Assembly (NCBI RefSeq): GCF_026262505.1
Contig: NC_067208.1
Span: 9,557,962 to 9,621,961 of the forward strand
Direction: 5' to 3'
Length of the DNA stretch: 64,000 nucleotides
Source of the DNA: Trichomonas vaginalis G3
Taxonomy: Eukaryota; Parabasalia; Trichomonadida; Trichomonadidae
The position numbers were made by a program, and so were the translations under genes. Shown one piece after another: positions 1 through 64,000 of this stretch (positions within the stretch are counted from its first letter, which is position 1; every line of letters starts with the position of its first letter). The notes under the pieces are model-generated. The model was not told the origin of the DNA and searched no databases. It was given only the letters and a program-made list of their open reading frames with translations.

Positions 1-2084
1 TCTCAAAGAAAAATAATTTGATATTATATTATGGAATATCGAATTGTAAATAAAAATTAATATACTTTGATATATCAATGCACATTGAGGTGCTTTTCAT
101 AGGGGAGATATTGTTTTGAATTATTACAAATCTATCGTAGAGAATCAAAATTGATATTTAGAAAAATTGAAGAATTCAAGCTGAAATAAAGGGCTAACGT
201 GTTAAATCATTTGGTTGATATAAGGGTAAAATGTTTTAATACAATTATAAATAATTGAAGAAAAAACCTATATATTTGATTTTGAAAAAAATTGAGAAAA
301 AATAGAAAATAAAAAATTGAAAAATAGATAGTATATTAATAGATAAATGCAATTATTAAGGATGTCAATTCGGAAAATTGTTTTCGTTTTAGAATATAAT
401 TTTTCTTTTGGAAAATTTAAAAAGTGAGACGCGCAGGATTCAAACTTTTTTAAAAGTTGATTTAAATATATTCTAGTGTGGATTCTAAGGATAATATCAT
501 ATTTAAAATAAGAATATACTAGTTTAGGTGGTATAATTTTTTTCGATAAATTTGAGAGTATGTATGTTTAGGGCATCAAAAGTGTCAATTCGCTCAGCGA
601 AAGCTGAGCTAGCTTCGTTCTCGAAAAAATAGGGAAGGAGTGAAAGAGAGTGATACAGATGTTGACACATTCATATCATTTCAACAAATTTTGATCAAAT
701 TGAAATTCAATGAAATTCAATTCACTTCATATCCTTCAGTCAGTACATTGACATCCTTCTACATCACAATGATAACTCGTGCATCAATAGTTCTACAACT
801 AACTCAGAAAAAACAAGATTTTTACTTCCAGCTTACAGCTTTTAAAAAAGTTTCGATGATAAAAATCACTCTACTCTTGTTTATCGATATGTTGTGATAG
901 TAGGTAAACGTATTCTTATCGATATTAATAAAAATATTTTTACGAAAATCTGAACCAATTACAGAGTTATTCATAAAGTTTATGATAACTGTAATTACTT
1001 TATCTTTGTTTAATATTTGAATAAACAATTTAATTTGCATAATTTTTTTTAGTTGAAAGACAGGAAACTTAGTTGAGTTTGTATTATTTTTATCGTTCAA
1101 TTCATTGTATCAGTAAGTGATCCAGATATTTAAGATATTTACAAAAAAATTATTAATTTGATTAACAAATTTTAATCAAAATAGCAAAAATCTATTTGAT
1201 AGCTGTAAGCAAACAATAATTTTTATTTCAAGCAAAATCAATTATTTTCATCTAAACGTATAAAATTGTCAATTTTATGAGAATAAATTTAAAATCTCAT
1301 GAAATATAAAGGAGAGTAATATTTTTCAATTTTCTTTGTCTCAAATATTTTCTGTTGGGAATTTTCTTGTTATCAAAAAATAATTTTAATATTTGTTTAT
1401 TTCATTACATACAATAACATTTTAAAAACTCTATTTGTTCACAAGAAAATTTTTTCCCTTCATATGAAGAAACATTTTGTTCTCCATTTGATGCTGAGTC
1501 TAAATCTCGATTTTTGATTTTTCTTCTTTCCAAATTTCTTTTTTCCAAATTAGAAGTTTAATTCAAATTTTCAATAGTTTATATATTTTCTCAAACCGTC
1601 TCAGATTTTCTCACTTTTTAGGGATTTTCTCTCAAAATATACAAAAATAGTAATATCAATACATGTGTCTAATATACTTTAAAACCATCGTGATAAAATT
1701 CAAAAACGAAGAGTTCTTCTCTCCAAATTTTTTTCAAAATCAAAAAAATGAGATAAAAAAGCACGTTTGGAAAATTCATTTTTAGCATTTTAGGAATTTT
1801 CTCACTTTTCTTCCAAATTGACATCCTTATTCTATGTATAAAATATATGAATAATTTTAACTAATAAAAGTCACCCTAAAAATTTTTCCTTCCCCTATTT
1901 TGGGAGCATATACACATATTTCCCGTATATAAACATATGATGAATTATAGTTCATATTCATAATATCTTTTATAAAATAGAAAAAATTGATCTAAAATTA
2001 TATTTTATCTATAAAAAGTTGAATTTTATGTTATAAAATATTCAAGAGAAATGAAAGGAATTAAATTCTATATAAATGTGAAAT
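1..2084. other. AT-rich stretch without a recognisable gene
   Basis: No credible gene was seen on either strand. The open frames at 640-897 and 822-1100 are low-complexity, overlap each other on opposite strands and resemble nothing recognisable. The stretch contains a short GC-containing hairpin (GCTCAGC-GAAA-GCTGAGC, near 593-611) and a possible inverted-repeat pair described separately. Confidence 0.6.
357..1829. repeat. Possible degenerate element bounded by inverted TAAGGATGTCAATT
   Basis: TAAGGATGTCAATT at the left (about 357-370) recurs inverted at the right (about 1816-1829), and both copies are followed inward by similar T-rich, GGAAAATT-like sequence. The interior has no recognisable gene and no clear target duplication was found. 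It could be a decayed non-autonomous transposon of about 1.5 kb, or a chance pairing in AT-rich DNA. Confidence 0.25.
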
Positions 2085-2747
2085 TTATAATCTTCCATTC
2101 TTAGAAATGTGGCCAATGATGCTGACATCGTCATCATCGTCGTGGTATGAAACAAATTCGTCATCTCGTGATGAATCATCACCAACGGAATTGCCGTACA
2201 AATCGAATTTGTTGATTGCAATGCATGGAGGATATCCTGGACATGGTTTGTCTTGGATCAATCGAACATACCTTGAGATATATTCCTTATCTAAATGATA
2301 CTCTTTTTCGCTACAAATCCGCATAGAATCATCTTTCTCTACTTGATGAATTGTTTTCCATGTTTTGTTGTCATCTGATATTTGTAGTGACCAACTGTAT
2401 AGACAGCAATCTAAGCAATAATGGTAATAATCATCATCACAGCAGCATCCATCATAACAGCAACCGCACCTAACGAAGTAGCCATTAAATTTAAACTTCT
2501 TCGATTTCATGGCAAAAACAATGTAAGGATGATCTTCATATGAATGACTGATCTGAGAACACCAATCATATTTCTTTTCCCATGGGTAAATTGCATATTC
2601 TGGCTTAGTTAGTTGGTCGGTATCGTTAATCTGCTGTTTAGATGAACCTGATGCTGTAACAATGATATCACCTTCATTATAATGCTTTTGAAATATACCA
2701 TTATCATAAGTAATGCTTCCAATCGATTCAAAAAGAATCAAGAACAT
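2085..2747 (-). CDS. F5/8 type C (discoidin-like) domain protein
   Basis: This 220-residue protein has the layout of a coagulation factor 5/8 type C (galactose-binding, discoidin-like) domain. It has an early tryptophan region (YPWEKKYDWCS), then HPYIVFAMKSKKFKFNGY, then a core with WSLQISDDNKTWKTI, then SRYVRLIQ and a closing NKFDLYGN strand. These are the usual landmarks: domain opening, sugar or lipid-binding loops, SnDg-W and the F-x-L-y-G end. Unusually, a cysteine-dense insert (CGCCYDGCCC) sits in the middle and an Asp-rich tail follows residue 195. There is no signal peptide or obvious membrane segment. The ATG is the first in frame. Such domains are common in trichomonad predicted proteins. 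The ligand cannot be told from sequence. Confidence 0.7.
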   Translation of the reverse strand: MFLILFESIGSITYDNGIFQKHYNEGDIIVTASGSSKQQINDTDQLTKPEYAIYPWEKKYDWCSQISHSYEDHPYIVFAMKSKKFKFNGYFVRCGCCYDGCCCDDDYYHYCLDCCLYSWSLQISDDNKTWKTIHQVEKDDSMRICSEKEYHLDKEYISRYVRLIQDKPCPGYPPCIAINKFDLYGNSVGDDSSRDDEFVSYHDDDDDVSIIGHISKNGRL

Positions 2748-2899
2748 TTTGATCTTTCAAAAAAGTGACAACCAAAAAAAATCATGAACATCATATCCTC
2801 ATATTAGCACTTTTTCTGATACAATCAGAGAAAATGTGCAAATTCAGTGCCGTTCTTTATGCATATTTATTTTGAATACTATTTAAAAATTGTGTGAAT

Positions 2900-2908
2900 A
2901 ATTGAAAT
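2900..2908. repeat. Target site duplication AATTGAAAT (left copy)
   Basis: This 9-bp direct repeat is identical to 3294-3302 and lies immediately outside the TIRs of the 385-bp MITE. It marks the original insertion site. Confidence 0.75.
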
Positions 2909-3293
2909 GAAGGATTATTATTTTCGTCTGGAAAGGTGACAAAATTATCATTTTCGTCCGACGAAAATTGTAATTTTTTTTATTTATTTTCAGGGTCATT
3001 CTAAAAAGATAAATTTATGTGGTTGCAATGAAATGACACTACTTGAATTGCAATGCATCTATTAGGAAATTTTGGTGAAAATAAATTGAATAGTTTGAGT
3101 TTATGATTTTGACTTCGCTAAAAAATTGACTAGAAATTCACAAAAATGAAACAATTTGAAGTTGGAGTTAAAATGATAACATGAACAAGGAGCTATTAAA
3201 TAAAGTTGTGTATGGGTGGATTGCGCTTAAATTCGGATGTCAGACGAAAATGATATTTTTGTAACTTTTCCCAGACGAAAATGATAATACTCC
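2909..3293. mobile_element. 385-bp MITE with TIRs of about 55 bp and 9-bp target duplication
   Basis: The terminal inverted repeats pair GAAGGATTATTATTTTCGTC (from 2909) with the inverse of the right end (CATTTTCGTCTGGG-type sequence read backward from 3293). The similarity runs inward about 55 bp and includes two copies of the TTTTCGTC motif per end. The perfect 9-mer AATTGAAAT flanks both sides (2900-2908 and 3294-3302). A 9-bp duplication with long TIRs is the hallmark of Mutator-like elements (MULEs). At 385 bp with no ORF it is a non-autonomous copy. The TIR boundary on the left is uncertain by 2-3 bases. Confidence 0.75.
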
Positions 3294-3348
3294 AATTGAA
3301 ATAGGGCAAGAAACAAAAATTAAGATATCAAATATAATTATAATAATA

Positions 3349-4008
3349 TTAGTTTATTGATTCAAACAAACAAATAAATGCAAATTTATTGATATTAAGA
3401 ATGCAAGTATTAATGTTTAGGTGAGAACAATCAACTGCATTAAATGTAAATTGATTTATAATGTTTAAATCCTTAATTTCTATCCACAAATCAACAATAA
3501 GGCATTGTCTGTTAAAGATTGGCATAAGAGGATAATAATCCTTGCTTATTGTTCCAATGGGATAATCCCAATTTACTGCATTGTTGCGTCCCACAAGGAG
3601 AGCAGAATTAGAATATGTTGATATCAATTGATGTAATCCACCAAATTCTAAGAAAGCTCCTTTCTTTTTAATTGTGTTAAATCCTGCTGGTTTTGGATTT
3701 GAAGTGTTGAAATGTTCTTCTTGGACAAATTCGATGTATTCTGGAATTTGTGGATATTCAAGAAGAAATGAATAATATTTTTGTGAACTTTTGGAGATTA
3801 AAAATTTTTCATCAATATAACGAATAAGAGAAAAGCAATTCTTCGAAAGTGAATAATTTGCTTCTAACTTACTTTCAAAATAACAATAGTTTGTATTTTG
3901 ATGGAATACTTTTAACCATAGTTGTCCATTAGCATCAGTAAAATATTCAAATTCAGATTTCTTCTTAATATTGTTATGTAAAACGTAAGGTTCATTTGAA
4001 TAAGCCAT
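3349..4008 (-). CDS. VFHxN-family protein, subfamily A (intact member)
   Basis: This 219-residue protein is the best intact member of a family repeated many times in the window. Landmarks in order are YVLHNNIKKK near the N terminus, LWLKVFHQNTNYCYFES (about 30-46), a Tyr/Ser/Asn-rich stretch, FLISKSSQKYYSFLLEYPQIP (about 69-89), GGLHQL, NWDYPIG (near 145), LWIEIKDLNIIN (about 175-186) and a hydrophobic C-terminal tail. There is no N-terminal signal peptide. The tail might anchor it to a membrane or be a GPI-type signal, but that is inference. The ATG is true (MAYSNEPYVLH) and the stop is TAA. I do not recognise a named domain. The MITE lies directly downstream. Function unknown. Confidence 0.65.
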   Translation of the reverse strand: MAYSNEPYVLHNNIKKKSEFEYFTDANGQLWLKVFHQNTNYCYFESKLEANYSLSKNCFSLIRYIDEKFLISKSSQKYYSFLLEYPQIPEYIEFVQEEHFNTSNPKPAGFNTIKKKGAFLEFGGLHQLISTYSNSALLVGRNNAVNWDYPIGTISKDYYPLMPIFNRQCLIVDLWIEIKDLNIINQFTFNAVDCSHLNINTCILNINKFAFICLFESIN

Positions 4009-4385
4009 TTAATATAAACTTTATATATATATATTTATCCCTAAATTGTTTAGTTTTGAGTTGGTAATGAATTCGTTTTCAAGGAAAACTTCAATTACTT
4101 TTCTGATAAAAAAGTGACATAAATTATTGATTAATTTTATGCTATACAAAATATAAGTAATTCTGATTATCGAGTAAAAATGTTCTACAGACGCAATCTG
4201 ACAATGGTGGTGAAACTTAATAGAAAATTAACTTTAAAAGACAGGATTATATTATATATCAGACATTTTTGAGAAAATTTATTTAAAATATACACTTGTA
4301 TTGCTTTTTATACAGGTGTAAAGCCTGTAAAAAATGCAACAAAAGTGTAAATATCATACTAATGATTATTTTTGATTCGTCTGTT

Positions 4386-4586
4386 TGATTTATAATGTTT
4401 AAATCCTTAATTAAATGTATCGTTAATTTTAAAATCATCATTGATCGAACCCAATATACTAAATCTATCAGTTTCATTGATAAAATAAAGTTGGTTTCTA
4501 GCAATTTCTTTTTTCTTGCTAAATAGTGCGCCATTTGTGACATTATGATGAAATATTCTTACAAAAAGCTTGTTATCATACTGAAC
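4386..4586 (-). pseudogene. Chimeric fragment: VFHxN subfamily B fused to a subfamily A scrap
   Basis: Read on the minus strand from 4586, the frame gives QYDNKLFVRIFHHN, then YFINETDRFSILGS and DDFKINDTFN, the N-terminal third of a subfamily B protein. It stops at TAA (4407-4409). The sequence immediately downstream, read in another frame, encodes KDLNIINQ, which matches the C-terminal part of the subfamily A gene at 3349-4008. The 5' edge coincides with the end of the hairpin element at 4587, so the fragment is cut on both sides. It is not a functional gene. Confidence 0.6.
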
Positions 4587-6149
4587 TGTTGCATGCTAAG
4601 TAGTGTCAATGTGTAAACCTCTCAATTTTATCGTCGGGGAAGCAACACAATTCCCTCAAAAATATTGAAAAAATATAGAAAATAAAATGAATTAAGATGT
4701 ACTTAAAATGAGAAATAGATTATGATATTAGATTTTAGAAAAAACAGACTTTTGATATAACTTTTGAGAATCTCATATAAAAAAAAGCATTTAAAAATAA
4801 ATTTAAATATCTTATTTATTTTACTATTGTAAATATATTCTGAGATTTTTAGAAAAAAACACTTTTCATAAGTATTCAATATTTGAAAATACGGTCCAAA
4901 AAAAATAGATTCTCTTATATTTGCTTATATAAAAGGAGACTCTCTATCAGATGCGAATGCCTGAATTCAGCACCTCTGATAGAGAGTTTCCTCTTATATA
5001 AGCAAATCTTTTTCATTTGTTTTTGTTAATATAAAAACATCAAAATCTACCAATATGAGAAATTAAACCCTGCGAGGCACCAGTCTAGAACTGGCACTTC
5101 GCAGGGTTTAATTTCTCTTGACAAATGACAAAACTTGTTCGCAATTGTGAACCATTGCGAGCAAGTTTGCCAGATATCTGGAAGGAATTGCTCCTTATGA
5201 TATATGCATTGTAACTGTATATATCATAAAGAGCAATTCCTTCAATTAAACGCAAAAACTTGGTGCAATCGTTGCTGATTGCACCAAAGTTTTCGAACTT
5301 TCCCGAGGGAATTGGAGGGTGAGAGATACATAGTCTATCTATGTACCTCCCACCCTCCAAATCCCACTCTAAATGGGAGAAACTTTGTTCGCATGTTATC
5401 TTATTCAAACAAAGTTTCTCCCATTTAGAGAAGGAATAGGAGCCTACCAGGCACTGATATATAATCAGTGCTTTGTAGGCTCCTATTCCTAATAAAAATT
5501 TGAAAACTTTGGAGCATTTGATTATTGTATTTTGTCAAGAGAAATTCAACCCTGCGAAGTGCCAGTTCTAGACTGGTGCCTCGCAGGGTTTAATTTCTCA
5601 TATTGGTAGATTTTGATGTTTTTATATTAACAAAAACAAATGAAAAAGATTTGCTTATATAAGAGGAAACTCTCTATCAGAGGTGCTGAATTCAGGCATT
5701 CGCATCTGATAGAGAGTCTCCTTTTATATAAGCGAATATAAAAGAATCTATTCTTTTTTGGAGCGTATTTTCAAATATTGAATACTTATGAAAAGTGTTT
5801 TTCCTAAAAATTTAATATAATGCTTAGCACAATATATAAAATTAAAATATCTATAATTATTTTCTATATCACACTTTTCATTACACTTTGAAAAGTCTTC
5901 TCAAACTCTATTTTTAATTATTTTTTAGATATATCTCAAGTGTGATTATTCAAAAACTCATATAGACTATATTTATTTTTTTCATTCAAAAAATTATATG
6001 AGAATCTCAAATTAACTTTCAAATTTTTTATTTTAAAAACATATTAATAATCATATTTTAAGATACTTTTTCGCCCAAAAAATAATCGTACTTCCTCGAC
6101 GATTAATAGGCTCTCAATTTCTATCGTTGACACTACTTAGCATGCAACA
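4587..6149. mobile_element. Foldback element with an array of ten long hairpins
   Basis: The ends are inverted copies of TGTTGCATGCTAAGTAGTGT (4587 onward; inverse ending at 6149). Inside are ten consecutive long stem-loops at about 4921-5005, 5057-5117, 5131-5168, 5181-5243, 5255-5293, 5307-5365, 5367-5430, 5432-5490, 5539-5599 and 5651-5735. The first two hairpins are repeated inverted as the last two, so arms of about 270 bp (about 4855-5125 and 5530-5800) form a further large palindrome around six unique hairpins. The 107-residue frame at 5085-5408 runs through the palindromes and is not taken as a gene. A clear target duplication was not found: GCATGC next to each end is palindromic and ambiguous, and a 3-bp AAC is possible. 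I do not recognise a named family. Confidence 0.7.
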
Positions 6150-6473
6150 AACATGACTAATGCATCGAGAAGATATATAGATTTGAGCATGACATAGCTC
6201 AGCTTTAATTTTTGCATGTCTTGTCGTGTAGTCAGAACGTCTTTTGAAGTTAGAAAAGGAAATCCATCTCTCTCTCCTCGAGGACACATTCCACCTTCCT
6301 GATTTCTGCCGTGCGAAACATGTTCTTTCACGTAAAGGAAAGTAGATATTTTGTTTTCACAAATCTCGTTCGTCTCGATGGAATCGATCTTGACGAAGAA
6401 GAAGGCAAGAAGATCAAGTGGCCTCTTATTTGTGGTGATGTCTCATATGGAATTTCTGATCTTAAGGATCTTG
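6150..6473 (+). other. Possible coding fragment of unknown origin
   Basis: The frame from about 6311 reads NMFFHVKESRYFVFTNLVRL, followed by DEEEGKKIKWPLICGDVSYG, in sequence visibly richer in G and C than its surroundings. It ends at a junction with the beta-helix gene near 6474. It looks like a piece of an otherwise missing gene, but I do not recognise the protein. The opposite strand is also partly open (6137-6331), so the coding strand is uncertain. Confidence 0.25.
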
Positions 6474-7196
6474 TCATCCTCTCATTCTATAACACACTCT
6501 TCCCAGATCAATACTTAAATCCTGATCAATATAGCAATATTCTATATATGCTACACCTTTTTGCGTTGATAAAAAAGCGTAACCATCTTTTTCATTGTTA
6601 GCAAACTCGGAATAACTTATATTTAATTGTCCTGTATCAACTCTGATTAAAAATGAATAATTATAGCATAGATTGATGACAAAATTTGAAGCTATACTTA
6701 TTCCATTATAAAAATTAATAATATATCGACCAGTAGCGTTGGAAATTTGGACAAATTGAGCATTCAGTCTTCCATTTATACCATAAGGCTCCATTGCAAA
6801 AGCTCCATATCCAACAGCAGCACTATTTGTGGAATTTATATCTCTGATGGTTATTTGTCCTCTATAGATGCAAAAAGCTCTACTCTCAATATTTCGTCCA
6901 CAATTTAGGGAGGATACCATTGAAAATTTATGAGTTGAATCATAATTGAAAGGTCTTGATAAGGAAAATGATCCATCTTTAATTGTATAACAAAAATATC
7001 CACAAATATTATTTTCTTGAAATTTTCCACCAAGTGAGAGAATTGCGCCTCCACTACCATTTGATCTACATAAAATAAAAGACGAAAAGCTCACATGTAT
7101 ATTGCTTGAGCCTTCATTTAATGAGAAATACACAGCACCTCCACTTTCTCCCTCTAAATTAACAAAATCAGAGTTTTTGATATAGTAATTTCCCAT
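6474..7196 (-). CDS. Beta-helix (PMP-like) surface protein, C-terminally truncated
   Basis: This 240-residue protein starts at a true ATG (MGNYYIKNS). It contains repeated short strands with GGAVYFS (about 19-25) and GGAILSLGG (about 49-57), regularly spaced Asn/Ser/Cys and turns of about 20-25 residues. These are the features of right-handed parallel beta-helix proteins and of the Chlamydia-like polymorphic membrane protein (PMP) repeats known to be expanded in trichomonads. No N-terminal signal or C-terminal membrane segment is present, although full-length relatives usually have one, and the reading frame ends at a junction with unrelated DNA (GRVCYRMRG then stop). I read it as a truncated member, possibly a pseudogene. 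Confidence 0.5.
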   Translation of the reverse strand: MGNYYIKNSDFVNLEGESGGAVYFSLNEGSSNIHVSFSSFILCRSNGSGGAILSLGGKFQENNICGYFCYTIKDGSFSLSRPFNYDSTHKFSMVSSLNCGRNIESRAFCIYRGQITIRDINSTNSAAVGYGAFAMEPYGINGRLNAQFVQISNATGRYIINFYNGISIASNFVINLCYNYSFLIRVDTGQLNISYSEFANNEKDGYAFLSTQKGVAYIEYCYIDQDLSIDLGRVCYRMRG

Positions 7197-7842
7197 TAGA
7201 TTAAGTAATTAAACTTGCGAAATTAATAAACATTCAGTTTGAGTTATTATAAGAGACACTCTTAAAAATTTTGTAATTCTTCCGCAATATTAATTCTTTT
7301 ATTGTCGTATTTTAAACCTTATTATGTAAGATTTTATAAAAAGTGATATTTTGTTAAATTATCTAAAATCATCATTCTTTTCTGAAAGATTAACTAAGAA
7401 TGAAGAACGAATTCTCCTTGAATATTAAACAATTAAACAATTACTACTAGAATGATTGCTATATTTAACTTTTTAGAAGTGCATGTATCCTTACAAACAT
7501 CAATTTTTTATCTAATAGAAATACCTCCTAATAGTTATTCAGAAATTCTAAACTTGAAATAAAAAACATGAATAAAAAGCTTGAGAACATATAGAGATCA
7601 AAGATGTATTGCATATATTCATTATTATTACTTCAGAAATAATGGTGACTCTTCAGAAATTTCAAGAATACGTCCAGAAGAAATGTAGACCTTTTATATG
7701 AAAAAGATAGCTTTATTAAAAAATGACATTTTGAGAATATTATTAACAACTTTATCAAAGGTTTCATTCCTATGATGAAAAATTGTCCTATGTGACGTAC
7801 TTACCAAAACAGTTTTGCATAACTTAAATTTCTAATTTTTAA
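7197..7842. other. AT-rich intergenic stretch
   Basis: No gene, repeat or RNA could be supported here. Confidence 0.5.
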
Positions 7843-8175
7843 TTAGGATGGTATAATTAACCTTAAAATATAAAAATTATTAAAATTGCTATCTAAATAG
7901 TATCCTGGGATTTGTGGATATTCAAGAAGAAATGAGTAATATTTTTGTGAACCTTTAGTGATTAAAAACTTTTCATCAACTTCGCGAAGAATGGAATAAC
8001 AATTCTGATTTAATGAATAATTTGCTTCTCCTTTGCTATCAAAATAGCAAAACTTTGTGTTTTGATGATATACTTTTAGCCATTGTCTACCATGATCGTC
8101 TTGAAAATACTCATATCCAAATTTCTTCCTAATATTATTATGTAATACATATGAATTATTCGAATAATTGAACAT
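7843..8175 (-). pseudogene. VFHxN subfamily A fragment (N-terminal half)
   Basis: It starts at a true ATG (MFNYSNNSYVLHNNIRKKFG) and follows the family through WLKVYHQNTKFCYFDS and KYYSFLLEYPQIPGY. It then leaves the family and stops after 110 residues (normal length about 219). The second half of the protein is replaced by unrelated AT-rich sequence. It could be expressed as a short protein but is most simply a 3'-truncated pseudogene. Confidence 0.6.
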
Positions 8176-8339
8176 AAATTATAAAAGTAAATCTCTATAG
8201 AACCTGCCTATGAATAAATTTACTATTGAAGCACTCAATAACCGGTTATTCTGGCAAAATATTTTGAATAGTTTACAAAATTTCAATGTTTTGAATCATA
8301 ATATATAAGAACGGATAATTTAAACTAACATTATTAATT

Positions 8340-8890
8340 AACCATAAAATTGCAATGTCCAATAATTATATCAATTCTGTTTGCGGGCGGAGAAGCTGAT
8401 AATGTCATGCCATCATATTCATTATTTGATTGGCAATTCAAGAAGGAATATTGTCTTTTGCCAAAAATATTTTTGTTTAATATGTTGATAAAAATACAAT
8501 TTTCAAATACTACCGGTCCATTGCATCAATGAAATTACTATTCATAACATTTAAAGAACAGCCACCAATAAAATTATCATCAAAACATTTATAAACTTGT
8601 ATAAATTCTAAACATTCAAAAGCTCTGATCATCTAATTCCATAATTATTTGTTCCATTACATTCGTTAACAATTAATGTATTGTCATTCATATATATGCA
8701 TCTGTCACTTTTCCTTTCTGAATCAGTACAATATAAATAAAATGATGAACTATTAACATTTGATTTTGAATGGTAATTGTAAATTTTCCATGTTTTACAT
8801 TTTTTTTTCTGCTTGTAATAGCTTGATTCAAAATAATTATTTAAAAAAATTGAATGTATATTGCGCCATCTTCCAATAAGGATGAGCATT
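8340..8890 (-). pseudogene. Degraded beta-helix protein, paralogue of 11290-12133
   Basis: Minus-strand segments in different frames match the plus-strand gene at 11290-12133 in order. They read NSSSFYLYCTDSERKSDRCI (paralogue: DSSFRLCGPDANHKSDGCI), NECNGTNNYG, QVYKCFDDNFI, NFIDAM followed by an in-frame stop, FENCIFIN and KRQYSFLNCQSN. The frame is broken at least twice. The order of conserved blocks shows that both derive from one beta-helix gene. Confidence 0.55.
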
Positions 8891-9096
8891 ATATATAAAA
8901 AATTTAAGATATATAATGAAAACCGAAAACAAGTTTAGTCGTTACCCTCAATTTTTTCTCAGACCCTAGATTTTTTTTCCAATAGTCATTTACTATTTGC
9001 TAATAATATTGGAATATAACAAAGAAATTTGTTTAAACAGACATTATTCATTGAAAACTAAAAATTAAACAGTTGAGAATTATTCAAATGTTTAAA

Positions 9097-9711
9097 TCAG
9101 AATAAAAGGAAGAATAAATATGAACATAAAAATTTACTCGGCAACAATTCTAAAATTCGAAAATCGTTAAAGCGTATCCATAATTCAAATGTTTGAGAAG
9201 GAATATATATAGGGTTTACATGACAAGGAACTCCCGGAATTGTATTTTTCCTACCCCAAAATGTACTGGCTCCAATTGCATAACTCCAATGTTGAATTCT
9301 ATTTGCAGTTCCATCAATTATGGTATAATTGGTATCGGAAAGAGTCAATCCAGTAAAGTTACTTGATGTATCTAAGACGCATTCATTGAACCGAAAATCA
9401 ATTGATATATTTGTAGCATTATTTGAATTCAACGGATTGCTTGTTTGATTGAATGGAAAATAATCGTTTGGTAAATCATCAGGTGTATAAAACATTATAT
9501 TATATGTATTTTCGATCTTGAAATTATCATCAACATATCCTAAAACACTAAAGAGATCAGTTTCATTGATAAAATAAACTTGCTCTATTGCTGTTTCATG
9601 ATCTTCACTAAAAAATGCATAATTTGTTGCATTATGATGAAATACCCTCACATAAAGATTGTGATCGTATTCAACAATATGATATCCTTTATATTTGCCA
9701 AAACTATGCAT
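9097..9711 (-). CDS. VFHxN-family protein, subfamily B (intact member)
   Basis: This 204-residue protein has a true ATG (MHSFGKYKGYHIVEYDHN). Landmarks are RVFHHNATNYAFFSED (about 23-38), VYFINETDLFSVLGYVDDNF (about 51-70), a PDDLPNDYFPFNQTSNP segment (about 82-98), NFTGLTLSDTNYTIIDGTAN (about 117-136), HWSYAIG (near 140), IPGVPCHVNPIYIPS, and LWIRFNDFRILELLPSK. It ends in a short hydrophobic tail (LCSYLFFLLF). It shares its plan with subfamily A (VFHxN, hydrophobic-Pro-Asp segment, W-x-Y-x-IG, LWI-x-x-D), so I treat A and B as one superfamily. The C-terminal hydrophobic tail suggests membrane attachment. No named domain is recognised. Confidence 0.65.
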   Translation of the reverse strand: MHSFGKYKGYHIVEYDHNLYVRVFHHNATNYAFFSEDHETAIEQVYFINETDLFSVLGYVDDNFKIENTYNIMFYTPDDLPNDYFPFNQTSNPLNSNNATNISIDFRFNECVLDTSSNFTGLTLSDTNYTIIDGTANRIQHWSYAIGASTFWGRKNTIPGVPCHVNPIYIPSQTFELWIRFNDFRILELLPSKFLCSYLFFLLF

Positions 9712-9959
9712 ATTCCAACTTTATATTTATTATTAAATAATTAATTATTTTTATTTTTCTAGACATTACAATGACTGAAATGAATTTTCATTGACTAATG
9801 TTTATTTCCTTGTTGATAATGAAATATGTTGATTTAAAAGATTAGGAAAATAATATGAGGAAAAGGTATTTAGGATTAAAAAAAATGTTTTTAAGATACA
9901 AGAACTCAAGTAAAAAGCATCATTAAACTAGGAAGATTTCGAAATTGGCATACAGAGCA

Positions 9960-10378
9960 TCAAAATTTTCTTGGAAGTAATTCTAAAACTCCGAAATCAA
10001 TAAAGCGTATCCATAATTCGAGTGTATGGGAAGGAACATATAAGGAGTTTTTATGACAAACAACTCCTGGAATTGTGTTTTCATCTATCCATTTAGTATT
10101 AGCGCCAATCGCATAACTCCAATGATCAGAAGTTTGAGCCGTTCCATCAATAATAGTATAATTGGTATCAGAAATAGTTAATCCAGTAAAATTATTATTA
10201 ACTTCGTTACCCAAAACGCATTCATTACATCTGAAATCAATTTCTAGATTTTCTGCTTTAGATGTCCTGAATGGATTATTTGATTGATTGAAGAGAAAAT
10301 AATCTTTAGGGAAATCATCAGGTTCATAAAACATTAAATTATATGTATTTTCGATCTTGAAATTATCATCATCATCTT
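9960..10378 (-). pseudogene. VFHxN subfamily B fragment lacking its N-terminal third
   Basis: The frame runs from a TAA-adjacent DDDDNFKIENTYN through MFYEPDDFPKDYFLFNQS, NFTGLTISDTNYTIIDGTAQ, HWSYAIG and LWIRFIDFGVLELLPRKF. It lacks the first third of the family and the hydrophobic tail. Its 5' break at about 10379 lies directly beside a divergent subfamily A fragment, so this is a rearrangement junction. Confidence 0.6.
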
Positions 10379-10400
10379 AATAATATTGCCAATTCTCTAA

Positions 10401-10868
10401 TTGGTATTAAATTATACTGAAGAACTATATGTTTTGCATGATAATGTTATCAAAATAAATGGTAATACAATTATTCAATACAATGGCTCTAATTGGCTCA
10501 AAATTTTTCACCAAAATACAAAGTTCTGTTATTTTGATAGTATCTCTCAAGCTCGATATTCCAAAGACGAGAATTGTTATTCAATCATAAAAACAATTAA
10601 TGACAAATATCGCTTGAGTGAAAATGATGAACTATTTTATTCCTTCCTTCTTGAATATCCACAAATTCCACAATACATATACTTTCATCAATCCACATTT
10701 AATTCTGATACTGCAGAATCATATAAACTCATTACTTCAAATGGAACATGGCCCCATTTTGGAGGATTACGTCATTATAACAAAGATATCCTTTTTTCCG
10801 GAGATGATCAGCCCAATTATTGGAATTATCCTGTTGGAGTCAAAAGTAAAGCTTATTATCCATTATTG
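10401..10868 (+). pseudogene. VFHxN subfamily A fragment without start codon or C terminus
   Basis: The frame opens right after a stop with VLNYTEELYVLHDN and has no ATG in the family position. It continues through WLKIFHQNTKFCYFDS, FYSFLLEYPQIPQYIYF and FGGLRHY to NYWNYPVGVKSKAYYPLLPF. There it is joined, at about 10868, to an inverted second copy of the same family (10866-11072). Both ends are therefore broken. Confidence 0.6.
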
Positions 10869-11072
10869 CCATTCGTCAACTTCGCGAAGAATGGAATAAC
10901 AATTTTTATTAAGTGAGTAATTTGCTTTATCTTTACTGTCAAAATAACAAAATTTTGTATTTTGATGGAAAACTTTTAACCATATTTTCCCATTATCCCC
11001 ATTAAAATATTCATATCCAAATTTCTTCCTAATATTGCTATGCAATACATATGAATCATTTGTATAATTCAA
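10866..11072 (-). pseudogene. VFHxN subfamily A fragment (first 67 codons)
   Basis: The minus strand reads NYTNDSYVLHSNIRKKFGYE, WLKVFHQNTKFCYFDSKDK and CYSILREVDE, then runs straight into the inverted fragment at 10401-10868. The codon at the family start position is TTG, not ATG. Confidence 0.6.
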
Positions 11073-11289
11073 TTTATTTTAAATGGAAAAATAGCCCATT
11101 AAGAATGAAAATGCTATTAAATGTATCAAAATTGCTATCAATTGAAAGGTTACATTGTCTATAAACTTGTACAATATTAGGAAATCTACAGTAATACCAT
11201 GAAGAGTATGAAACTTGCAAGGTATGTAAAATAATGTAAAGCAGATTTACAATAAAAGTGACAAAATAAACAAACAAAAATATTCATGA

Positions 11290-12133
11290 ATTGAATTCCT
11301 TAAGATTAAAAATTTAATATCATGTAACCATTTTATTGGTATTTCATCTCTCGCAAATGGAGGTGCGATATACATTAATAAATCTATGTATTCAATTGAA
11401 CTTTTTACTTCGAGCTTCTCTAAATGTTTTTCCCTTTTAGAAGGAGGAGCCGTATATATTCTTGAGGACCCTGTTGATTTTAAAAATAATTTATTTTGCG
11501 AATGTTTTTCAATTTTAATGAAAGATGGATATCATGGGAATGCTATTTATTGTCGCAATTCTCAAGCCAATGTTTCCGATTCTTCATTTCGTTTATGCGG
11601 ACCTGACGCAAACCACAAAAGTGACGGTTGTATTTATTTGAATCATAACATTATGATGTGTTCTGAAAATAATGGAACAAATAACTATGGAATAGGTGGG
11701 GCGGGGCTTTTTTTCTATTTTCAATTCGGTTATTGGAACATATGTAAAATTTTGTCAGGTTTATAAGTGTTTTGACTATTTTTATATTGAATTTGTATCT
11801 TCTTCTTTTTCATCTATTTTATGTAATTTCATTGATGCAACCAATCAAATGTATTTCTTTTGGGTGAGTGATGCAAAAGCAACATTTGAAAATTGTGTTT
11901 TTATTGATTCAACTGGAAAAGAAATCCAAGGTGGTGGGCAATACGAATTTAAGAATTGTTTCTCAAACAAGAAATTATATAATATGAATGTTGATTCAAT
12001 GCAACCAATTATTGAAATTGTTTTTCAAGTTAACTTGTGTGATAATAAAAATTTCTCTTATAATTGCCATTCAGAATTTGTATTTGGTAAATCTAATTTA
12101 TTGATATTTCTTCTTCTAATTATGCCAATTTAA
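11290..12133 (+). pseudogene. Beta-helix (PMP-like) protein, 5' truncated and frameshifted
   Basis: The frame opens after TGA at 11287 without an ATG. It carries ANGGAIYINKS, EGGAVYILED, GNAIYCRNS and DGCIYLNHN, a classic PMP-like spacing of GGAxY turns. A frameshift occurs in the G/T homopolymer cluster near 11697-11712. The second frame carries FENCVFIDS and QYEFKNCFSN and ends in a hydrophobic stretch (LLIFLLLIMPI) that would be a C-terminal membrane segment. The degraded inverted relative is at 8340-8890. The frameshift may be a sequencing error. The missing 5' end appears real. Confidence 0.5.
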
Positions 12134-12389
12134 AACAAAAATCAATAATAAAATCCCTTCAACTAATATTATAGCCCAAAGTGATTTTTTTCTAAACTTT
12201 ATATAAAATGTAATAAAAATGGCACAAGTAGTATAATTATTCTATGAGATTCTCACAATTTCATATCACACTTTACATCTTTTGTCCAGTGGTTTAATAA
12301 GAAATGGTGATGAGATGTTAGAAAATATAAATATTTGAAAGTGTTTGTATATTTGGTTAGAAATGACAATACATCAATATCAGACAATA

Positions 12390-13052
12390 TTAGTTTATTG
12401 AATCAACCAAACTAAATATAAAAATATTAATTATGTTTCCAAATTGCGGAAAATAGAATTTACAAATAGAACATCCTGACATTAGAAATTCAAATGAATT
12501 AATAATTTTTAAATCACTTATTTGCATCCAAAGATCGATGATTTGGACATTTTTTGATCCAGCAGGCATTAATGGAAAGTATTCTTTGTTAATAACTCCA
12601 ATTGGATAATGCCAATTCTCGCCATTGTTGAATCCAACATAAAGTGAACAATTCATTAAAACTGAATCCAATTTGTGTAAACCTCCAAAAGCAATCCATG
12701 ATCCTTGTTTTGTAATATTAAGATATCCATTGGGTTTAGGATTGGATGTGGTAAAAAGTTCTGTTTGTATGAATTCGATGTATTCTGGAATTTGTGGATA
12801 TTCAAGAAGAAATGAATAATATTTTTGTGAACTTTTAGAGATTAAAAACTTTTGGTCAACTTCACGAAGAATGGAATAACAATTTTTATTAAGTGAGTAA
12901 TTCGCTTTAGCTCTACTGTCAAAATAACAAAACTTTGTGTTTTGATGGAAAACTTTTAACCATATTTCCCCATTATCTTCATTAAAATATTCATATCCAA
13001 ATTTCTTTCTAATATTTCTATGCAATACATATGAATCATTTGTATAATCCAA
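12390..13052 (-). pseudogene. VFHxN subfamily A, full-length body but TTG where ATG is expected
   Basis: The 220-codon frame is nearly complete: DYTNDSYVLHRNIRKKFGYE, WLKVFHQNTKFCYFDS, KYYSFLLEYPQIPEYIEF, FGGLHKL, NWHYPIG, LWMQISDLKIIN and a hydrophobic C-terminal stretch ending DSIN, as in the gene at 3349-4008. The only defect seen is the first codon, TTG at the position of the family ATG, as in the fragment at 11072. It is either a pseudogene or starts at a downstream Met. It abuts another fragment of the same family directly upstream. Confidence 0.5.
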
Positions 13053-13299
13053 TTTTTATAAATAAGTATTCTTCATTATTTTCTGATATTCGATTTCTTT
13101 CATCAATATTTCTGATTATAGAATAACAATTTTTATCTTTTGAATAACTTGCATGCTCCATATTATCAAAATAACAAAATTTTGTATTTTGATGAAAGAT
13201 TTTCATCCAATAAGAGCCATTATAATATATGATATTGTACCCATTTATTTGAATTACATTATCGTGTAATATATATGGCTCATTAGTAATATTTATCAC
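13053..13299 (-). pseudogene. VFHxN subfamily A fragment fused upstream of 12390-13052
   Basis: The minus-strand frame reads INITNEPYILHDNVIQINGY, WMKIFHQNTKFCYFDN and CYSIIRNIDERNRISENNEE, then breaks about 10 bases before the next family copy begins. It has no ATG at the family position (GTG there, stop two codons earlier). This is a head-to-tail junction of two family members. Confidence 0.6.
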
Positions 13300-13588
13300 T
13301 CTAGGTTAAATTGAAATCTTAAAATGTCAGTTTTCTAATAATAAAATTAATAAACGTGACATTTTTTAATTCATTATATAAATATCATTAATTGCGTGAT
13401 CTGCCCATTAAATATATTGAAAAATATATAAAATTAATAGTGTGAGACCGAATATATCATTAAATATCATAAAATGAACGGAACAACAAATTATCATAAA
13501 GTTATATATAAAAATAGTTTTATTAGATTATCACCAACACACTTTGTGTGCAAACATCATATAAAATTTTAGTTAAATTAACAAATCT
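13300..13588. other. AT-rich host sequence up to the assembly gap
   Basis: No gene or repeat was seen. It is host flank. The true left end of Maverick element 1 must lie inside the following gap. Confidence 0.5.
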
Positions 13589-13688
13589 NNNNNNNNNNNN
13601 NNNNNNNNNNNNNNNNNNNNNNNNNNNNNNNNNNNNNNNNNNNNNNNNNNNNNNNNNNNNNNNNNNNNNNNNNNNNNNNNNNNNNNNN
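13589..13688. other. 100-N assembly gap
   Basis: Exactly 100 N bases, the usual placeholder for a gap of unknown size. By comparison with element 2 (32741-36074) it should hide about 3.3 kb of element 1: the left terminal repeat, the terminal gene, three small genes and the packaging ATPase. Confidence 0.95.
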
Positions 13689-13952
13689 GTTCTTAAATGA
13701 AGGCTTTTCACCTTTGAGAGCATAAACTCTATAACTTTCTGCATACTTTATGTTTGAACCTCCTGAGCCATCATTGACATAAATTTTTATAGGCTTCCAC
13801 CCTTTGTTCATGTTCCTGCTTCTTCCCTTAGCTCTTTTGTTCAGTAGTTCTACATCTTTATACACAGCTCCTGTCTCAGTGAATTCAACAATATTTTCAT
13901 TCGTTAGCTTTACATTCAAACCCTTGTCGAGTATATTGTTCATTTCATACAT
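13689..13952 (-). CDS. Maverick gene a, unknown protein (cut by gap)
   Basis: This is the first part of a small protein beginning MYEMNNILDKGLNVKLTNEN and continuing through GWKPIKIYVNDGSGG and KYAESYRVYALKGEKPSFKN, where the gap starts. The element 2 copy (35938-36337) shows the complete gene at about 130 codons. It is divergent from the gene at 13978 across a 25-bp intergenic region. Function unknown. An internal ATG three codons later (13943) is an alternative start. Confidence 0.6.
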
Positions 13953-13977
13953 ATAAAAGGTTTTTATTCTATATGAA

Positions 13978-14592
13978 ATGAGAAGCAAATCCATCTTAGC
14001 TGGTGCCGTTAATGTTCCAATTGAACCAACATCAAATGTTGACTCACGAACGACAAACAATATTGTCATAAAGAACTATAGTTCAGAGTGTTTGAAAGAA
14101 AAAGAACCAGAGCTGAAATCCGTGAATTTAAACACAGCTTCAAACGCTAACGCTACATCAGATGTTAAGTTAGAGTATCCACCACTGGACCAAATTCTTT
14201 CAAGAGAAGCCAACGACAACCCTTACACAAATGTTCAAACAAATCCTTCAGATAACGTAGACCATTACCTTCTTCAGTTATACCAAACAATTTTACTCAA
14301 AGACGATAAGAAGCTTTTGACAAATCTTATAAGTAAGAACCAAATAATTCTAACAAAGGAGGACCTTGAAAATGTTATCTCACGAATAACAGGGAAACAA
14401 TGTGTCATTGACTATCTCGACCCTGAAATCGAATGCTGTGGTCAAACTCCACTATTCATGAAAATAGGTAACATCCGCATCATTGAAACACCAGGAACTA
14501 CAGGAGTTGAGTTTAAGTATAAATATTCGAACGAGTATACAAAACTTTCAACAGAATATAAACTTTGCTTGAAATATGTTTTAGTAAATTAA
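13978..14592 (+). CDS. Maverick gene b, conserved protein of unknown function
   Basis: This 204-residue protein starts MRSKSILAGAVNVPIEP and is intact and almost identical in element 2 (36363-36977). The N-terminal 85 residues are Ser/Thr/Asn-rich and probably disordered. The C-terminal part (from about 90) is predicted helical and contains CVIDYLDPEIECCGQ. I see no protease triad or other known motif. Upstream is TTTTTATTCTATATGAA, the promoter-like motif shared by many genes of the element. Its stop overlaps the stop of the convergent gene c in this copy. A virion component is plausible from its position among capsid genes, but unproven. Confidence 0.75.
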   Translation: MRSKSILAGAVNVPIEPTSNVDSRTTNNIVIKNYSSECLKEKEPELKSVNLNTASNANATSDVKLEYPPLDQILSREANDNPYTNVQTNPSDNVDHYLLQLYQTILLKDDKKLLTNLISKNQIILTKEDLENVISRITGKQCVIDYLDPEIECCGQTPLFMKIGNIRIIETPGTTGVEFKYKYSNEYTKLSTEYKLCLKYVLVN

Positions 14593-14857
14593 AGCAATTT
14601 GTAATATCTGTCCAAAACTTCTTCAACAGTATCGAACTCATCTTCATAATGCAAACCTAATCTTATTGACTTGGTGCAGTTTTCACTAACACAATATAGC
14701 GCTTTGCGCTCGGCGCCTTTGACGCCTTTTTCTGTTCTCTTGACTGCATAACTAACTCATTTGTTTCATCAAACAGCAACAACCAAAGTTCATGACCTAA
14801 TACATAACATTCATACTTTATATTTTTAGCTCTGAGTTCTCTTGTAAGCTGTTGCAT
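14589..14857 (-). CDS. Maverick gene c, small protein with in-frame hairpin insert
   Basis: Starts MQQLTRELRAKNIKYECYVL and overlaps the 3' end of gene d by 40 bases in another frame. Compared with the 80-codon copy in element 2 (37028-37270), this copy has a 30-bp GC-rich insert near 14699-14728 made of two small hairpins (AGCGC-TTT-GCGCT and GGCG..CGCC). That is exactly ten codons. It also lacks one T at about 14747, which breaks the frame. With the T in place, the protein would run on to CENCTKS-like sequence and stop at 14589. The T loss looks like an error or recent decay. Function unknown. Confidence 0.6.
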
Positions 14858-15578
14858 TTAATATTTTCTAAAAAGTCAACTTCAACAGTCATTCGCACTG
14901 GTGCCTTCAGTTCTACAGGCTCTCCTTGAAAGTCAACAAGTCTGAATTGCATGTCTTTCAAATTATGAGGACTAATGCGAACCCATTTACCTAAATGAGT
15001 TGCTATGACAGGAACGTTTGGAATGAACATTGAATTGACTGCATAACAGAAGGATTTATATTCTACTGAACCTTTACTATTAACTCCTGAAATACCTGTG
15101 ACATTAGCTATTTTTGACTCAACGTACAAACAATTACCATAACATACGTATGGAACAGATTTCATCTCAATCGTTTTGTCAACACTTTTCAAAGGAAATG
15201 TCATATGGTATGCTCCCAAAGAAGTTGTACTCTATGACTCATTCTTGGTATCTTGAACTCTTTCTTGCTACTGAACTTCAATGTTCCCTCAGAAGAGAGT
15301 TCGACATCTATGTTGTCAATAGTTTCTTCATTTATGAGAGTATCTCTGACTCCAGCAATTTTATCTATTCTGTACTCGGCTCTGTTAGGAAATGTTAAAA
15401 CTTCTTTTGTCATCTATTTCAACTCTATGAAATCTGTTTCATCTGTTATGACAAAAGTTGCGATAGTATTGAAGTCAACAACTCTGAAAGCAAGCGCTTC
15501 ATTCTGAAGACCTAAGTTTGTTTGTAGCTTTACTGTCCCGTATTCGTTTGGGTCTGTACTTTGCAAATAGAACAACAT
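14818..15578 (-). CDS. Maverick gene d, jelly-roll-like minor capsid (penton) candidate, frameshifted
   Basis: The intact copy in element 2 (37231-38007) has 258 residues. Here the frame is broken near 15215 (AGAAG versus AAAGAAG) and near 15415. Conserved parts are ALAFRVVDFNTIATFVITDE near the N terminus, MSHRVQLL, FPLKSVDKTIEMKSVPYVCY, LYVESKIANVTGI and the end KDMQFRLVDFQGEPVELKAP. Alternating hydrophobic strands and the closing f-RLVDxxGxPVxL pattern are typical of capsid-associated jelly-roll proteins of Polinton-like viruses, so a penton or minor capsid role is inferred. The segment around 15250-15420 differs strongly from element 2, unlike the rest. It is divergent from the fibre gene with 17 bases between the ATGs. 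Confidence 0.5.
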
Positions 15579-15595
15579 TTTATTCTCATTAAAAT
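15579..15595. promoter_or_regulatory. Compact bidirectional promoter between capsid-like and fibre genes
   Basis: Only 17 bases separate the two divergent ATGs (minus at 15578, plus at 15596). The plus strand reads TATTCTCATTAAAAT, which contains TCATT, a fit to the trichomonad initiator TCA(C/T)(T/A). It is identical in element 2 (38008-38024). Confidence 0.5.
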
Positions 15596-18500
15596 ATGAC
15601 TATTGCTGCATATGCGTATGAAACAAATGAAGCAAGAAGAGCACATGAACTAGTAAACGAAAACTCAACTTTAACCATTGAAGGCAATGATTTAGTCATT
15701 GACGATGGAAAAACTAAAAAAGTCATTGATTTCGATACTTTTAACACTTATGACCCATTCATTACAACAAGCAAGGTTCCCATCATAAATGATGGAACGG
15801 TGCAATATATAAATTCTACAGTAGATGCCTCATTAGTGAAAGTATTAAATGTTCTCATTGAATTGTTAAAGAGCTTTCGATTTGACGACAACATTAAATG
15901 CCTAAAGAATTTAGTCATGAATGAGAAACAAATTCTCGGCGTTGCTGGTAGCAGTAATGATGTACACCTTATGACATTAGAATATTATAACGAACATAAA
16001 GATGAACTGAAAGGAGAGAAGGGTGACACCGGACCTCAAGGACCACAAGGAATACAAGGAATACAAGGAATACAAGGAATACAAGGACCTCAAGGCGAAA
16101 ACGGTTTGGATGGAAAGGATGGAAAGGATGGAAAAACTGCTAAATCATGGATATGGGACCTTATAAATACTGGTTTAACAGCTGCTTCATATGGAGTTCT
16201 TCAATACCAAATCGGAAAGATATGGGCGGTACTTGGTGAAGAAGTTTTAAATGACGTTAAAAATGCTTTGAACTTCATTTCAAATGGTTCGGATACTATT
16301 AAAACTTTATCTGGTTGGATGCAAGAAACAAGGAGTCAAATAGATACTGTAAGACGTATAGCAAACAATGCACGTACGGGATTGGATACTTTACGACAAG
16401 CACAAAATACACTAAAGGAAGCAAATGATATTCTTGGCTCAGTATCAGACATGCATGAAGATTGGCTTAAAGGTATTGACAAATCTTTAAAAAATCACAG
16501 TCAGTCTATTGCTGACTACAAGAAAAGTATAGATTTTTTACATAGTGCTATGGACGTACATGATGGAAGCATAAGGAACTTACTTAATGCTAACAATAAC
16601 TTACCAGGAACTATTAAAGCATTTATAAAGTCCTTTGTAAAACCCGGTGCTCTAACATTTAGGTCTTTGAGAGCAAGAGCATTGAAGTCAAGAGATGCAG
16701 AAACTCCAACAGAACCTACAGAAGGAACTGAAACAACAGAAACTCCAAAAGAACCACCAAAACCAACAGCTAATGAAATATTGTTCGAATATTTTCCAAG
16801 GTACTCTGTTCTCATTGCATACATTCAAGAAATACTTAAGAAAGCAGACTTGACTTTAGGAGATGATGAAAGTTCTGTATATCTTTCGTTCCAGTTTCAA
16901 ATAGCAGAACTTTTGAGACAGATATGCTTAATGTATGACAACATCTCTGATTTCACAAGATATGATGACGACCATGACCCCGAACATGGTGAAGAAGAAG
17001 TTTTACAAACATCCATTAAGACAGGAAAGGTTTTAACTCAAAGTCTCATTATTGACACCAAAGATGGCGAAGTGGACGTTCTTCAAGAGCTGAAGAAAAA
17101 TACTTCTTCGGGAGGTGGTGGTAGGCATGAACTTGAAATAAATGAGATAGAAGAGAAATTAGCCGAAAAAGCAGATAAAGAACATAAACACAATATCTCC
17201 GATATAAATGAACTTCAAGCTACATTAAATAGTAAAGCGGACAAAAATGAACTTGACGCAATGAACAAAGTTTTGAAATCTCATAAACACAACATCTCCG
17301 ATATAAATGAACTTCAAGCTACATTAAATAGTAAAGCGGACAAGAACCATGTTCATTATATAACTTCAGACGAACAGATTATAACGGACTACCATGGATA
17401 TTTAACACGAAGTGATGAAGCGAAGACAAAAAATGTTAATGAAAGAAGATATAAATACATTCGTGCTAAAGGTTATGACATAAGCTGTACTGTACAGTAT
17501 GATGTAGCTAAAGCACCAGAAGCATTTGGTTATACCGGTGAAATTTATGCCTCTACTTTCAATGTTAACGGTGTATTAGTTGAACCAAGATTTATGTTAA
17601 GAGTTAAGGCAAAAATAACGTTTGAAGATGCTATTAAAAGTAAAGCTGACAAAGTTGAACTCGAAGCAACGAACAAAGTTTTGAAATCTCATAAACACAA
17701 CATCTCCGATATAAATGAACTTCAAGCTACATTAGACAGTAAAGCTGACAAGAACCATACACATAAATCCTTCACTACTGTTAGAGCAGACGACATAATA
17801 TTGAACTTTGACCTTGGTTCAAGTGCACCATTAGAAAATCCAAGTACAAGCGTAAAAGATACTCTTAACAGTTTAGATAAGAGTTGCAGGAACATTGAAA
17901 GTCATGCCAGAAACTTTGAAGCATATGAACTACCGCAATGTTAGATAAGAAAGCAGACAAAACTTATGTAGATGAAGAACTAACAAAGAAATTTTCGAAA
18001 CCAGATACAATGACATTTACAACAGAAATTATAAATGGTGAACCAGCAACTCCATTTGAATTTGTTAGAGGTCTTCAACCAGATACTTTTGAATTTTTCT
18101 TGGATAATTCTATTGAACTAACATTACATTATAAAAGTGGAACAAATGCAACATTTCATCCGGGAGATACATTCCAAATGGTATTTAATGACATAAGTTC
18201 TTTAGAATATGTTTATAGAGTTATGAGCATATATGATTTAATATATCCTATAGGAGCTGTTTATACGTCTATGAATCCAATAAATCCAAACACTTTATTT
18301 GGTGGTAGATGGTATGAAATAGTTGACAGTTTTCCATTCTACACTAATACTCAGTCAATGAAGATGGGAGGTTCAAAGAAAATAGGTATTGAAAACCTTC
18401 CTTCACATATGCATAGGTTCAGTGGAAGAACATCTGTGGAAGGAAACCATTCACATTCAATAACAAAAAGAGGTTATACAAATCTTGCAGCGGGTTCGGA

Positions 18501-18681
18501 TAGACAGGGAATGCATAGATATGATATCACAACTGACCCCAAAGATGTTAGCACAGGTATTTTCTGTGGAACTGCAGGAAATCATACACATGTTGTAGCT
18601 GGTATTACAGACCCAGCAGGTAATGGAAAAGATTATATGCCTCCTTATATAACAATGCACGCTTGGATACGAGTTGGTTAA
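15596..18681 (+). CDS. Collagen-like fibre protein with phage tail-collar tip (one frameshift)
   Basis: A trimeric attachment-fibre candidate of about 1,028 codons. Residues 1-139 form an N-terminal anchor domain. Gly-X-Y repeats follow from about residue 140 (13 triplets such as GDTGPQGPQGIQG), then a Trp-containing helix and long coiled regions with a Pro/Thr/Glu hinge. Repeated modules of HKHNISDINELQATLNSKAD come next. The tip has YPIGAVYTSMNPINP, WYEIVD and His-rich SHMHRF, GNHSHS and GNHTHV, typical of phage tail-collar or short tail fibre ends. A single missing A near 17936 breaks the frame (first part stops at 17944, second is open from 17938). Element 2 has the A. Its role would be host recognition by virus-like particles, by analogy. 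Confidence 0.8.
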
Positions 18682-18700
18682 AATCTTTAACTTTACATAA

Positions 18701-19786
18701 ATGAGCTTGAAAGAAGTATTCGAACAACATCCATGGAGGTCATTTAAGAAATTCAATGAAGCTGCAAAGAGTTGGGGATTTACTAACAGAGCTGAAGTGA
18801 AAAGGTTCTTTGACAAAAATGTTGTACATCAAACAAAAATAAACCCTTACGACTACTTTTTACCAATTTACTCCAACACTCCTGACGCATACCAATTTGA
18901 CACTCTCATTCAAAGCAGAAAAGGAGGACATAAACCATTCCTCATCTTCATAAATGTTAACACTCGTAAAGCATATGCATATCCAATGAAAAATAAAGGA
19001 ACTCGTGAAGTGTTAAGAGTTTTACAAAAGTTTGTAGCAGAACATAACCCAAGTACTTTAACATCAGACCAAGACAGTGCATACCTCAGCAATGAAATCA
19101 CAGAATTTCTCATTAAGCATAACATAACTCACTACACTACTGAAGACCATAACCATAACATACTCGGCATCATAAACCGCTTCATAAGAACGCTCAGAGA
19201 TTTAAATCAAGAGCGAGACTTTACCGAAGAAACAATGAAACATTTTCTCGAAGTATATAATTCCTCAACACATTCTACAACAGGACATACACCAAATTCA
19301 ATGACACAACAACAAGAAGAAAAGTATATACAAAAGAAACGAAGCCAAACACAAAATATCAGAAATTCAACACAATTTACCCTCATTCCTGGTACAAAAG
19401 TTCGTGTAGTTCTTGACGACAAACCGTTGACAAAGAAACGTTTAAGGTTAAGTAGAAACTATTATATCGTAGACTCTACACAAGGTAATGGATATCTTAT
19501 AAAAGCTGCTGACGACTCCATAGCATTTTACCCTCGACATAAGTTAGTTGAAAGTAGTAATGGCAAACTTGCTGAAACCATTGACGAAGCAAAGCGAGGA
19601 GTGGTTATTGAAATACTTGGCTACAACATAAACGATGACACTTATAAAGTAAGATATGAAGGAGGTGTTGAAGATGTTATACCATCTAAGAACTTGAGAG
19701 AGTCAAAGCCAACACATCTGGGACCATTAGAGCGGGAGTACTGGAAAGACAAAAATATGCCAGAAAGAATAAGAAAATTCTTCTAA
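18701..19786 (+). CDS. Retroviral-type integrase of the Maverick
   Basis: This 361-residue integrase inserts the element and makes the short target duplications. The core has D67 (YQFDTL) and D123 (TSDQDSAYLS). At the position 35 residues later, where the catalytic Glu is expected, it reads GIINRFIRTLRDL with Asn159. The rest matches the Maverick c-integrase plan well. The C terminus (about 270-361) contains GYNINDDTYKVRYEGGVEDV, an SH3/chromo-like targeting domain, and ends PERIRKFF. This copy is full length and open. The element 2 copy has a stop at codon 9 and is truncated. Whether Asn159 is tolerated or marks a dead enzyme is open. E149 is a poor alternative because its spacing is wrong. 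Confidence 0.88.
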   Translation: MSLKEVFEQHPWRSFKKFNEAAKSWGFTNRAEVKRFFDKNVVHQTKINPYDYFLPIYSNTPDAYQFDTLIQSRKGGHKPFLIFINVNTRKAYAYPMKNKGTREVLRVLQKFVAEHNPSTLTSDQDSAYLSNEITEFLIKHNITHYTTEDHNHNILGIINRFIRTLRDLNQERDFTEETMKHFLEVYNSSTHSTTGHTPNSMTQQQEEKYIQKKRSQTQNIRNSTQFTLIPGTKVRVVLDDKPLTKKRLRLSRNYYIVDSTQGNGYLIKAADDSIAFYPRHKLVESSNGKLAETIDEAKRGVVIEILGYNINDDTYKVRYEGGVEDVIPSKNLRESKPTHLGPLEREYWKDKNMPERIRKFF

Positions 19787-19861
19787 ACTTTTTCATTAGA
19801 TGTAAATCAGACATGAATGAGAACAGTCATGATATCATTAATGGTACCATTTATTTACACC

Positions 19862-19922
19862 AAAAAATAATGTTTATGTTAGAATGTTAGATCTAACACG
19901 TTTTCTAACCACTTTTCTAACA
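19862..19922 (+). repeat. Left arm of a 61-bp inverted repeat flanking the 20026 gene
   Basis: AAAAATAATGTTTATGTTAG at the left edge, continuing through GTTAGATCTAACACGTTTTC, is matched in inverse at 20971-21031 with only about two differences. It includes the palindrome TTAGATCTAA. The two arms enclose one gene and its promoter. Confidence 0.8.
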
Positions 19923-20025
19923 TGGTCTAAAACTCTCGAAAATCATGAATTTTTGACATTTCCTTATGAAAGAAAAATAACGCTAATTTTTTTCTAAGAA
20001 AAATTTTTATCTTGTATGTAAAGAT

Positions 20026-20964
20026 ATGATTTCAACAATCGGCACAACAACAATTCAAACTACAGCACCAAACTCGTTAGTCATGAATCCAACATCTATG
20101 TTAGTAGAGATGAAAAGCTTCATTCCTTCTTCATATACTTTCGAAACAAAAATCCAGAAGATAAAGCAAGAACTTTTAACAAGTAATTTAGACTGTAGTG
20201 CGAAAGATGAAACAAATGAACAGTATCTTTATGAAATGCAGGACATTATTGACCATTTACCCAAATTGCCTGAAATCCAACAACAAAAACTAACTATTCC
20301 TGAATTCGACGAAATTGAAGTCAAAACAACTGACTCAGTAGAAATAAAGAAGTTCATACGTAAAGTAAATTATGAATTCCTTGGTTTTCATTGCAACCAT
20401 AAAGTTATGGACAAAGATTGCGACATGGTTTATAAGAATGTTTCTGACATATATAAATCTGAAGAATTTAAGACCTACGATAACTTTGTTTCATTAGTTG
20501 CTGAATGTGTTTGGGAAATAAGAGATAAAGATAGAAGAGGCAAAGTATGGAACGAACAACTAAGACCCGCTATGTTTGAGATGAAGAGAGCAATTGACGC
20601 CTTAGTTGTTTTAGCAGGTCAAATTTCAATGTATAACGCAAAAATGAACCCGCAATGTTCAAAATGTAAGGCAGCGATGAGGAAATATAACTACTCCGTC
20701 AAAGAGATAGAAAGAATGAGAAACGACTATGCAGATTTAAAGAAAGAAGTAGAAAAGCCAGCAGAAGATAAAATGGACATGTTAGCATTTCTGAACAAAA
20801 ATTATCCAACTGCTGACGATTTCCTTCTATCTGACGTCAAGAAGAAATATAAAGAAACCTTCGGCATTGTTAAAACATTCGATGTACTAAAAGAAGAAAT
20901 AGAAGCTACAAAACTGTTTAAAGTCATGAACCATCGCAACATATACCATGTAAAACGCTTGTAA
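20026..20964 (+). CDS. Unknown 312-residue protein in an inverted-repeat cassette
   Basis: Starts MISTIGTTTIQTTAPNSLVM. The N-terminal third is Ser/Thr-rich. The middle is helical and charged with two Cys pairs (CNHKVMDKDC and CSKCKAAMRK), a possible metal-binding or Cys-bridged unit. The C-terminal part is a coiled, Lys/Glu-rich region ending YHVKRL. I do not recognise the family. Upstream is TTTTTATCTTGTATGTAAAG, the element's promoter-like motif. It lies between integrase and KilA-N genes and is absent from element 2 through deletion. The 61-bp inverted repeats on either side make it look like an inserted cassette. Confidence 0.7.
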   Translation: MISTIGTTTIQTTAPNSLVMNPTSMLVEMKSFIPSSYTFETKIQKIKQELLTSNLDCSAKDETNEQYLYEMQDIIDHLPKLPEIQQQKLTIPEFDEIEVKTTDSVEIKKFIRKVNYEFLGFHCNHKVMDKDCDMVYKNVSDIYKSEEFKTYDNFVSLVAECVWEIRDKDRRGKVWNEQLRPAMFEMKRAIDALVVLAGQISMYNAKMNPQCSKCKAAMRKYNYSVKEIERMRNDYADLKKEVEKPAEDKMDMLAFLNKNYPTADDFLLSDVKKKYKETFGIVKTFDVLKEEIEATKLFKVMNHRNIYHVKRL

Positions 20965-20970
20965 ATAGTT

Positions 20971-21031
20971 ATGTTAGAAAAGAGGTTAGAAAACGTGTTA
21001 GATCTAACATGCTAACATAAACATTATTTTT
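20971..21031 (-). repeat. Right arm of the 61-bp inverted repeat
   Basis: Inverse of 19862-19922. It begins seven bases after the stop codon of the 20026 gene. It could serve as a hairpin terminator or be the end of a nested mobile cassette. Confidence 0.8.
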
Positions 21032-21872
21032 GCTGAATTCAGCACAAAATTCTGAGTAAAATGACATATGGCACGTGTCAAACCGTTGAGTTTTCACAAA
21101 TTTTAAAAATTGCTGCGGAAAGTTCGTCAAAAAAGTGAAGGTTCCCGACGGTTTCAAACCGCCATACTTTACATGAAGATAGTTTACAATGTCAACTAAA
21201 TATCATGTACGATAGAAACGGTTATGTAAAGTTTACATTTTGTAAAGTTTTGTCCTGATTCAGAACAAGTCTTGCACTTTTTAGTCAGTTTTTCTTGTAA
21301 AGTTCTCAAATTTGAGAACAATTGTCCTGATTCAAGACAAGTCTTGTATTTTTTCAGAACAAGTCTTGTATTTTTTCAAGACAAGTCTTGTATTTTTTCA
21401 AGACAAATCTTGTCCTGATTCAGAACAAGTCTTGTATTTTTTCAGAACAAGTCTTGTATTTTTTCAAGACAAATCTTGTCCTGATTCAGAACAAGTCTTG
21501 CACTTTTTCAGGAAATCCTATCGTCTAACTTTACAAATGTCACTTTTTCAACATGATTGCATTTTGGTCGGGAAACAACTTTCTCTCAATTTTGTCACTT
21601 TTTTCTATCGTCGTGTTTTGTCACTTTTCCCTCAGGGTGTGTGTCAGAAAATATCCAAAATCTTTATAGCCTCGTATCTCCTTCAATTCTTGACGGCTTG
21701 ACATGTATGACACACCATTCAATTCAGAATTATGTGCTGAATCTTATGACCTTCATTTGTTCGTGACTTCTTTTCACATATGTAACCCTGAATTTTTAAC
21801 ATTTCTTTAACACAGAAAAATAAAGTTAGTTTTATTTTTATTTATTTTTTTATTTTGTATGTAAGGACAGAT
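21032..21872. repeat. Repeat-rich control region upstream of the KilA-N gene
   Basis: No gene is supported. Between about 21244 and 21510 a 22-bp unit, roughly CAGAACAAGTCTTGTATTTT plus Ts, is repeated with variants. The variants are CAAGACAAGTCTTG (palindromic) and TTGTCCTGATTCAGAACAAG, and they are arranged as two copies of a larger block of about 80 bp. Other palindromes occur, such as CGACGGTTTCAAACCGCC near 21148. The open frame at 21312-21701 merely runs through these repeats. The region resembles an iteron-type protein-binding array and could be regulatory or act in replication. Element 2 lacks it. Confidence 0.6.
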
Positions 21873-22697
21873 ATGTCAACAACAGAGAACACAACAACTG
21901 CTATCGTTCATGAAGCCATAAATGAAGAATACGAGTGGGTTCAGTTTAACAAACAACTCCGTCTCATTCGTTCGGTCAAAGACGATATGTACCAAATGCA
22001 AAGTATTTTGACAGCATGTTTTGCTCCAGACACTAAACACGCAGACGACTGGTTCAAAAACCAAAGCACACAAGAACTTTTGAGTGAAATTTCTCTAGAC
22101 CGACTTTTTTCGGTCTTGCATAAAACACATGAAAATCGTAAAAATTTGCCAATAAATTTAAGAGGTTATTATGTTCATAGACTTTTAGTAAATGCAGTTG
22201 CAATGTGGGCTTCTCCTCGTTATGCATGGCATGTTTACAGACTTCTTGACGAAATTCATAGACAAGAACGTGGAGAGATGGAAAAGAAACTTCAAGCAAA
22301 AGATGAAGTCATTGAATCCAAAGACAAAAGCATACAGAAAAGAATACCACGTTCGGTACCAAAAGGAAAGGAAAAGAGTTATAAGTATATGATATATACT
22401 GAAGAGTTGGAGAAAGAAGAAGATAGAGATATGGTTATGTTGCATTTAGTCAGAAGAAACAACAAAAGCTTTTATGACCTTGCTAAGATTTACAAATCTG
22501 ACAGAAACTGGTTCTATCGTGAAAACTTACCGATTTCAATGACACCGAATGAGCAAATAAAGGAAATTGTCAAAAATACTCTTCCTCAAACACACTATGA
22601 CATCAAAGGTTGCACAATACTTACATTCAAAGAAGACTTAACATTACTGAAGGAAAAAATAACAGAATATTTCGATAACTTCAAAGAGGAAGAATAA
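21873..22697 (+). CDS. KilA-N domain protein
   Basis: This 274-residue protein (start MSTTENTTTAIVHEAINEEY) has a KilA-N DNA-binding domain at about residues 85-135: GYYVHRLLVNAVAMWASPRY followed by AWHVYRLLDEI. A coiled linker follows, then a C-terminal domain with MIYTEELEKEEDRDMVMLHL, like the C-terminal modules on viral KilA-N proteins. Such proteins are common in large DNA viruses and phages and are usually regulators. The ATG follows TTTTGTATGTAAGGACAGAT. The region before the KilA-N core (about residues 45-90) differs strongly from the element 2 copy. The long repeat array directly upstream could be its own binding region (inference). Confidence 0.75.
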   Translation: MSTTENTTTAIVHEAINEEYEWVQFNKQLRLIRSVKDDMYQMQSILTACFAPDTKHADDWFKNQSTQELLSEISLDRLFSVLHKTHENRKNLPINLRGYYVHRLLVNAVAMWASPRYAWHVYRLLDEIHRQERGEMEKKLQAKDEVIESKDKSIQKRIPRSVPKGKEKSYKYMIYTEELEKEEDRDMVMLHLVRRNNKSFYDLAKIYKSDRNWFYRENLPISMTPNEQIKEIVKNTLPQTHYDIKGCTILTFKEDLTLLKEKITEYFDNFKEEE

Positions 22698-22752
22698 AAA
22701 AATCTAAGCTAATTTTATTTTTTTTATAAAATTTTATCTCATATGAAAGAAC

Positions 22753-22968
22753 ATGAATTTAGAATATTCGGAACTCATGACAGAAGAAGAGAACGAACAA
22801 CATGTAAAAGATTATGCAAAATTTCTGAAGACATACAAAGCATTTAAACAATATCTAAATGCTTCTAAAGATTATGCAAAATTTCTGAAGGTATATAAAG
22901 CTTATGAAAAAGCGTATGAAAAGTTTATACATTGGGGAATTGTTGTAAAATATCGATATGAAGACTAA
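22753..22968 (+). CDS. Small repeat protein, unknown function
   Basis: This 71-residue protein (MNLEYSELMTEEENEQHVKD) contains an internal duplication with a 20-residue period: KDYAKFLKTYKAFKQYLNAS then KDYAKFLKVYKAYEKAYEKF. It is rich in Lys and Tyr and probably helical. It is identical in element 2 (42385-42600). The ATG follows TTTTATCTCATATGAAAG, containing TCATA. It is convergent with the next gene, whose stop is 18 bases away. Possibly a small DNA-binding or virion core protein, which is inference only. Confidence 0.65.
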   Translation: MNLEYSELMTEEENEQHVKDYAKFLKTYKAFKQYLNASKDYAKFLKVYKAYEKAYEKFIHWGIVVKYRYED

Positions 22969-22986
22969 CCAAAAATATATTTTTGC

Positions 22987-23460
22987 TTAAATGACGTCAG
23001 GGTCAATTTCTTCAACCATTTCACTTCCTTCGTCAATGTCAATAGAAGCTTCTTCAACCTTTGGTAAGAACTTTTGTATAACATCTTTGTTCGTTATTGT
23101 TTTCAGAGATGAAGAATAATATTTCACATTTGTTTCACCCTTCTTATATTCTTTCTGTTCGGAAAGATTCATAGCAATACTGAAGAAGTCAATGTTGGAG
23201 TTCTTTATAATAGTATAATGAGTATCTTTGACATTCACGAAGAAACCCTTTTGTTTCAAAACTACTGCTAACTCTTGTGAAGTATAACGTTTGCGGTCAA
23301 TGACAATAGCTAATGGTCTGACATACTGACCAAACTTAGATTCTTTCACAAACTTCTTGTTAAAGATAACATTGACGTTTGAAGCATTATTGAACTCATT
23401 CTTGATGACAGTAGCGAGAGCATTGTATGAAAAGAACTTGCAATCTTGCATGTGTTTCAT
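22987..23460 (-). CDS. Conserved 157-residue Maverick protein, unknown function
   Basis: Starts MKHMQDCKFFSYNALATVIK and ends with an acidic tail (VEEASIDIDEGSEMVEEIDP). The core has the look of a compact alpha/beta domain with VRPLAIVIDRKRYTSQELAV. It is conserved and intact in element 2 (42619-43092). It faces the gene at 23550 divergently. No known motif is recognised. Confidence 0.7.
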   Translation of the reverse strand: MKHMQDCKFFSYNALATVIKNEFNNASNVNVIFNKKFVKESKFGQYVRPLAIVIDRKRYTSQELAVVLKQKGFFVNVKDTHYTIIKNSNIDFFSIAMNLSEQKEYKKGETNVKYYSSSLKTITNKDVIQKFLPKVEEASIDIDEGSEMVEEIDPDVI

Positions 23461-23549
23461 TAAAATAAAAATATTAAATTATTTTGAAAAATAACTTAAA
23501 AAAATCTAATCTAATTTTTTCAAAAATATTTTTTTATTTCCTACTAAAG

Positions 23550-24476
23550 ATGTATCGGAAGTTGTCTAAGTTAGAACACTCGGAAATAAAACAACTTCTT
23601 ACAGAAGCTAATATAGATGTTGCAAAGCATTACACAACAAACAAAAAGGCACTCGCTGACATCCTCAATGACTATAATGGTGAAATAACTTATGATAGAA
23701 TTCATGAGTTCATAAAGCCGCAACGCGGCGAGGACGAAGTCCATGCAAGAGCATTTCCTTTAAATGACGTTGCTATTGACTTATATCATAGACGTTCAAT
23801 ACCTCATGAAGTAAGAAGAGAAATGTTTGACATAACAAATGCAAACGTTGGTCATACTCGTAAAGCTCTTTCACATGACGTTCGTCAAGAGATGTTTGAC
23901 ATAACAAATGCAAACGTTGGTGAAACAAGAAGAGCTGTACCACATGAAGTAAGAAGAGAAATGTTTGACATAACAAATGCAAACGTTGGTGAAACACGAA
24001 AGAGAGATGACACACTGAAACAACAGAGAAGAGAGATGTTTAAAAGTGCTATAGAACAAGTTCGCAAAGCTAATAATGTCATTCGTTCCATTGACGACAA
24101 ACCAAAAGAAGGTGAGAGATGGTTAAAGAAAGATGAAGAAAATAGGAAGAGGAATGTGAAGTCAGGCAATAGACTCATTGACTTTAACATCGAAGCTTTA
24201 GATGAACCAAACAGAGACTACTTACACAAACATTTCGGTAAGGTTTTCATGAGACTCTTAGAGAAAATTAAAATAAACTCCCAACAGAGATGGATGGTAT
24301 GTTATAAACTTGGTGGAAAGTATGAATGTTCTACGTTAAACCTCAATAATATTGGAACATTACTACATCAGCTCTTGAAGGAGAACTTTATATCAGAGAT
24401 AGAAGCAAATGCTGCAGGTATTGTTGAAATGCACTATGACTTCTTCTTGACAAACATAAAGAATCTTACGAAATAA
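23550..24476 (+). CDS. Tandem-repeat protein directly upstream of DNA polymerase (terminal protein candidate)
   Basis: The start is the ATG at 23550 (MYRKLSKLEHSEIKQLLTEA), not the longer frame from 23484. Residues 1-60 resemble a small helical SAP-like fold. Three tandem 23-residue repeats follow, each carrying EMFDITNANVGETR (DNA period 69 bp, about 23800-24000). The C-terminal half is basic, with KEGERWLKKDEENRKRNVKS and MVCYKLGGKYECSTLN. The stop is two bases before the polymerase ATG. In element 2 only one repeat remains, and a one-base difference joins this frame to the polymerase without a stop. Protein-primed polymerases need a terminal protein, so a priming role is an attractive but untested guess. 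Confidence 0.7.
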   Translation: MYRKLSKLEHSEIKQLLTEANIDVAKHYTTNKKALADILNDYNGEITYDRIHEFIKPQRGEDEVHARAFPLNDVAIDLYHRRSIPHEVRREMFDITNANVGHTRKALSHDVRQEMFDITNANVGETRRAVPHEVRREMFDITNANVGETRKRDDTLKQQRREMFKSAIEQVRKANNVIRSIDDKPKEGERWLKKDEENRKRNVKSGNRLIDFNIEALDEPNRDYLHKHFGKVFMRLLEKIKINSQQRWMVCYKLGGKYECSTLNLNNIGTLLHQLLKENFISEIEANAAGIVEMHYDFFLTNIKNLTK

Positions 24477-24478
24477 AG

Positions 24479-27465
24479 ATGTATGATTTAACAGAATATG
24501 AAGGCTTAACGATGTCAGATGTAAAGAAAGGCAAACCAAAAAAGAGACCATATAGAGATGAAAGCACACTGACAAATGACCAGAAAGCCATTTTGGAAGC
24601 TCTTAAGCAAACAGGAAACCCAGCACTTATAGAAAGCTTTTGGAAAGATAATGGTGAAAAGAAGTTTTATAAGAAGAGAAGCGGTCAGTTCTGGAAGTAT
24701 CTTTGCACATTACCTATAAATCTTGAACGCTACCAAATCTTCAATGAACTGAACAAAAGAACTGCAACACTTATGACAGAAGATAACTGCTTCGTTTATG
24801 CTTGCATTCAGGCTGGAGTAAATGAAGAAACTATTGACCACATGAGAGAAGTCATTCGTGTTAGAGACTTTCCTCAAAGTAAAGTACAAGAAATTTCTGA
24901 CGCAACAGGTATAGCATTTAATGTTACCATTGGTTACTTCAATGACTCAAGACATAATGAAATAAAGAGATACATACCAAAAGAATGTGAAACTGTTCGA
25001 ACTATTGACTTACTTCTTGTTGAAGACCACTACATGCTAAATGAAAGACTTCCAATGACAACATATTTCATTCGAAACTATATAGAAATCTTGAAGGAGT
25101 GTGGTGGAATGAACATTGAAAAACAGATGAAAATATATACAAAGAGAGAAGATAAATATGTAGTTCGCATGGATAGAACTACACCGCTATGGGATGTTAT
25201 GAAAACATTGTGGGAGTGCAAATATTTTGAACCTATTTCTTATGGAGAACTTTTCACATATACGACTGACTTATATAAACAGAACCTTGCACCATTTAAA
25301 GATTTGACATATGCTCCAAAGTATTGTGTACAACTGAAGAAGAAAGCAGAGTCAAAAGAAGTAAATAAAGCTAAATGTAAGTTCATACCTGAGCACGTTT
25401 TCTTTGCTGACTTTGAGTGTAGTACGGATGGCTTTCATAAAGCTTTTAACATCTGTTATGACAGTGAAGATGGTTCAGTTAGTGAAAGTATTTGGGGTCA
25501 AAACTGTGCAACAGAATTTTTGGAAAGACTTCCTGACAAGAGTTTAATATATTTCCATAACCTCAGTTATGACATAAACTTCATCTTAAGACACATGACA
25601 GAAGTGAAAGGAACTCCCATCATTAAAGGTTCACGAACAATGCAAATAACTGGTTTATATAAAGGAAGGGCAATTATTATAAAAGACTCTTACAGTGTTA
25701 TAAATAAGAAGCTTAAACTATTTCCTGCTATGTTTAACTTACAAACAGGACCGAAAGAAGTATTTCCATATAACTACTACAGCAGTGTTTTGTTAGCAAA
25801 TGACAACAGAACTGGTGTCATTTCTGAAGCATGTAAGTTTATCCATGATGCAGATACATTTATGAAGAACATAGATTCCATCAAAGGTTGCAGAATAGAT
25901 GAAAACCACTTCGACTTAGAAAAATATAGCACGTTTTACTGCAAACAAGATGTAAGAATTTTAAGAGAAGGTTTTGTAAAGTTCCGCAATGACTTATTGA
26001 AAGAGTTTGATTTAAACGTTTATGACTACGTTAGTATTTGTTCTATTGCTAACAAATTGTTTGAGAACAGAGTATACTTCCCGAATGGAAATCTTTATGA
26101 CCTCTCAAATAAACCAAGAGAATTTATTTCGAGATGCATTCAAGGTGGAAGATGTATGTTGTCAGATAACATGAAACAAAAGAGCAAAAAGAAACTCATT
26201 GCTGACTTCGACACTGTTTCATTATATCCTTCAGCTATAGCAAGACTTTATACTTTAGAAGGTATTCCAAAAGTATTGAAGGAAGAAATGTTAAGCACAG
26301 AGTATCTCATGAGACATTTATTCGATGACGACCAAAAGGAACCCATTGGTGAAAAGTTTATGTCTGGCTTCTTTGTTCTCATTAAGATAACAGAGATTGG
26401 TATACCCAGACACTTTCATTTAATAGTTTGCGACCCTGAACTAAATCCAGAACTTAACGTTCCAAGAAGTTCAAACACTTGCTGTCTCATGTATGTTGAC
26501 CATATAACATTACAAGACCTCATAAAATATCAAGGTGTCAAATGTGAAGTGTTGCAAGGATACTATTACGATGGAAACAGAGATATGAGAATAAGAGATG
26601 AAGTAAAGAAGTTGTTTGAGTTAAGGTTAAAGTATAAGAAAGAAGAAAACCCCTTACAAGAAATTATAAAACTCATTCTGAACAGCATTTATGGCAAAAC
26701 TATTCTATCTCCTATTGAGTCAAAAATAACCATAGTAGATGACAAAGATGCTATAAGATATGCTATAAGAAATTACAACCATATAGTGAAGTTCGAAGGT
26801 TTGGATGGTTCAGATAAAACTATTTTCAAGCTAACGAAAAGCATTTGCAGACACTTTAACTTCTGTCCACTTGGTGTTAATATTCTGTCTATGTCAAAAC
26901 GTATTATGAATGAAGTATTCTGTACTGCAGAGGACATGGGACTTCAAATCTTTTACCAGGATACCGACAGTATGCACTTATATAATGAAGACATCCCAAA
27001 GCTTGCAGCAGAGTTTAAGAAGAGATATGGTCGCGAACTTATAGGAAAGAACCTTGGTCAATTTCATAGCGACTTTGCAGAAATAACACCTGGAAAACAA
27101 AGTTTAGCTTATAAAAGTATTTTCTGTGGAAAGAAGACCTACATAGACTTACTCACTAACGATTTAAATGAAGTTGCATTTCACTGCAGAATGAAAGGCG
27201 TGAAGCAAGATGTTATTGCTTTAACCGCTAATGAAATGTTTCCTGAAGCTATACAATGCTATTACAATGAAGATAAGAACATTCACATACCTGTTGGAAC
27301 ATATGACAAAGACTCTGAGTTCAGTTTAATGAAACTTTACAAAGCACTTCATGATGGTCAAGAGATTGCATTCGACTTATGTAAGTCATTCAACCTTGCT
27401 TTGCTGAAAAGTTCAACTTTTCAATAACGACTAAAACAAGCTTTATTCGTAAGTTGAAGTTCTGA
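24479..27465 (+). CDS. Protein-primed family B DNA polymerase
   Basis: The replicative polymerase, about 995 codons. Exonuclease motifs are Exo I FADFECS (D311, E313), Exo II HNLSYD (N361, D365) and Exo III YCKQD (487-491). Polymerase motif A is DTVSLYPSA (D578), motif B KLILNSIYGKT (K731, Y738) and motif C YQDTDSMH (D828, D830). The order and the spacing between motifs A and B (room for the TPR1 insertion) fit the protein-primed subgroup found in Mavericks, adenoviruses and phi29-like phages. A single missing G near 27387 (TCATTCAACC versus TCATGTCAACC in element 2) shifts the last residues and stops the frame early at 27425-27427. The proper end is TGA at 27463-27465. Confidence 0.93.
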
Positions 27466-27525
27466 GGTCATTTATTTTTGTCAGCAATGAGGTCATTCGT
27501 GATAAAAATAAAGCTAGCGTAGATT

Positions 27526-28388
27526 TTACAATACTGCGATGGTAGAGTTTAAGAGTTGTGCTTCAATGTAGAGACAGTCCTTCCCATCTGGAGGCAAGAA
27601 CACTGGACATTTATGGTCATGAGTGGAGTACATGTCTATCCAAAACTCACGATTGAAGCCAGTTAATTTATAGTATTTAGGGTTAGGAAGTGGTGAAGTT
27701 CTTGTATGACCAATGAACTCATTTTCAACGCCTTTGGCTATATTAAGAGTAAAGTATTGCTTGCTTTCTATCCAAATGCCAGGTGTTACAATCTTTGAAA
27801 ATTCATTTTTCCTCGGAAGCATTGCATCATAATTGAAAACATTCTTAAAATCATCACTTGGCTCGGAGATTTGAAATCTTATACGTTAATGGATTTTCTT
27901 TCTTTTTAGCGACTTCATTGAATGGTGAGAATACAATGAATTGACAGTCATGAGTTCCATCTTCATTTTCATTAAATTCATAATGAAAGTCTATAAGTTG
28001 TGGCTGACTACCTTCTTCTTTCAGTTGTGCAAGAAACTCACGTAAAGGCTGTAAAGTTTGTACTTCAATGTTGAACTTTTTCTCGAACAATCTCATTAAA
28101 TGAAATCATACATTGTTGCAATGTTGTATCGTCTTTAAAGTATTTGTATATGTGAATGTTTTGGGCGCTTAAAGACTGTTCGTCCATTTTCTATCTCGAC
28201 TTGAAGTATAAAGTCAACCTTTCTGAAAGCACGTGTTATATACATAGATGTTATGCCAATGTACTTCTCTTCATTTATGTTCACAATCCAGTCTGTTGGA
28301 AACTTAAACGTTACTCTGTTCCCCTTTATTTTTGACGTCAGGGTTTTCACTACTGAACGCAACAGTTAAAAGGTATTTGTCTATACAT
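27526..28388 (-). CDS. Maverick minor capsid-like protein, frameshifted
   Basis: Three consecutive minus-strand frames form one gene of about 285 codons. The N-terminal piece (from 28388) contains NRVTFKFPTDWIVNINEEKY and IGITSMYITRAFRKVDFILQ. The middle has VQTLQPLREFLAQLKEEGS and CQFIVFSPFNE. The C-terminal piece has NREFWIDMYSTHDHKCPVF and ends TIAVL. Alternating strands and position beside other structural genes suggest a jelly-roll or penton-like structural protein. Frameshifts lie in homopolymers (AAAAAT near 28333, AAAAG near 28370 and others). Element 2 (47039-47869) is open at the N terminus where this copy is broken, and broken elsewhere. Function is inferred. Confidence 0.5.
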
Positions 28389-28412
28389 TTAATTCGGATA
28401 AAAATAAACCAT

Positions 28413-28668
28413 TTACTCTTTCTTTGCTTCAGCTTCTTTAGCTTTTGCTTCTTCTCTAGCTTTTTTCGCCAGCAAACGTGGGTTCTTCTGTCTTCCAGCA
28501 GCTAATGCAGCTAGTTGTTTTTCACTAAGTTTTCTCTTTGGTCTCTCTGGCTTTTGTTCTTGTTTTTTGTTCCTTCAGTTCGGATAAAATTTGCTCGCGA
28601 ATTTCTTTCTTCAATGCTTCAACATCTATGACACCTTGGGTCTTGTCCGTAGGGCTTGTCTGAGTCAT
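28413..28668 (-). CDS. Small basic Maverick protein, frameshifted in a homopolymer
   Basis: Starts MTQTSPTDKTQGVIDVEALK and has a coiled, charged body. The frame breaks in a run of six A (near 28568). With five A it would read on through KLSEKQLAALAAGRQKNPRL to a Lys/Ala/Glu-rich end at 28413. Element 2 has four A at the same place and is also broken, so both copies look mis-called. The SEKQLAALAxGR stretch resembles basic patches in viral DNA-binding or virion proteins. Function unknown. Confidence 0.5.
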
Positions 28669-28713
28669 TTGACTGCAGATAAAAAACTAAATTAAAACTT
28701 TAACCGATGTAAA

Positions 28714-29147
28714 ATGAGCTTGTCAAAATCAGAGCGAGAGTCTATTATATTAAATGACGCAAGAGGAATACAACATCCTTTCTATTACGTAAGTCAGAGT
28801 AAAGATGGTAAAATATACGTAAGAAAAAGAAAGGTACCATTAGCGAATGCAGAGAGCGACAACATTAAGGTGCATGGCAAGGGTGAAGTCCACGAAGCCC
28901 ATATAAAACCTTCTGTTCAAACTGAAAAGTCAATAGAACCAGAAGAAAAGAAGCCAGATGTACTTTCAATAACGAACCAAGAGCTTATTGCAAAGTTCGT
29001 GAATTTCATTGAAAAACAAACCGAGTCAAAGAACCCTGACCGCCAGTGAAAGAAGTTGAGACAAAAGAGAATGTACAGTTCATTGAAAATGTCAAGAAAC
29101 AACTTCCACCACGAATACCAAGAAGAAGAGTGAGAATAATGAAGTAA
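28714..29147 (+). CDS. Conserved Maverick protein with basic C terminus
   Basis: About 144 codons, starting MSLSKSERESIILNDARGIQ, with HPFYYVSQSKDGKIYVRKRK, a Lys/Glu-rich linker and a basic end PRIPRRRVRIMK. One C is missing near 29040 (GACCGCC; element 2 has GACCCGCC), which stops the frame at 29047-29049 instead of 29145-29147. It lies 27 bases before the capsid gene on the same strand. The first 35 residues resemble the start of the small gene at 31284 (FYxxxxxDGxxxxRK). Function unknown. Confidence 0.6.
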
Positions 29148-29174
29148 ATAGATATTTTTATCTGAAGTAAATAC

Positions 29175-30747
29175 ATGCAGAACGAACAGCTAAACGAATT
29201 TACTCCAGCAGAGCATATTCATCAGATTCGCTCATATTTCGATATCATAGACAATGCAGTTCAAATTGGTGACACTAATAGAAAATATTCTGACGCAAAG
29301 ATTCCATCACAACCTGGAACTGCTAAAGATAACACATGGGTAACATTCAATCTCTCACCTCCTGGTGAAAATATGTTGGACCTTTACAATACATTCATTA
29401 CGTATAAAATGGAAGGTCAATTTATTGCAGATAAAGAAATTGGTTCAGGTTCCAATAAAACAAACCCACCAGGATTTTGGATTGGTTTCGATGACGCTTT
29501 CTATGCAGTTGCTGGATATCAAATCCTTGCAAATGGTCATATCGTATATTCTCAAGACAACGCAAGAGAAGAAGCATATATAACTTCAAACTCACAAACT
29601 ACCGAACAAATAAAGAAAGTAGATGTTTTCTCAAAGACTCGACATGAAGATGTATGGAGTCATTCGGGAACATGCAGAACAGGACAAATTGTTAGTGGTC
29701 CAATTACAGCAGGAAAATCATTTGATTTTAAGCTTCGTTTAAGAATTCCTGTTGAAGATTCCTTCCATTAGAAGCTATTCGATTTATTCCAGCTTTTGCA
29801 GGAAACATTCAGCTTAAAGTAAAGTTCAGTAGCGACGCCTTACAATGCACATCTATATCTGTAAATGATATCATTGCTTTCAATCCAACTCTTAAAGTTG
29901 CATTTGCTTCAGATTCAAATCCACCGACAAATAAATTTGTTCCATGGAATGAACCATTCACTATGATAACGAAGGCAATAGAAGCTAGTGGAACAGTTAC
30001 TATTACAACTGTAACCCAGCAACTATTTCGAACAAAGATGGATTTAATGAATGTTTCATTCATCCAAAGTCATTCTCTTTAGACCCTAACATTTATACAG
30101 AACTTGTAGAACATTATACAAACGAGGCTTTATGTTTTCCTGTTAAAGTTATGGATTGGATTCCTATGGACGGTTCATTCTCAAAGAATACAGATAGTTC
30201 AAGTGCAACATTTACAGCAGCTTATACGCCTATTAATGTTAAAAGTATTTGGGCACTATTTAGAAAGAAAGACAACTATTATGTTAATTTTGAGAACCCT
30301 AAGTTTAAATATCTTCAGCTTTCCATGGGAGCTTATGGAAATATGCCTGCAGAACCTGAAAAATCATATGGACCTGTATTTTATGAAATGGTTGCGAACG
30401 CTTGCAATACAAACAATGATATGATAGGATTTAATGAAGATGTTATGAGGTCATTGGTGGATGATGGTAGTGTGGAACATAAATGGGATAGCTATGACAA
30501 CACACATTTCTTATGTGGTTTTCCAACTGAAGTGGACTTTTGCTTCCAGCAAGGTCAAACATCTACTGCTCCAATAACATACAAATTGTCTGTTAAAGGA
30601 CCTATTGAACTAGCAACTGAAAACGTACCAAAGCCACTTATTGGATTTATGAGGGATTGTTGCTTTGCAATACAAGTAAGACAGTCAGGCATACCAATAA
30701 TAAGACTTGACGATTATAACTTAGCAACTGACGACAGTGAGGAATAA
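29175..30747 (+). CDS. Putative major capsid protein (double jelly-roll), two frameshifts
   Basis: About 524 codons in three frames. Part 1 starts MQNEQLNEFTPAEHIHQIRS and includes TWVTFNLSPPGENMLDLYNT and FKLRLRIPV. Part 2, after a lost A near 29755, reads LEAIRFIPAFAGNIQLKVKF. Part 3, after an undercalled C-run near 30015, includes NECFIHPKSFSLDPNIY and YLQLSMGAYGNMPAEPEKSY and ends in an acidic tail. Length, strand-rich composition, the first-domain end with FRLRIPxRRFLPLEAIRFxP (seen in element 2) and location fit the double-jelly-roll capsid proteins of Polintons. This is family knowledge plus inference, not a proven match. Upstream is TTTTTATCTGAAGTAAATAC, the element's promoter-like motif. 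Confidence 0.65.
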
Positions 30748-30777
30748 AGGATGAACGTTTATTTTTAAAGCTTATAA

Positions 30778-31236
30778 ATGAGTTCTTCATCAAGCTCTCG
30801 TGAACCTTCACCATCTATGAAACAAACTTTACCAAACGATTATGGAGCACCTATTGAATATTTCTTACGAGCTGCACAATGGCAAAGAGCTGTCTCACCA
30901 AGGTTAGGTGTTCCACCAGCTCCTGTCAAAAATAGCATTTGGTCAAGTCCTTATATAAAATATGGTCTCCCACTAGGTTTGCTAGCTACAGCAGGAGCAG
31001 TAATGATGTTGAAAAGAAATAAAGCAAATGTTGTAAATAATACTGAAGTAGCTGAAGTTAAACAAACTCCAACACCTTCGCCAAAACCAACGCCTTCACA
31101 AACAACACCTTCAATGACTCCTGAACCTATGGAATTACAAACTCCTGTTCAAAAGTCAACTCCAAAACCGACTCCAACATTTAAACCAGAACCTACACCA
31201 CAAATAAATCGTAAAACTCCTGCGTTTCCTTACTGA
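30778..31236 (+). CDS. Pro/Thr-rich single-pass membrane protein of the Maverick
   Basis: This 152-residue protein (MSSSSSSREPSPSMKQTLPN) has a hydrophobic segment at about residues 59-78 (YIKYGLPLGLLATAGAVMML) followed by KRNK, then a long Pro/Thr/Lys-rich tail with repeated PTPSPKPTP and TPKPTPTFKPEPTP. It is intact in both elements. The layout suggests a virion or host-membrane protein with an extended tail. It follows the capsid gene by 30 bases. Confidence 0.7.
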   Translation: MSSSSSSREPSPSMKQTLPNDYGAPIEYFLRAAQWQRAVSPRLGVPPAPVKNSIWSSPYIKYGLPLGLLATAGAVMMLKRNKANVVNNTEVAEVKQTPTPSPKPTPSQTTPSMTPEPMELQTPVQKSTPKPTPTFKPEPTPQINRKTPAFPY

Positions 31237-31283
31237 AAAATAACGTTATTTTTATTTAATATTAAAATTTTTATTTGATTGAA

Positions 31284-31520
31284 ATGACGACTAAAGTCAC
31301 TGAAGCAATGAAACAAAAGTTTTTGGTAGAATACATTAAATCAGGAACTATTCCAGAAGGTTTTTACATTCATACTATGAAGGATGGTAGAGTTCAGTTT
31401 AGAAAGATAAAGCAACCATTAGATAAAGAAGGAATTTTGAGAAAGATTAAACTTCATGAGGACAACATTGCTGAACTTAAGAAGAAGTTAGAAGAGTTGG
31501 AGAAAGGAAGAGAGTTATAA
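31284..31520 (+). CDS. Small coiled-coil protein at the edge of the terminal repeat
   Basis: The ATG at 31284 (MTTKVTEAMKQKFLVEYIKS) is preferred over an upstream TTG. The middle reads GFYIHTMKDGRVQFRKIKQP, and the last 30 residues form a clear coiled coil (KLHEDNIAELKKKLEELEKG). 78 codons. The ATG follows TTTTTATTTGATTGAA. The stop lies at the inner border of the terminal repeat. It is present in element 2 (50758-50991). Confidence 0.65.
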   Translation: MTTKVTEAMKQKFLVEYIKSGTIPEGFYIHTMKDGRVQFRKIKQPLDKEGILRKIKLHEDNIAELKKKLEELEKGREL

Positions 31521-32166
31521 AGCAATGAATTCAACAGGGTGAAAAAAGAGGTGAAAAAAGAGGTGAGATCTCACCACTTCACCTAAATTTAAATGGATGT
31601 TTTCATACGTGTGAGAGTGGTGATATCATTAATTTTTAAGTTTATTTTTTATTTTATTTTATATAAATGACGAAAACTATTGAGATAACAAACTACAACG
31701 GTCATGAGTTCAAGAATTTGTTCTTCGTTCCTCGTGAAAATACATTCTATCAGATACGAGGGAGAAAGGGTAAAGTTAGTTTGAGCGTTTATGAAGGAAT
31801 GAAGAATGGAAAGTTTATACAAGCATACGATACAAACGGTAAACGTGTTTCATTAGCTTTGTCAAAACTTACTAACATTCATTTTGACAGTGATTTTGAC
31901 CTATATGAAGAGAAAGTGAGTCAGAAGATTATGAGCTGTTATGTGAAGCACAGCAATGGGAGGAGTTGCAATACTTTTGTAAGTGAGAACGTTTATTTTT
32001 ACATTAATGAAGTCGTTTGTGGTTGGCGGTTTGTAAATATTTAAGGTTAAGTTAGTGTTGTCGTTTGTGTTGTAAAATATACGTTAATGGTTTCGTAAAG
32101 TGTCAAAACCGCTAAGTTGTGTAGGAGGCGCGCAGTGCCACAGTACACGACTTAGGTATACTAACT
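31521..32166. repeat. Right terminal repeat of Maverick element 1
   Basis: Begins after the 31284 gene with AGCAATGAATTCAACAGGGT and contains the palindrome GGTGAGATCTCACC. It carries the gene at 31667 and ends ...GACTTAGGTATACTAACT at 32166. The first 145 or so bases and the last 140 or so match element 2 closely, but the middle (the gene) is strongly diverged. It lacks the inverted left partner because of the gap. The five bases after it (ATTAT) should equal those before the hidden left end. Confidence 0.75.
31667..32044 (+). CDS. Terminal-repeat-encoded protein, divergent variant
   Basis: This 125-residue protein (MTKTIEITNYNGHEFKNLFF) is homologous but strongly diverged from the 94-residue protein at the same place in element 2 (51157-51441). 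They share xxIxxYNxHxFKxLFFxPExNxFxQI and a following SLxVYxxxxxxxIxxYDxxGK core. The C-terminal third here (KIMSCYVKHSNGRSCNTFVS) has no counterpart in element 2. Element 2 carries its version in both termini. Function unknown. Confidence 0.6.
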   Translation: MTKTIEITNYNGHEFKNLFFVPRENTFYQIRGRKGKVSLSVYEGMKNGKFIQAYDTNGKRVSLALSKLTNIHFDSDFDLYEEKVSQKIMSCYVKHSNGRSCNTFVSENVYFYINEVVCGWRFVNI

Positions 32167-32363
32167 ATTATAATAGAAATTTGCTATGACAGAAAGAATA
32201 AAACTATAGCAAAAAGAATTATTGTTATTTCGATGATATTTTGTAATATTCTTCGTTTACAAATGATTGGACATTGTATCTTGGGGAGATGTTGGATAAT
32301 AAATTTAACGATTTCTTATTCAATTCTATTATATCATTGCTATCTTGAAGTGGAAAATTTTTC

Positions 32364-32491
32364 TTAAGAGTGCACTTACACCTGTATTACATGTCCTTCG
32401 ATTCAGATGTTTAAGGTTAATTTTCAATGACACTTCGCACCATTTGTCAGAAATTTGAATTAAAGTCAGATACGCGTAAGTGCACCCTTAA
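32364..32491. mobile_element. 128-bp TTAA-flanked MITE
   Basis: The ends are TTAAGAGTGCACTTAC (left) and GTAAGTGCACCCTTAA (right), inverted with one mismatch and bounded by TTAA on both sides. There is no ORF. The same terminal sequence (TTAAGGGTGCAC) bounds the region 52707-55347. A TTAA target is the rule for piggyBac-type elements, whose TIRs also begin with a run of C or G, so this is a candidate piggyBac-like MITE. Confidence 0.65.
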
Positions 32492-32735
32492 GAACATTTG
32501 TCATTACAAGTATAAGTAAAGACACTCAAGATGCATTTTTGTCATTCAATAATCTATTCTCTCGCTATTGCAAACAATTTCAAATGTCGCATTCAATTTC
32601 TGTGTAATACAATATCATTCACTAGGATCAGTTTATTCATAACTTTACTCACTTTTCAACATATTTCTGTAAAGCAGGATAAATATGCTTCCAATACGTA
32701 ACATCATTTATCATTTTCCTTTAGACAAGTGCGTT

Positions 32736-32740
32736 AATTT
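32736..32740. repeat. Target site duplication AATTT, left copy
   Basis: AATTT directly precedes AGTTAGTATGG, the start of element 2, and recurs at 51667-51671 directly after its last base. A 5-bp duplication fits retroviral-type integrase action (Mavericks usually give 5-6 bp). Confidence 0.75.
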
Positions 32741-33432
32741 AGTTAGTATGGTTAAGTCGTGTACTGAGGCACTGCGCACCTACTTACCCATTATATGTGA
32801 ATTCGACACTTTACAAAACCGTTAACGTATATTTTACAACACAAACGACAACACTAACTTAACCTTAAATATTTACAAAGCCGCCAACCACTTCACTAAC
32901 GAACTCACTAATGTAAAAAATAAACGTTCTCACTATCGTTCTCACTAACGACTTCACTAATGTTCTCATAAATTTTCCTCAATATCTTCATCATCAGTGT
33001 TAACCCTATTGTAGTCATACTTGAAGCCATAAACTTTCTCTAACTTCTTAACGTACAATTTACATAACTTACCTTCGTCATCATATGGTTTAATGATATA
33101 ACTATTTCTATCTTTATACACAGTCAATGAAAAGTCAACTGGTCTCGGATGTATTTGAAAGAACATGTTTATGCTCAGGAAGGAAGAATAAATGTTTAAA
33201 TGTATGTTTGTTATACTGTGGAATTTCGAATGAGTTGCTTTTGTTCTGTCATTTACATCCAAATAAAAATTTTCAGTAAAATAAAAAATAAACTTAAAAA
33301 TAAATGATATCACCACCCTCACACGTATGAAAACATAGCACAAAAATAAATTTAGGTGAAGTGGTGAGATCTCACCTGTTTTTTCACCTCTTTTTTCACC
33401 CTGTTGAATTCATTGCTTTATAACTCTCTTCC
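32741..33432. repeat. Left terminal inverted repeat of element 2
   Basis: Inverse of 50977-51666 with few differences, about 690 bp. It contains the palindrome GGTGAGATCTCACC (near 33363-33376), a frameshifted copy of the terminal gene, and at its inner edge the 3' end of the gene at 33409-33936. Confidence 0.9.
32966..33252 (-). pseudogene. Terminal-repeat gene, left copy (frameshifted)
   Basis: Inverse copy of 51157-51441. It starts at the same ATG (MTEQKQLIR) but has one extra A early (CGAAATTCC versus CGAATTCC) and another near 33185 (CATAAACATG versus CATAACATG), so the start and end lie in different frames. The body from MFFQIHPRPVDFSLTVYKDR to the stop is open. The extra As may be sequencing error, since the two termini should be near-identical. 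Confidence 0.6.
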
Positions 33433-33936
33433 TTGGTTTCTTTTTAGTTGCTTTCTTCACGTCTGTCTCCAACTTGACTGTCTTTCTTCTTCGCCGTAAT
33501 GATACCAGTTACTTCCACCAGTCAATGGGTCAAATGGTCTTTCGTAAGGGTTTCCATACATTCCATAGGGACCATACGGAAGAACTACTGGTGGAGAAGA
33601 AACATTTTCTTTAGTTCCATCGAATCTATTTAAATGCATTGTTTCACCTTTCATCTGGTCATTAAAGTCTTTTGCGTGTTTTGCAAACTCATCGTCCTTT
33701 CCTAAAGCATTTTCTGACTCAGTCGCAACCAAATTGGATGCTTTATTTATGAGCCCTATTTTATTTAATCTTAACTTCTTTGCAACCCAGCCTCCAATCT
33801 TCCCTTTATTTGCATCTAATGTCTTCGAAACCATTCCTCCACTCATTTTATTTACTGCGTCATAAGCTCCAAGTGCTTTTGCTCCAAATGCTAATGCTTT
33901 TGTTCCCATTGCGCCTAAAGCTGCCCAAGCTACCAT
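33409..33936 (-). CDS. Ala/Gly-rich Maverick protein with basic tail
   Basis: Starts MVAWAALGAMGTKALAFGAK. The hydrophobic Ala/Gly-rich first 30 residues could insert into a membrane or resemble the amphipathic start of a capsid-internal protein. Later come WVAKKLRLNKIGLINKASNL and a Tyr/Pro-rich stretch, VLPYGPYGMYGNPYERPFDP. The annotated frame stops at 33457, but a one-base shift near 33490 opens a basic tail (VKKATKKKPRKRVIKQ) ending at 33409 inside the terminal repeat. The tail is probably the true C terminus. Function unknown. Confidence 0.55.
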
Positions 33937-34017
33937 TTACACCATATTAAAATCATCTCTCTTCAATATTATCTCATAAAGTTCTCGTTACTGGAGAAAG
34001 TCAATGAAACATAAGCG

Positions 34018-34050
34018 TTCTCACGGGCTTCGCCCTCACCGCTTTGCGGT
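34018..34050. repeat. Twin GC-rich mini-hairpins
   Basis: GGGCTTCGCCC followed by ACCGCTTTGCGGT, two small palindromes with TTCG- and TTTG-type loops, inserted between small genes in AT-rich sequence. They belong to a set seen at 14699-14728, 36983-37015, 40863-40877 and 47012-47029. Confidence 0.6.
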
Positions 34051-34161
34051 CTATCTAACTTCTTTCTTTATATCATCTATACGCTTCAAAATGTCTGAAC
34101 AATTGCTAACATCTTCTAAAACAGTTATTTCATCATGAATGACCTTCAAGAACAAGCTCAT
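34051..34161 (-). CDS. 36-residue open frame MSLFLKVIHDEITVLEDVSN
   Basis: Its ATG immediately follows the stop of the upstream gene on the same strand (TAA-ATG with no gap), and it ends at the hairpin pair. The charged helical end reads CSDILKRIDDIKKEVR. The tight spacing argues for a real small gene. There is no second copy in the window to check conservation. Confidence 0.4.
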   Translation of the reverse strand: MSLFLKVIHDEITVLEDVSNCSDILKRIDDIKKEVR

Positions 34162-35038
34162 TTAATATGCTATTAAAATCATTTCAATAATGAGTCCATC
34201 CTTTCCGTCTTTGGGTAGCACAACATCTTTCATTGAAGAAGGTTCGACAAGTCTTATGTTAAACTTACTGACAAATTTGTTATACTATAATGCTTCGGCG
34301 GCGAATACATGTAGTTTGAAAGACATAATATAGATTCTTCAGCAAATTCACTTATACTGGATTTTATAACAATGTTCTCACGAGACCAAATACCACCAAT
34401 TGACAATCTTGTAAGCAATCCTGCTGAACCTTCTACTGTAAATGTCGATGGTAACATTCCACGAAGGTCATCTATGACATCGTTGAGTCACTGTATTTAA
34501 ATATTTTCTTAAAGCAATCGTCATTATCTAACCATGCAATAGCTTTGAAGTTTTCATTCGAATTACATCTGCTTCATTAAATGTAAAACCGACTTCTTTG
34601 CAGAGACGACTTTAAAATCTATTGAGTTTGTTTCAAAATTATATGCTATGGTAACTTCTGAAGGTAATGGATGTCCTTCCGCAGTCAGTTGTTCTCTCAC
34701 TACCATTTGAAGCTTTGTGTTAAAAACTTTCATGTCATCTCCTGTATCTAAGTTCACATACACAGCAACAGGGAAACTATCTTGCTTCTTTGTTTTCATC
34801 ATTATATCTTAAAACATTAAAGTTCTTCAATAATATTGTTCTTCCTGCTGGAATACTTCGAACCTGTCTGATTTCAATAGCTTTCTCACCTCCTACATAC
34901 TTACCCAGTGTCTTGGATATTCATAAGTATACTGACTTTCTTGAATTTTGGTGGTTTCATCATAACATGTTCATAGTATATCTTTATACTCTTGTCAGTT
35001 AGACTCGGTGCTATGTTCTGAATATTTCTGACTTGCAT
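34162..35038 (-). CDS. Maverick structural-type gene t, multiply frameshifted
   Basis: One gene of about 290 codons spread over several frames. It begins MQVRNIQNIAPSLTDKSIKI (ATG at 35036-35038), continues through YVGGEKAIEIRQVRSIPAGR and FPVAVYVNLDTGDDMKVFNT, then VTIAYNFETNSIDFKVVSAK, FKAIAWLDNDDCFKKIF and RLSIGGIWSRENIVIKSSIS, and ends GLIIEMILIAY. Shifts lie near 34915, 34805, 34560 and 34490. Strand-rich segments suggest a structural protein. It is divergent from the ATPase gene with five bases between the ATGs. It is lost in the gap in element 1, so no second copy is available. Confidence 0.45.
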
Positions 35039-35043
35039 TTTTA

Positions 35044-35941
35044 ATGGAGATAAAAATGAAGCATTTAATACATGACGTAGATGAAGACATGAATGAAAGC
35101 AGTGAAAACTCAACAGTTCTCCTCATTCTTCCTTTCAGTAAGGACTATGAGTTCTGTTCAAATGGCGTTTATTTCTATTGTGGAAAGATGGGTTCAGGTA
35201 AGACATTTAATTTAATTCGTCATATACTCATACGAACGTTTAGGAAATGATCATATTATGACCAAATCATTATATCAGCAACTTCAGACTCTATGGATTC
35301 AACAGCGAAAACATTTATGTCAAAAGTTCAAGCCTCTATCGTTAAAGTTCCAGACAGTGAACTCATTGAATTTCTTCAACGTTACATTCGACGTAAGAGA
35401 AAATATTATGCCATCGTTGAATTTATACAGTCAGGAATGCAAAAGACTTCTGAGGAGATGAAAAGAATTATTGACAAACACCACTTACGTCAATACTCAG
35501 GAGTTTACGATATGAAACGACTTACAAACTACATTCTTATCAAAACTTTCAAAATACCCCTTCAAAAAAGTATCCTTCAAACACTCTGCTCGTTTGCGAC
35601 GACTTCGCTGGTAAAGGTTTAGTGTCAAAACCAGACTCACCATTAGCTAACATCATTACTAAAGTCAGACATTACCACTTAACTGTAGCAATACTTATGC
35701 AAACATGGAGGTTTTTAGCTTAAACATAAAACGTCTCATAACTGACTTCGTTATCTTTCAAGGTTTCTCACGTTATGATATTGAACTCATTTGGAAACAG
35801 TCAGGTATAACATTACCTTTTGAAGAAATTTGGGAAGCATATAAGTCTCTCATCTCTCCTCGTTCATACCTTGAGATTCATATCATGACTAATACCATTA
35901 AAGTCAAAAATATTCCATGGGAACGACCAACATTATTTTAA
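35044..35941 (+). CDS. Genome-packaging ATPase (FtsK-HerA type), frameshifted
   Basis: This is the A32-like ATPase that would drive DNA into capsids, about 299 codons in several frames. Walker A is CGKMGSGKTFN (near 35180-35212). Walker B is LLVCDDFAGKG (near 35584-35616). The region TKVRHYHLTVAILMQTWRFL (near 35656-35715) is the sensor/arginine segment with the typical final Gln. The last part, DFVIFQGFSRYDIELIWKQS, closes the fold. Breaks lie near 35248, 35540-35580 and 35710. Its stop overlaps that of the convergent gene a. Element 1's copy lies in the gap. Confidence 0.8.
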
Positions 35942-36337
35942 AGCTTAACCTTCAATTGACTGATGGTAAACAAATTCCATGCATCTCTGTCGCCATTTCT
36001 GTTAATATTTTTGCTGTCATTCATATCATCCACTTCCCATCCGTTAGCTTTTGAGGATATGGGTTAGAATAGCTGTTCTTAAATGAAGGCTTTTCACCTT
36101 TTAGCGCATAAACTCTATAACTTTCTGCATACTTTATGTTTGAACCTCCTGAGCATCATTGACATAAATTTTTATAGGCTTCCACCCTTTGTTCATGTTC
36201 CTGCTTCTTCCCTTAGCTCTTTTGTTCAGTAGTTCTACATCTTTATACACAGCACCTGTCTCAGTGAATTCAACAATATTTTCATTCGTTAGCTTTACAT
36301 TCAAACCCTTGTCGAGTATATTGTTCATTTCATACAT
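35938..36337 (-). CDS. Maverick gene a (complete copy, frameshifted)
   Basis: Same start as at 13952 (MYEMNNILDKGLNVKLTNEN). A missing C/T near 36150 (CTGAGCATC versus CTGAGCCATC in element 1) breaks the frame after IKIYVND. The following part, YAESYRVYALKGEKPSF, is as in element 1. A second shift near 36050 leads to GWEVDDMNDSKNINRNGDRD and the end FTISQLKVKL. About 130 codons if repaired. Function unknown. Confidence 0.5.
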
Positions 36338-36362
36338 ATAAAAGGTTTTTATTCTATATGAA

Positions 36363-36977
36363 ATGAGAAGCAAATCCATCTTAGCTGGTGCCGTTAATGT
36401 TCCAATTGAACCAACATCAAATGTTGACTCACGAACGACAAACAATATTGTCATAAAGAACTATAGTTCAGAGTGTTTGAAAGAAAAAGAACCAGAGCTG
36501 AAATCCGTGAATTTAAACACAGCTTCAAACGCTAACGCTACATCAGATGTTAAGTTAGAGTATCCACCACTGGACCAAATTCTTTCAAGAGAAGCCAACG
36601 ACAATCCTTACACAAATGTTCAAACAAATCCTTCAGATAACGTAGACCATTACCTTCTTCAGTTATACCAAACAATTTTACTCAAAGACGATAAGAAGCT
36701 TTTGACAAATCTTATAAGTAAGAACCAAATAATTCTAACAAAGGAGGACCTTGAAAATGTTATCTCACGAATAACAGGGAAACAATGTGTCATTGACTAT
36801 CTCGACCCTGAAATCGAATGCTGTGGTCAAACTCCACTATTCATGAAAATAGGTAACATCCGCATCATTGAAACACCAGGAACTACAGGAGTTGAGTTTA
36901 AGTATAAATATTCGAATGAATATACAAAACTTTCAACAGAATATAAACTTTGTTTGAAATATGTTTTAGTAAATTAA
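36363..36977 (+). CDS. Maverick gene b, second copy
   Basis: 204 residues, the same protein as at 13978 with only silent changes seen. It is intact in both copies, so it is a useful control showing that not every gene is affected by indels. It ends before a hairpin insert that element 1 lacks. Confidence 0.75.
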   Translation: MRSKSILAGAVNVPIEPTSNVDSRTTNNIVIKNYSSECLKEKEPELKSVNLNTASNANATSDVKLEYPPLDQILSREANDNPYTNVQTNPSDNVDHYLLQLYQTILLKDDKKLLTNLISKNQIILTKEDLENVISRITGKQCVIDYLDPEIECCGQTPLFMKIGNIRIIETPGTTGVEFKYKYSNEYTKLSTEYKLCLKYVLVN

Positions 36978-37027
36978 AGCAGTCAGGACCTTCGGTCTTG
37001 GCGCTTTGCGCCGTCAGTCAAAAAATT
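36978..37027. repeat. GC-rich hairpin insert between convergent genes b and c
   Basis: About 55 bases absent from element 1, where the two genes overlap at their stops. It contains GGACCTTCGGTCTT and GACGGCGCTTTGCGCCGTC, two mini-hairpins of the same type as those at 14699 and 34018. The insert moves the stop of gene c. Confidence 0.65.
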
Positions 37028-37270
37028 TCAAGTTAGCAATTTGTAATATCTATCCAAAACTTCTTCAACACTATTGAACTCATCTTCATAATGCAAACCT
37101 AATCTTATTGACTTGGTGCAGTTTTCACTAACACAATATTTTTCTGTTCTCTTGACTGACATAACTAACTCATTTGTTTCATCAAACAGCAACAACCAAA
37201 GTTCATGACCTAATACATAACATTCATACTTTATATTTTTAGCTCTGAGTTCTCTTGTAAGCTGTTGCAT
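37028..37270 (-). CDS. Maverick gene c, second copy
   Basis: 80 residues, open throughout: MQQLTRELRAKNIKYECYVL, ELWLLLFDETNELVMSVKRT, then CVSENCTKSIRLGLHYEDEF and ending YYKLLT. It lacks the ten-codon hairpin insert of element 1. It overlaps gene d by 40 bases. Function unknown. Confidence 0.6.
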   Translation of the reverse strand: MQQLTRELRAKNIKYECYVLGHELWLLLFDETNELVMSVKRTEKYCVSENCTKSIRLGLHYEDEFNSVEEVLDRYYKLLT

Positions 37271-38007
37271 TTAATATTTTCTAAAAAGTCAACTTCAACA
37301 GTCATTCGCACTGGTGCCTTCAGTTCTACAGGCTCTCCTTGAAAGTCAACAAGTCTGAATTGCATGTCTTTCAAATTATGAGGACTAATGCGAACCCATT
37401 TACCTAAATGAGTTGCTATGACAGGAACGTTTGGAATGAACATTGAATTGACTGCATAACAGAAGGATTTATATTCTACTGAACCTTTACTATTAACTCC
37501 TGAAATGCCTGTGACATTAGCTATTTTAGACTCAATGTATAAACAATTGCCATAACATACGTATGGAACAGATTTCATCTCAATCGTTTTGTCAACACTT
37601 TTCAAAGGAAATGTCATATGGTATGCTCCTAAAAGAAGTTGTACTCTATGACTCATTCGTGTTATCTTAAACTCCTTCGCATAACTGAACTTCAAAACTC
37701 CTGCAATAAGTTTAACATTCATTAAGTTTTCTTCGTTATCCTTGTTTATTGTAGTATTTATGAGAGCATTTAACACTCCAGCTAATGTTTCCATCTTATA
37801 TTCTACATTATTGTGAAATCTTATTTCGTGCTTCTTTCCATCTATTTCAATCTCCATGAAATCTGTTTCATCTGTTATGACAAAAGTTGCGATAGTATTG
37901 AAGTCAACAACTCTGAAAGCAAGCGCTTCATTCTGAAGACCTAAGTTTGTTTGTAGCTTTACTGTCCCGTATTCGTTTGGGTCTGTACTTTGCAAATAGG
38001 ACAACAT
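37231..38007 (-). CDS. Maverick gene d, jelly-roll-like minor capsid candidate (intact)
   Basis: 258 residues, the intact version of the gene at 14818-15578. It starts MLSYLQSTDPNEYGTVKLQT. Strand-rich landmarks are ATFVITDETDFMEIEIDGKK, KFSYAKEFKITRMSHRVQLL, YGNCLYIESKIANVTGISG, IPNVPVIATHLGKWVRISPH and MQFRLVDFQGEPVELKAPVR. The paired-sheet pattern and gene position suggest a penton or minor capsid protein of the Polinton type (inference). The region of about residues 60-110 differs much more from element 1 than the rest. Confidence 0.6.
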   Translation of the reverse strand: MLSYLQSTDPNEYGTVKLQTNLGLQNEALAFRVVDFNTIATFVITDETDFMEIEIDGKKHEIRFHNNVEYKMETLAGVLNALINTTINKDNEENLMNVKLIAGVLKFSYAKEFKITRMSHRVQLLLGAYHMTFPLKSVDKTIEMKSVPYVCYGNCLYIESKIANVTGISGVNSKGSVEYKSFCYAVNSMFIPNVPVIATHLGKWVRISPHNLKDMQFRLVDFQGEPVELKAPVRMTVEVDFLENIKCNSLQENSELKI

Positions 38008-38024
38008 TTTATTCTCATTAAAAT

Positions 38025-40876
38025 ATGACTATTGCTGCATATGCGTATGAAACAAATGAAGCAAGAAGAGCACATGAACTAGTAAACGAAAACTCAACTT
38101 TAACCATTGAAGGCAATGATTTAGTCATTGACGATGGAAAAACTAAAAAAGTCATTGATTTCGATACTTTTAACACGTATGACCCATTCATTACAATAAG
38201 TAAAGTTCCCATCATAAATGATGGAACGGTGCAATATATAAATTCTACAGTAGATGCCTCATTAGTGAAAGTATTAAATGTTCTCATTGAATTGTTAAAG
38301 AGCTTTCGATTTGACGACAACATTAAATGCCTAAAGAATTTAGTCATGAATGAGAAACAAATTCTCGGCGTTGCTGGTAGCAGTAATGATGTACACCTTA
38401 TGACATTAGAATATTATAACGAACATAAAGATGAACTGAAAGGAGAGAAGGGTGACACCGGACCTCAAGGACCACAAGGAATACAAGGACCTCAAGGCGA
38501 AAACGGTTTGGATGGTGAAGATGGAAAGGATGGAAAAACTGCTAAATCATGGATATGGAACCTTATAAATACTGGCTTAAGAGCTGCTTCATATGGAGTT
38601 CTTCAATACCAAATCGGAAAGATATGGGCGGTACTTGGTGAAGAAGTTTTAAATGATGTTAAAAATGCTTTGAACTTCATTTCAAATGGTTCGGATACTA
38701 TTAAAACTTTATCTGGTTGGATGCAAGAAACAAGGAGTCAAATAGATACTGTAAGACGTATAGCAAACAATGCACGTACGGGATTGGATACTTTACGAGA
38801 AGCACAAAATACACTAAAGGAAGCAAATGATATTCTTGGCTCAGTATCAGACATGCATGAAGATTGGCTTAAAGGTATTGACAAATCTTTAAAAAATCAC
38901 AGTCAGTCTATTGCTGACTACAAGAAAAGTATAGATTTTTTACATAGTGCTATGGACGTACATGATGGAAGTATAAAGAACTTACTTAATGCTAACAATA
39001 ACTTACCAGGAACTATTAAAGCATTTATAAAGTCCTTTGTAAAACCTGGTGCTCTAACATTTAGGTCTTTGAGAGCAAGAGCATTGAAGTCAAGAGATGC
39101 AGAAACTCCAACAGAACCTACAGAAGGAACTGAAACAACAGAAACTCCAGAAGAACCACCAAAACCAACAGCTAATGAAATATTGTTCGAATATTTTCCA
39201 AGGTACTCTGTTCTCATTGCATACATTCAAGAAATACTTAAGAAAGCAGACTTGACTTTAGGAGATGATGAAAGTTCTGTATATCTTTCGTTCCAGTTTC
39301 AAATAGCAGAACTTTTGAGACAGATATGCTTAATGTATGACAACATCTCTGATTTCACAAGATATGATGACGACCATGACCCCGAACACGGTGAAGAAGA
39401 AGTTTTACAAACATCCATTAAGACAGGAAAGGTTTTAACTCAAAGTCTCATTATTGACACCAAAGATGGCGAAGTGGACGTTCTTCAAGAGCTGAAGAAA
39501 AATACTTCTTCGGGAGGTGGTGGTAGGCATGAACTTGAAATAAATGAGATAGAAGAGAAATTAGCCGAAAAAGCAGATAAAAACCATGTTCATTATATAA
39601 CTTCAGACGAACAGATTATAACGAACTACCATGGATATTTAACACAGGATGAACAAATAAGCACTGAAGATGTTAATGAAAGAAGATATAAATTCATTCG
39701 TGCTAAAGGTTATGACATAAGCTGTACTGTACAGTATGACACAGGTAAAGCACCAGAAGCATTTGGTTATAACAATGAAATTTATGCTTCATACTTCTTT
39801 GTTAACGGTGTATTAGTTGAACCAAGATTTACTTTGAGAGTTAAGGCAAAAATAACTTTTGAAGATGCTATTAAAAGTAAAGCCAGCAAAGATGAACTTG
39901 GAGCAATGAACAAAGTTTTGAAATCTCATAAACACAATATCTCCGATATAAATGAACTTCAAGCTACATTAAATAGTAAAGCTGACAAGAACCATACACA
40001 TGAATCCTTCACTACTGTTAGAGCAGACGACATAATATTGAACTATACCCTTGGTTCAAGTGCACCTTTAGAGAATCCGAGTACAAGCGTAAAAGATACA
40101 CTAAACTCCTTAAATAGTAAATGTATGAACATTGAAGGTCATGCCAGAAACTTTGAAACACATGAACTACCAGCAATGTTAGATAAGAAAGCTGACAAAG
40201 AACATACACATAAATCCTTCACTACTGTTAGAGCAGACGACATAATATTGAACTATGATTTGGGTTCAAGTGCACCTTTAGAGAATCCGAGTACAAGCGT
40301 AAAAGATACACTAAACAATTTAGATAACAGTTGCAGGAATATCGAAGATCATGCCAGAAACTTTGAAGCATATGAACTACCAACAATGTTAGATAAGAAA
40401 GCAGACAAAACAGAGCTTCAAACATTAAAGACTGAAATACTTCAAACATTATATCCTGTTGGTTCTTTATATACATCAATGAATTCAACAAATCCAGAAA
40501 CAGTTTTAGGTTTTGGTACGTGGAAACAGATTGTAGACAAATTCTTATACTGTGCTAACTCTTCAAAGCAAACGGGGGTTCGAAGAAAATTAAAGAAGCA
40601 AACCTTCCACCGCACACTCATACAGGAACTACAAACACAACAGGTAGTCATTCACATTCAATAACAAAAAGAGGTTATAGAAATCTTGCAGCAGGTTCGG
40701 ATAGACAGGGAATGCATAGATATGATATTTCAAGTGACCCAGTAGATTCAAGCGCAGGTATTTTCTGTGGAACCACAGGAAATCATTCACACACTTTCAC
40801 AACAAATCCAACAGGCTCGGGTGCAGATTATATGCCACCATTTGTGACTATATTCGCATGGTACCGCGTTCAATGA
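38025..40876 (+). CDS. Collagen-like fibre with tail-collar tip, second copy
   Basis: Same architecture as 15596-18681 but with three differences. There are ten Gly-X-Y triplets instead of 13. The DINELQATLNSKAD modules are arranged differently, with two copies of a block containing FTTVRADDIILNY and SSAPLENPSTSVKDTLN. The tip is distinct, beginning YPVGSLYTSMNSTNPETVLG and ending MPPFVTIFAWYRVQ. A frameshift near 40575 in a GGGGG run splits off the tip. It is otherwise open to TGA at 40874-40876. The tip keeps the His-rich HTHTG, HSHS and HSHT motifs. Confidence 0.8.
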
Positions 40877-40917
40877 ACGCGCTTGAGCCTTGAATAAAAT
40901 CTTTAACTTTACATAAA

Positions 40918-41552
40918 TGAGCTTGAAAGAAGTATTCGAATAACATCCATGGAGGTCATTTAAGAAGTTCAATGAAGCTGCAAAGAGTTGGGGATTTACT
41001 AACAGAGCTGAAGTGAAAAGGTTCTTTGACAAAAATGTTGTACATCAAACAAAAATAAACCCTTACGACTACTTTTTACCAATTTACTCCAACACTCCTG
41101 ACGCATACCAATTTGACACTCTCATTCAAAGCAGAAAAGGAGGACATAACCCATTCCTCATCTTCATTAATGTTAACACTCGTAAAGCATATGCATATCC
41201 AATGAAAAATAAAGGAACTCGTGAAGTGTTAAGAGTTTTACAAAAGTTTGTAGCAGAACATAGCCCAAGTACTTTAACATCAGACCAAGACAGTGCTTAC
41301 CTCAGCAACGAAATCACAGAATTTCTCATTAAGCATAACATAACTCACTACACTACTGAAGACCATAACCATAACATACTCGGCATCATAAACCGCTTCA
41401 TAAGAACGCTCAGAGATTTAAACCAAGAGCGAGACTTTACCGAAGAAACAATGAAACATTTTCTCGAAGTATATAATTCCTCAACACATTCTACAACAGG
41501 ACATACACCAAATTCAATGACACAACAACAGTTAAAGTCCATGAAGCTATAA
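40918..41552 (+). pseudogene. Integrase, truncated and with early stop
   Basis: The start MSLKEVFE is followed by TAA where element 1 has CAA (codon 9). The frame is then open from Met at 41013 through D (YQFDTL) and D (TSDQDSAYLS) to HSTTGHTPNSMTQQQ. There the 2.6-kb deletion joins it to the KilA-N gene. The C-terminal 150 residues are gone. It has Asn at the expected catalytic Glu position, as in element 1. Not a functional integrase. Confidence 0.85.
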
Positions 41553-42329
41553 ATGAAGAATACGAATACATACAATATAACAAACAACTTCGCCTCATTC
41601 GTTCGGTCAAAGACGATATGTACCAAATGCAAAGTATAATGAACGCTCTTCGTTCTACAAAGCAAGCATATCATTGGTTTGAAAACCAACAGACAAAAGA
41701 ACTTTTAGAAGAATTTCCTCATATGATTGCTTCCCTCGGAAAACCGAGAGAAGAGATTCCGTACGAAAATCGCAAGAATTTGGCTCCTGGTTTGAAAGGT
41801 TATTATGTTCATAGACTTTTAGTAAACGCTGTAGCAATATGGGCTTCACCTCGTTATGCTTGTTATATTTTCATGATGTTAGATGAACTATATAAAGCAG
41901 AACGTGAGAGATGGAAAAAAACTTCAAGCAAAAGATGAAGTCATTGAATCCAAAGACAAAAGCATACAGAAAAGAATACCGCGTTCAGTACCAAAAGGAA
42001 AGGAAAAAGAGTTATAGTATATGATATATACTGAAGAGTTGGAGAAAGAAGAAGATAAAGATATGGTTATGTTGCATTTAGTCAGAAGAAACAACAAGAG
42101 CTTTTATGACTTAGCTAAAATATATAAATCTGACAGAAACTGGTTCTATCGTGAAAACTTACCGATTTCAATGACACCGAATGAGCAAATAAAGGAAATT
42201 GTCAAAAATACTCTTCCTCAAACACACTATGACATCAAAGGTTGCACAATACTTACATTCAAAGAAGACTTAACATTACTGAAGGAAAAAATAACAGAAT
42301 ATTTCGATAACTTCAAAGAGGAAGAATAA
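41530..42329 (+). pseudogene. KilA-N protein, 5' truncated by deletion and frameshifted
   Basis: The frame opens at the deletion point with VKVHEAINEEYEYIQYNKQL, so the first 10-12 codons and the promoter are missing. The KilA-N core is present (GYYVHRLLVNAVAIWASPRY). Between them, residues such as STKQAYHWFENQQTKELLEE differ strongly from element 1. Shifts near 41923 (AAAAAAA run) and 42012 separate the C-terminal domain, open from 42021 (MIYTEELEKEEDKDMVMLHL) to 42327-42329. Confidence 0.65.
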
Positions 42330-42384
42330 AAAAATCTAAGCTAATTTTATTTTTTTTATAAAATTTTATCTCATATGAAAGAAC

Positions 42385-42600
42385 ATGAATTTAGAATATT
42401 CGGAACTCATGACAGAAGAAGAGAACGAACAACATGTAAAAGATTATGCAAAATTTCTGAAGACATACAAAGCATTTAAACAATATCTAAATGCTTCTAA
42501 AGATTATGCAAAATTTCTGAAGGTATATAAAGCTTATGAAAAAGCGTATGAAAAGTTTATACATTGGGGAATTGTTGTAAAATATCGATATGAAGACTAA
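42385..42600 (+). CDS. Small repeat protein, second copy
   Basis: 71 residues, identical to 22753-22968, including the duplicated KDYAKFLK module and the upstream TTTTATCTCATATGAAAG motif. Confidence 0.65.
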   Translation: MNLEYSELMTEEENEQHVKDYAKFLKTYKAFKQYLNASKDYAKFLKVYKAYEKAYEKFIHWGIVVKYRYED

Positions 42601-42618
42601 CCAAAAATATATTTTTGC

Positions 42619-43092
42619 TTAAATAGCTTCAGGGTCTATTTCTTCAACCATTTCACTTCCTTCGTCAATGTCAATAGAAGCTTCTTCAACCTTTGGTAAG
42701 AATTTCTGTATAACATCTTTGTTCGTTATTGTCTTCAGAGATGAAGGATAATATTTCACATTTGTTTCACCCTTCTTATATTCTTTCTGTTCGGAAAGAT
42801 TTAAAGCAATACTGAAGAAGTCAATATTAGAGTTCTTTATGACAGTATAATGAGTATCTTTGACATTCACGAAGAAACTCTTTTGTTTCAAAACTACTGC
42901 TAACTCTTGTGAAGTATAACGTTTGCGGTCAATGACGATAGCTAATGGTCTGACATACTGACCAAACTTAGATTCTTTCACAAACTTCTTGTTAAAGATA
43001 ACATTAACATTTGAAGCATTATTGAACTCATTCTTGATGGCAGTAGCGAGAGCATTGTATGAAAAGAACTTGCAATCTTGCATGTGTTTCAT
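42619..43092 (-). CDS. Conserved 157-residue protein, second copy
   Basis: Intact, with a few substitutions relative to 22987-23460 (for example PSSLKT for SSSLKT and an EAI end for DVI). The open frame in both copies and conservative changes argue for a real protein. Function unknown. Confidence 0.7.
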   Translation of the reverse strand: MKHMQDCKFFSYNALATAIKNEFNNASNVNVIFNKKFVKESKFGQYVRPLAIVIDRKRYTSQELAVVLKQKSFFVNVKDTHYTVIKNSNIDFFSIALNLSEQKEYKKGETNVKYYPSSLKTITNKDVIQKFLPKVEEASIDIDEGSEMVEEIDPEAI

Positions 43093-43182
43093 TAAAATAA
43101 AAATATTAAATTATTTTGAAAAATAACTTTAAAAAATCTAATCTAATTTTTTCAAAAAATATTTTTTTATTTCCTACTAAAG

Positions 43183-43973
43183 ATGTATCGGAAGTTGTCT
43201 AAGTTAGAACACTCGGAAATAAAACAACTTCTTACAGAAGCTAACATAGATGTAGCAAAACATTACGCAACAAACAAAAAAGCACTCGCTGACATCCTCA
43301 ATGACTATAATGGTGCAATAAGTTATGATAGAATTCATGAGTTCATAAAGCCGCAACGCGGCGAGGACGAAGTCCATGCAAGAGCATTTCCTTTAAATGA
43401 CGTTGCTATTGACTTATATCATAGACGTTCAGTACCTCATGAAGTAAGAAGAGAAATGTTTGACATAACAAATGCAAACGTTGGTGAAACAAGAAGAAGA
43501 GACGACACACTGAAACAACAGAGAAGAGAGATGTTTAAGAGCGCTATAGAACAAGTTCGCAAAGCTAACGATGTCATTCGTTCCATTGACGACAAACCAA
43601 AAGAAGGTGAGAGATGGTTAAAGAAAGATGAAGAGAATAGGAAGAGAAATGTGAAGTCAGGCAATAGACTCATTGACTTTAACATCGAAGCTTTAGATGA
43701 ACCAAACAGAGACTACTTACACAAACATTTCGGTAAGGTTTTCATGAGACTCTTAGAGAAATTAAAATAAACTCACAACAAGATGGATGGTATGTTATAA
43801 ACTTGGTGGAAAGTATGAATGTTCTACGTTAAACCTCAATAATATTGGAACATTACTACATCAGCTCTTGAAGGAGAACTTTATATCAGAGATAGAAGCA
43901 AATGCTGCAGGTATTGTTGAAATGCACTATGACTTCTTCTTGACAAACATAAAGAATCTTACTGAAATAAAGA
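43183..43973 (+). CDS. Tandem-repeat protein with one repeat, reading into the polymerase
   Basis: Homologue of 23550-24476 with a single copy of the 23-residue EMFDITNANVGETR repeat (three in element 1). A missing A near 43763 (GAGAAATTA versus GAGAAAATTA) splits the frame. The C-terminal part continues as MVCYKLGGKYECSTLN and, without a stop, through KNLTEIKMYDLTEYEGL into the polymerase. The extra T in CTTACTGAAATAAAG, compared with element 1, removes the stop. It may therefore be a natural fusion of a putative priming protein with the polymerase, or an indel artefact. Confidence 0.6.
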
Positions 43974-46959
43974 TGTATGATTTAACAGAATATGAAGGCT
44001 TAACGATGTCAGATGTAAAGAAAGGCAAACCAAAAAAGAGACCATATAGAGATGAAAGCACACTGACAAATGACCAGAAAGCCATTTTGGAAGCTCTTAA
44101 GCAAACAGGAAACCCAGCACTTATAGAAAGCTTTTGGAAAGATAATGGTGAAAAGAAGTTTTATAAGAAGAGAAGCGGTCAGTTCTGGAAGTATCTTTGC
44201 ACATTACCTATAAATCTTGAACGCTACCAAATCTTCAATGAACTGAACAAAAGAACTGCAACACTTATGACAGAAGACAATTGTTTCGTTTATGCTTGCA
44301 TTCAGGCTGGAGTAATGAAGAAACTATTGACCACATGAGAGAAGTCATTCGTGTTAGAGACTTTCCTCAAAGTAAAGTACAAGAAATTTCTGACGCAACA
44401 GGTATAGCATTTAATGTTACCATTGGTTACTTCAATGACTCAAGACATAATGAAATAAAGAGATACATACCAAAAGAATGTAAAACTATTCGAACTATTG
44501 ACTTACTTCTTGTTGAAGACCACTACATGCTAAATGAAAGATTACCAATGACAACATATTTCATTCGCAACTATATAGAAATCTTGAAGGAGTGTGGTGG
44601 AATGAACATTGAGAAACAAATGAAGATTTATACAAAGAGAAAGAACAAATATGTAGTTCGTTATGATAGAACAACACCACTATGGGATGTTATGAAAACA
44701 TTGTGGGAGTGCAAATATTTCGAACCTATTTCTTATGGAGAACTTTTCACATATACGACTGACTTATATAAACAGAACCTTGCACCATTTAAAGATTTGA
44801 CATATGCTCCAAAGTTTTGTGTACAACTGAAGAAGAAAGCCGAGTCAAAAGAAGTAAATAAAAATAAGTGCAAGTTCATTCCTGAGCACGTTTTCTTTGC
44901 TGACTTTGAGTGTAGCACAGACGGCTTTCATAAAGCTTTTAACATCTGTTATGACAGTGAAGATGGTTCAGTGAGTGAAAGCATTTGGGGTCAGAACTGT
45001 GCAACAGAATTTTTGGAACGACTTCCTGACAAGAGTTTAATATATTTCCATAACCTCAGTTATGATATAAACTTCATCTTAAGACACATGACAGAAGTGA
45101 AAGGAACTCCCATCATTAAAGGTTCACGAACAATGCAAATAACTGGCTTATATAAAGGAAGGGCAATTATTATAAAAGACTCTTACAGTGTTATAAATAA
45201 GAAACTTAAACTATTTCCTGCTATGTTTAACTTACAAACAGGACCGAAAGAAGTATTTCCATATAACTACTACAGCAGTGTTTTGTTAGCAAATGACAAC
45301 AGAACTGGTGTCATTTCTGAAGCATGTAAGTTTATCCGGGATGCAGATACATTCATGAAAAACATAGATTCCATCAAAGGTTGCAGAATAGATGAAAACC
45401 ACTTCGACTTAGAAAAGTATAGCACATTTTATTGCAAACAAGATGTAAGAATTTTAAGAGAAGGTTTTGTTAAGTTCCGCAATGACATATTGAAAGAATT
45501 TGATTTAAACGTTTATGACTACGTTAGTATTTGTTCAATTGCTAACAAATTATTTGAGAACAGAGTGTACTTCCCGAATGGAAATTTATATGACCTCTCA
45601 AATAAACCAAGAGAATTTATTTCACGCTGTATTCAAGGTGGAAGATGTATGTGTCAGATAACATTAAACAAAAGAGCGAAAAGAAACTCATTGCTGACTT
45701 CGACGCTGTTTCATTATATCCATCAGCTATAGCAAGACTTTATACTTTAGAAGGTATTCCAAAGGTTATGAAGAAAGAAATGTTAAGCACAGAGTATCTC
45801 ATGAGACATTTATTCGATGACGACCAACAGGAACCCATTGGTGAAAAGTTTATGTCTGGCTTCTTTGTTCTCATTAAGATAACAGAGATTGGAATACATA
45901 GACACTTTCCTTTAATAGTTTGTGACCCTGAACTAAATCCAGAACTTAACGTTCCCAGAAGTTCAAACACTTGCTGTTTAATGTATGTTGACCATATAAC
46001 ATTACAAGACCTCATAAAATATCAAGGTGTCAAATGTGAAGTGTTGCAAGGATACTATTACGATGGAAACAGAGATATTAGAATAAGAGATGAAGTAAAG
46101 AAGTTGTTTGAGTTAAGGTTAAAGTATAAGAAAGAAGGAAATCCTTTGCAAGAAAATATAAAGCTCATTCTGAACAGTATTTATGGCAAAACTATTCTAT
46201 CTCCTATTGAGTCAAAAATAACCATAGTAAATGACAAAGATGCTATAAGATATGCCATCAGAAACTACAACCATATAGTGAAGTTCGAAGGTTTGGATGG
46301 TTCAGATAAAACTATTTTCAAGCTAACGAAAAGCATTTGCAGACACTTTAACTTCTGTCCACTTGGTGTTAACATTCTGTCTATGTCGAAGAGAATAATG
46401 TGTGAAGTATTCTGTACTGCTGAAGACTTAGGAATGGACATCTTTTATAGCGATACGGACAGTATGCATCTCTACAATGAAGATATCCCTCGTTTAGCTG
46501 AAGAGTTTGAGAAACGTTATGGAAGAGTTCTCATTGGTAAAAAACCTTGGTCAATTTCATAGCGACTTTGCAGAAATCACACCTGGAAAACAAAGTTTAG
46601 CATACAAGTCAATATTTTGTGGAAAGAAGACTTACATAGACTTACTCACGAATGATTTAAATGAAGTTGCATTTCACTGCAGAATGAAAGGCGTGAAGCA
46701 AGATGTTATTGCTTTAACCGCTAATGAAATGTTTCCTGACTCTGTTCAGTGTTTCTATGATGAAGATAAAGGTTTAATGGTTCCGCAAGGAACATATGAC
46801 AAAGACTCTGAGTTCAGTTTAATGAAACTTTACAAAGCACTTTATGACGGTCAAGAGATTGGATTTGACTTATGTAAGTCATGTCAACCTTGCTTTGAAG
46901 AGAAGTTTAACTTCTCAATAACGACTAAAACAAGCTTTATTCGTAAGTTGAAGTTCTGA
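43974..46959 (+). CDS. Protein-primed DNA polymerase B, second copy (frameshifted)
   Basis: The same polymerase as at 24479, with all motifs visible: FADFECS, HNLSYDINF, YCKQD, DAVSLYPSA, LILNSIYGKT and YSDTDSMH. Single-base losses or gains near 44313 (A), 45651 (T) and 46541 (A) divide it into four frames. The C terminus is intact here (CFEEKFNFSITTKTSFIRKL) to the TGA at 46957-46959, showing the proper end of the protein. Motif C region ELGMDIFYSDTD-like differs from element 1 (GLQIFYQDTD), a patch of true divergence. Confidence 0.85.
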
Positions 46960-46989
46960 GGTCATTTATTTTTGTCAGCAATGAGGTCA

Positions 46990-47038
46990 TTCGTGATAAA
47001 AATAAAACTAGCGGCAAGGGCGAAGCCCATGTGGTCAT
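46990..47038. repeat. GC-rich mini-hairpin beside convergent genes
   Basis: GGGCGAAGCCC within GCGGCAAGGGCGAAGCCCAT replaces an unrelated short sequence at the same place in element 1 (about 27512). Same class as the other mini-hairpins. Confidence 0.5.
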
Positions 47039-47869
47039 TTACAATACTGCAATGGTAGAGTTTAAGAGTTGTGCTTCAATGTAGAGACAGTCCTTATGGT
47101 CTGGAGGTAAGAACACTGGGCAGTTATGGTCATGAGTGGAGAAATGTCTATCCAAAACTCACGATTGAAGCCAGTTAATTTATAGTATTTAGGGTTAGCA
47201 GTGGTGAAGTTCTTGTATGACCAATGAACTCATTTCAACTCCCTTACTTAAGTTTGAATATAATATAGCTTGCTTTCTATCCAAATGCAGGTGTTACAAT
47301 CTTTGAAAATTCATTTTCTCGGAAGCATTGCATCATAATTGAAAACATTCTTGAAATCATCACTTGGTTCAGGATTTGAAATCTTATACGTAATGGATTT
47401 TCTTTCTTTTTAGCGACTTCATTGAATGGTGAGAATACAATGAATTGACAGTCATGTTCCATCTTCATTTTCAAATTCATAATGAAAGCTATAAGTCTTC
47501 TACTACCTTCTTCTTTCAGTTGTGCAAGAAACTCACGTAAAGGCTGTAAAGTTTGTACTTCAATGTTAAACTTTTTCGAAATTTTCATTAAATGAATCAT
47601 ACATTGCCAACGTTGTATCGTCTTTAAAGTATTTGTATATGTGAATGTTTTGGGCGCTTAAAGACTGTTCGTCATTTTCTATCTCGACTTGAAGTATAAG
47701 TCAACCTTTCTGAAAGCACGTGTTATATACATGTTATGCCAATGTACTTCTCTTCATTTATGTTCACAATCCAGTCTGTTGGAAACTTAAACGTTACTCT
47801 GTTCCCCTTTATTTTGACGTCAGGGTTTTCACTACTGAACGCAACAGATAAAGGTATTTGTCTATACAT
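47039..47869 (-). CDS. Minor capsid-like protein, second copy (frameshifted)
   Basis: Counterpart of 27526-28388. The N terminus is open here (MYRQIPLSVAFSSENPDVKI then KGNRVTFKFPTDW), confirming the ATG at 47867-47869. At least six single-base losses or gains follow relative to element 1, for instance near 47730, 47580, 47460 and 47250. The contrast with element 1, which is broken in the N terminus, suggests base-calling errors in both. Confidence 0.45.
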
Positions 47870-47893
47870 TTAATTCGGATAAAAATAAACCAT

Positions 47894-48150
47894 TTACTCT
47901 TTCTTTGCTTCAGCTTCTTTAGCTTTTGCTTCAGCTTCTTCTCTAGCTTTCTTCGCCAGCAAACGTGGGTTCTTTTGTCTTCCAGCAGCTAATGCAGCAA
48001 GTTGTTTTTCACTAAGTTTTCTCTTTGGTCTCTCTGGCTTTGTTCTTGTTTTGTTCCTTCAGTTCGGATAAAATTTGCTCACGAATTTCTTTCTTCAATG
48101 CTTCAACATCTATGACCCCTTGGTCTTGTCCGTAGGCTTGTCTGAGTCAT
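47894..48150 (-). CDS. Small basic protein, second copy (frameshifted)
   Basis: Counterpart of 28413-28668, with MTQTS at the start, KLSEKQLAALAAGRQKNPRL in the body and an extra AKAEEK-type repeat (CTTCAGCTTCTTC) near the end. It has several single-base differences at runs of G, C and A, including four A where the frame needs five. Confidence 0.45.
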
Positions 48151-48195
48151 TTGACTGCAGATAAAAAACAAAATTAAAACTTTAACCGATGTAAA

Positions 48196-48626
48196 ATGAG
48201 CTTGTCAAAATCAGAGCGAGAGTCTATTATATTAAATGACGCAAGAGGAATACAACATCCTTTCTATTACGTAAGTCAGAGTAAAGATGGAAAATATACG
48301 TAAGAAAAAGAAAGGTTCCATTAGCGAATGCAGAAAGCGACAACATTAAGGTGTATGGCAAGGGTGAAGTCCACGAAGCCCATTAACCTTCTATCAAACT
48401 GAAAAGTCAATAGAACCAGAAGAAAAGAAGCCAGATGTACTTTCAATAACGAACCAAGAGCTTATTGCAAAGTTCGTGAATTTCATTGAAAAACAAACCG
48501 AGTCAAAGAATCCCTGACCCGCCAGTGAAAGAAGTTGAGACAAAAGAGAATGTACAGTTCATTGAAAATGTCAAGAAACAACTTCCACCACGAATGCCAA
48601 GAAGAAGAGTGAGAATAATGAAGTAA
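48196..48626 (+). CDS. Conserved protein with basic C terminus, second copy (frameshifted)
   Basis: Counterpart of 28714-29147. A lost T near 48287 and losses near 48385 break the early frame. The later part, including VQFIENVKKQLPPRMPRRRV, is present to the same stop. It has GACCCGCC where element 1 has lost one C. Confidence 0.45.
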
Positions 48627-48653
48627 ATAGATATTTTTATCTGAAGTAAATAC

Positions 48654-50222
48654 ATGCAGAACGAACAGCTAAACGAATTTACTCCAGCAGAGCATATTCA
48701 TCAGATTCGCTCATATTTCGATATCATAGACAATGCAGTTCAAATTGGTGACACTAATAGAAAATATTCTGACGCAAAGATTCCATCACAACCTGGAACT
48801 GCTAAAGATAACACATGGTAACATTCAATCTCTCACCTCCTGGTGAAAATATGTTGGACCTTTACAATACATTCATTACGTATAAAAGGAAGGTCAATTT
48901 ATTGTAGATAAAGAAATTGGTTCAGGTTCCAATAAAACAAACCCACCAGGATTTTGGATTGGTTTCGATGACGCTTTCTATGCAGTTGCTGGATATCAAA
49001 TCCTTGCAAATGGTCGTATCGTATATTCTCAAGACAACGCAAGAGAAAGAAGCATATATAACTTCAAACTCACAAACTACCGAACAAATAAAGAAAGTAG
49101 ATGTTTTCTCAAAGACTCGACATGAAGATGTATGGAGTCATTCGGGAACATGCAGAACAGGACAAATTGTTAGTGGTCCAATTACAGCAGGAAAATCATT
49201 TGATTTTAAGCTTCGTTTAAGAATTCCTGTTAGAAGATTCCTTCCATTAGAAGCTATTCGATTTATTCCAGCTTTTGCAGGAAACATTCAGCTTAAAGTA
49301 AAGTTCAGTAGCGACGCCTTACAATGCACATCTATATCTGTAAATGATATCATTGCTTTCAATCCAACTCTTAAAGTTGCATTTGCTTCAGATTCAAATC
49401 CACCGACAAATAAATTTGTTCCATGGAATGAACCATTCACTATGATAACGAAGGCAGTAGAAGCTAGTGGAACAGTTACTATTACAACTGTAACCAGCAA
49501 CTATTTCGAACAAAGATGGATTTTAATGAATGTTTCATTCATCCAAAGTCATTCTCTTTAGACCCTAACATTTATACAGAACTTGTAGAACATTATACAA
49601 ACGAGCTTTATGTTTTCCTGTTAAAGTTATGGATTGGATTCCTATGGACGGTTCATTCTCAAAGAATACAGATAGTTCAAGTGCAACATTTACAGCAGCT
49701 TATACGCCTATTAATGTTAAAAGTATTTGGGCACTATTTAGAAAGAAAGACAACTATTATGTTAATTTTGAGAACCCTAAGTTTAAATATCTTCAGCTTT
49801 CCATGGGAGCTTATGGAAATATGCCTGCAGAACCCGAAAAATCATATGGACCTGTATTTTATGAAATGGTTGCGAACGCTTGCAATACAAACAATGATAT
49901 GATAGGATTAATGAAGATGTTATGAGGTCATTGGTGGATGATGGTAGTGTGAACATAAATGGGATAGCTATGACAACACACATTTCTTATGTGGTTTTCC
50001 AACAGAAGTGGACTTTTGCTTCCAGCAAGGTCAAACATCTACTGCTCCAATAACATACAAATTGTCTGTTAAAGGACCTATTGAACTAGCAACTGAAAAT
50101 GTACCAAAGCCACTTATTGGATTTATGAGGGATTGTTGCTTTGCCATTCAGGTGCGTGCTAATGAATCCCAATAATAAGATTAGATGACTATAACTTAGC
50201 TGCGGACGACAGTGAGGAATAA
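48654..50222 (+). CDS. Putative major capsid protein, second copy (frameshifted)
   Basis: Counterpart of 29175-30747. Where element 1 has lost an A, this copy is open across LRIPVRRFLPLEAIRFIPAF, giving the correct joint of the first jelly-roll domain. It is broken at other sites: near 48818 (GGTAACA), 48890, 49045, 49498 (CC where the frame needs CCCC), 49520, 49606, 49908, 49950 and 50160. It ends in an acidic tail, DDSEE. The combined reading of the two copies supports one long capsid gene. Confidence 0.6.
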
Positions 50223-50251
50223 AGGATGAACGTTTATTTTAAAGCTTATAA

Positions 50252-50710
50252 ATGAGTTCTTCATCAAGCTCTCGTGAACCTTCACCATCTATGAAACAAA
50301 CTTTACCAAACGATTATGGAGCACCTATTGAATATTTCTTACGAGCTGCACAATGGCAAAGAGCAGTCTCACCAAGGTTAGGTGTTCCACCAGCTCCTGT
50401 CAAAAATAGCATTTGGTCAAGTCCTTATATAAAATATGGTCTCCCACTAGGTTTGCTAGCTACAGCAGGAGCAGTTATGATGTTGAAAAGAAATAAAGCA
50501 AATGTTGTAAATAATACTGAAGTAGCTGAAGTTAAACAAACTCCAACACCTTCGCCAAAACCAACGCCTTCACAAGCAAAACCTTCAATGACTCCTGAAC
50601 CTATGGAAGTACAAACTCCTGTTCAAAAGTCAACTCCTAAACCGACTCCAACATTTAAACCAGAACCTACTCCTCAAATAAATCGTAAAACTCCTGCGTT
50701 TCCTTATTGA
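50252..50710 (+). CDS. Pro/Thr-rich membrane protein, second copy
   Basis: 152 residues, nearly identical to 30778-31236, with the same membrane segment and PTPSPKPTP tail. Intact. Confidence 0.7.
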   Translation: MSSSSSSREPSPSMKQTLPNDYGAPIEYFLRAAQWQRAVSPRLGVPPAPVKNSIWSSPYIKYGLPLGLLATAGAVMMLKRNKANVVNNTEVAEVKQTPTPSPKPTPSQAKPSMTPEPMEVQTPVQKSTPKPTPTFKPEPTPQINRKTPAFPY

Positions 50711-50757
50711 AAAAATAACGTTATTTTTATTTAATATTAAAATTTTTATTGATTGAA

Positions 50758-50991
50758 ATGACAAATAAAGTCACTGAAGCAATGAAACAAAAGTTTTTGG
50801 TAGAATACATTAAATCAGGAATTCCAGAAGGTTTTTACATTCATACTATGAAGGATGGTAGAGTTCAGTTTAGAAAGATAAAGCAACCATTAGATAAAGA
50901 AGGAATTTTGAGAAAGATTAAACTTCATGAGGACAACATTGCTGAACTTAAGAAGAAGTTAGAAGAGTTGGAGAAAGGAAGAGAGTTATAA
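50758..50991 (+). CDS. Small coiled-coil protein, second copy
   Basis: Counterpart of 31284-31520, one codon shorter (SGIPEGF versus SGTIPEGF). The ATG at 50758 is preferred. The stop lies inside the terminal repeat border. Confidence 0.65.
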   Translation: MTNKVTEAMKQKFLVEYIKSGIPEGFYIHTMKDGRVQFRKIKQPLDKEGILRKIKLHEDNIAELKKKLEELEKGREL

Positions 50992-51666
50992 AGCAATGAA
51001 TTCAACAGGGTGAAAAACCGGGTGAAAAAACAGGTGAGATCTCACCACTTCACCTAAATTTATTTTTGTGCTATGTTTTCCTACGTGTGAGGGTGGTGAT
51101 ATCATTTATTTTTAAGTTTATTTTTTATTTTACTGAAAATTTTTATTTGGATGTAAATGACAGAACAAAAGCAACTCATTCGAATTCCACAGTATAACAA
51201 ACATACATTTAAACATTTATTCTTCCTTCCTGAGCATAACATGTTCTTTCAAATACATCCGAGACCAGTTGACTTTTCATTGACTGTGTATAAAGATAGA
51301 AATAGTTATATCATTAAACCATATGATGACGAAGGTAAGTTATGTAAATTGTACGTTAAGAAGTTAGAGAAAGTTTATGGCTTCAAGTATGACTACAATA
51401 GGGTTAACACTGATGATGAAGATATTGAGGAAAATTTATGAGAACATTAGTGAAGTCGTTAGTGAGAATGATAGTGAGAACGTTTATTTTTTACATTAGT
51501 GAGTTCGTTAGTGAAGTGGTTGGCGGCTTTGTAAATATTTAAGGTTAAGTTAGTGTTGTCGTTTGTGTTGTAAAATATACGTTAACGGTTTTGTAAAGTG
51601 TCGAATTCACATATAATGGGTAAGTAGGTGCGCAGTGCCTCAGTACACGACTTAACCATACTAACT
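50977..51666. repeat. Right terminal inverted repeat of element 2
   Basis: 690 bp, inverse of 32741-33432. It begins GGAAGAGAGTTATAAAGC, holds the palindrome GGTGAGATCTCACC and the intact terminal gene, and ends CTTAACCATACTAACT. Confidence 0.9.
51157..51441 (+). CDS. Terminal-repeat-encoded protein, right copy (intact)
   Basis: 94 residues, MTEQKQLIRIPQYNKHTFKH, then FFLPEHNMFFQIHPRPVDF and a C-terminal FKYDYNRVNTDDEDIEENL acidic end. Homologue of the 125-residue protein at 31667. It lies wholly within the terminal inverted repeat, so the element has two copies (the left one frameshifted). The ATG follows TTTTTATTTGGATGTAA. Function unknown. Two copies pointing outward at the ends might matter for dosage or end recognition. 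Confidence 0.65.
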   Translation: MTEQKQLIRIPQYNKHTFKHLFFLPEHNMFFQIHPRPVDFSLTVYKDRNSYIIKPYDDEGKLCKLYVKKLEKVYGFKYDYNRVNTDDEDIEENL

Positions 51667-51671
51667 AATTT
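51667..51671. repeat. Target site duplication AATTT, right copy
   Basis: Identical to 32736-32740 and directly follows the last base of element 2. Confidence 0.75.
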
Positions 51672-51744
51672 TTCAAGGATTTATTATTATCGTTTTTTAT
51701 TATTAAAAATAATTTTTTTACAAACAAAAAAAAAATAAAAAAAC

Positions 51745-52413
51745 TCATTTATTTAAAAGAAGATTAATAATATCTTCGTTCTTTGTCTGGAGTGCGACGT
51801 CTTTAGCTGTGTGTCCTTCGCTGTCAACAACACTCAAATCGAGATCTTCACGAGAAAGGAGAACTTTGACAACTTCGATTTTTTCGTTTTCAATAGCGTT
51901 GAAAATAGGAGTTCGCTTCATCAAGTTCTGACGGTTGACATCGACATTTTCGTGTTGAAGCAACTCTTCGACGAAACTAGTTGAGCCGCATTTAGCGGCA
52001 ACATGGAGAGGTGTCCACTGGATTGAGTCGACGCAGTTCAAGTCAACGTCATCTCGATCGGCGAAAAGACGGATTAAGTCTGAGAAATCATTAGATGCAG
52101 CGATGTGAAGAGGTGTGAAACTAGAATCATCAGGAAGTTGTGGATTGACATCTTTGTCGTTCAGAAGACACTCAACGCACTGTTTGTGGTGGAGAAGAAC
52201 TGCGTAATGAAGAGCACTGCGATTCTTCTTGTCGACGATGTTCTTCTCGATGCCTGGAAAACTCAAGAGAAGTTCTAAAGCTTCGAAATGTCCATCACGA
52301 GCTGCCCGGATCAATGCTGTACGTGATGAGTTGTTAGTGGCATTGACATCAATGGATGGATCAGAAAGAAGAAGTCGCAGAACACGTGTGTGACCATTAA
52401 TTGCTCTCAACAT
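51745..52413 (-). CDS. Ankyrin-repeat protein
   Basis: 222 residues with about six ankyrin repeats: SRTALIRAARDGHFEALELL, RSALHYAVLLHHKQCVECLL, FTPLHIAASNDFSDLIRLF, WTPLHVAAKCGSTSFVEELL and RTPIFNAIENEKIEVVKVLL. The last, partial one ends DIINLLLNK. The first repeat is incomplete (AINGHTRVLRLLLSDPSIDV without its TPLH start), and there is a stop three codons upstream of the ATG, so an N-terminal part seems lost. Trichomonads have large ankyrin families, which act as protein-binding scaffolds. The right end of element 2 lies 74 bases beyond its stop. Codon use is more GC-rich than the surroundings. Confidence 0.8.
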   Translation of the reverse strand: MLRAINGHTRVLRLLLSDPSIDVNATNNSSRTALIRAARDGHFEALELLLSFPGIEKNIVDKKNRSALHYAVLLHHKQCVECLLNDKDVNPQLPDDSSFTPLHIAASNDFSDLIRLFADRDDVDLNCVDSIQWTPLHVAAKCGSTSFVEELLQHENVDVNRQNLMKRTPIFNAIENEKIEVVKVLLSREDLDLSVVDSEGHTAKDVALQTKNEDIINLLLNK

Positions 52414-52496
52414 AACACTTTAATTGTCAACATCTTCTTACAATTAAAGAATTCTGTAACAAATTCAATTTATTTGATTTATCAGATACTAATGTT

Positions 52497-52703
52497 TTAA
52501 AAAAGCATATTGTTTTGATCAATTTCATCTAATTCAATATTGCATTCTATTACTGCTACTAAACAATTCATTGTTTCGGCATATTCCATACAATTCGTAT
52601 TTGTCAAAAAATTAAACATCAAATCCCAAATAGGATATAAATGATTTTTGTAGATACTAATTCTCGAAATTAATGTAGAGATGTTGGATATAAGACTAGT
52701 CAT
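52497..52703 (-). pseudogene. Possible N-terminal piece of the ankyrin gene
   Basis: 68 residues, MTSLISNISTLISRISIYKN then MFNFLTNTNCMEYAETMNCL, helical, ending NNMLF before a stop 83 bases upstream of the ankyrin frame. It could be the non-repeat N-terminal domain that precedes ankyrin repeats in such proteins, now separated by a stop and sequence loss. Its ATG lies three bases from the TTAA at 52707, so the element there is inserted directly upstream. The link is a guess from position and character. Confidence 0.3.
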
Positions 52704-52706
52704 ATA

Positions 52707-55347
52707 TTAAGGGTGCACACGAGAGGATCATGTAAACTTCAGAATTTAGAACCTTATTTTTAGGCATTATCTTGGCTACCTATTTAGGCTCGAAAAGCAA
52801 AAAAATATCAAAAAATACAACTTGACTCCATTATGACCCTTTCATGGAGGTAGTTTTTATCCGCTAGTATTTTCCCTTTGAATCTCTTTACAATTCGAAA
52901 TCAAATTCAAATCTCAGTAGAAGAAAGGAAGAATCGACTTACTACGGTTGTAATACGAATAAATACATATATTTAATTATTTTTATTTACATAATAATTG
53001 TTTGAAGCTCATATTCCATCAAAATTTTAAATAAAAACATTAAAATGTTGAAAATGTTCATATATTTTAATAGGGTTTTGGCACTTTATTGAGGAATTAC
53101 TACATACATAGTCGAACTGAACTTGATATTTTGAAATTTAAATTATTTATCAAAATTAAAATTTAACTTGAAATTTATAATTATTTAGTCATATTTTGCA
53201 TAATTCTAAGTAGATTTTGTAAAAAATCAAGAAAGAAAAATTTTAACGTGCTTTATTTTTTTTTTTTTAATAATACATATTATTATATAATTAACATATT
53301 CATAATGTTTCACCCTTTCAAAAATATAATCCTCCTCCTCTCAAATAAACGTACATACGGGTGGCCTCTTTTTTCAAAAAATTAAAATTTGAAATTTTGG
53401 GCTCAAATATTAGAGATTTTTTCAACCTTCAACGATATATGTTGTCTATATCAGACCTCCTTTCTTTTTGATACTTAACATTGTTCCTAAATCTTAGCCG
53501 TTAAGGCTGTTCTGAAAATATTTTTTTTTCGAAAAAATTCGAAAAAAAATTCTTAAAATTCAAAAATCCCTTAATTCCTGAGGATTTTGGAAAAAAGTTT
53601 TTACATGAACATGTGTATATTATATGAAGTATATTGATAAGGTAAAAATCAAATTTTATTGCATATTCATCGAGAAAATAAACTAACGAATCCCTCAAAA
53701 TTGAGAGGGTAATCCTCCTCCTCTCAAATAAACGTACATACGGGTGCACCCAAAGGTACATTCACTAGGCGATAACAGTAAAATGGGATGAAAATAGGAT
53801 AAATAGCATCCCTATATAGTGCCTAACAATATCTATACGGGCCAAAAAAAATTTGGCTAGAGATTTGGCGAGTTATAAAACTTAGAAAATTGAGAGGGAT
53901 TTTTATTTTTGAATTTTTTTGGAAAGTTAAAATTGCGATTAAAAATTGATTTCCAGGAGAACTAAGCATCTCATCATATATTTATATCGATAAAAATATT
54001 AAATAATAGTTGAATAGTATAACAACGTGAAATTATGGCTGAATCTACAGAAAAAATGAACATATTTGACATTTTTGAAAATTCATACGTTAGATGGTGA
54101 CAGACTCATAAACTATACTTTAGCTAAGATTGATATATGGTTTCAACAACACATGGTTAAAATCGTAAAAATATTTTAGATTTCAAAAAGATATATATGG
54201 TAATATAATGGAACAAAGTCAACAAATAGCATGTTAAATATGTTATAATTAACTTTTTATTAGATCCAATAGTAGATATCGAATGGTTTCCAGCTTTATG
54301 GTTAAATATTTTCTTTTCGAGCTTCTCTTTAACTGTTGTATTAAGGTTGTAAATTTTTGATGCTAGAAACTATGGAATCTTCTTTGCTGCTGCATTTTTC
54401 TTGAGAGTTCTTGCAATTTCGAATAGATCTGCGCATTGTATGAAATGGAGTCTTTAAAATATCTTGAAAACAGAATAGGACTGCTTTTCCAAAGGAATGC
54501 TTACTTGTAAATCAGAGAGTTTCAAAATTGAGAGCAAGATTATCATCATAACTTTCGATTTTGCTGCGAAAAAGGAAGACAAGTAATTAACAAATCATTT
54601 ACTGTTGTTCATCAAAAGAAGAAAACTTTGATAACAACTAATGATGATAAAATCAAGCTATCTTTTAATATTTTAAATTGATAAGACATTCAAAATATTT
54701 GAATGGTTTAAAATATTTTCTTTTAATTTCTATAAGATATTATCATGATTATATAATAAAATTTAAATTTTTATTCAAAAAGGCAATATTTCAAACTTTT
54801 AATTTCAAAAATCTTAATTCTGCAATAAGTGTATTTAATTGTAGCAAATTTAATGATCCTTCGTCATGCTTAGCAATTTGGAACTCATAAATTAATGATT
54901 TCTTCAAGTAAAATTCTGCATTATTTCAAAAGTCAATAATTCTCTAGTAACTTTTCCTCAAACCCTAACCATTATATTATAGGTATAATGGAGAATAATT
55001 GCAAAGAAAGATAGCCGAATTTACTGGGTAGTTCTTGTGATGCGAAATAATTGCAAATTAACACCTAGTTTTAACAGCATCAATCTCTTTTTGCTCTCAT
55101 TTAAATGCATTCGCACACTTTAATTTTGAAATATAAGAGTTTTGGAAATTATCAAATTTATCTGCTCAAATACTATAGATCTTCATAAGTGTTAATAGAA
55201 TCATTAGCCTTACATATAGTGTTTAATATAATGATGCACATTATACTGGGATTCATTCCTTATTCATCTAGTTATTATAAGATTTACAACCCCATGAAAA
55301 TTTAAAATTTTGTCAAAAATAGTGAATTTACCTTTGTGCACCCTTAA
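52707..55347. mobile_element. ORF-less 2.6-kb region bounded by TTAAGGGTGCAC inverted ends
   Basis: TTAAGGGTGCACA at 52707 and its inverse TGTGCACCCTTAA ending at 55347, each with TTAA. The interior has no recognisable gene. A second, internal terminus-like sequence at about 53736 (GGGTGCACCCAAAGGTAC then ATTCAC) resembles the right end (AAAGGTAAATTCAC), so nested or rearranged copies are likely. The terminal sequence matches the 128-bp MITE at 32364, so this looks like a longer non-autonomous relative. TIR identity is only about 13 bp, so the boundaries are tentative. Confidence 0.5.
53327..53750. repeat. Direct repeat of about 37 bp, 383 bp apart
   Basis: AATCCTCCTCCTCTCAAATA followed by AACGTACATACGGGTG occurs at about 53329-53364 and again at about 53712-53747. 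The second copy runs into the GGGTGCACCC terminus-like motif and the first into GGGTGGCC. This suggests duplication around an element end. Confidence 0.6.
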
Positions 55348-55395
55348 ACTTGATTATAGTGATATTAATCAGTGGAAATGAATATTTGAAAAAAA

Positions 55396-55477
55396 TGGTA
55401 CCACTGGGGTTTGAACACAGGCACCTCACGGTAATGGGGCTTAAATCTATCGCCTTAGACCACTCGGCCATAGTACC
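55396..55477 (-). tRNA. tRNA-Leu-like gene (anticodon TAA), imperfect stems
   Basis: Minus strand: acceptor GGTACTA pairs with TGGTACC (one G-U), discriminator A. The D arm is GCCGAGTGGTCTAAGGC. The anticodon loop TTTAAGC has TAA (Leu, with G37). There is a 13-nt variable arm with a short ACC/GGT stem, as in class II tRNAs, and the T loop is TTCAAAC. A run of seven T follows directly, a Pol III terminator. However, the anticodon stem ATAGA/CCCAT has two A-C mismatches, and the T stem CTGTG/CCCAG has one mismatch (U-C). The gene may be decaying or edited, but the acceptor and terminator are intact. No intron. Confidence 0.65.
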
Positions 55478-55658
55478 TTCACTTTTCTTTGACTACAATT
55501 AAGAGTAACCACTTTTGTCACCTGCTCCAATAATTCTTCAGTTTACGTTAATCCTTGAACTTTATCCATTAAAAATCAATGATATAACTAACACAATCCT
55601 ATATTGACCATATAATTAAAATTTTATTCATATTTGAACAAAATTTAATTTTCATACG

Positions 55659-56321
55659 ATGCAAAACCGAGGGAAATATAAGGGATATCAAGTTGCTGAA
55701 TATGATAATAAAAATTATTTGAGAGTTTTCCATCATAATTCTACAAATTATGTATTTTTCAGCAAAGATTCTAATTTATTACACAAACAGGTTAATTTTA
55801 TCAATGAAACAGATCGATTCAGTGTCTTAGGTTCTATTGATGATCATTTTAAAGTAAATAATACTTATAATTTCTTACTATATGAACCAGATGATCTTCC
55901 CTTTGATTATTTCTTATTTAATCAAACTAATAATCCTTTTAAATCAGATAAAGCAGAAAACTTAGAAATTGATTTCAGACTCAATGAATGCATGTTGACC
56001 GCAAATTATAATGATAGCTTTACAGGCTTGACATTATCTGAAATTAGTTTAACATATATTGATGGGACTGCCAATTCCATTGGTCATTGGAGTTATGCAA
56101 TTGGCAGCAATGAACATTGGGTAAAAGACAATACTTATCCTGGTGTACCATGTGATAAAAATTGTATGTATGTACCAGCTCATACATTACAACTTTGGAT
56201 TCGTTTTGATGATTTTCACATTTTAGAATTGTTACCAAGTAAAAATCTTTGTTCAATATGTCAATGGCGAAATTATTTTGGATTTCCTCTATATGTTTTC
56301 ATTACTATTTCTATTGCTTAG
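55659..56321 (+). CDS. VFHxN-family protein, subfamily B (intact member)
   Basis: 220 residues, the cleanest subfamily B gene. A true ATG (MQNRGKYKGYQVAEYDNKNY) is preceded by TTTTCATACG, so TCATA fits the trichomonad initiator nine bases upstream. Landmarks are LRVFHHNSTNYVFFSKDS, VNFINETDRFSVLGSIDDHF, EPDDLPFDYFLFNQTNNPF, YIDGTANSIGHWSYAIG, YVPAHTLQLWIRFDDFHILE and LLPSKNLCSICQW. The C-terminal GFPLYVFITISIA is hydrophobic and could be a tail anchor. No signal peptide. Function unknown. It lies downstream of the tRNA-Leu-like gene. Confidence 0.7.
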   Translation: MQNRGKYKGYQVAEYDNKNYLRVFHHNSTNYVFFSKDSNLLHKQVNFINETDRFSVLGSIDDHFKVNNTYNFLLYEPDDLPFDYFLFNQTNNPFKSDKAENLEIDFRLNECMLTANYNDSFTGLTLSEISLTYIDGTANSIGHWSYAIGSNEHWVKDNTYPGVPCDKNCMYVPAHTLQLWIRFDDFHILELLPSKNLCSICQWRNYFGFPLYVFITISIA

Positions 56322-57060
56322 ATAAAATAAAAATATATGTATATAATTATAAATCCCGCATTTTTCTTTATAGGTTACCTGAGATATGACCAAAATAACT
56401 CAATAAATATGTTTACCAACACCAACTCTAACAATAAAAAGGGCTAACCTCTGTAATTGAGAAGCATTTGACAATTTTCAGCTTATATCGGCGCGCGGCT
56501 TCGCCGCGCGCCGATAGATGCGCTATATATATAAGACTAAAAATATTTTTTCGTCGTCTTTAATTAAATCAAATTAGCTATCTAAATTTCATATTTTCGT
56601 GACTTACTTTTGACCATTTTCGGTTGCAATTTTTAATTGTTTTTTTGAGTTATATTATATTGCGGATTGATCCATTTAAATCGCCGAAAATTCAATGATC
56701 AAATAATTTCAAAAATAAATCATGCTCAAAATTCGATTTTAAGCAGTTAACTTTATTCCTTATTAGCAATATATATATATAATAATCTCATAAATCACAT
56801 CGAAAAGCTGGACTGCTTGTCATTTTTACTGATGCTATATGGTAAATTGGGCCTTTTAATTCAATACCAAAATATATTAACTTTTATGCTTATTATGTGC
56901 AAAGATGAAGTTAAAAATACTGATTACTATTCATACTCTTAAACTTAAATTTTTGAATTTTTCAGTCTTTGATATTTATTCTGATTTGATTGTAAAATTG
57001 ATGGTGTTTTAAAGTTACTATAAAATACTATTACGACATAAGATAAGATCATTAAAAATT
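56322..57060. other. AT-rich intergenic stretch with one GC-rich perfect hairpin
   Basis: No gene was seen. It contains the palindrome at 56486-56516 described next. Confidence 0.55.
56486..56516. repeat. GC-rich perfect hairpin, 14-bp stem
   Basis: TATCGGCGCGCGGC, loop TTC, then the exact inverse ending CCGATA. It is the most GC-rich stretch in the host flanks and resembles the TTCG/TTTG-loop mini-hairpins inside the Mavericks. It could be a mobile hairpin or a structural signal. No adjacent gene ends here. Confidence 0.75.
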
Positions 57061-57114
57061 GTTAGCTTGATTAAAATAAAAGCATTGAATTAGTGAAAAT
57101 TACAAGATACCACA

Positions 57115-57519
57115 GTGGTAAACAATCAAAGTAATTTCCCGCTATATGCTAAAATTCCAGAAGGAGTATCAAAAAACTTTATTCATCCTGGCTGTTTAAC
57201 ACAAGAGAATCATCCCACCACAATTTTTGATGGGTTATCAATTTCTGGCCAACCATTAACATATTTAGATGGAAATATAAATGAAACACACCATTTTTCT
57301 ATAGGATGTAATGGGTTTTATTATAACAAGCATCAAATTCCAGGTCCATATTGTACCCAGTCATCTATTAGTTTCACTTCTGTTGATATTTGGCTTGAAT
57401 TTCTTGAGACAAAAACATTAAATAAATTACCATTCAATGAGAAATGCTCATTTGTTGCCAACTATTATTGCAAGATATTTAATAAAAAATTTATCTTATT
57501 CATTTGTATATTGGATTAA
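57115..57519 (+). pseudogene. VFHxN-family fragment (C-terminal half)
   Basis: The open frame has no ATG (GTG first). NFPLYAKIPEGVSKNFIHPG, FDGLSISGQPLTYLDGN, HHFSIGCNGFYYNKHQIPGP and DIWLEFLETKTLNKLPFNE match the C-terminal half of the member at 63092-63727. A hydrophobic tail (FILFICILD) is present. The N-terminal half is absent, replaced by AT-rich sequence. Confidence 0.55.
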
Positions 57520-57900
57520 TTTTTCTGTAAAGATATTCAAGAACTAAACTCCTTTTCATATTTTTTTTCCTAATCCGATATAGAAAAATTGAATGGATGT
57601 AGTTTCGATAATCAGTTTTGAAAAAATTTATAAAGAAAGGTGAAAATCGGTTATCTCATTTAATTTTAAAATAAGATTATGGATCCGATTGAGATAATAT
57701 ATCATAGGATATCTTTACATTTATAGCATAAACTATGGTGTCAATATTGCCAAAATCAGAATTATACAATTTTTTGATTTTCATTGTAAAGATTTGATTA
57801 TAAATTCTTTTTACTAATGCCCTTTCGATTATTAACTTTCATTACACACATATTCATATTATAAATCTCACATCAAATTAACTTAAAAAATAATTCTGAT
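57520..57900. other. AT-rich intergenic stretch
   Basis: Nothing could be supported here. Confidence 0.45.
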
Positions 57901-58818
57901 AATTTTACATATCGCTTCACATCATGTGGAGCAATAGGTTGGAAAGGTCCAACACAAGAACAAGCAAATTCTTATTATCATAATTCGTCAGTAAATGTAA
58001 TAATTATTTCTGGAATTCAGAAATAGAAGGCACCAGTCTCAGGGAAATATCTAATAACAGCAGCGGGACCAAGAGGTACATCGTTTCCCAAGCATAAATA
58101 TGGAAAAGGTGCAATTTTATCTTCTGAATTTGAAATTAAACAAAATTCTAATTTTTATATTTTAGTTGGTCAATTTGGAACAACAGTTGATTCAGGTTGG
58201 GGACAAAGTGGAAGTGGAGGAACTTTTGTTGTCATTGAAGATTTTTTTAGTTCAGATACACTGATACCGGCAAAAACAACCGTGAAACCCCTAATTATTG
58301 CGGGTGCTGGAGGAAGTTCAGGGGATTTACACTCCCCATCAAGGTGTTCAAGTAATGGGCAAAATGGAACTGATGGAATCTCAAGTATCATAACAGATGA
58401 AGGAGGAGGCTATACTTCTGGTGATGGATATGCTGGATCTGGTTACAAATCTCTATCGTCTGATAGAAGAGGTGCAAGTTTTTTGTCAGGTGGAGTTGGT
58501 TCTTACTCTCCAAGTGATGATCACTGGTCATATGGAGGATTTGGTGGTGGAGGTGCAAGTTGGAATAGTGCAGGTGGTCCAGGAGGTTGGAAAGGTGGAA
58601 ATGTTACAGGTGAAGGTTGTGGATCTCTAGGCGCTTATTCATTTACATCTGGAACCAAATCAAAATTTATTGATGGAGGAAATGATGGAGAAGGATATGT
58701 TGAAATTAAAATAATTTCTAATTTTTGTATTAATTGTGTTGTTAAATGTCAATCCTTAAGTAATTCCTATTATTTAATTTTTCATTTTTTGTTTATTTCA
58801 ATTTTTCAAGCAACTTAA
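57901..58818 (+). pseudogene. ALK/LTK-type glycine-rich domain protein with nonsense mutation
   Basis: The frame from 57901 reads YRFTSCGAIGWKGPTQEQAN then ISGIQK-stop-KAPVSGKYLITAAG. The Gly-rich domain family has Trp at that position (GxQxWxxPxTGxYxIxAxGAxGG), so TGG has become TAG at 58024-58026. After it comes a long glycine-rich body: AGAGGSSGDLHSPSRCSSNG, GGFGGGGASWNSAGGPGGWK and NDGEGYVEIKI, followed by a C-terminal hydrophobic stretch (YYLIFHFLFISIFQAT) that may be a membrane segment. There is no ATG at the 5' end. The part from 58282 (ATG) is open for 178 codons. Such proteins are abundant in trichomonads. Confidence 0.65.
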
Positions 58819-58895
58819 TAAATGTAAAATGTAAAAATATTTTTGAATTTGGTTATTAAAATTATATTTTTACTTGTTGCATTCGGCTTAATTAA

Positions 58896-60218
58896 TTATT
58901 CGTTTTCTTCGCTTTCTTGCTGTTCTATGCCAGCTGTTTCGTACATTTCATATTCCTGTATTAGATCAGCCATGTTAGAACGTGCTTCATCGAATTCCAC
59001 AGCATCTAAGCCTTCATTAACGAACCAATGAACAAAAGCTCGACGTGAATACATCTTTTGGAATTGAGAATCGACCCTTTTGAAAAGATCACAAAATGCT
59101 GTGGTGTTTCCAATGAATGTCGCCGCCACTTTGAGACCTGGTGGTGGTATGTCACAAATTGCTGATTTGAAGTTTGATGGTATCCAATCAACAAAATATG
59201 ATGAATTACGTGATTGAATGCATGCTAATTGCTCATCGACTGTCAGTGGGGAAATGCGGCCACGAAAATGTGCAGAGGCAGTAAAGAAAACACCTCTGCG
59301 AGGATCACATGCTGCCATTAGGTTCTTTGCATCGAAAAGTTGAGATGAAATCTCACAAACCGAATTGGAAATGTATCGTTGTGATCCACGTGAATAACGC
59401 GGAGCAAAACCAACTACGAAGAAATGTAAACGTGGGAATGGAACAAGGTTTACAGCAAGTTTTCGGAGGTCTGAGTTGAGCTGACCTGGGAATCTGAGGG
59501 AACAAGTAGTTCCAGACATGACCATTGAAACCAAATGGTTGAGATCTCCATATGTTGGATTTGTAAGCTTAAGTGTACGGAAGCATATATCATAAAGAGT
59601 TTCGTTATCAATGCAAAAGACTTCATCGGAAGCTTCAACAAGTTGATCAACTGAAAGCATACAGTTGTATGGTTCAACAACTGTATCGGATACCTTTGGA
59701 GATGGAATAATTGAATATGTATTTAAAATTCTATCTGGATATTCTTCTCGTAATTTATTTAATAATAGTGTTCCAAGTCCAGAACCTGTTCCACCTCCTA
59801 AAGAATGAACAAGCTGAAACCCTTGTAAACATTCGCATGATTCGGCTTCTTTTCTGATGATATCGATGATTTGATCACAAAGTTCCTGTCCTTCTGTGTA
59901 ATATCCTTTGGCCCAATTGTTTCCTGCACCTGATTGACCGAAAATGAAGTTGTCAGGACGAAATAGCTGTCCGTATTGACCTGCTCGGACTGAATCCATC
60001 GTTCCTGGTTCCATATCTACAAGAACGGCACGAGGAACATATCTAGTGTTTATAGCTTCATTGAAATATACGTTGATATTTTCAAGTTGAAGATCTGAAT
60101 CTCCATAGTATTTTCCAGTTGGGTCCACTCCATGTTCATCTGAAACAACTTCCCAGAACTTTGTACCGATTTGGTTACCACACTGTCCAGCTTGGATGTG
60201 CACTATTTCACGAACCAT
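58896..60218 (-). CDS. Beta-tubulin
   Basis: 440 residues, full length, no intron. GTP-binding signature [29 protein letters not shown] at the N terminus, [20 protein letters not shown], and acidic tail EQQESEENE. With alpha-tubulin it forms microtubules of flagella, axostyle and spindle. Oddities: the protein begins MVREIVHI with an extra Val, instead of the universal MREI that mediates tubulin mRNA autoregulation. The residue equivalent to Phe167 is Tyr (TYSIIPSPK), while Glu198 and Phe200 equivalents are kept (DEVFCIDNE). The ATG is preceded by TCATAATTTTTA, with TCATA matching the trichomonad initiator. It is clearly diverged from typical beta-tubulins and may be a minor paralogue. Confidence 0.97.
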
Positions 60219-60236
60219 TAAAAATTATGATTTTTG
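60219..60236 (-). promoter_or_regulatory. Initiator-like element of the beta-tubulin gene
   Basis: Minus strand AATCATAATTTTTA directly before the ATG: TCATA fits the trichomonad Inr consensus TCA(C/T)(T/A), with the predicted start about ten bases upstream of the ATG, normal for the very short 5' leaders of these protists. Confidence 0.6.
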
Positions 60237-60425
60237 TCTTCTATATCGTTCATTCAAATTTTGAGTACTATAATTGTTTCATTGTTTTATTCAAATATTT
60301 AATCAACATATAATTTCTTGATGTTATTATTTATATATTTGATTAAAATTTTTCTAAATGGTCTGGAGAATTTTTTTTTATCAAAATTTTAAAAAGTTAA
60401 AATTTTGAATTTTAACTCTTGTTGA

Positions 60426-61055
60426 AGAACGACATACTCAAATTATCCATTAATAGATGAGAAATTATATAATGATCTTGATGGATATCGCATCAAAGAA
60501 TTTGAAAACGTTTCTTGGCTACAAATCTTTCATCATGACGTTTTCAGATCAGTCGACGACTGCTTCAATGAAGGAGATGTACATTATATTAGATCAAGGC
60601 ACAAATATAGTTTATTAAATTTAATAAATGAAGATTTTTTGATTAATAACGTTTATGAATTCCTTCTTGAATTTCCACAGATGCCAGCATTTATTAGATT
60701 CAATCAAACTACTAATCCAAATAGTGATGGTAGAGGAATTGTGTTTAAGCATATTTCTGGTACCAAGTTTAATTATTTCAATGCACTTGCCTTTTCCCAA
60801 GATACAGCAGCATACATTGATGGAACTATTGGATCAGGCACCAGTAGTTGTTGGTTCTCAATTGGTCTGTATGAAATTTTTGAATATCAATATATCCCTG
60901 GTCCTTTTGATGTTAGGGTCAAATGGGTTGATCTTTGGATTAGAACTAATAACCAAAAATATTTGAGAAAGAATTGTCAAATACAAACTAATCTATTTTG
61001 CCAATATTTCATTTTAAATCAAATATTTACATCATTTCTTATTTTTCTTGAATAA
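60426..61055 (+). pseudogene. VFHxN-family member with complete body but no ATG
   Basis: The open frame starts after TGA (60423). It contains YNDLDGYRIKEFENVSWLQI, FHHDVFRSVDDCF, NVYEFLLEFPQMPAFIRFNQ, AAYIDGTIGSGTSSCWFSIG and DLWIRTNNQKYL, and ends in a hydrophobic tail (FILNQIFTSFLIFLE). All landmarks of the superfamily are present and the frame has no stop over 209 codons. Only a start codon is lacking. It could use a downstream Met or be a recent pseudogene. Confidence 0.5.
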
Positions 61056-61265
61056 AAATTATCTTTTATTATACATATATGTTCGTATTCATTTTGAACT
61101 TTTTTTATACTCAACAATTATTTTTCACTGAAAAAAATTAAATATAGGTAACATATGGCCCATCATTTTTATTGTGATTATTGAAGTTGTAAATGATTGA
61201 CCCAACAAACAGATAGCCCATTTTGAAATCAAGAGCATGCTGAAAAAGGAAAATAATTTATTAAG

Positions 61266-62069
61266 TTATGTCAAATCGATGCATACAAAAAATAGAGAAA
61301 AATGAAATTGAAAATAAATGACAGAATATGTTTGACAATCCAAAAATCTTTTATTGTAGGAGAGTGAATCTGGGATCAAATTAAATTTTATAACATTATC
61401 GATTAAATTATTAAATGTAACTCTTTCTGTTTCTTCGTAAGAATCAATGTAACAGCCATCGAACGTTATTGAATTTGATTGATTTGAACATGCTACAAAA
61501 ACTCCTGAATTCAAAATATTATCTTTCATAACGCATGAAATCAATAAAGCTGTTGAATTAGCATCTAAATAAACTAAACATTGGTTACTTTTTGTAATTG
61601 TGTTTTGAACAGTATTTGTGTATTTAATCAAATGAAACAAAGTCTGGAAATTGTTTATGATTCCTTCCGCTTCGTTTTTTATAATATTTAAATACATTGA
61701 TATTGAAGAGTTAACTGTGTTCAAATGCATGTGATGGCCACACTGTCGTAAACATTTGTTGTAAGAGAAGTTATTGTATTTATTTACTAATCTACCGTCG
61801 TATAAAACTGAAGAATAATAACTGTTTGAATTTCCACATGAAATAATTTCTGTATAATAAACTTCATTTCTTTCAACTGTAGTCTGGTAAAAAAACTGTC
61901 CATGATGGCTTTCTGTTTCACAAAATGTTCCTGTACATTTTGATATTACTGAATTTAGAGATTTCGATAAAATGGCGGCACCATGATCCGAATTAGTACA
62001 ATGCGAAAAAATAGACTCTTCAATTAATGTATTTGTGAGCTGTCGAGTATTTGTAATTGCCCTCTCCAT
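61266..62069 (-). CDS. Beta-helix (PMP-like) protein
   Basis: 267 residues from a true ATG (MERAITNTRQLTNTLIEESI). Short repeated strands with regularly placed Asn, Ser and Cys (FSHCTNSDHGAAILSKSLN, NNFSYNKCLRQCGHHMHLN, LISCVMKDNILNSGVFVACS, ITFDGCYIDS) fit a right-handed beta-helix. The C-terminal QTYSVIYFQFHFSLFFVCID is hydrophobic. The GGA-type turns are rarer than in the 6474 protein. No signal peptide was seen, so the 5' end may be missing. Likely a surface protein by family resemblance. Confidence 0.5.
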   Translation of the reverse strand: MERAITNTRQLTNTLIEESIFSHCTNSDHGAAILSKSLNSVISKCTGTFCETESHHGQFFYQTTVERNEVYYTEIISCGNSNSYYSSVLYDGRLVNKYNNFSYNKCLRQCGHHMHLNTVNSSISMYLNIIKNEAEGIINNFQTLFHLIKYTNTVQNTITKSNQCLVYLDANSTALLISCVMKDNILNSGVFVACSNQSNSITFDGCYIDSYEETERVTFNNLIDNVIKFNLIPDSLSYNKRFLDCQTYSVIYFQFHFSLFFVCIDLT

Positions 62070-62590
62070 GCATGAATAAAATTGGAAGACAGAAACGTAA
62101 AAATCTGTATTCGAATGATGAGAAAAATTGGATTTATAGGTAAGAGCATGTACCTTTGGTTTATATTGAGTTGAAAAATATTCATACCAGGACTGTTTAA
62201 TAATAAATATGTAATATCACCCTTATACTGTTTACAAAAAAAATTGACCGAATTAACCTTATTAATAATAAAAATTGTAGAAAAATTTCTTAATTACTTT
62301 TGAATGTTTCATGCATTTCATACTCTATAATGAGAGCTGTAATATTGGAATGAACCTGCTCCAAATCGTCAAATAAAGGTAATTAATGATCCTAAAACCT
62401 TTATTACTATGAGAAAAGTCAAACAGTTTATTATAAGATGACAAAGTTTAGATCCAGTTCCACCTCTTATAATGTGAAAAAGTTAAAATTCTTCATTTTG
62501 TTGTCCAACTGTAAAACTTCTCTTAGCCAAATTTTTACCAGTACTTGATCAGATGGAAATTATATAATATGAACAAATAATTGATACATA
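62070..62590. other. AT-rich intergenic stretch
   Basis: No gene, RNA or clear repeat was seen. Confidence 0.5.
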
Positions 62591-63040
62591 TTTTCTAGAA
62601 AAATATCAATTATTTTTGGACGAGGTGGTTACGGTGCTCGAAACTCTCATTTCGGTCATGGAGGAGGATGTGGATACTTCGGAGGAGGTGCAGGAACAGA
62701 TGGTGATAATATTGTTGCAAGCACAGCAGGGGGATCATCATATGTGTCTGGATACCAAGGATTCCATGCAATAGGTGAAATTTCTTCATCAGAAAATGAC
62801 TATAAAATGTTAGAAACAGCAGATCATTATAGTGGTCTAAAATTCAATAATGTTATTGTTCGTGGTGGAAATGAGACATTTTTGTCACCAACAGGAATTC
62901 CAGAAACAGGACACACAGGGAATGGGTGCATTGTCATCAAGACACTTTTTATTTTTAATAACTCATGCATTATTAATCCTATGAATCATCTTTATTTTTC
63001 TCTCCTTTTTCTCACAGAAATCCTTATTCCATCGGAATAA
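62591..63040 (+). pseudogene. ALK/LTK-type glycine-rich domain fragment (C-terminal half)
   Basis: The open frame without ATG begins IFGRGGYGARNSHFGHGGGC, then GGGAGTDGDNIVASTAGGSS and GTGIPETGHTGNGCIVIKT-like sequence, the C-terminal half of the domain family. A hydrophobic end (LYFSLLFLTEILI) follows. The first half, including the conserved GxQxW strand, is missing. A short frame from ATG 62744 exists but lacks most of the domain. Confidence 0.55.
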
Positions 63041-63091
63041 AGAATTTATAATTTTTTTTGTCACATTTTTTAGCGATTCTTATCAATATGA

Positions 63092-63727
63092 TTAAATATA
63101 AATAGATATCATGGATATGAAATATCATCATTTGATAACAAACTATGGGTCAAGATACTTCATCATGATATTGGTAACGATACTCTTTTTAATCGAAACA
63201 AACAAGTTGCATTACAACAACTCAAGTTTACGAAATCAGAACATATTTTCAGTGTTATGGGATATGTTGATGAAACATTCAAAATCAATTCGAAATATAA
63301 CTTTTTGCTTCGATATGAGACAAATTATCCAAATGATTATTTTTATTTCAACCAAAGCAATTATCCACTATATGCGGCAACCCCTCAAGGTGTTAGTTAT
63401 AAACCAATAAATCCAGGATGCAAACAAGAAACATCATTTGATGGATTATCAATTTCTACTCAAGAAGATACATATCTAGATGGGAATACTAATGGGAACT
63501 ATCATTTTTCAATTGGAGCAAACAAATTTTGGAAAAGCAAGCAAATTCCAGGTCCATTCTGTGGATTTGACATCGGTGTATATTCTGCTGATCTTTGGCT
63601 TCAATTTCTATATTATTGGGTCCTTAACAAGTTACCTTATGATTTTAGCTCAAATGAAATAAATCCATATTTTAAAGCATATCAATTCAATATTTGTTTT
63701 CTATTTTTATGCAATATTTATGAATAA
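63092..63727 (+). pseudogene. VFHxN-family member, full body, no ATG in frame
   Basis: The frame from 63092 (after TGA) reads RYHGYEISSFDNKLWVKILH HD-type sequence, then SEHIFSVMGYVDETFKINSK, YETNYPNDYFYFNQSNYPLY, FDGLSISTQEDTYLDGN, NYHFSIGANKFWKSKQIPGP and DLWLQFLYYWVLNKLPYDF. The C-terminal FNICFLFLCNIYE is hydrophobic. An ATG 21 bases earlier (63088) is in another frame, so a single-base indel may have destroyed the start. Related to the fragment at 57115. Confidence 0.5.
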
Positions 63728-64000
63728 AAATTCTACTTTTTGTTTTATCGATATTATAAAGAAAAAAGTATATGTCTCGATTATTTTTGCTTTTAATGCT
63801 AAACAGTATTTTAAGGGAGCTTATGCCTATGAAGCGGCTTTCAAATCAGATGTTTCAGTTAATTTTCAATGATAAACTGCGAGAGAAAACCTGGGTAACT
63901 CTCAATTTTTCCGATAGCAAAAGTTAATTATGGATTCCAGCAAGAAACTCACTTATTAAGCAATATGAACTCCTATGAAAATAGGTTGTTACATTAAATG
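63728..64000. other. AT-rich sequence to the window end
   Basis: Nothing could be supported here. Confidence 0.4.

Follow-up and report, generated by a model that had tools for sequence, protein, structure and literature searches.

Parabasalids reportedly harbor a superfamily of DNA transposons, IS481EU, described by Kojima and Bao. As far as the main text of a 2023 report goes (PMC10045372), IS481EU elements have TNT..AYA termini, terminal inverted repeats (TIRs) mostly below 50 bp, and target duplications of about 4, 15, or 25 bp, and they include non-autonomous families without a known partner. The element analyzed here lies in a 64,000-nucleotide stretch of DNA from Trichomonas vaginalis G3 (the window, i.e., the whole stretch that was analyzed) and resembles IS481EU in its parabasalid host, in its TGT..ACA termini with a 23-bp TIR, in the 4-bp duplications found with 26 of 41 elements (the window copy has 3 bp only), and in the IS481-like DDE transposase of an autonomous partner, L083 (the window copy is gene-less). 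It differs, in a comparison confined to the text of PMC10045372, by an array of two types of hairpins and by the block-wise growth of this array; the main text of that report has 0 occurrences of “hairpin” or “palindrom”.

Three other systems are comparable in part. The REP/BIME sequences and their REP-associated tyrosine transposases, in the portions of the sources at hand (PMC2817692, PMC8266576), likewise combine alternating palindromes tied to a transposase with non-autonomous dispersal; however, they are bacterial and have a tyrosine (HUH) transposase, whereas the enzyme here has a DDE integrase fold. Foldback elements and MITEs (e.g., Tm1, in the part of PMC3169594 consulted) share inverted repeats and the lack of genes, but here the arms are internal and secondary and the array belongs to a gene-bearing element. 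Long inverted repeats forming the element ends define a foldback element; the window element has a perfect TIR of only 23 bp, and its large inverted arms start ∼268 bp inside its ends. The claimed CRISPR-like loci of T. vaginalis are given, in the available part of their description (PMC10696477), as 600–1,500 bp long with repeated sequences of 20–60 bp and inverted repeats, and some of them may be hairpin arrays; the arrays here, in contrast, do not consist of identical repeats separated by unique spacers. A search of the PMC10696477 text for short words from the hairpin cores gave no match, and no repeat sequences were seen in it. The superfamily is already known; in agreement with the earlier note on this DNA, which knew of no described element with such a layout, no account of such hairpin arrays was found in the literature searched.

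The element in the window

The element is a whole non-autonomous IS481EU-like transposon copy of 1,563 bp (4587..6149), TIR-bounded and multicopy, and the interval singled out in the earlier note runs exactly from TIR to TIR. The TIRs are 23 bp long and match each other as inverted repeats at 100%; the left one (4587..4609, plus strand) reads TGTTGCATGCTAAGTAGTGTCAA and is followed by TGTGTAAACC, and the right one (6127..6149, minus strand) is followed by CGATAG. A subterminal CAATTCCCTC (4648..4657, plus strand) has the letters that form the base of the type-a hairpins described below (GAGGGAATTG..CAATTCCCTC). The flanks of this copy (..GAAC / AACA..) hold only a 3-bp direct repeat (AAC) and no 4-bp duplication. 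No transposase gene is present, and the longest listed open frame (107 aa) spans hairpins. Open frames cross parts of the array, but a coding function was dropped, as the repeat block of 250–254 bp is not a multiple of three, so that its copies shift the frame.

The ten consecutive stem-loops of about 38–85 nt in 815 bp that had been noticed earlier were measured as ten hairpins of 37–89 nt each, occupying ∼819 bp (4919–5737). From left to right these are h1 (4919..5007, 89 nt), h2 (type a, 5057..5117), h3 (type b with the core AAACTT, 5131..5168, 38 nt), h4 (type a, 5181..5243), h5 (type b, 5256..5292, 37 nt), h6 (type a, 5307..5365), h7 (type b, 5367..5430), h8 (type a, 5432..5490), and the mirror copies of h2 and h1, namely h2’ (5539..5599) and h1’ (5649..5737). 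The super-palindrome that the outer two pairs were said to form around six hairpins was recovered by an inverted-repeat search: its first arm (4855..5131) carries h1 and h2, its second, inverted arm (5525..5802) carries h2’ and h1’, and the arms are 97% complementary across 234 nt (4898–5131 against 5525–5758) and 98% across 49 nt (4855–4903 against 5754–5802). Folding of the region, as the earlier note had suggested, gave z = −22.1 as DNA and z = −25.6 as RNA for the six inner hairpins (5120–5500), and since 0 of 100 shuffles folded as well, chance is ruled out for these six. A scan of the whole 64-kb window yielded eight stems, every one within the ten hairpins, the short h3 and h5 being below its threshold.

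Several other features of the window were noted in passing. Two long frames (15593–17941 and 38022–40661) start with the same letters (NMTIAAYAYETNEARRAHELVNENS..), and a third (45606–46559) has the motif DFDAVSLYPS, which we take to be DNA polymerase B-like; judged by their sequences, the three suggest virus-like Maverick/Polinton elements in the window. A minus-strand frame (58899–60224) presumably resembles beta-tubulin, and a tRNA-Leu gene lies on the minus strand at 55396–55477. Frames at 3349–4008, 7843–8175, and 10401–10916 have common motifs (YVLH.N..K..., WLK..HQNT..CYF) and are probably fragments, next to the element, of a multicopy protein family.

Dispersed copies and transposase-bearing relatives

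The earlier note had listed structured mobile DNA among its readings, and this one held. In the T. vaginalis genome examined (180.85 Mb, six large contigs), the search for further copies found 24 other full-length copies that are 96–99% identical to the window copy (40 scored of 1,225 candidates), giving an alignment set of 25 copies, the window copy included, of 1,559–1,565 bp. The TIR of the window family occurs at ∼57 places per strand (57 + 57, 57 + 56, and 57 + 60 with degenerate patterns); we adopted this figure because a count allowing up to 3 mismatches (264 + 258) was suspected of counting single places repeatedly. Of the first 30 TIR places (L009–L038), 29 fall within array-holding elements, by alignment or by overlap with the copies from the genome search, the link of L031 to its array (L032) being inferred across ∼24 kb of inserted DNA. 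Among 41 elements with TIRs at both ends, taken from all families, 26 have an exact 4-bp target duplication (shuffles average 1.2); of the rest, one (L086) has an exact 18-bp repeat and none was found in 12, and duplications of 15 or 25 bp did not turn up in any of the 41. Separately, other elements have inserted into copies of this one with border repeats of 13–15 bp, close to a length class reported for IS481EU; the repeated letters are window-element positions 171–185, on both sides of the insert, in L066/L022 and 186–198 in L079. The flank outside the TIR in L081 (1–706) is itself a large palindrome of ∼706 bp that matches its own reverse complement at 95%.

A variant of the window-family TIR led to a second family, named A, of which a complete 2,467-bp element (L083:709-3175) has the TIR TGTTGCATGCTAAGTTCGGTCAA at both ends and the duplication TTTT. 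It carries an open frame of 353 aa, with eleven hairpins between the stop codon and the far TIR. The protein matches the integrase-core Pfam families rva_4 (E 2.8e-10) and rve_3 above the cut-off and rve just below it. A near-identical database copy (P0001) has the IS481 transposase as its best NCBIfam match (97.8 bits, against a curated cut-off of 224), and its AlphaFold2 model, with a mean pLDDT of 83.9, has matches among the retroviral integrases of the PDB. D166, D223, and E258 are invariant across 16 aligned transposase proteins.

From 122 scored protein matches in the genome, one site was inspected for each of four further lineages. In L092 (lineage B, contig C1; 49% identity to the A transposase), seven hairpins follow the gene ahead of a TIR. 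In L091 (contig C3; 62% identity), the gene is followed, 2.2 kb further downstream, by an array and a TIR of the window family, and a 947-bp copy is nested in the interval, so that the distance from gene to array is ∼1.3 kb once this copy is subtracted; the start of the gene and the far end were lost to another repeat. The far TIR was found neither for L091 nor for L092. L091 is likely the gene-bearing form of the window family, with the reservation that its gene and its array may be separate elements. If L091 is one element, the end types are swapped, as the array-side TIR is followed by CGATAG in family A and by TGTGTAAACC in L091. The orientation of the window copy is ambiguous, its ends matching family A in the plus orientation and L091 suggesting minus. 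At the single sites inspected for L093 (32%) and L094 (40%), no array was found within ∼1.4 kb downstream or 0.7–0.9 kb upstream, the L094 site having only a few AT-rich stems of 15 bp. Viral contigs held one distant relative (L095). A recurring frame (MNFTKPPLPFFGNKS.CKDIIL..; L084 3192–4007, L031 1926–2378, L099 365–997), which presumably resembles a DNA adenine methylase, adjoins or lies near several elements.

These relatives bear on whether the window element could be a foldback MITE of the usual kind or a palindrome that formed once by accident, a possibility to which its non-coding, TIR-bounded nature and large internal inverted repeat lend some appeal. Arrays without mirror arms follow the transposase genes of L083 and L092, which contradicts it, and we regard it as very improbable; a local accident of palindrome amplification, the outcome that the earlier note had set against its own readings, is rejected, as many copies and transposase-bearing relatives hold the array.

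Hairpin types, array changes, and stem pairing

The stems had been described earlier as carrying unrelated sequences, which did not stand: h3–h8 of the window copy alternate (b, a, b, a, b, a) between two recurring types with cores of their own. Type-a hairpins are mostly 51–65 nt, and many of them have GAGGTA close to the loop and a base that reads GGAATTG; type-b hairpins are mostly 56–58 nt, with AAACTT mostly nine bases off an eight-base loop. The arm columns AAA, one T, and AAT are invariant in 14 type-b hairpins. The subterminal CAATTCCYTC, the base of the type-a stems, is present in the left ends of two families and is inexact at the other end of the window element and in L092. In L086, a type-a hairpin (element position 1125–1183) contains TGAGGTAGT, which we assume to be the start of the let-7 microRNA and take as a coincidence. 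The number of hairpins per element ranges from one (L103) through five (L100–L102, L104), seven (L087, L092), ten (window), eleven (L083), at least 14 (L091), 15 (L088), and 16 (L086) to 18 (L073). L105, picked by its TIR, showed neither a partner TIR nor a hairpin in 1.35 kb, and L106 has another type of array, L110 a cut-off array, and L111 no array.

The arrays change in blocks. A 254-bp block with h5–h8 (5255..5508 in the window) is present two and three times in longer copies of ∼1,811 and ∼2,065 bp, respectively, and L103 corresponds to the 948-bp family minus 250 bp, with four hairpins removed. A stretch of 311 bp is 92% identical, and inverted, between families A and B, whose transposases are 49% identical, and L102 carries a hairpin arm variant otherwise found in L092. 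From these ∼250-bp copy differences, the inverted stretch, and the arm variant, array blocks are gained, lost, and turned, and are probably exchanged. The arm with h1 and h2 was found once in L091, on the TIR side, and twice in the window element, in opposite orientations; from the single arm in L091 we infer that, when the transposase gene was lost, one end of the array was duplicated in inverted orientation, giving the super-palindrome of the window element.

Changes in ∼250-bp blocks, with sequences that seem exchanged or inverted between families, are also in line with an array that has no function, in which template switching would make and repair the palindromes and unequal recombination between identical hairpins would multiply them. 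Template switching can create and maintain stems, according to the part of the source consulted (PMC8794818). We consider this explanation unlikely, if readily conceivable; the core (mostly AAACTT) is at a fixed distance from the loop in type-b hairpins of all three families, which stands against it, and so do the changes within the stems.

Pairing is kept despite changes of letters. The compensating structure claimed earlier was borne out in 14 distinct type-b hairpins (gap-free alignment), where 97.7% of 266 cells pair and, in 12 of the 19 pairs, both partners have changed; sliding the partner by 1–3 columns leaves at most 57.1% paired. Likewise, 510 of 567 cells are Watson-Crick in 27 type-a hairpins (shuffle mean 331), all of these figures being for related sequences chosen as palindromes. 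The pairing set comprised 15 of 23 type-b and 27 of 34 type-a hairpins, the others being too short, of other length parity, or identical after trimming; four h1-type hairpins were outside the set, and 14 of the 15 type-b hairpins were used for the cell and column counts. The plainest example is the additional 254-bp block in the longer copies, which shares 83% identity with the standard one: most of the letters that differ in h5, h6, and h7 are matched by a change in the other arm, and h8 is identical.

In the 25 near-identical, recent copies, 17 stem changes of the six inner hairpins affect one side only and 0 are compensated, whereas unbiased arm-to-arm copying would predict ∼15 compensated pairs. 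This disfavors, albeit on small numbers, the idea that the stems are conserved through repair of one arm from the other, and the contrast with the predicted ∼15 pairs favors constraint on the stems rather than rapid repair by template switching. Variant alleles are rarer in the inner stems (16 of 282 sites) than in the flanks (63 of 510), a deficit that persists when split by base class (p = 0.0003 at G+C sites; p = 0.047 at A+T sites). A lower mutation rate in the stems may account for this deficit instead, given the low counts and the near-neutrality expected of private variants.

Possible roles of the array

The stability of the stems (mostly 22–30 bp with short loops) fits an array that is transcribed and whose RNA hairpins are the product, i.e., small-RNA precursors or decoys for an RNase III or PIWI-like pathway. 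The parasite is described, in the part of the source consulted (PMC7845603), as having small RNAs of 34 nt along with a putative RNase III and two AGO proteins that are PIWI-like, and a palindrome yields the same hairpin from both strands. Selection on one RNA strand, however, gets no support, as G-T and A-C mismatches are about equally frequent: 31 G-T against 26 A-C, 25 against 32 with the window family turned round, and 15 against 16 in families A and B alone, where the orientation is certain. This absence of a G-U excess in any orientation of the window family speaks against the RNA explanation, and the symmetry suits a role as DNA in cis as well as an array without function. An earlier count over 48 distinct hairpins (42 G-T against 29 A-C, p = 0.15), in which stem ends set by RNA folding favor G-T at those ends, is superseded by this recount. 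No Rfam family was matched at its gathering score (best 43.5 bits against 86 in the window; none in L083 and L092); with this, and with wobble pairs not enriched on either strand, the hpRNA or miRNA-like cluster raised in the earlier note found no backing.

The genomic places of the stem words were weighed in the same way. The type-a word occurs at 1,105 places (564 + 541), and among the 100 of these that were listed, 90 are in perfect hairpins, 9 are near another copy, and 1 is alone, which argues against targets elsewhere for an RNA. Among the 100 listed of 717 places of the type-b word, 76 fall inside perfect hairpins and a further 14 lie close to another copy, which points the same way, but 10 are alone, so that outside targets are possible. 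The array is also retained in gene-less copies even though an RNA could work in trans, which counts against an RNA product. Taken with its evidence on both sides, we judge an RNA role of the array quite unlikely.

Our preferred reading, held tentatively as something a little short of probable, is that the window copy is a non-autonomous IS481EU-like transposon, that in its relatives a gene for an integrase-type transposase precedes the same kind of two-type array, and that the array acts in cis as DNA, its clustered palindromes being predicted sites for the transposase or a host protein. Arrays are present in three kinds of transposase-less derivatives (the window family, the L086 type, and the 948-bp family). 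Of 32 places on C1 (below 20.2 Mb) with an exact A-type TIR, 31 lie within 2 kb of the type-a stem word, compared with 0.2 for random places; they come mainly from one or two families and are not 32 independent cases. Non-autonomous elements usually retain what is needed in cis. A cis role as DNA is favored because of these two observations and this rule, together with the subterminal motif that equals the base of the type-a stems. Binding of the candidate reader, either the transposase or a host protein, to the palindromes or to extruded cruciforms would aid mobilization, and copies bearing the array would be mobilized better, so that the array would be kept.

Certain observations temper the role in cis. 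L103, which is 699 bp long, has a clean 4-bp duplication and a single hairpin, and the full array is therefore not indispensable. The array-less sites of the two more distant lineages (L093, L094), the distance between gene and array in L091, and the inexact subterminal motif at the other end of the window element and in L092 also count against this role. The presence of the array within families that each stem from one founder needs no selection, and an RNA hairpin from either strand would be orientation-independent just as a DNA palindrome is. A stronger version of the cis reading, which we hold to be possible if doubtful, is that of a clade of DDE integrase-type transposons in which an array that expands by itself and alternates between two palindrome types would be read as folded DNA (cruciform) and is predicted to be a cis-acting enhancer of transposition; if true, it would be a mobile DNA module selected for its structure, of a kind that no DDE transposon is known to carry.

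In genomes, long perfect palindromes are as a rule unstable, yet T. vaginalis has hundreds of them, with arms that are complementary across large sequence divergence. The natural variants of the array, with 1 to 18 hairpins, offer a direct test of three matters on which the arguments are usually indirect: of how stem pairing persists (selection or template switching), of folded DNA as a possible cis signal for a DDE transposase, and of how the small-RNA machinery of the parasite treats hairpin-rich mobile DNA.
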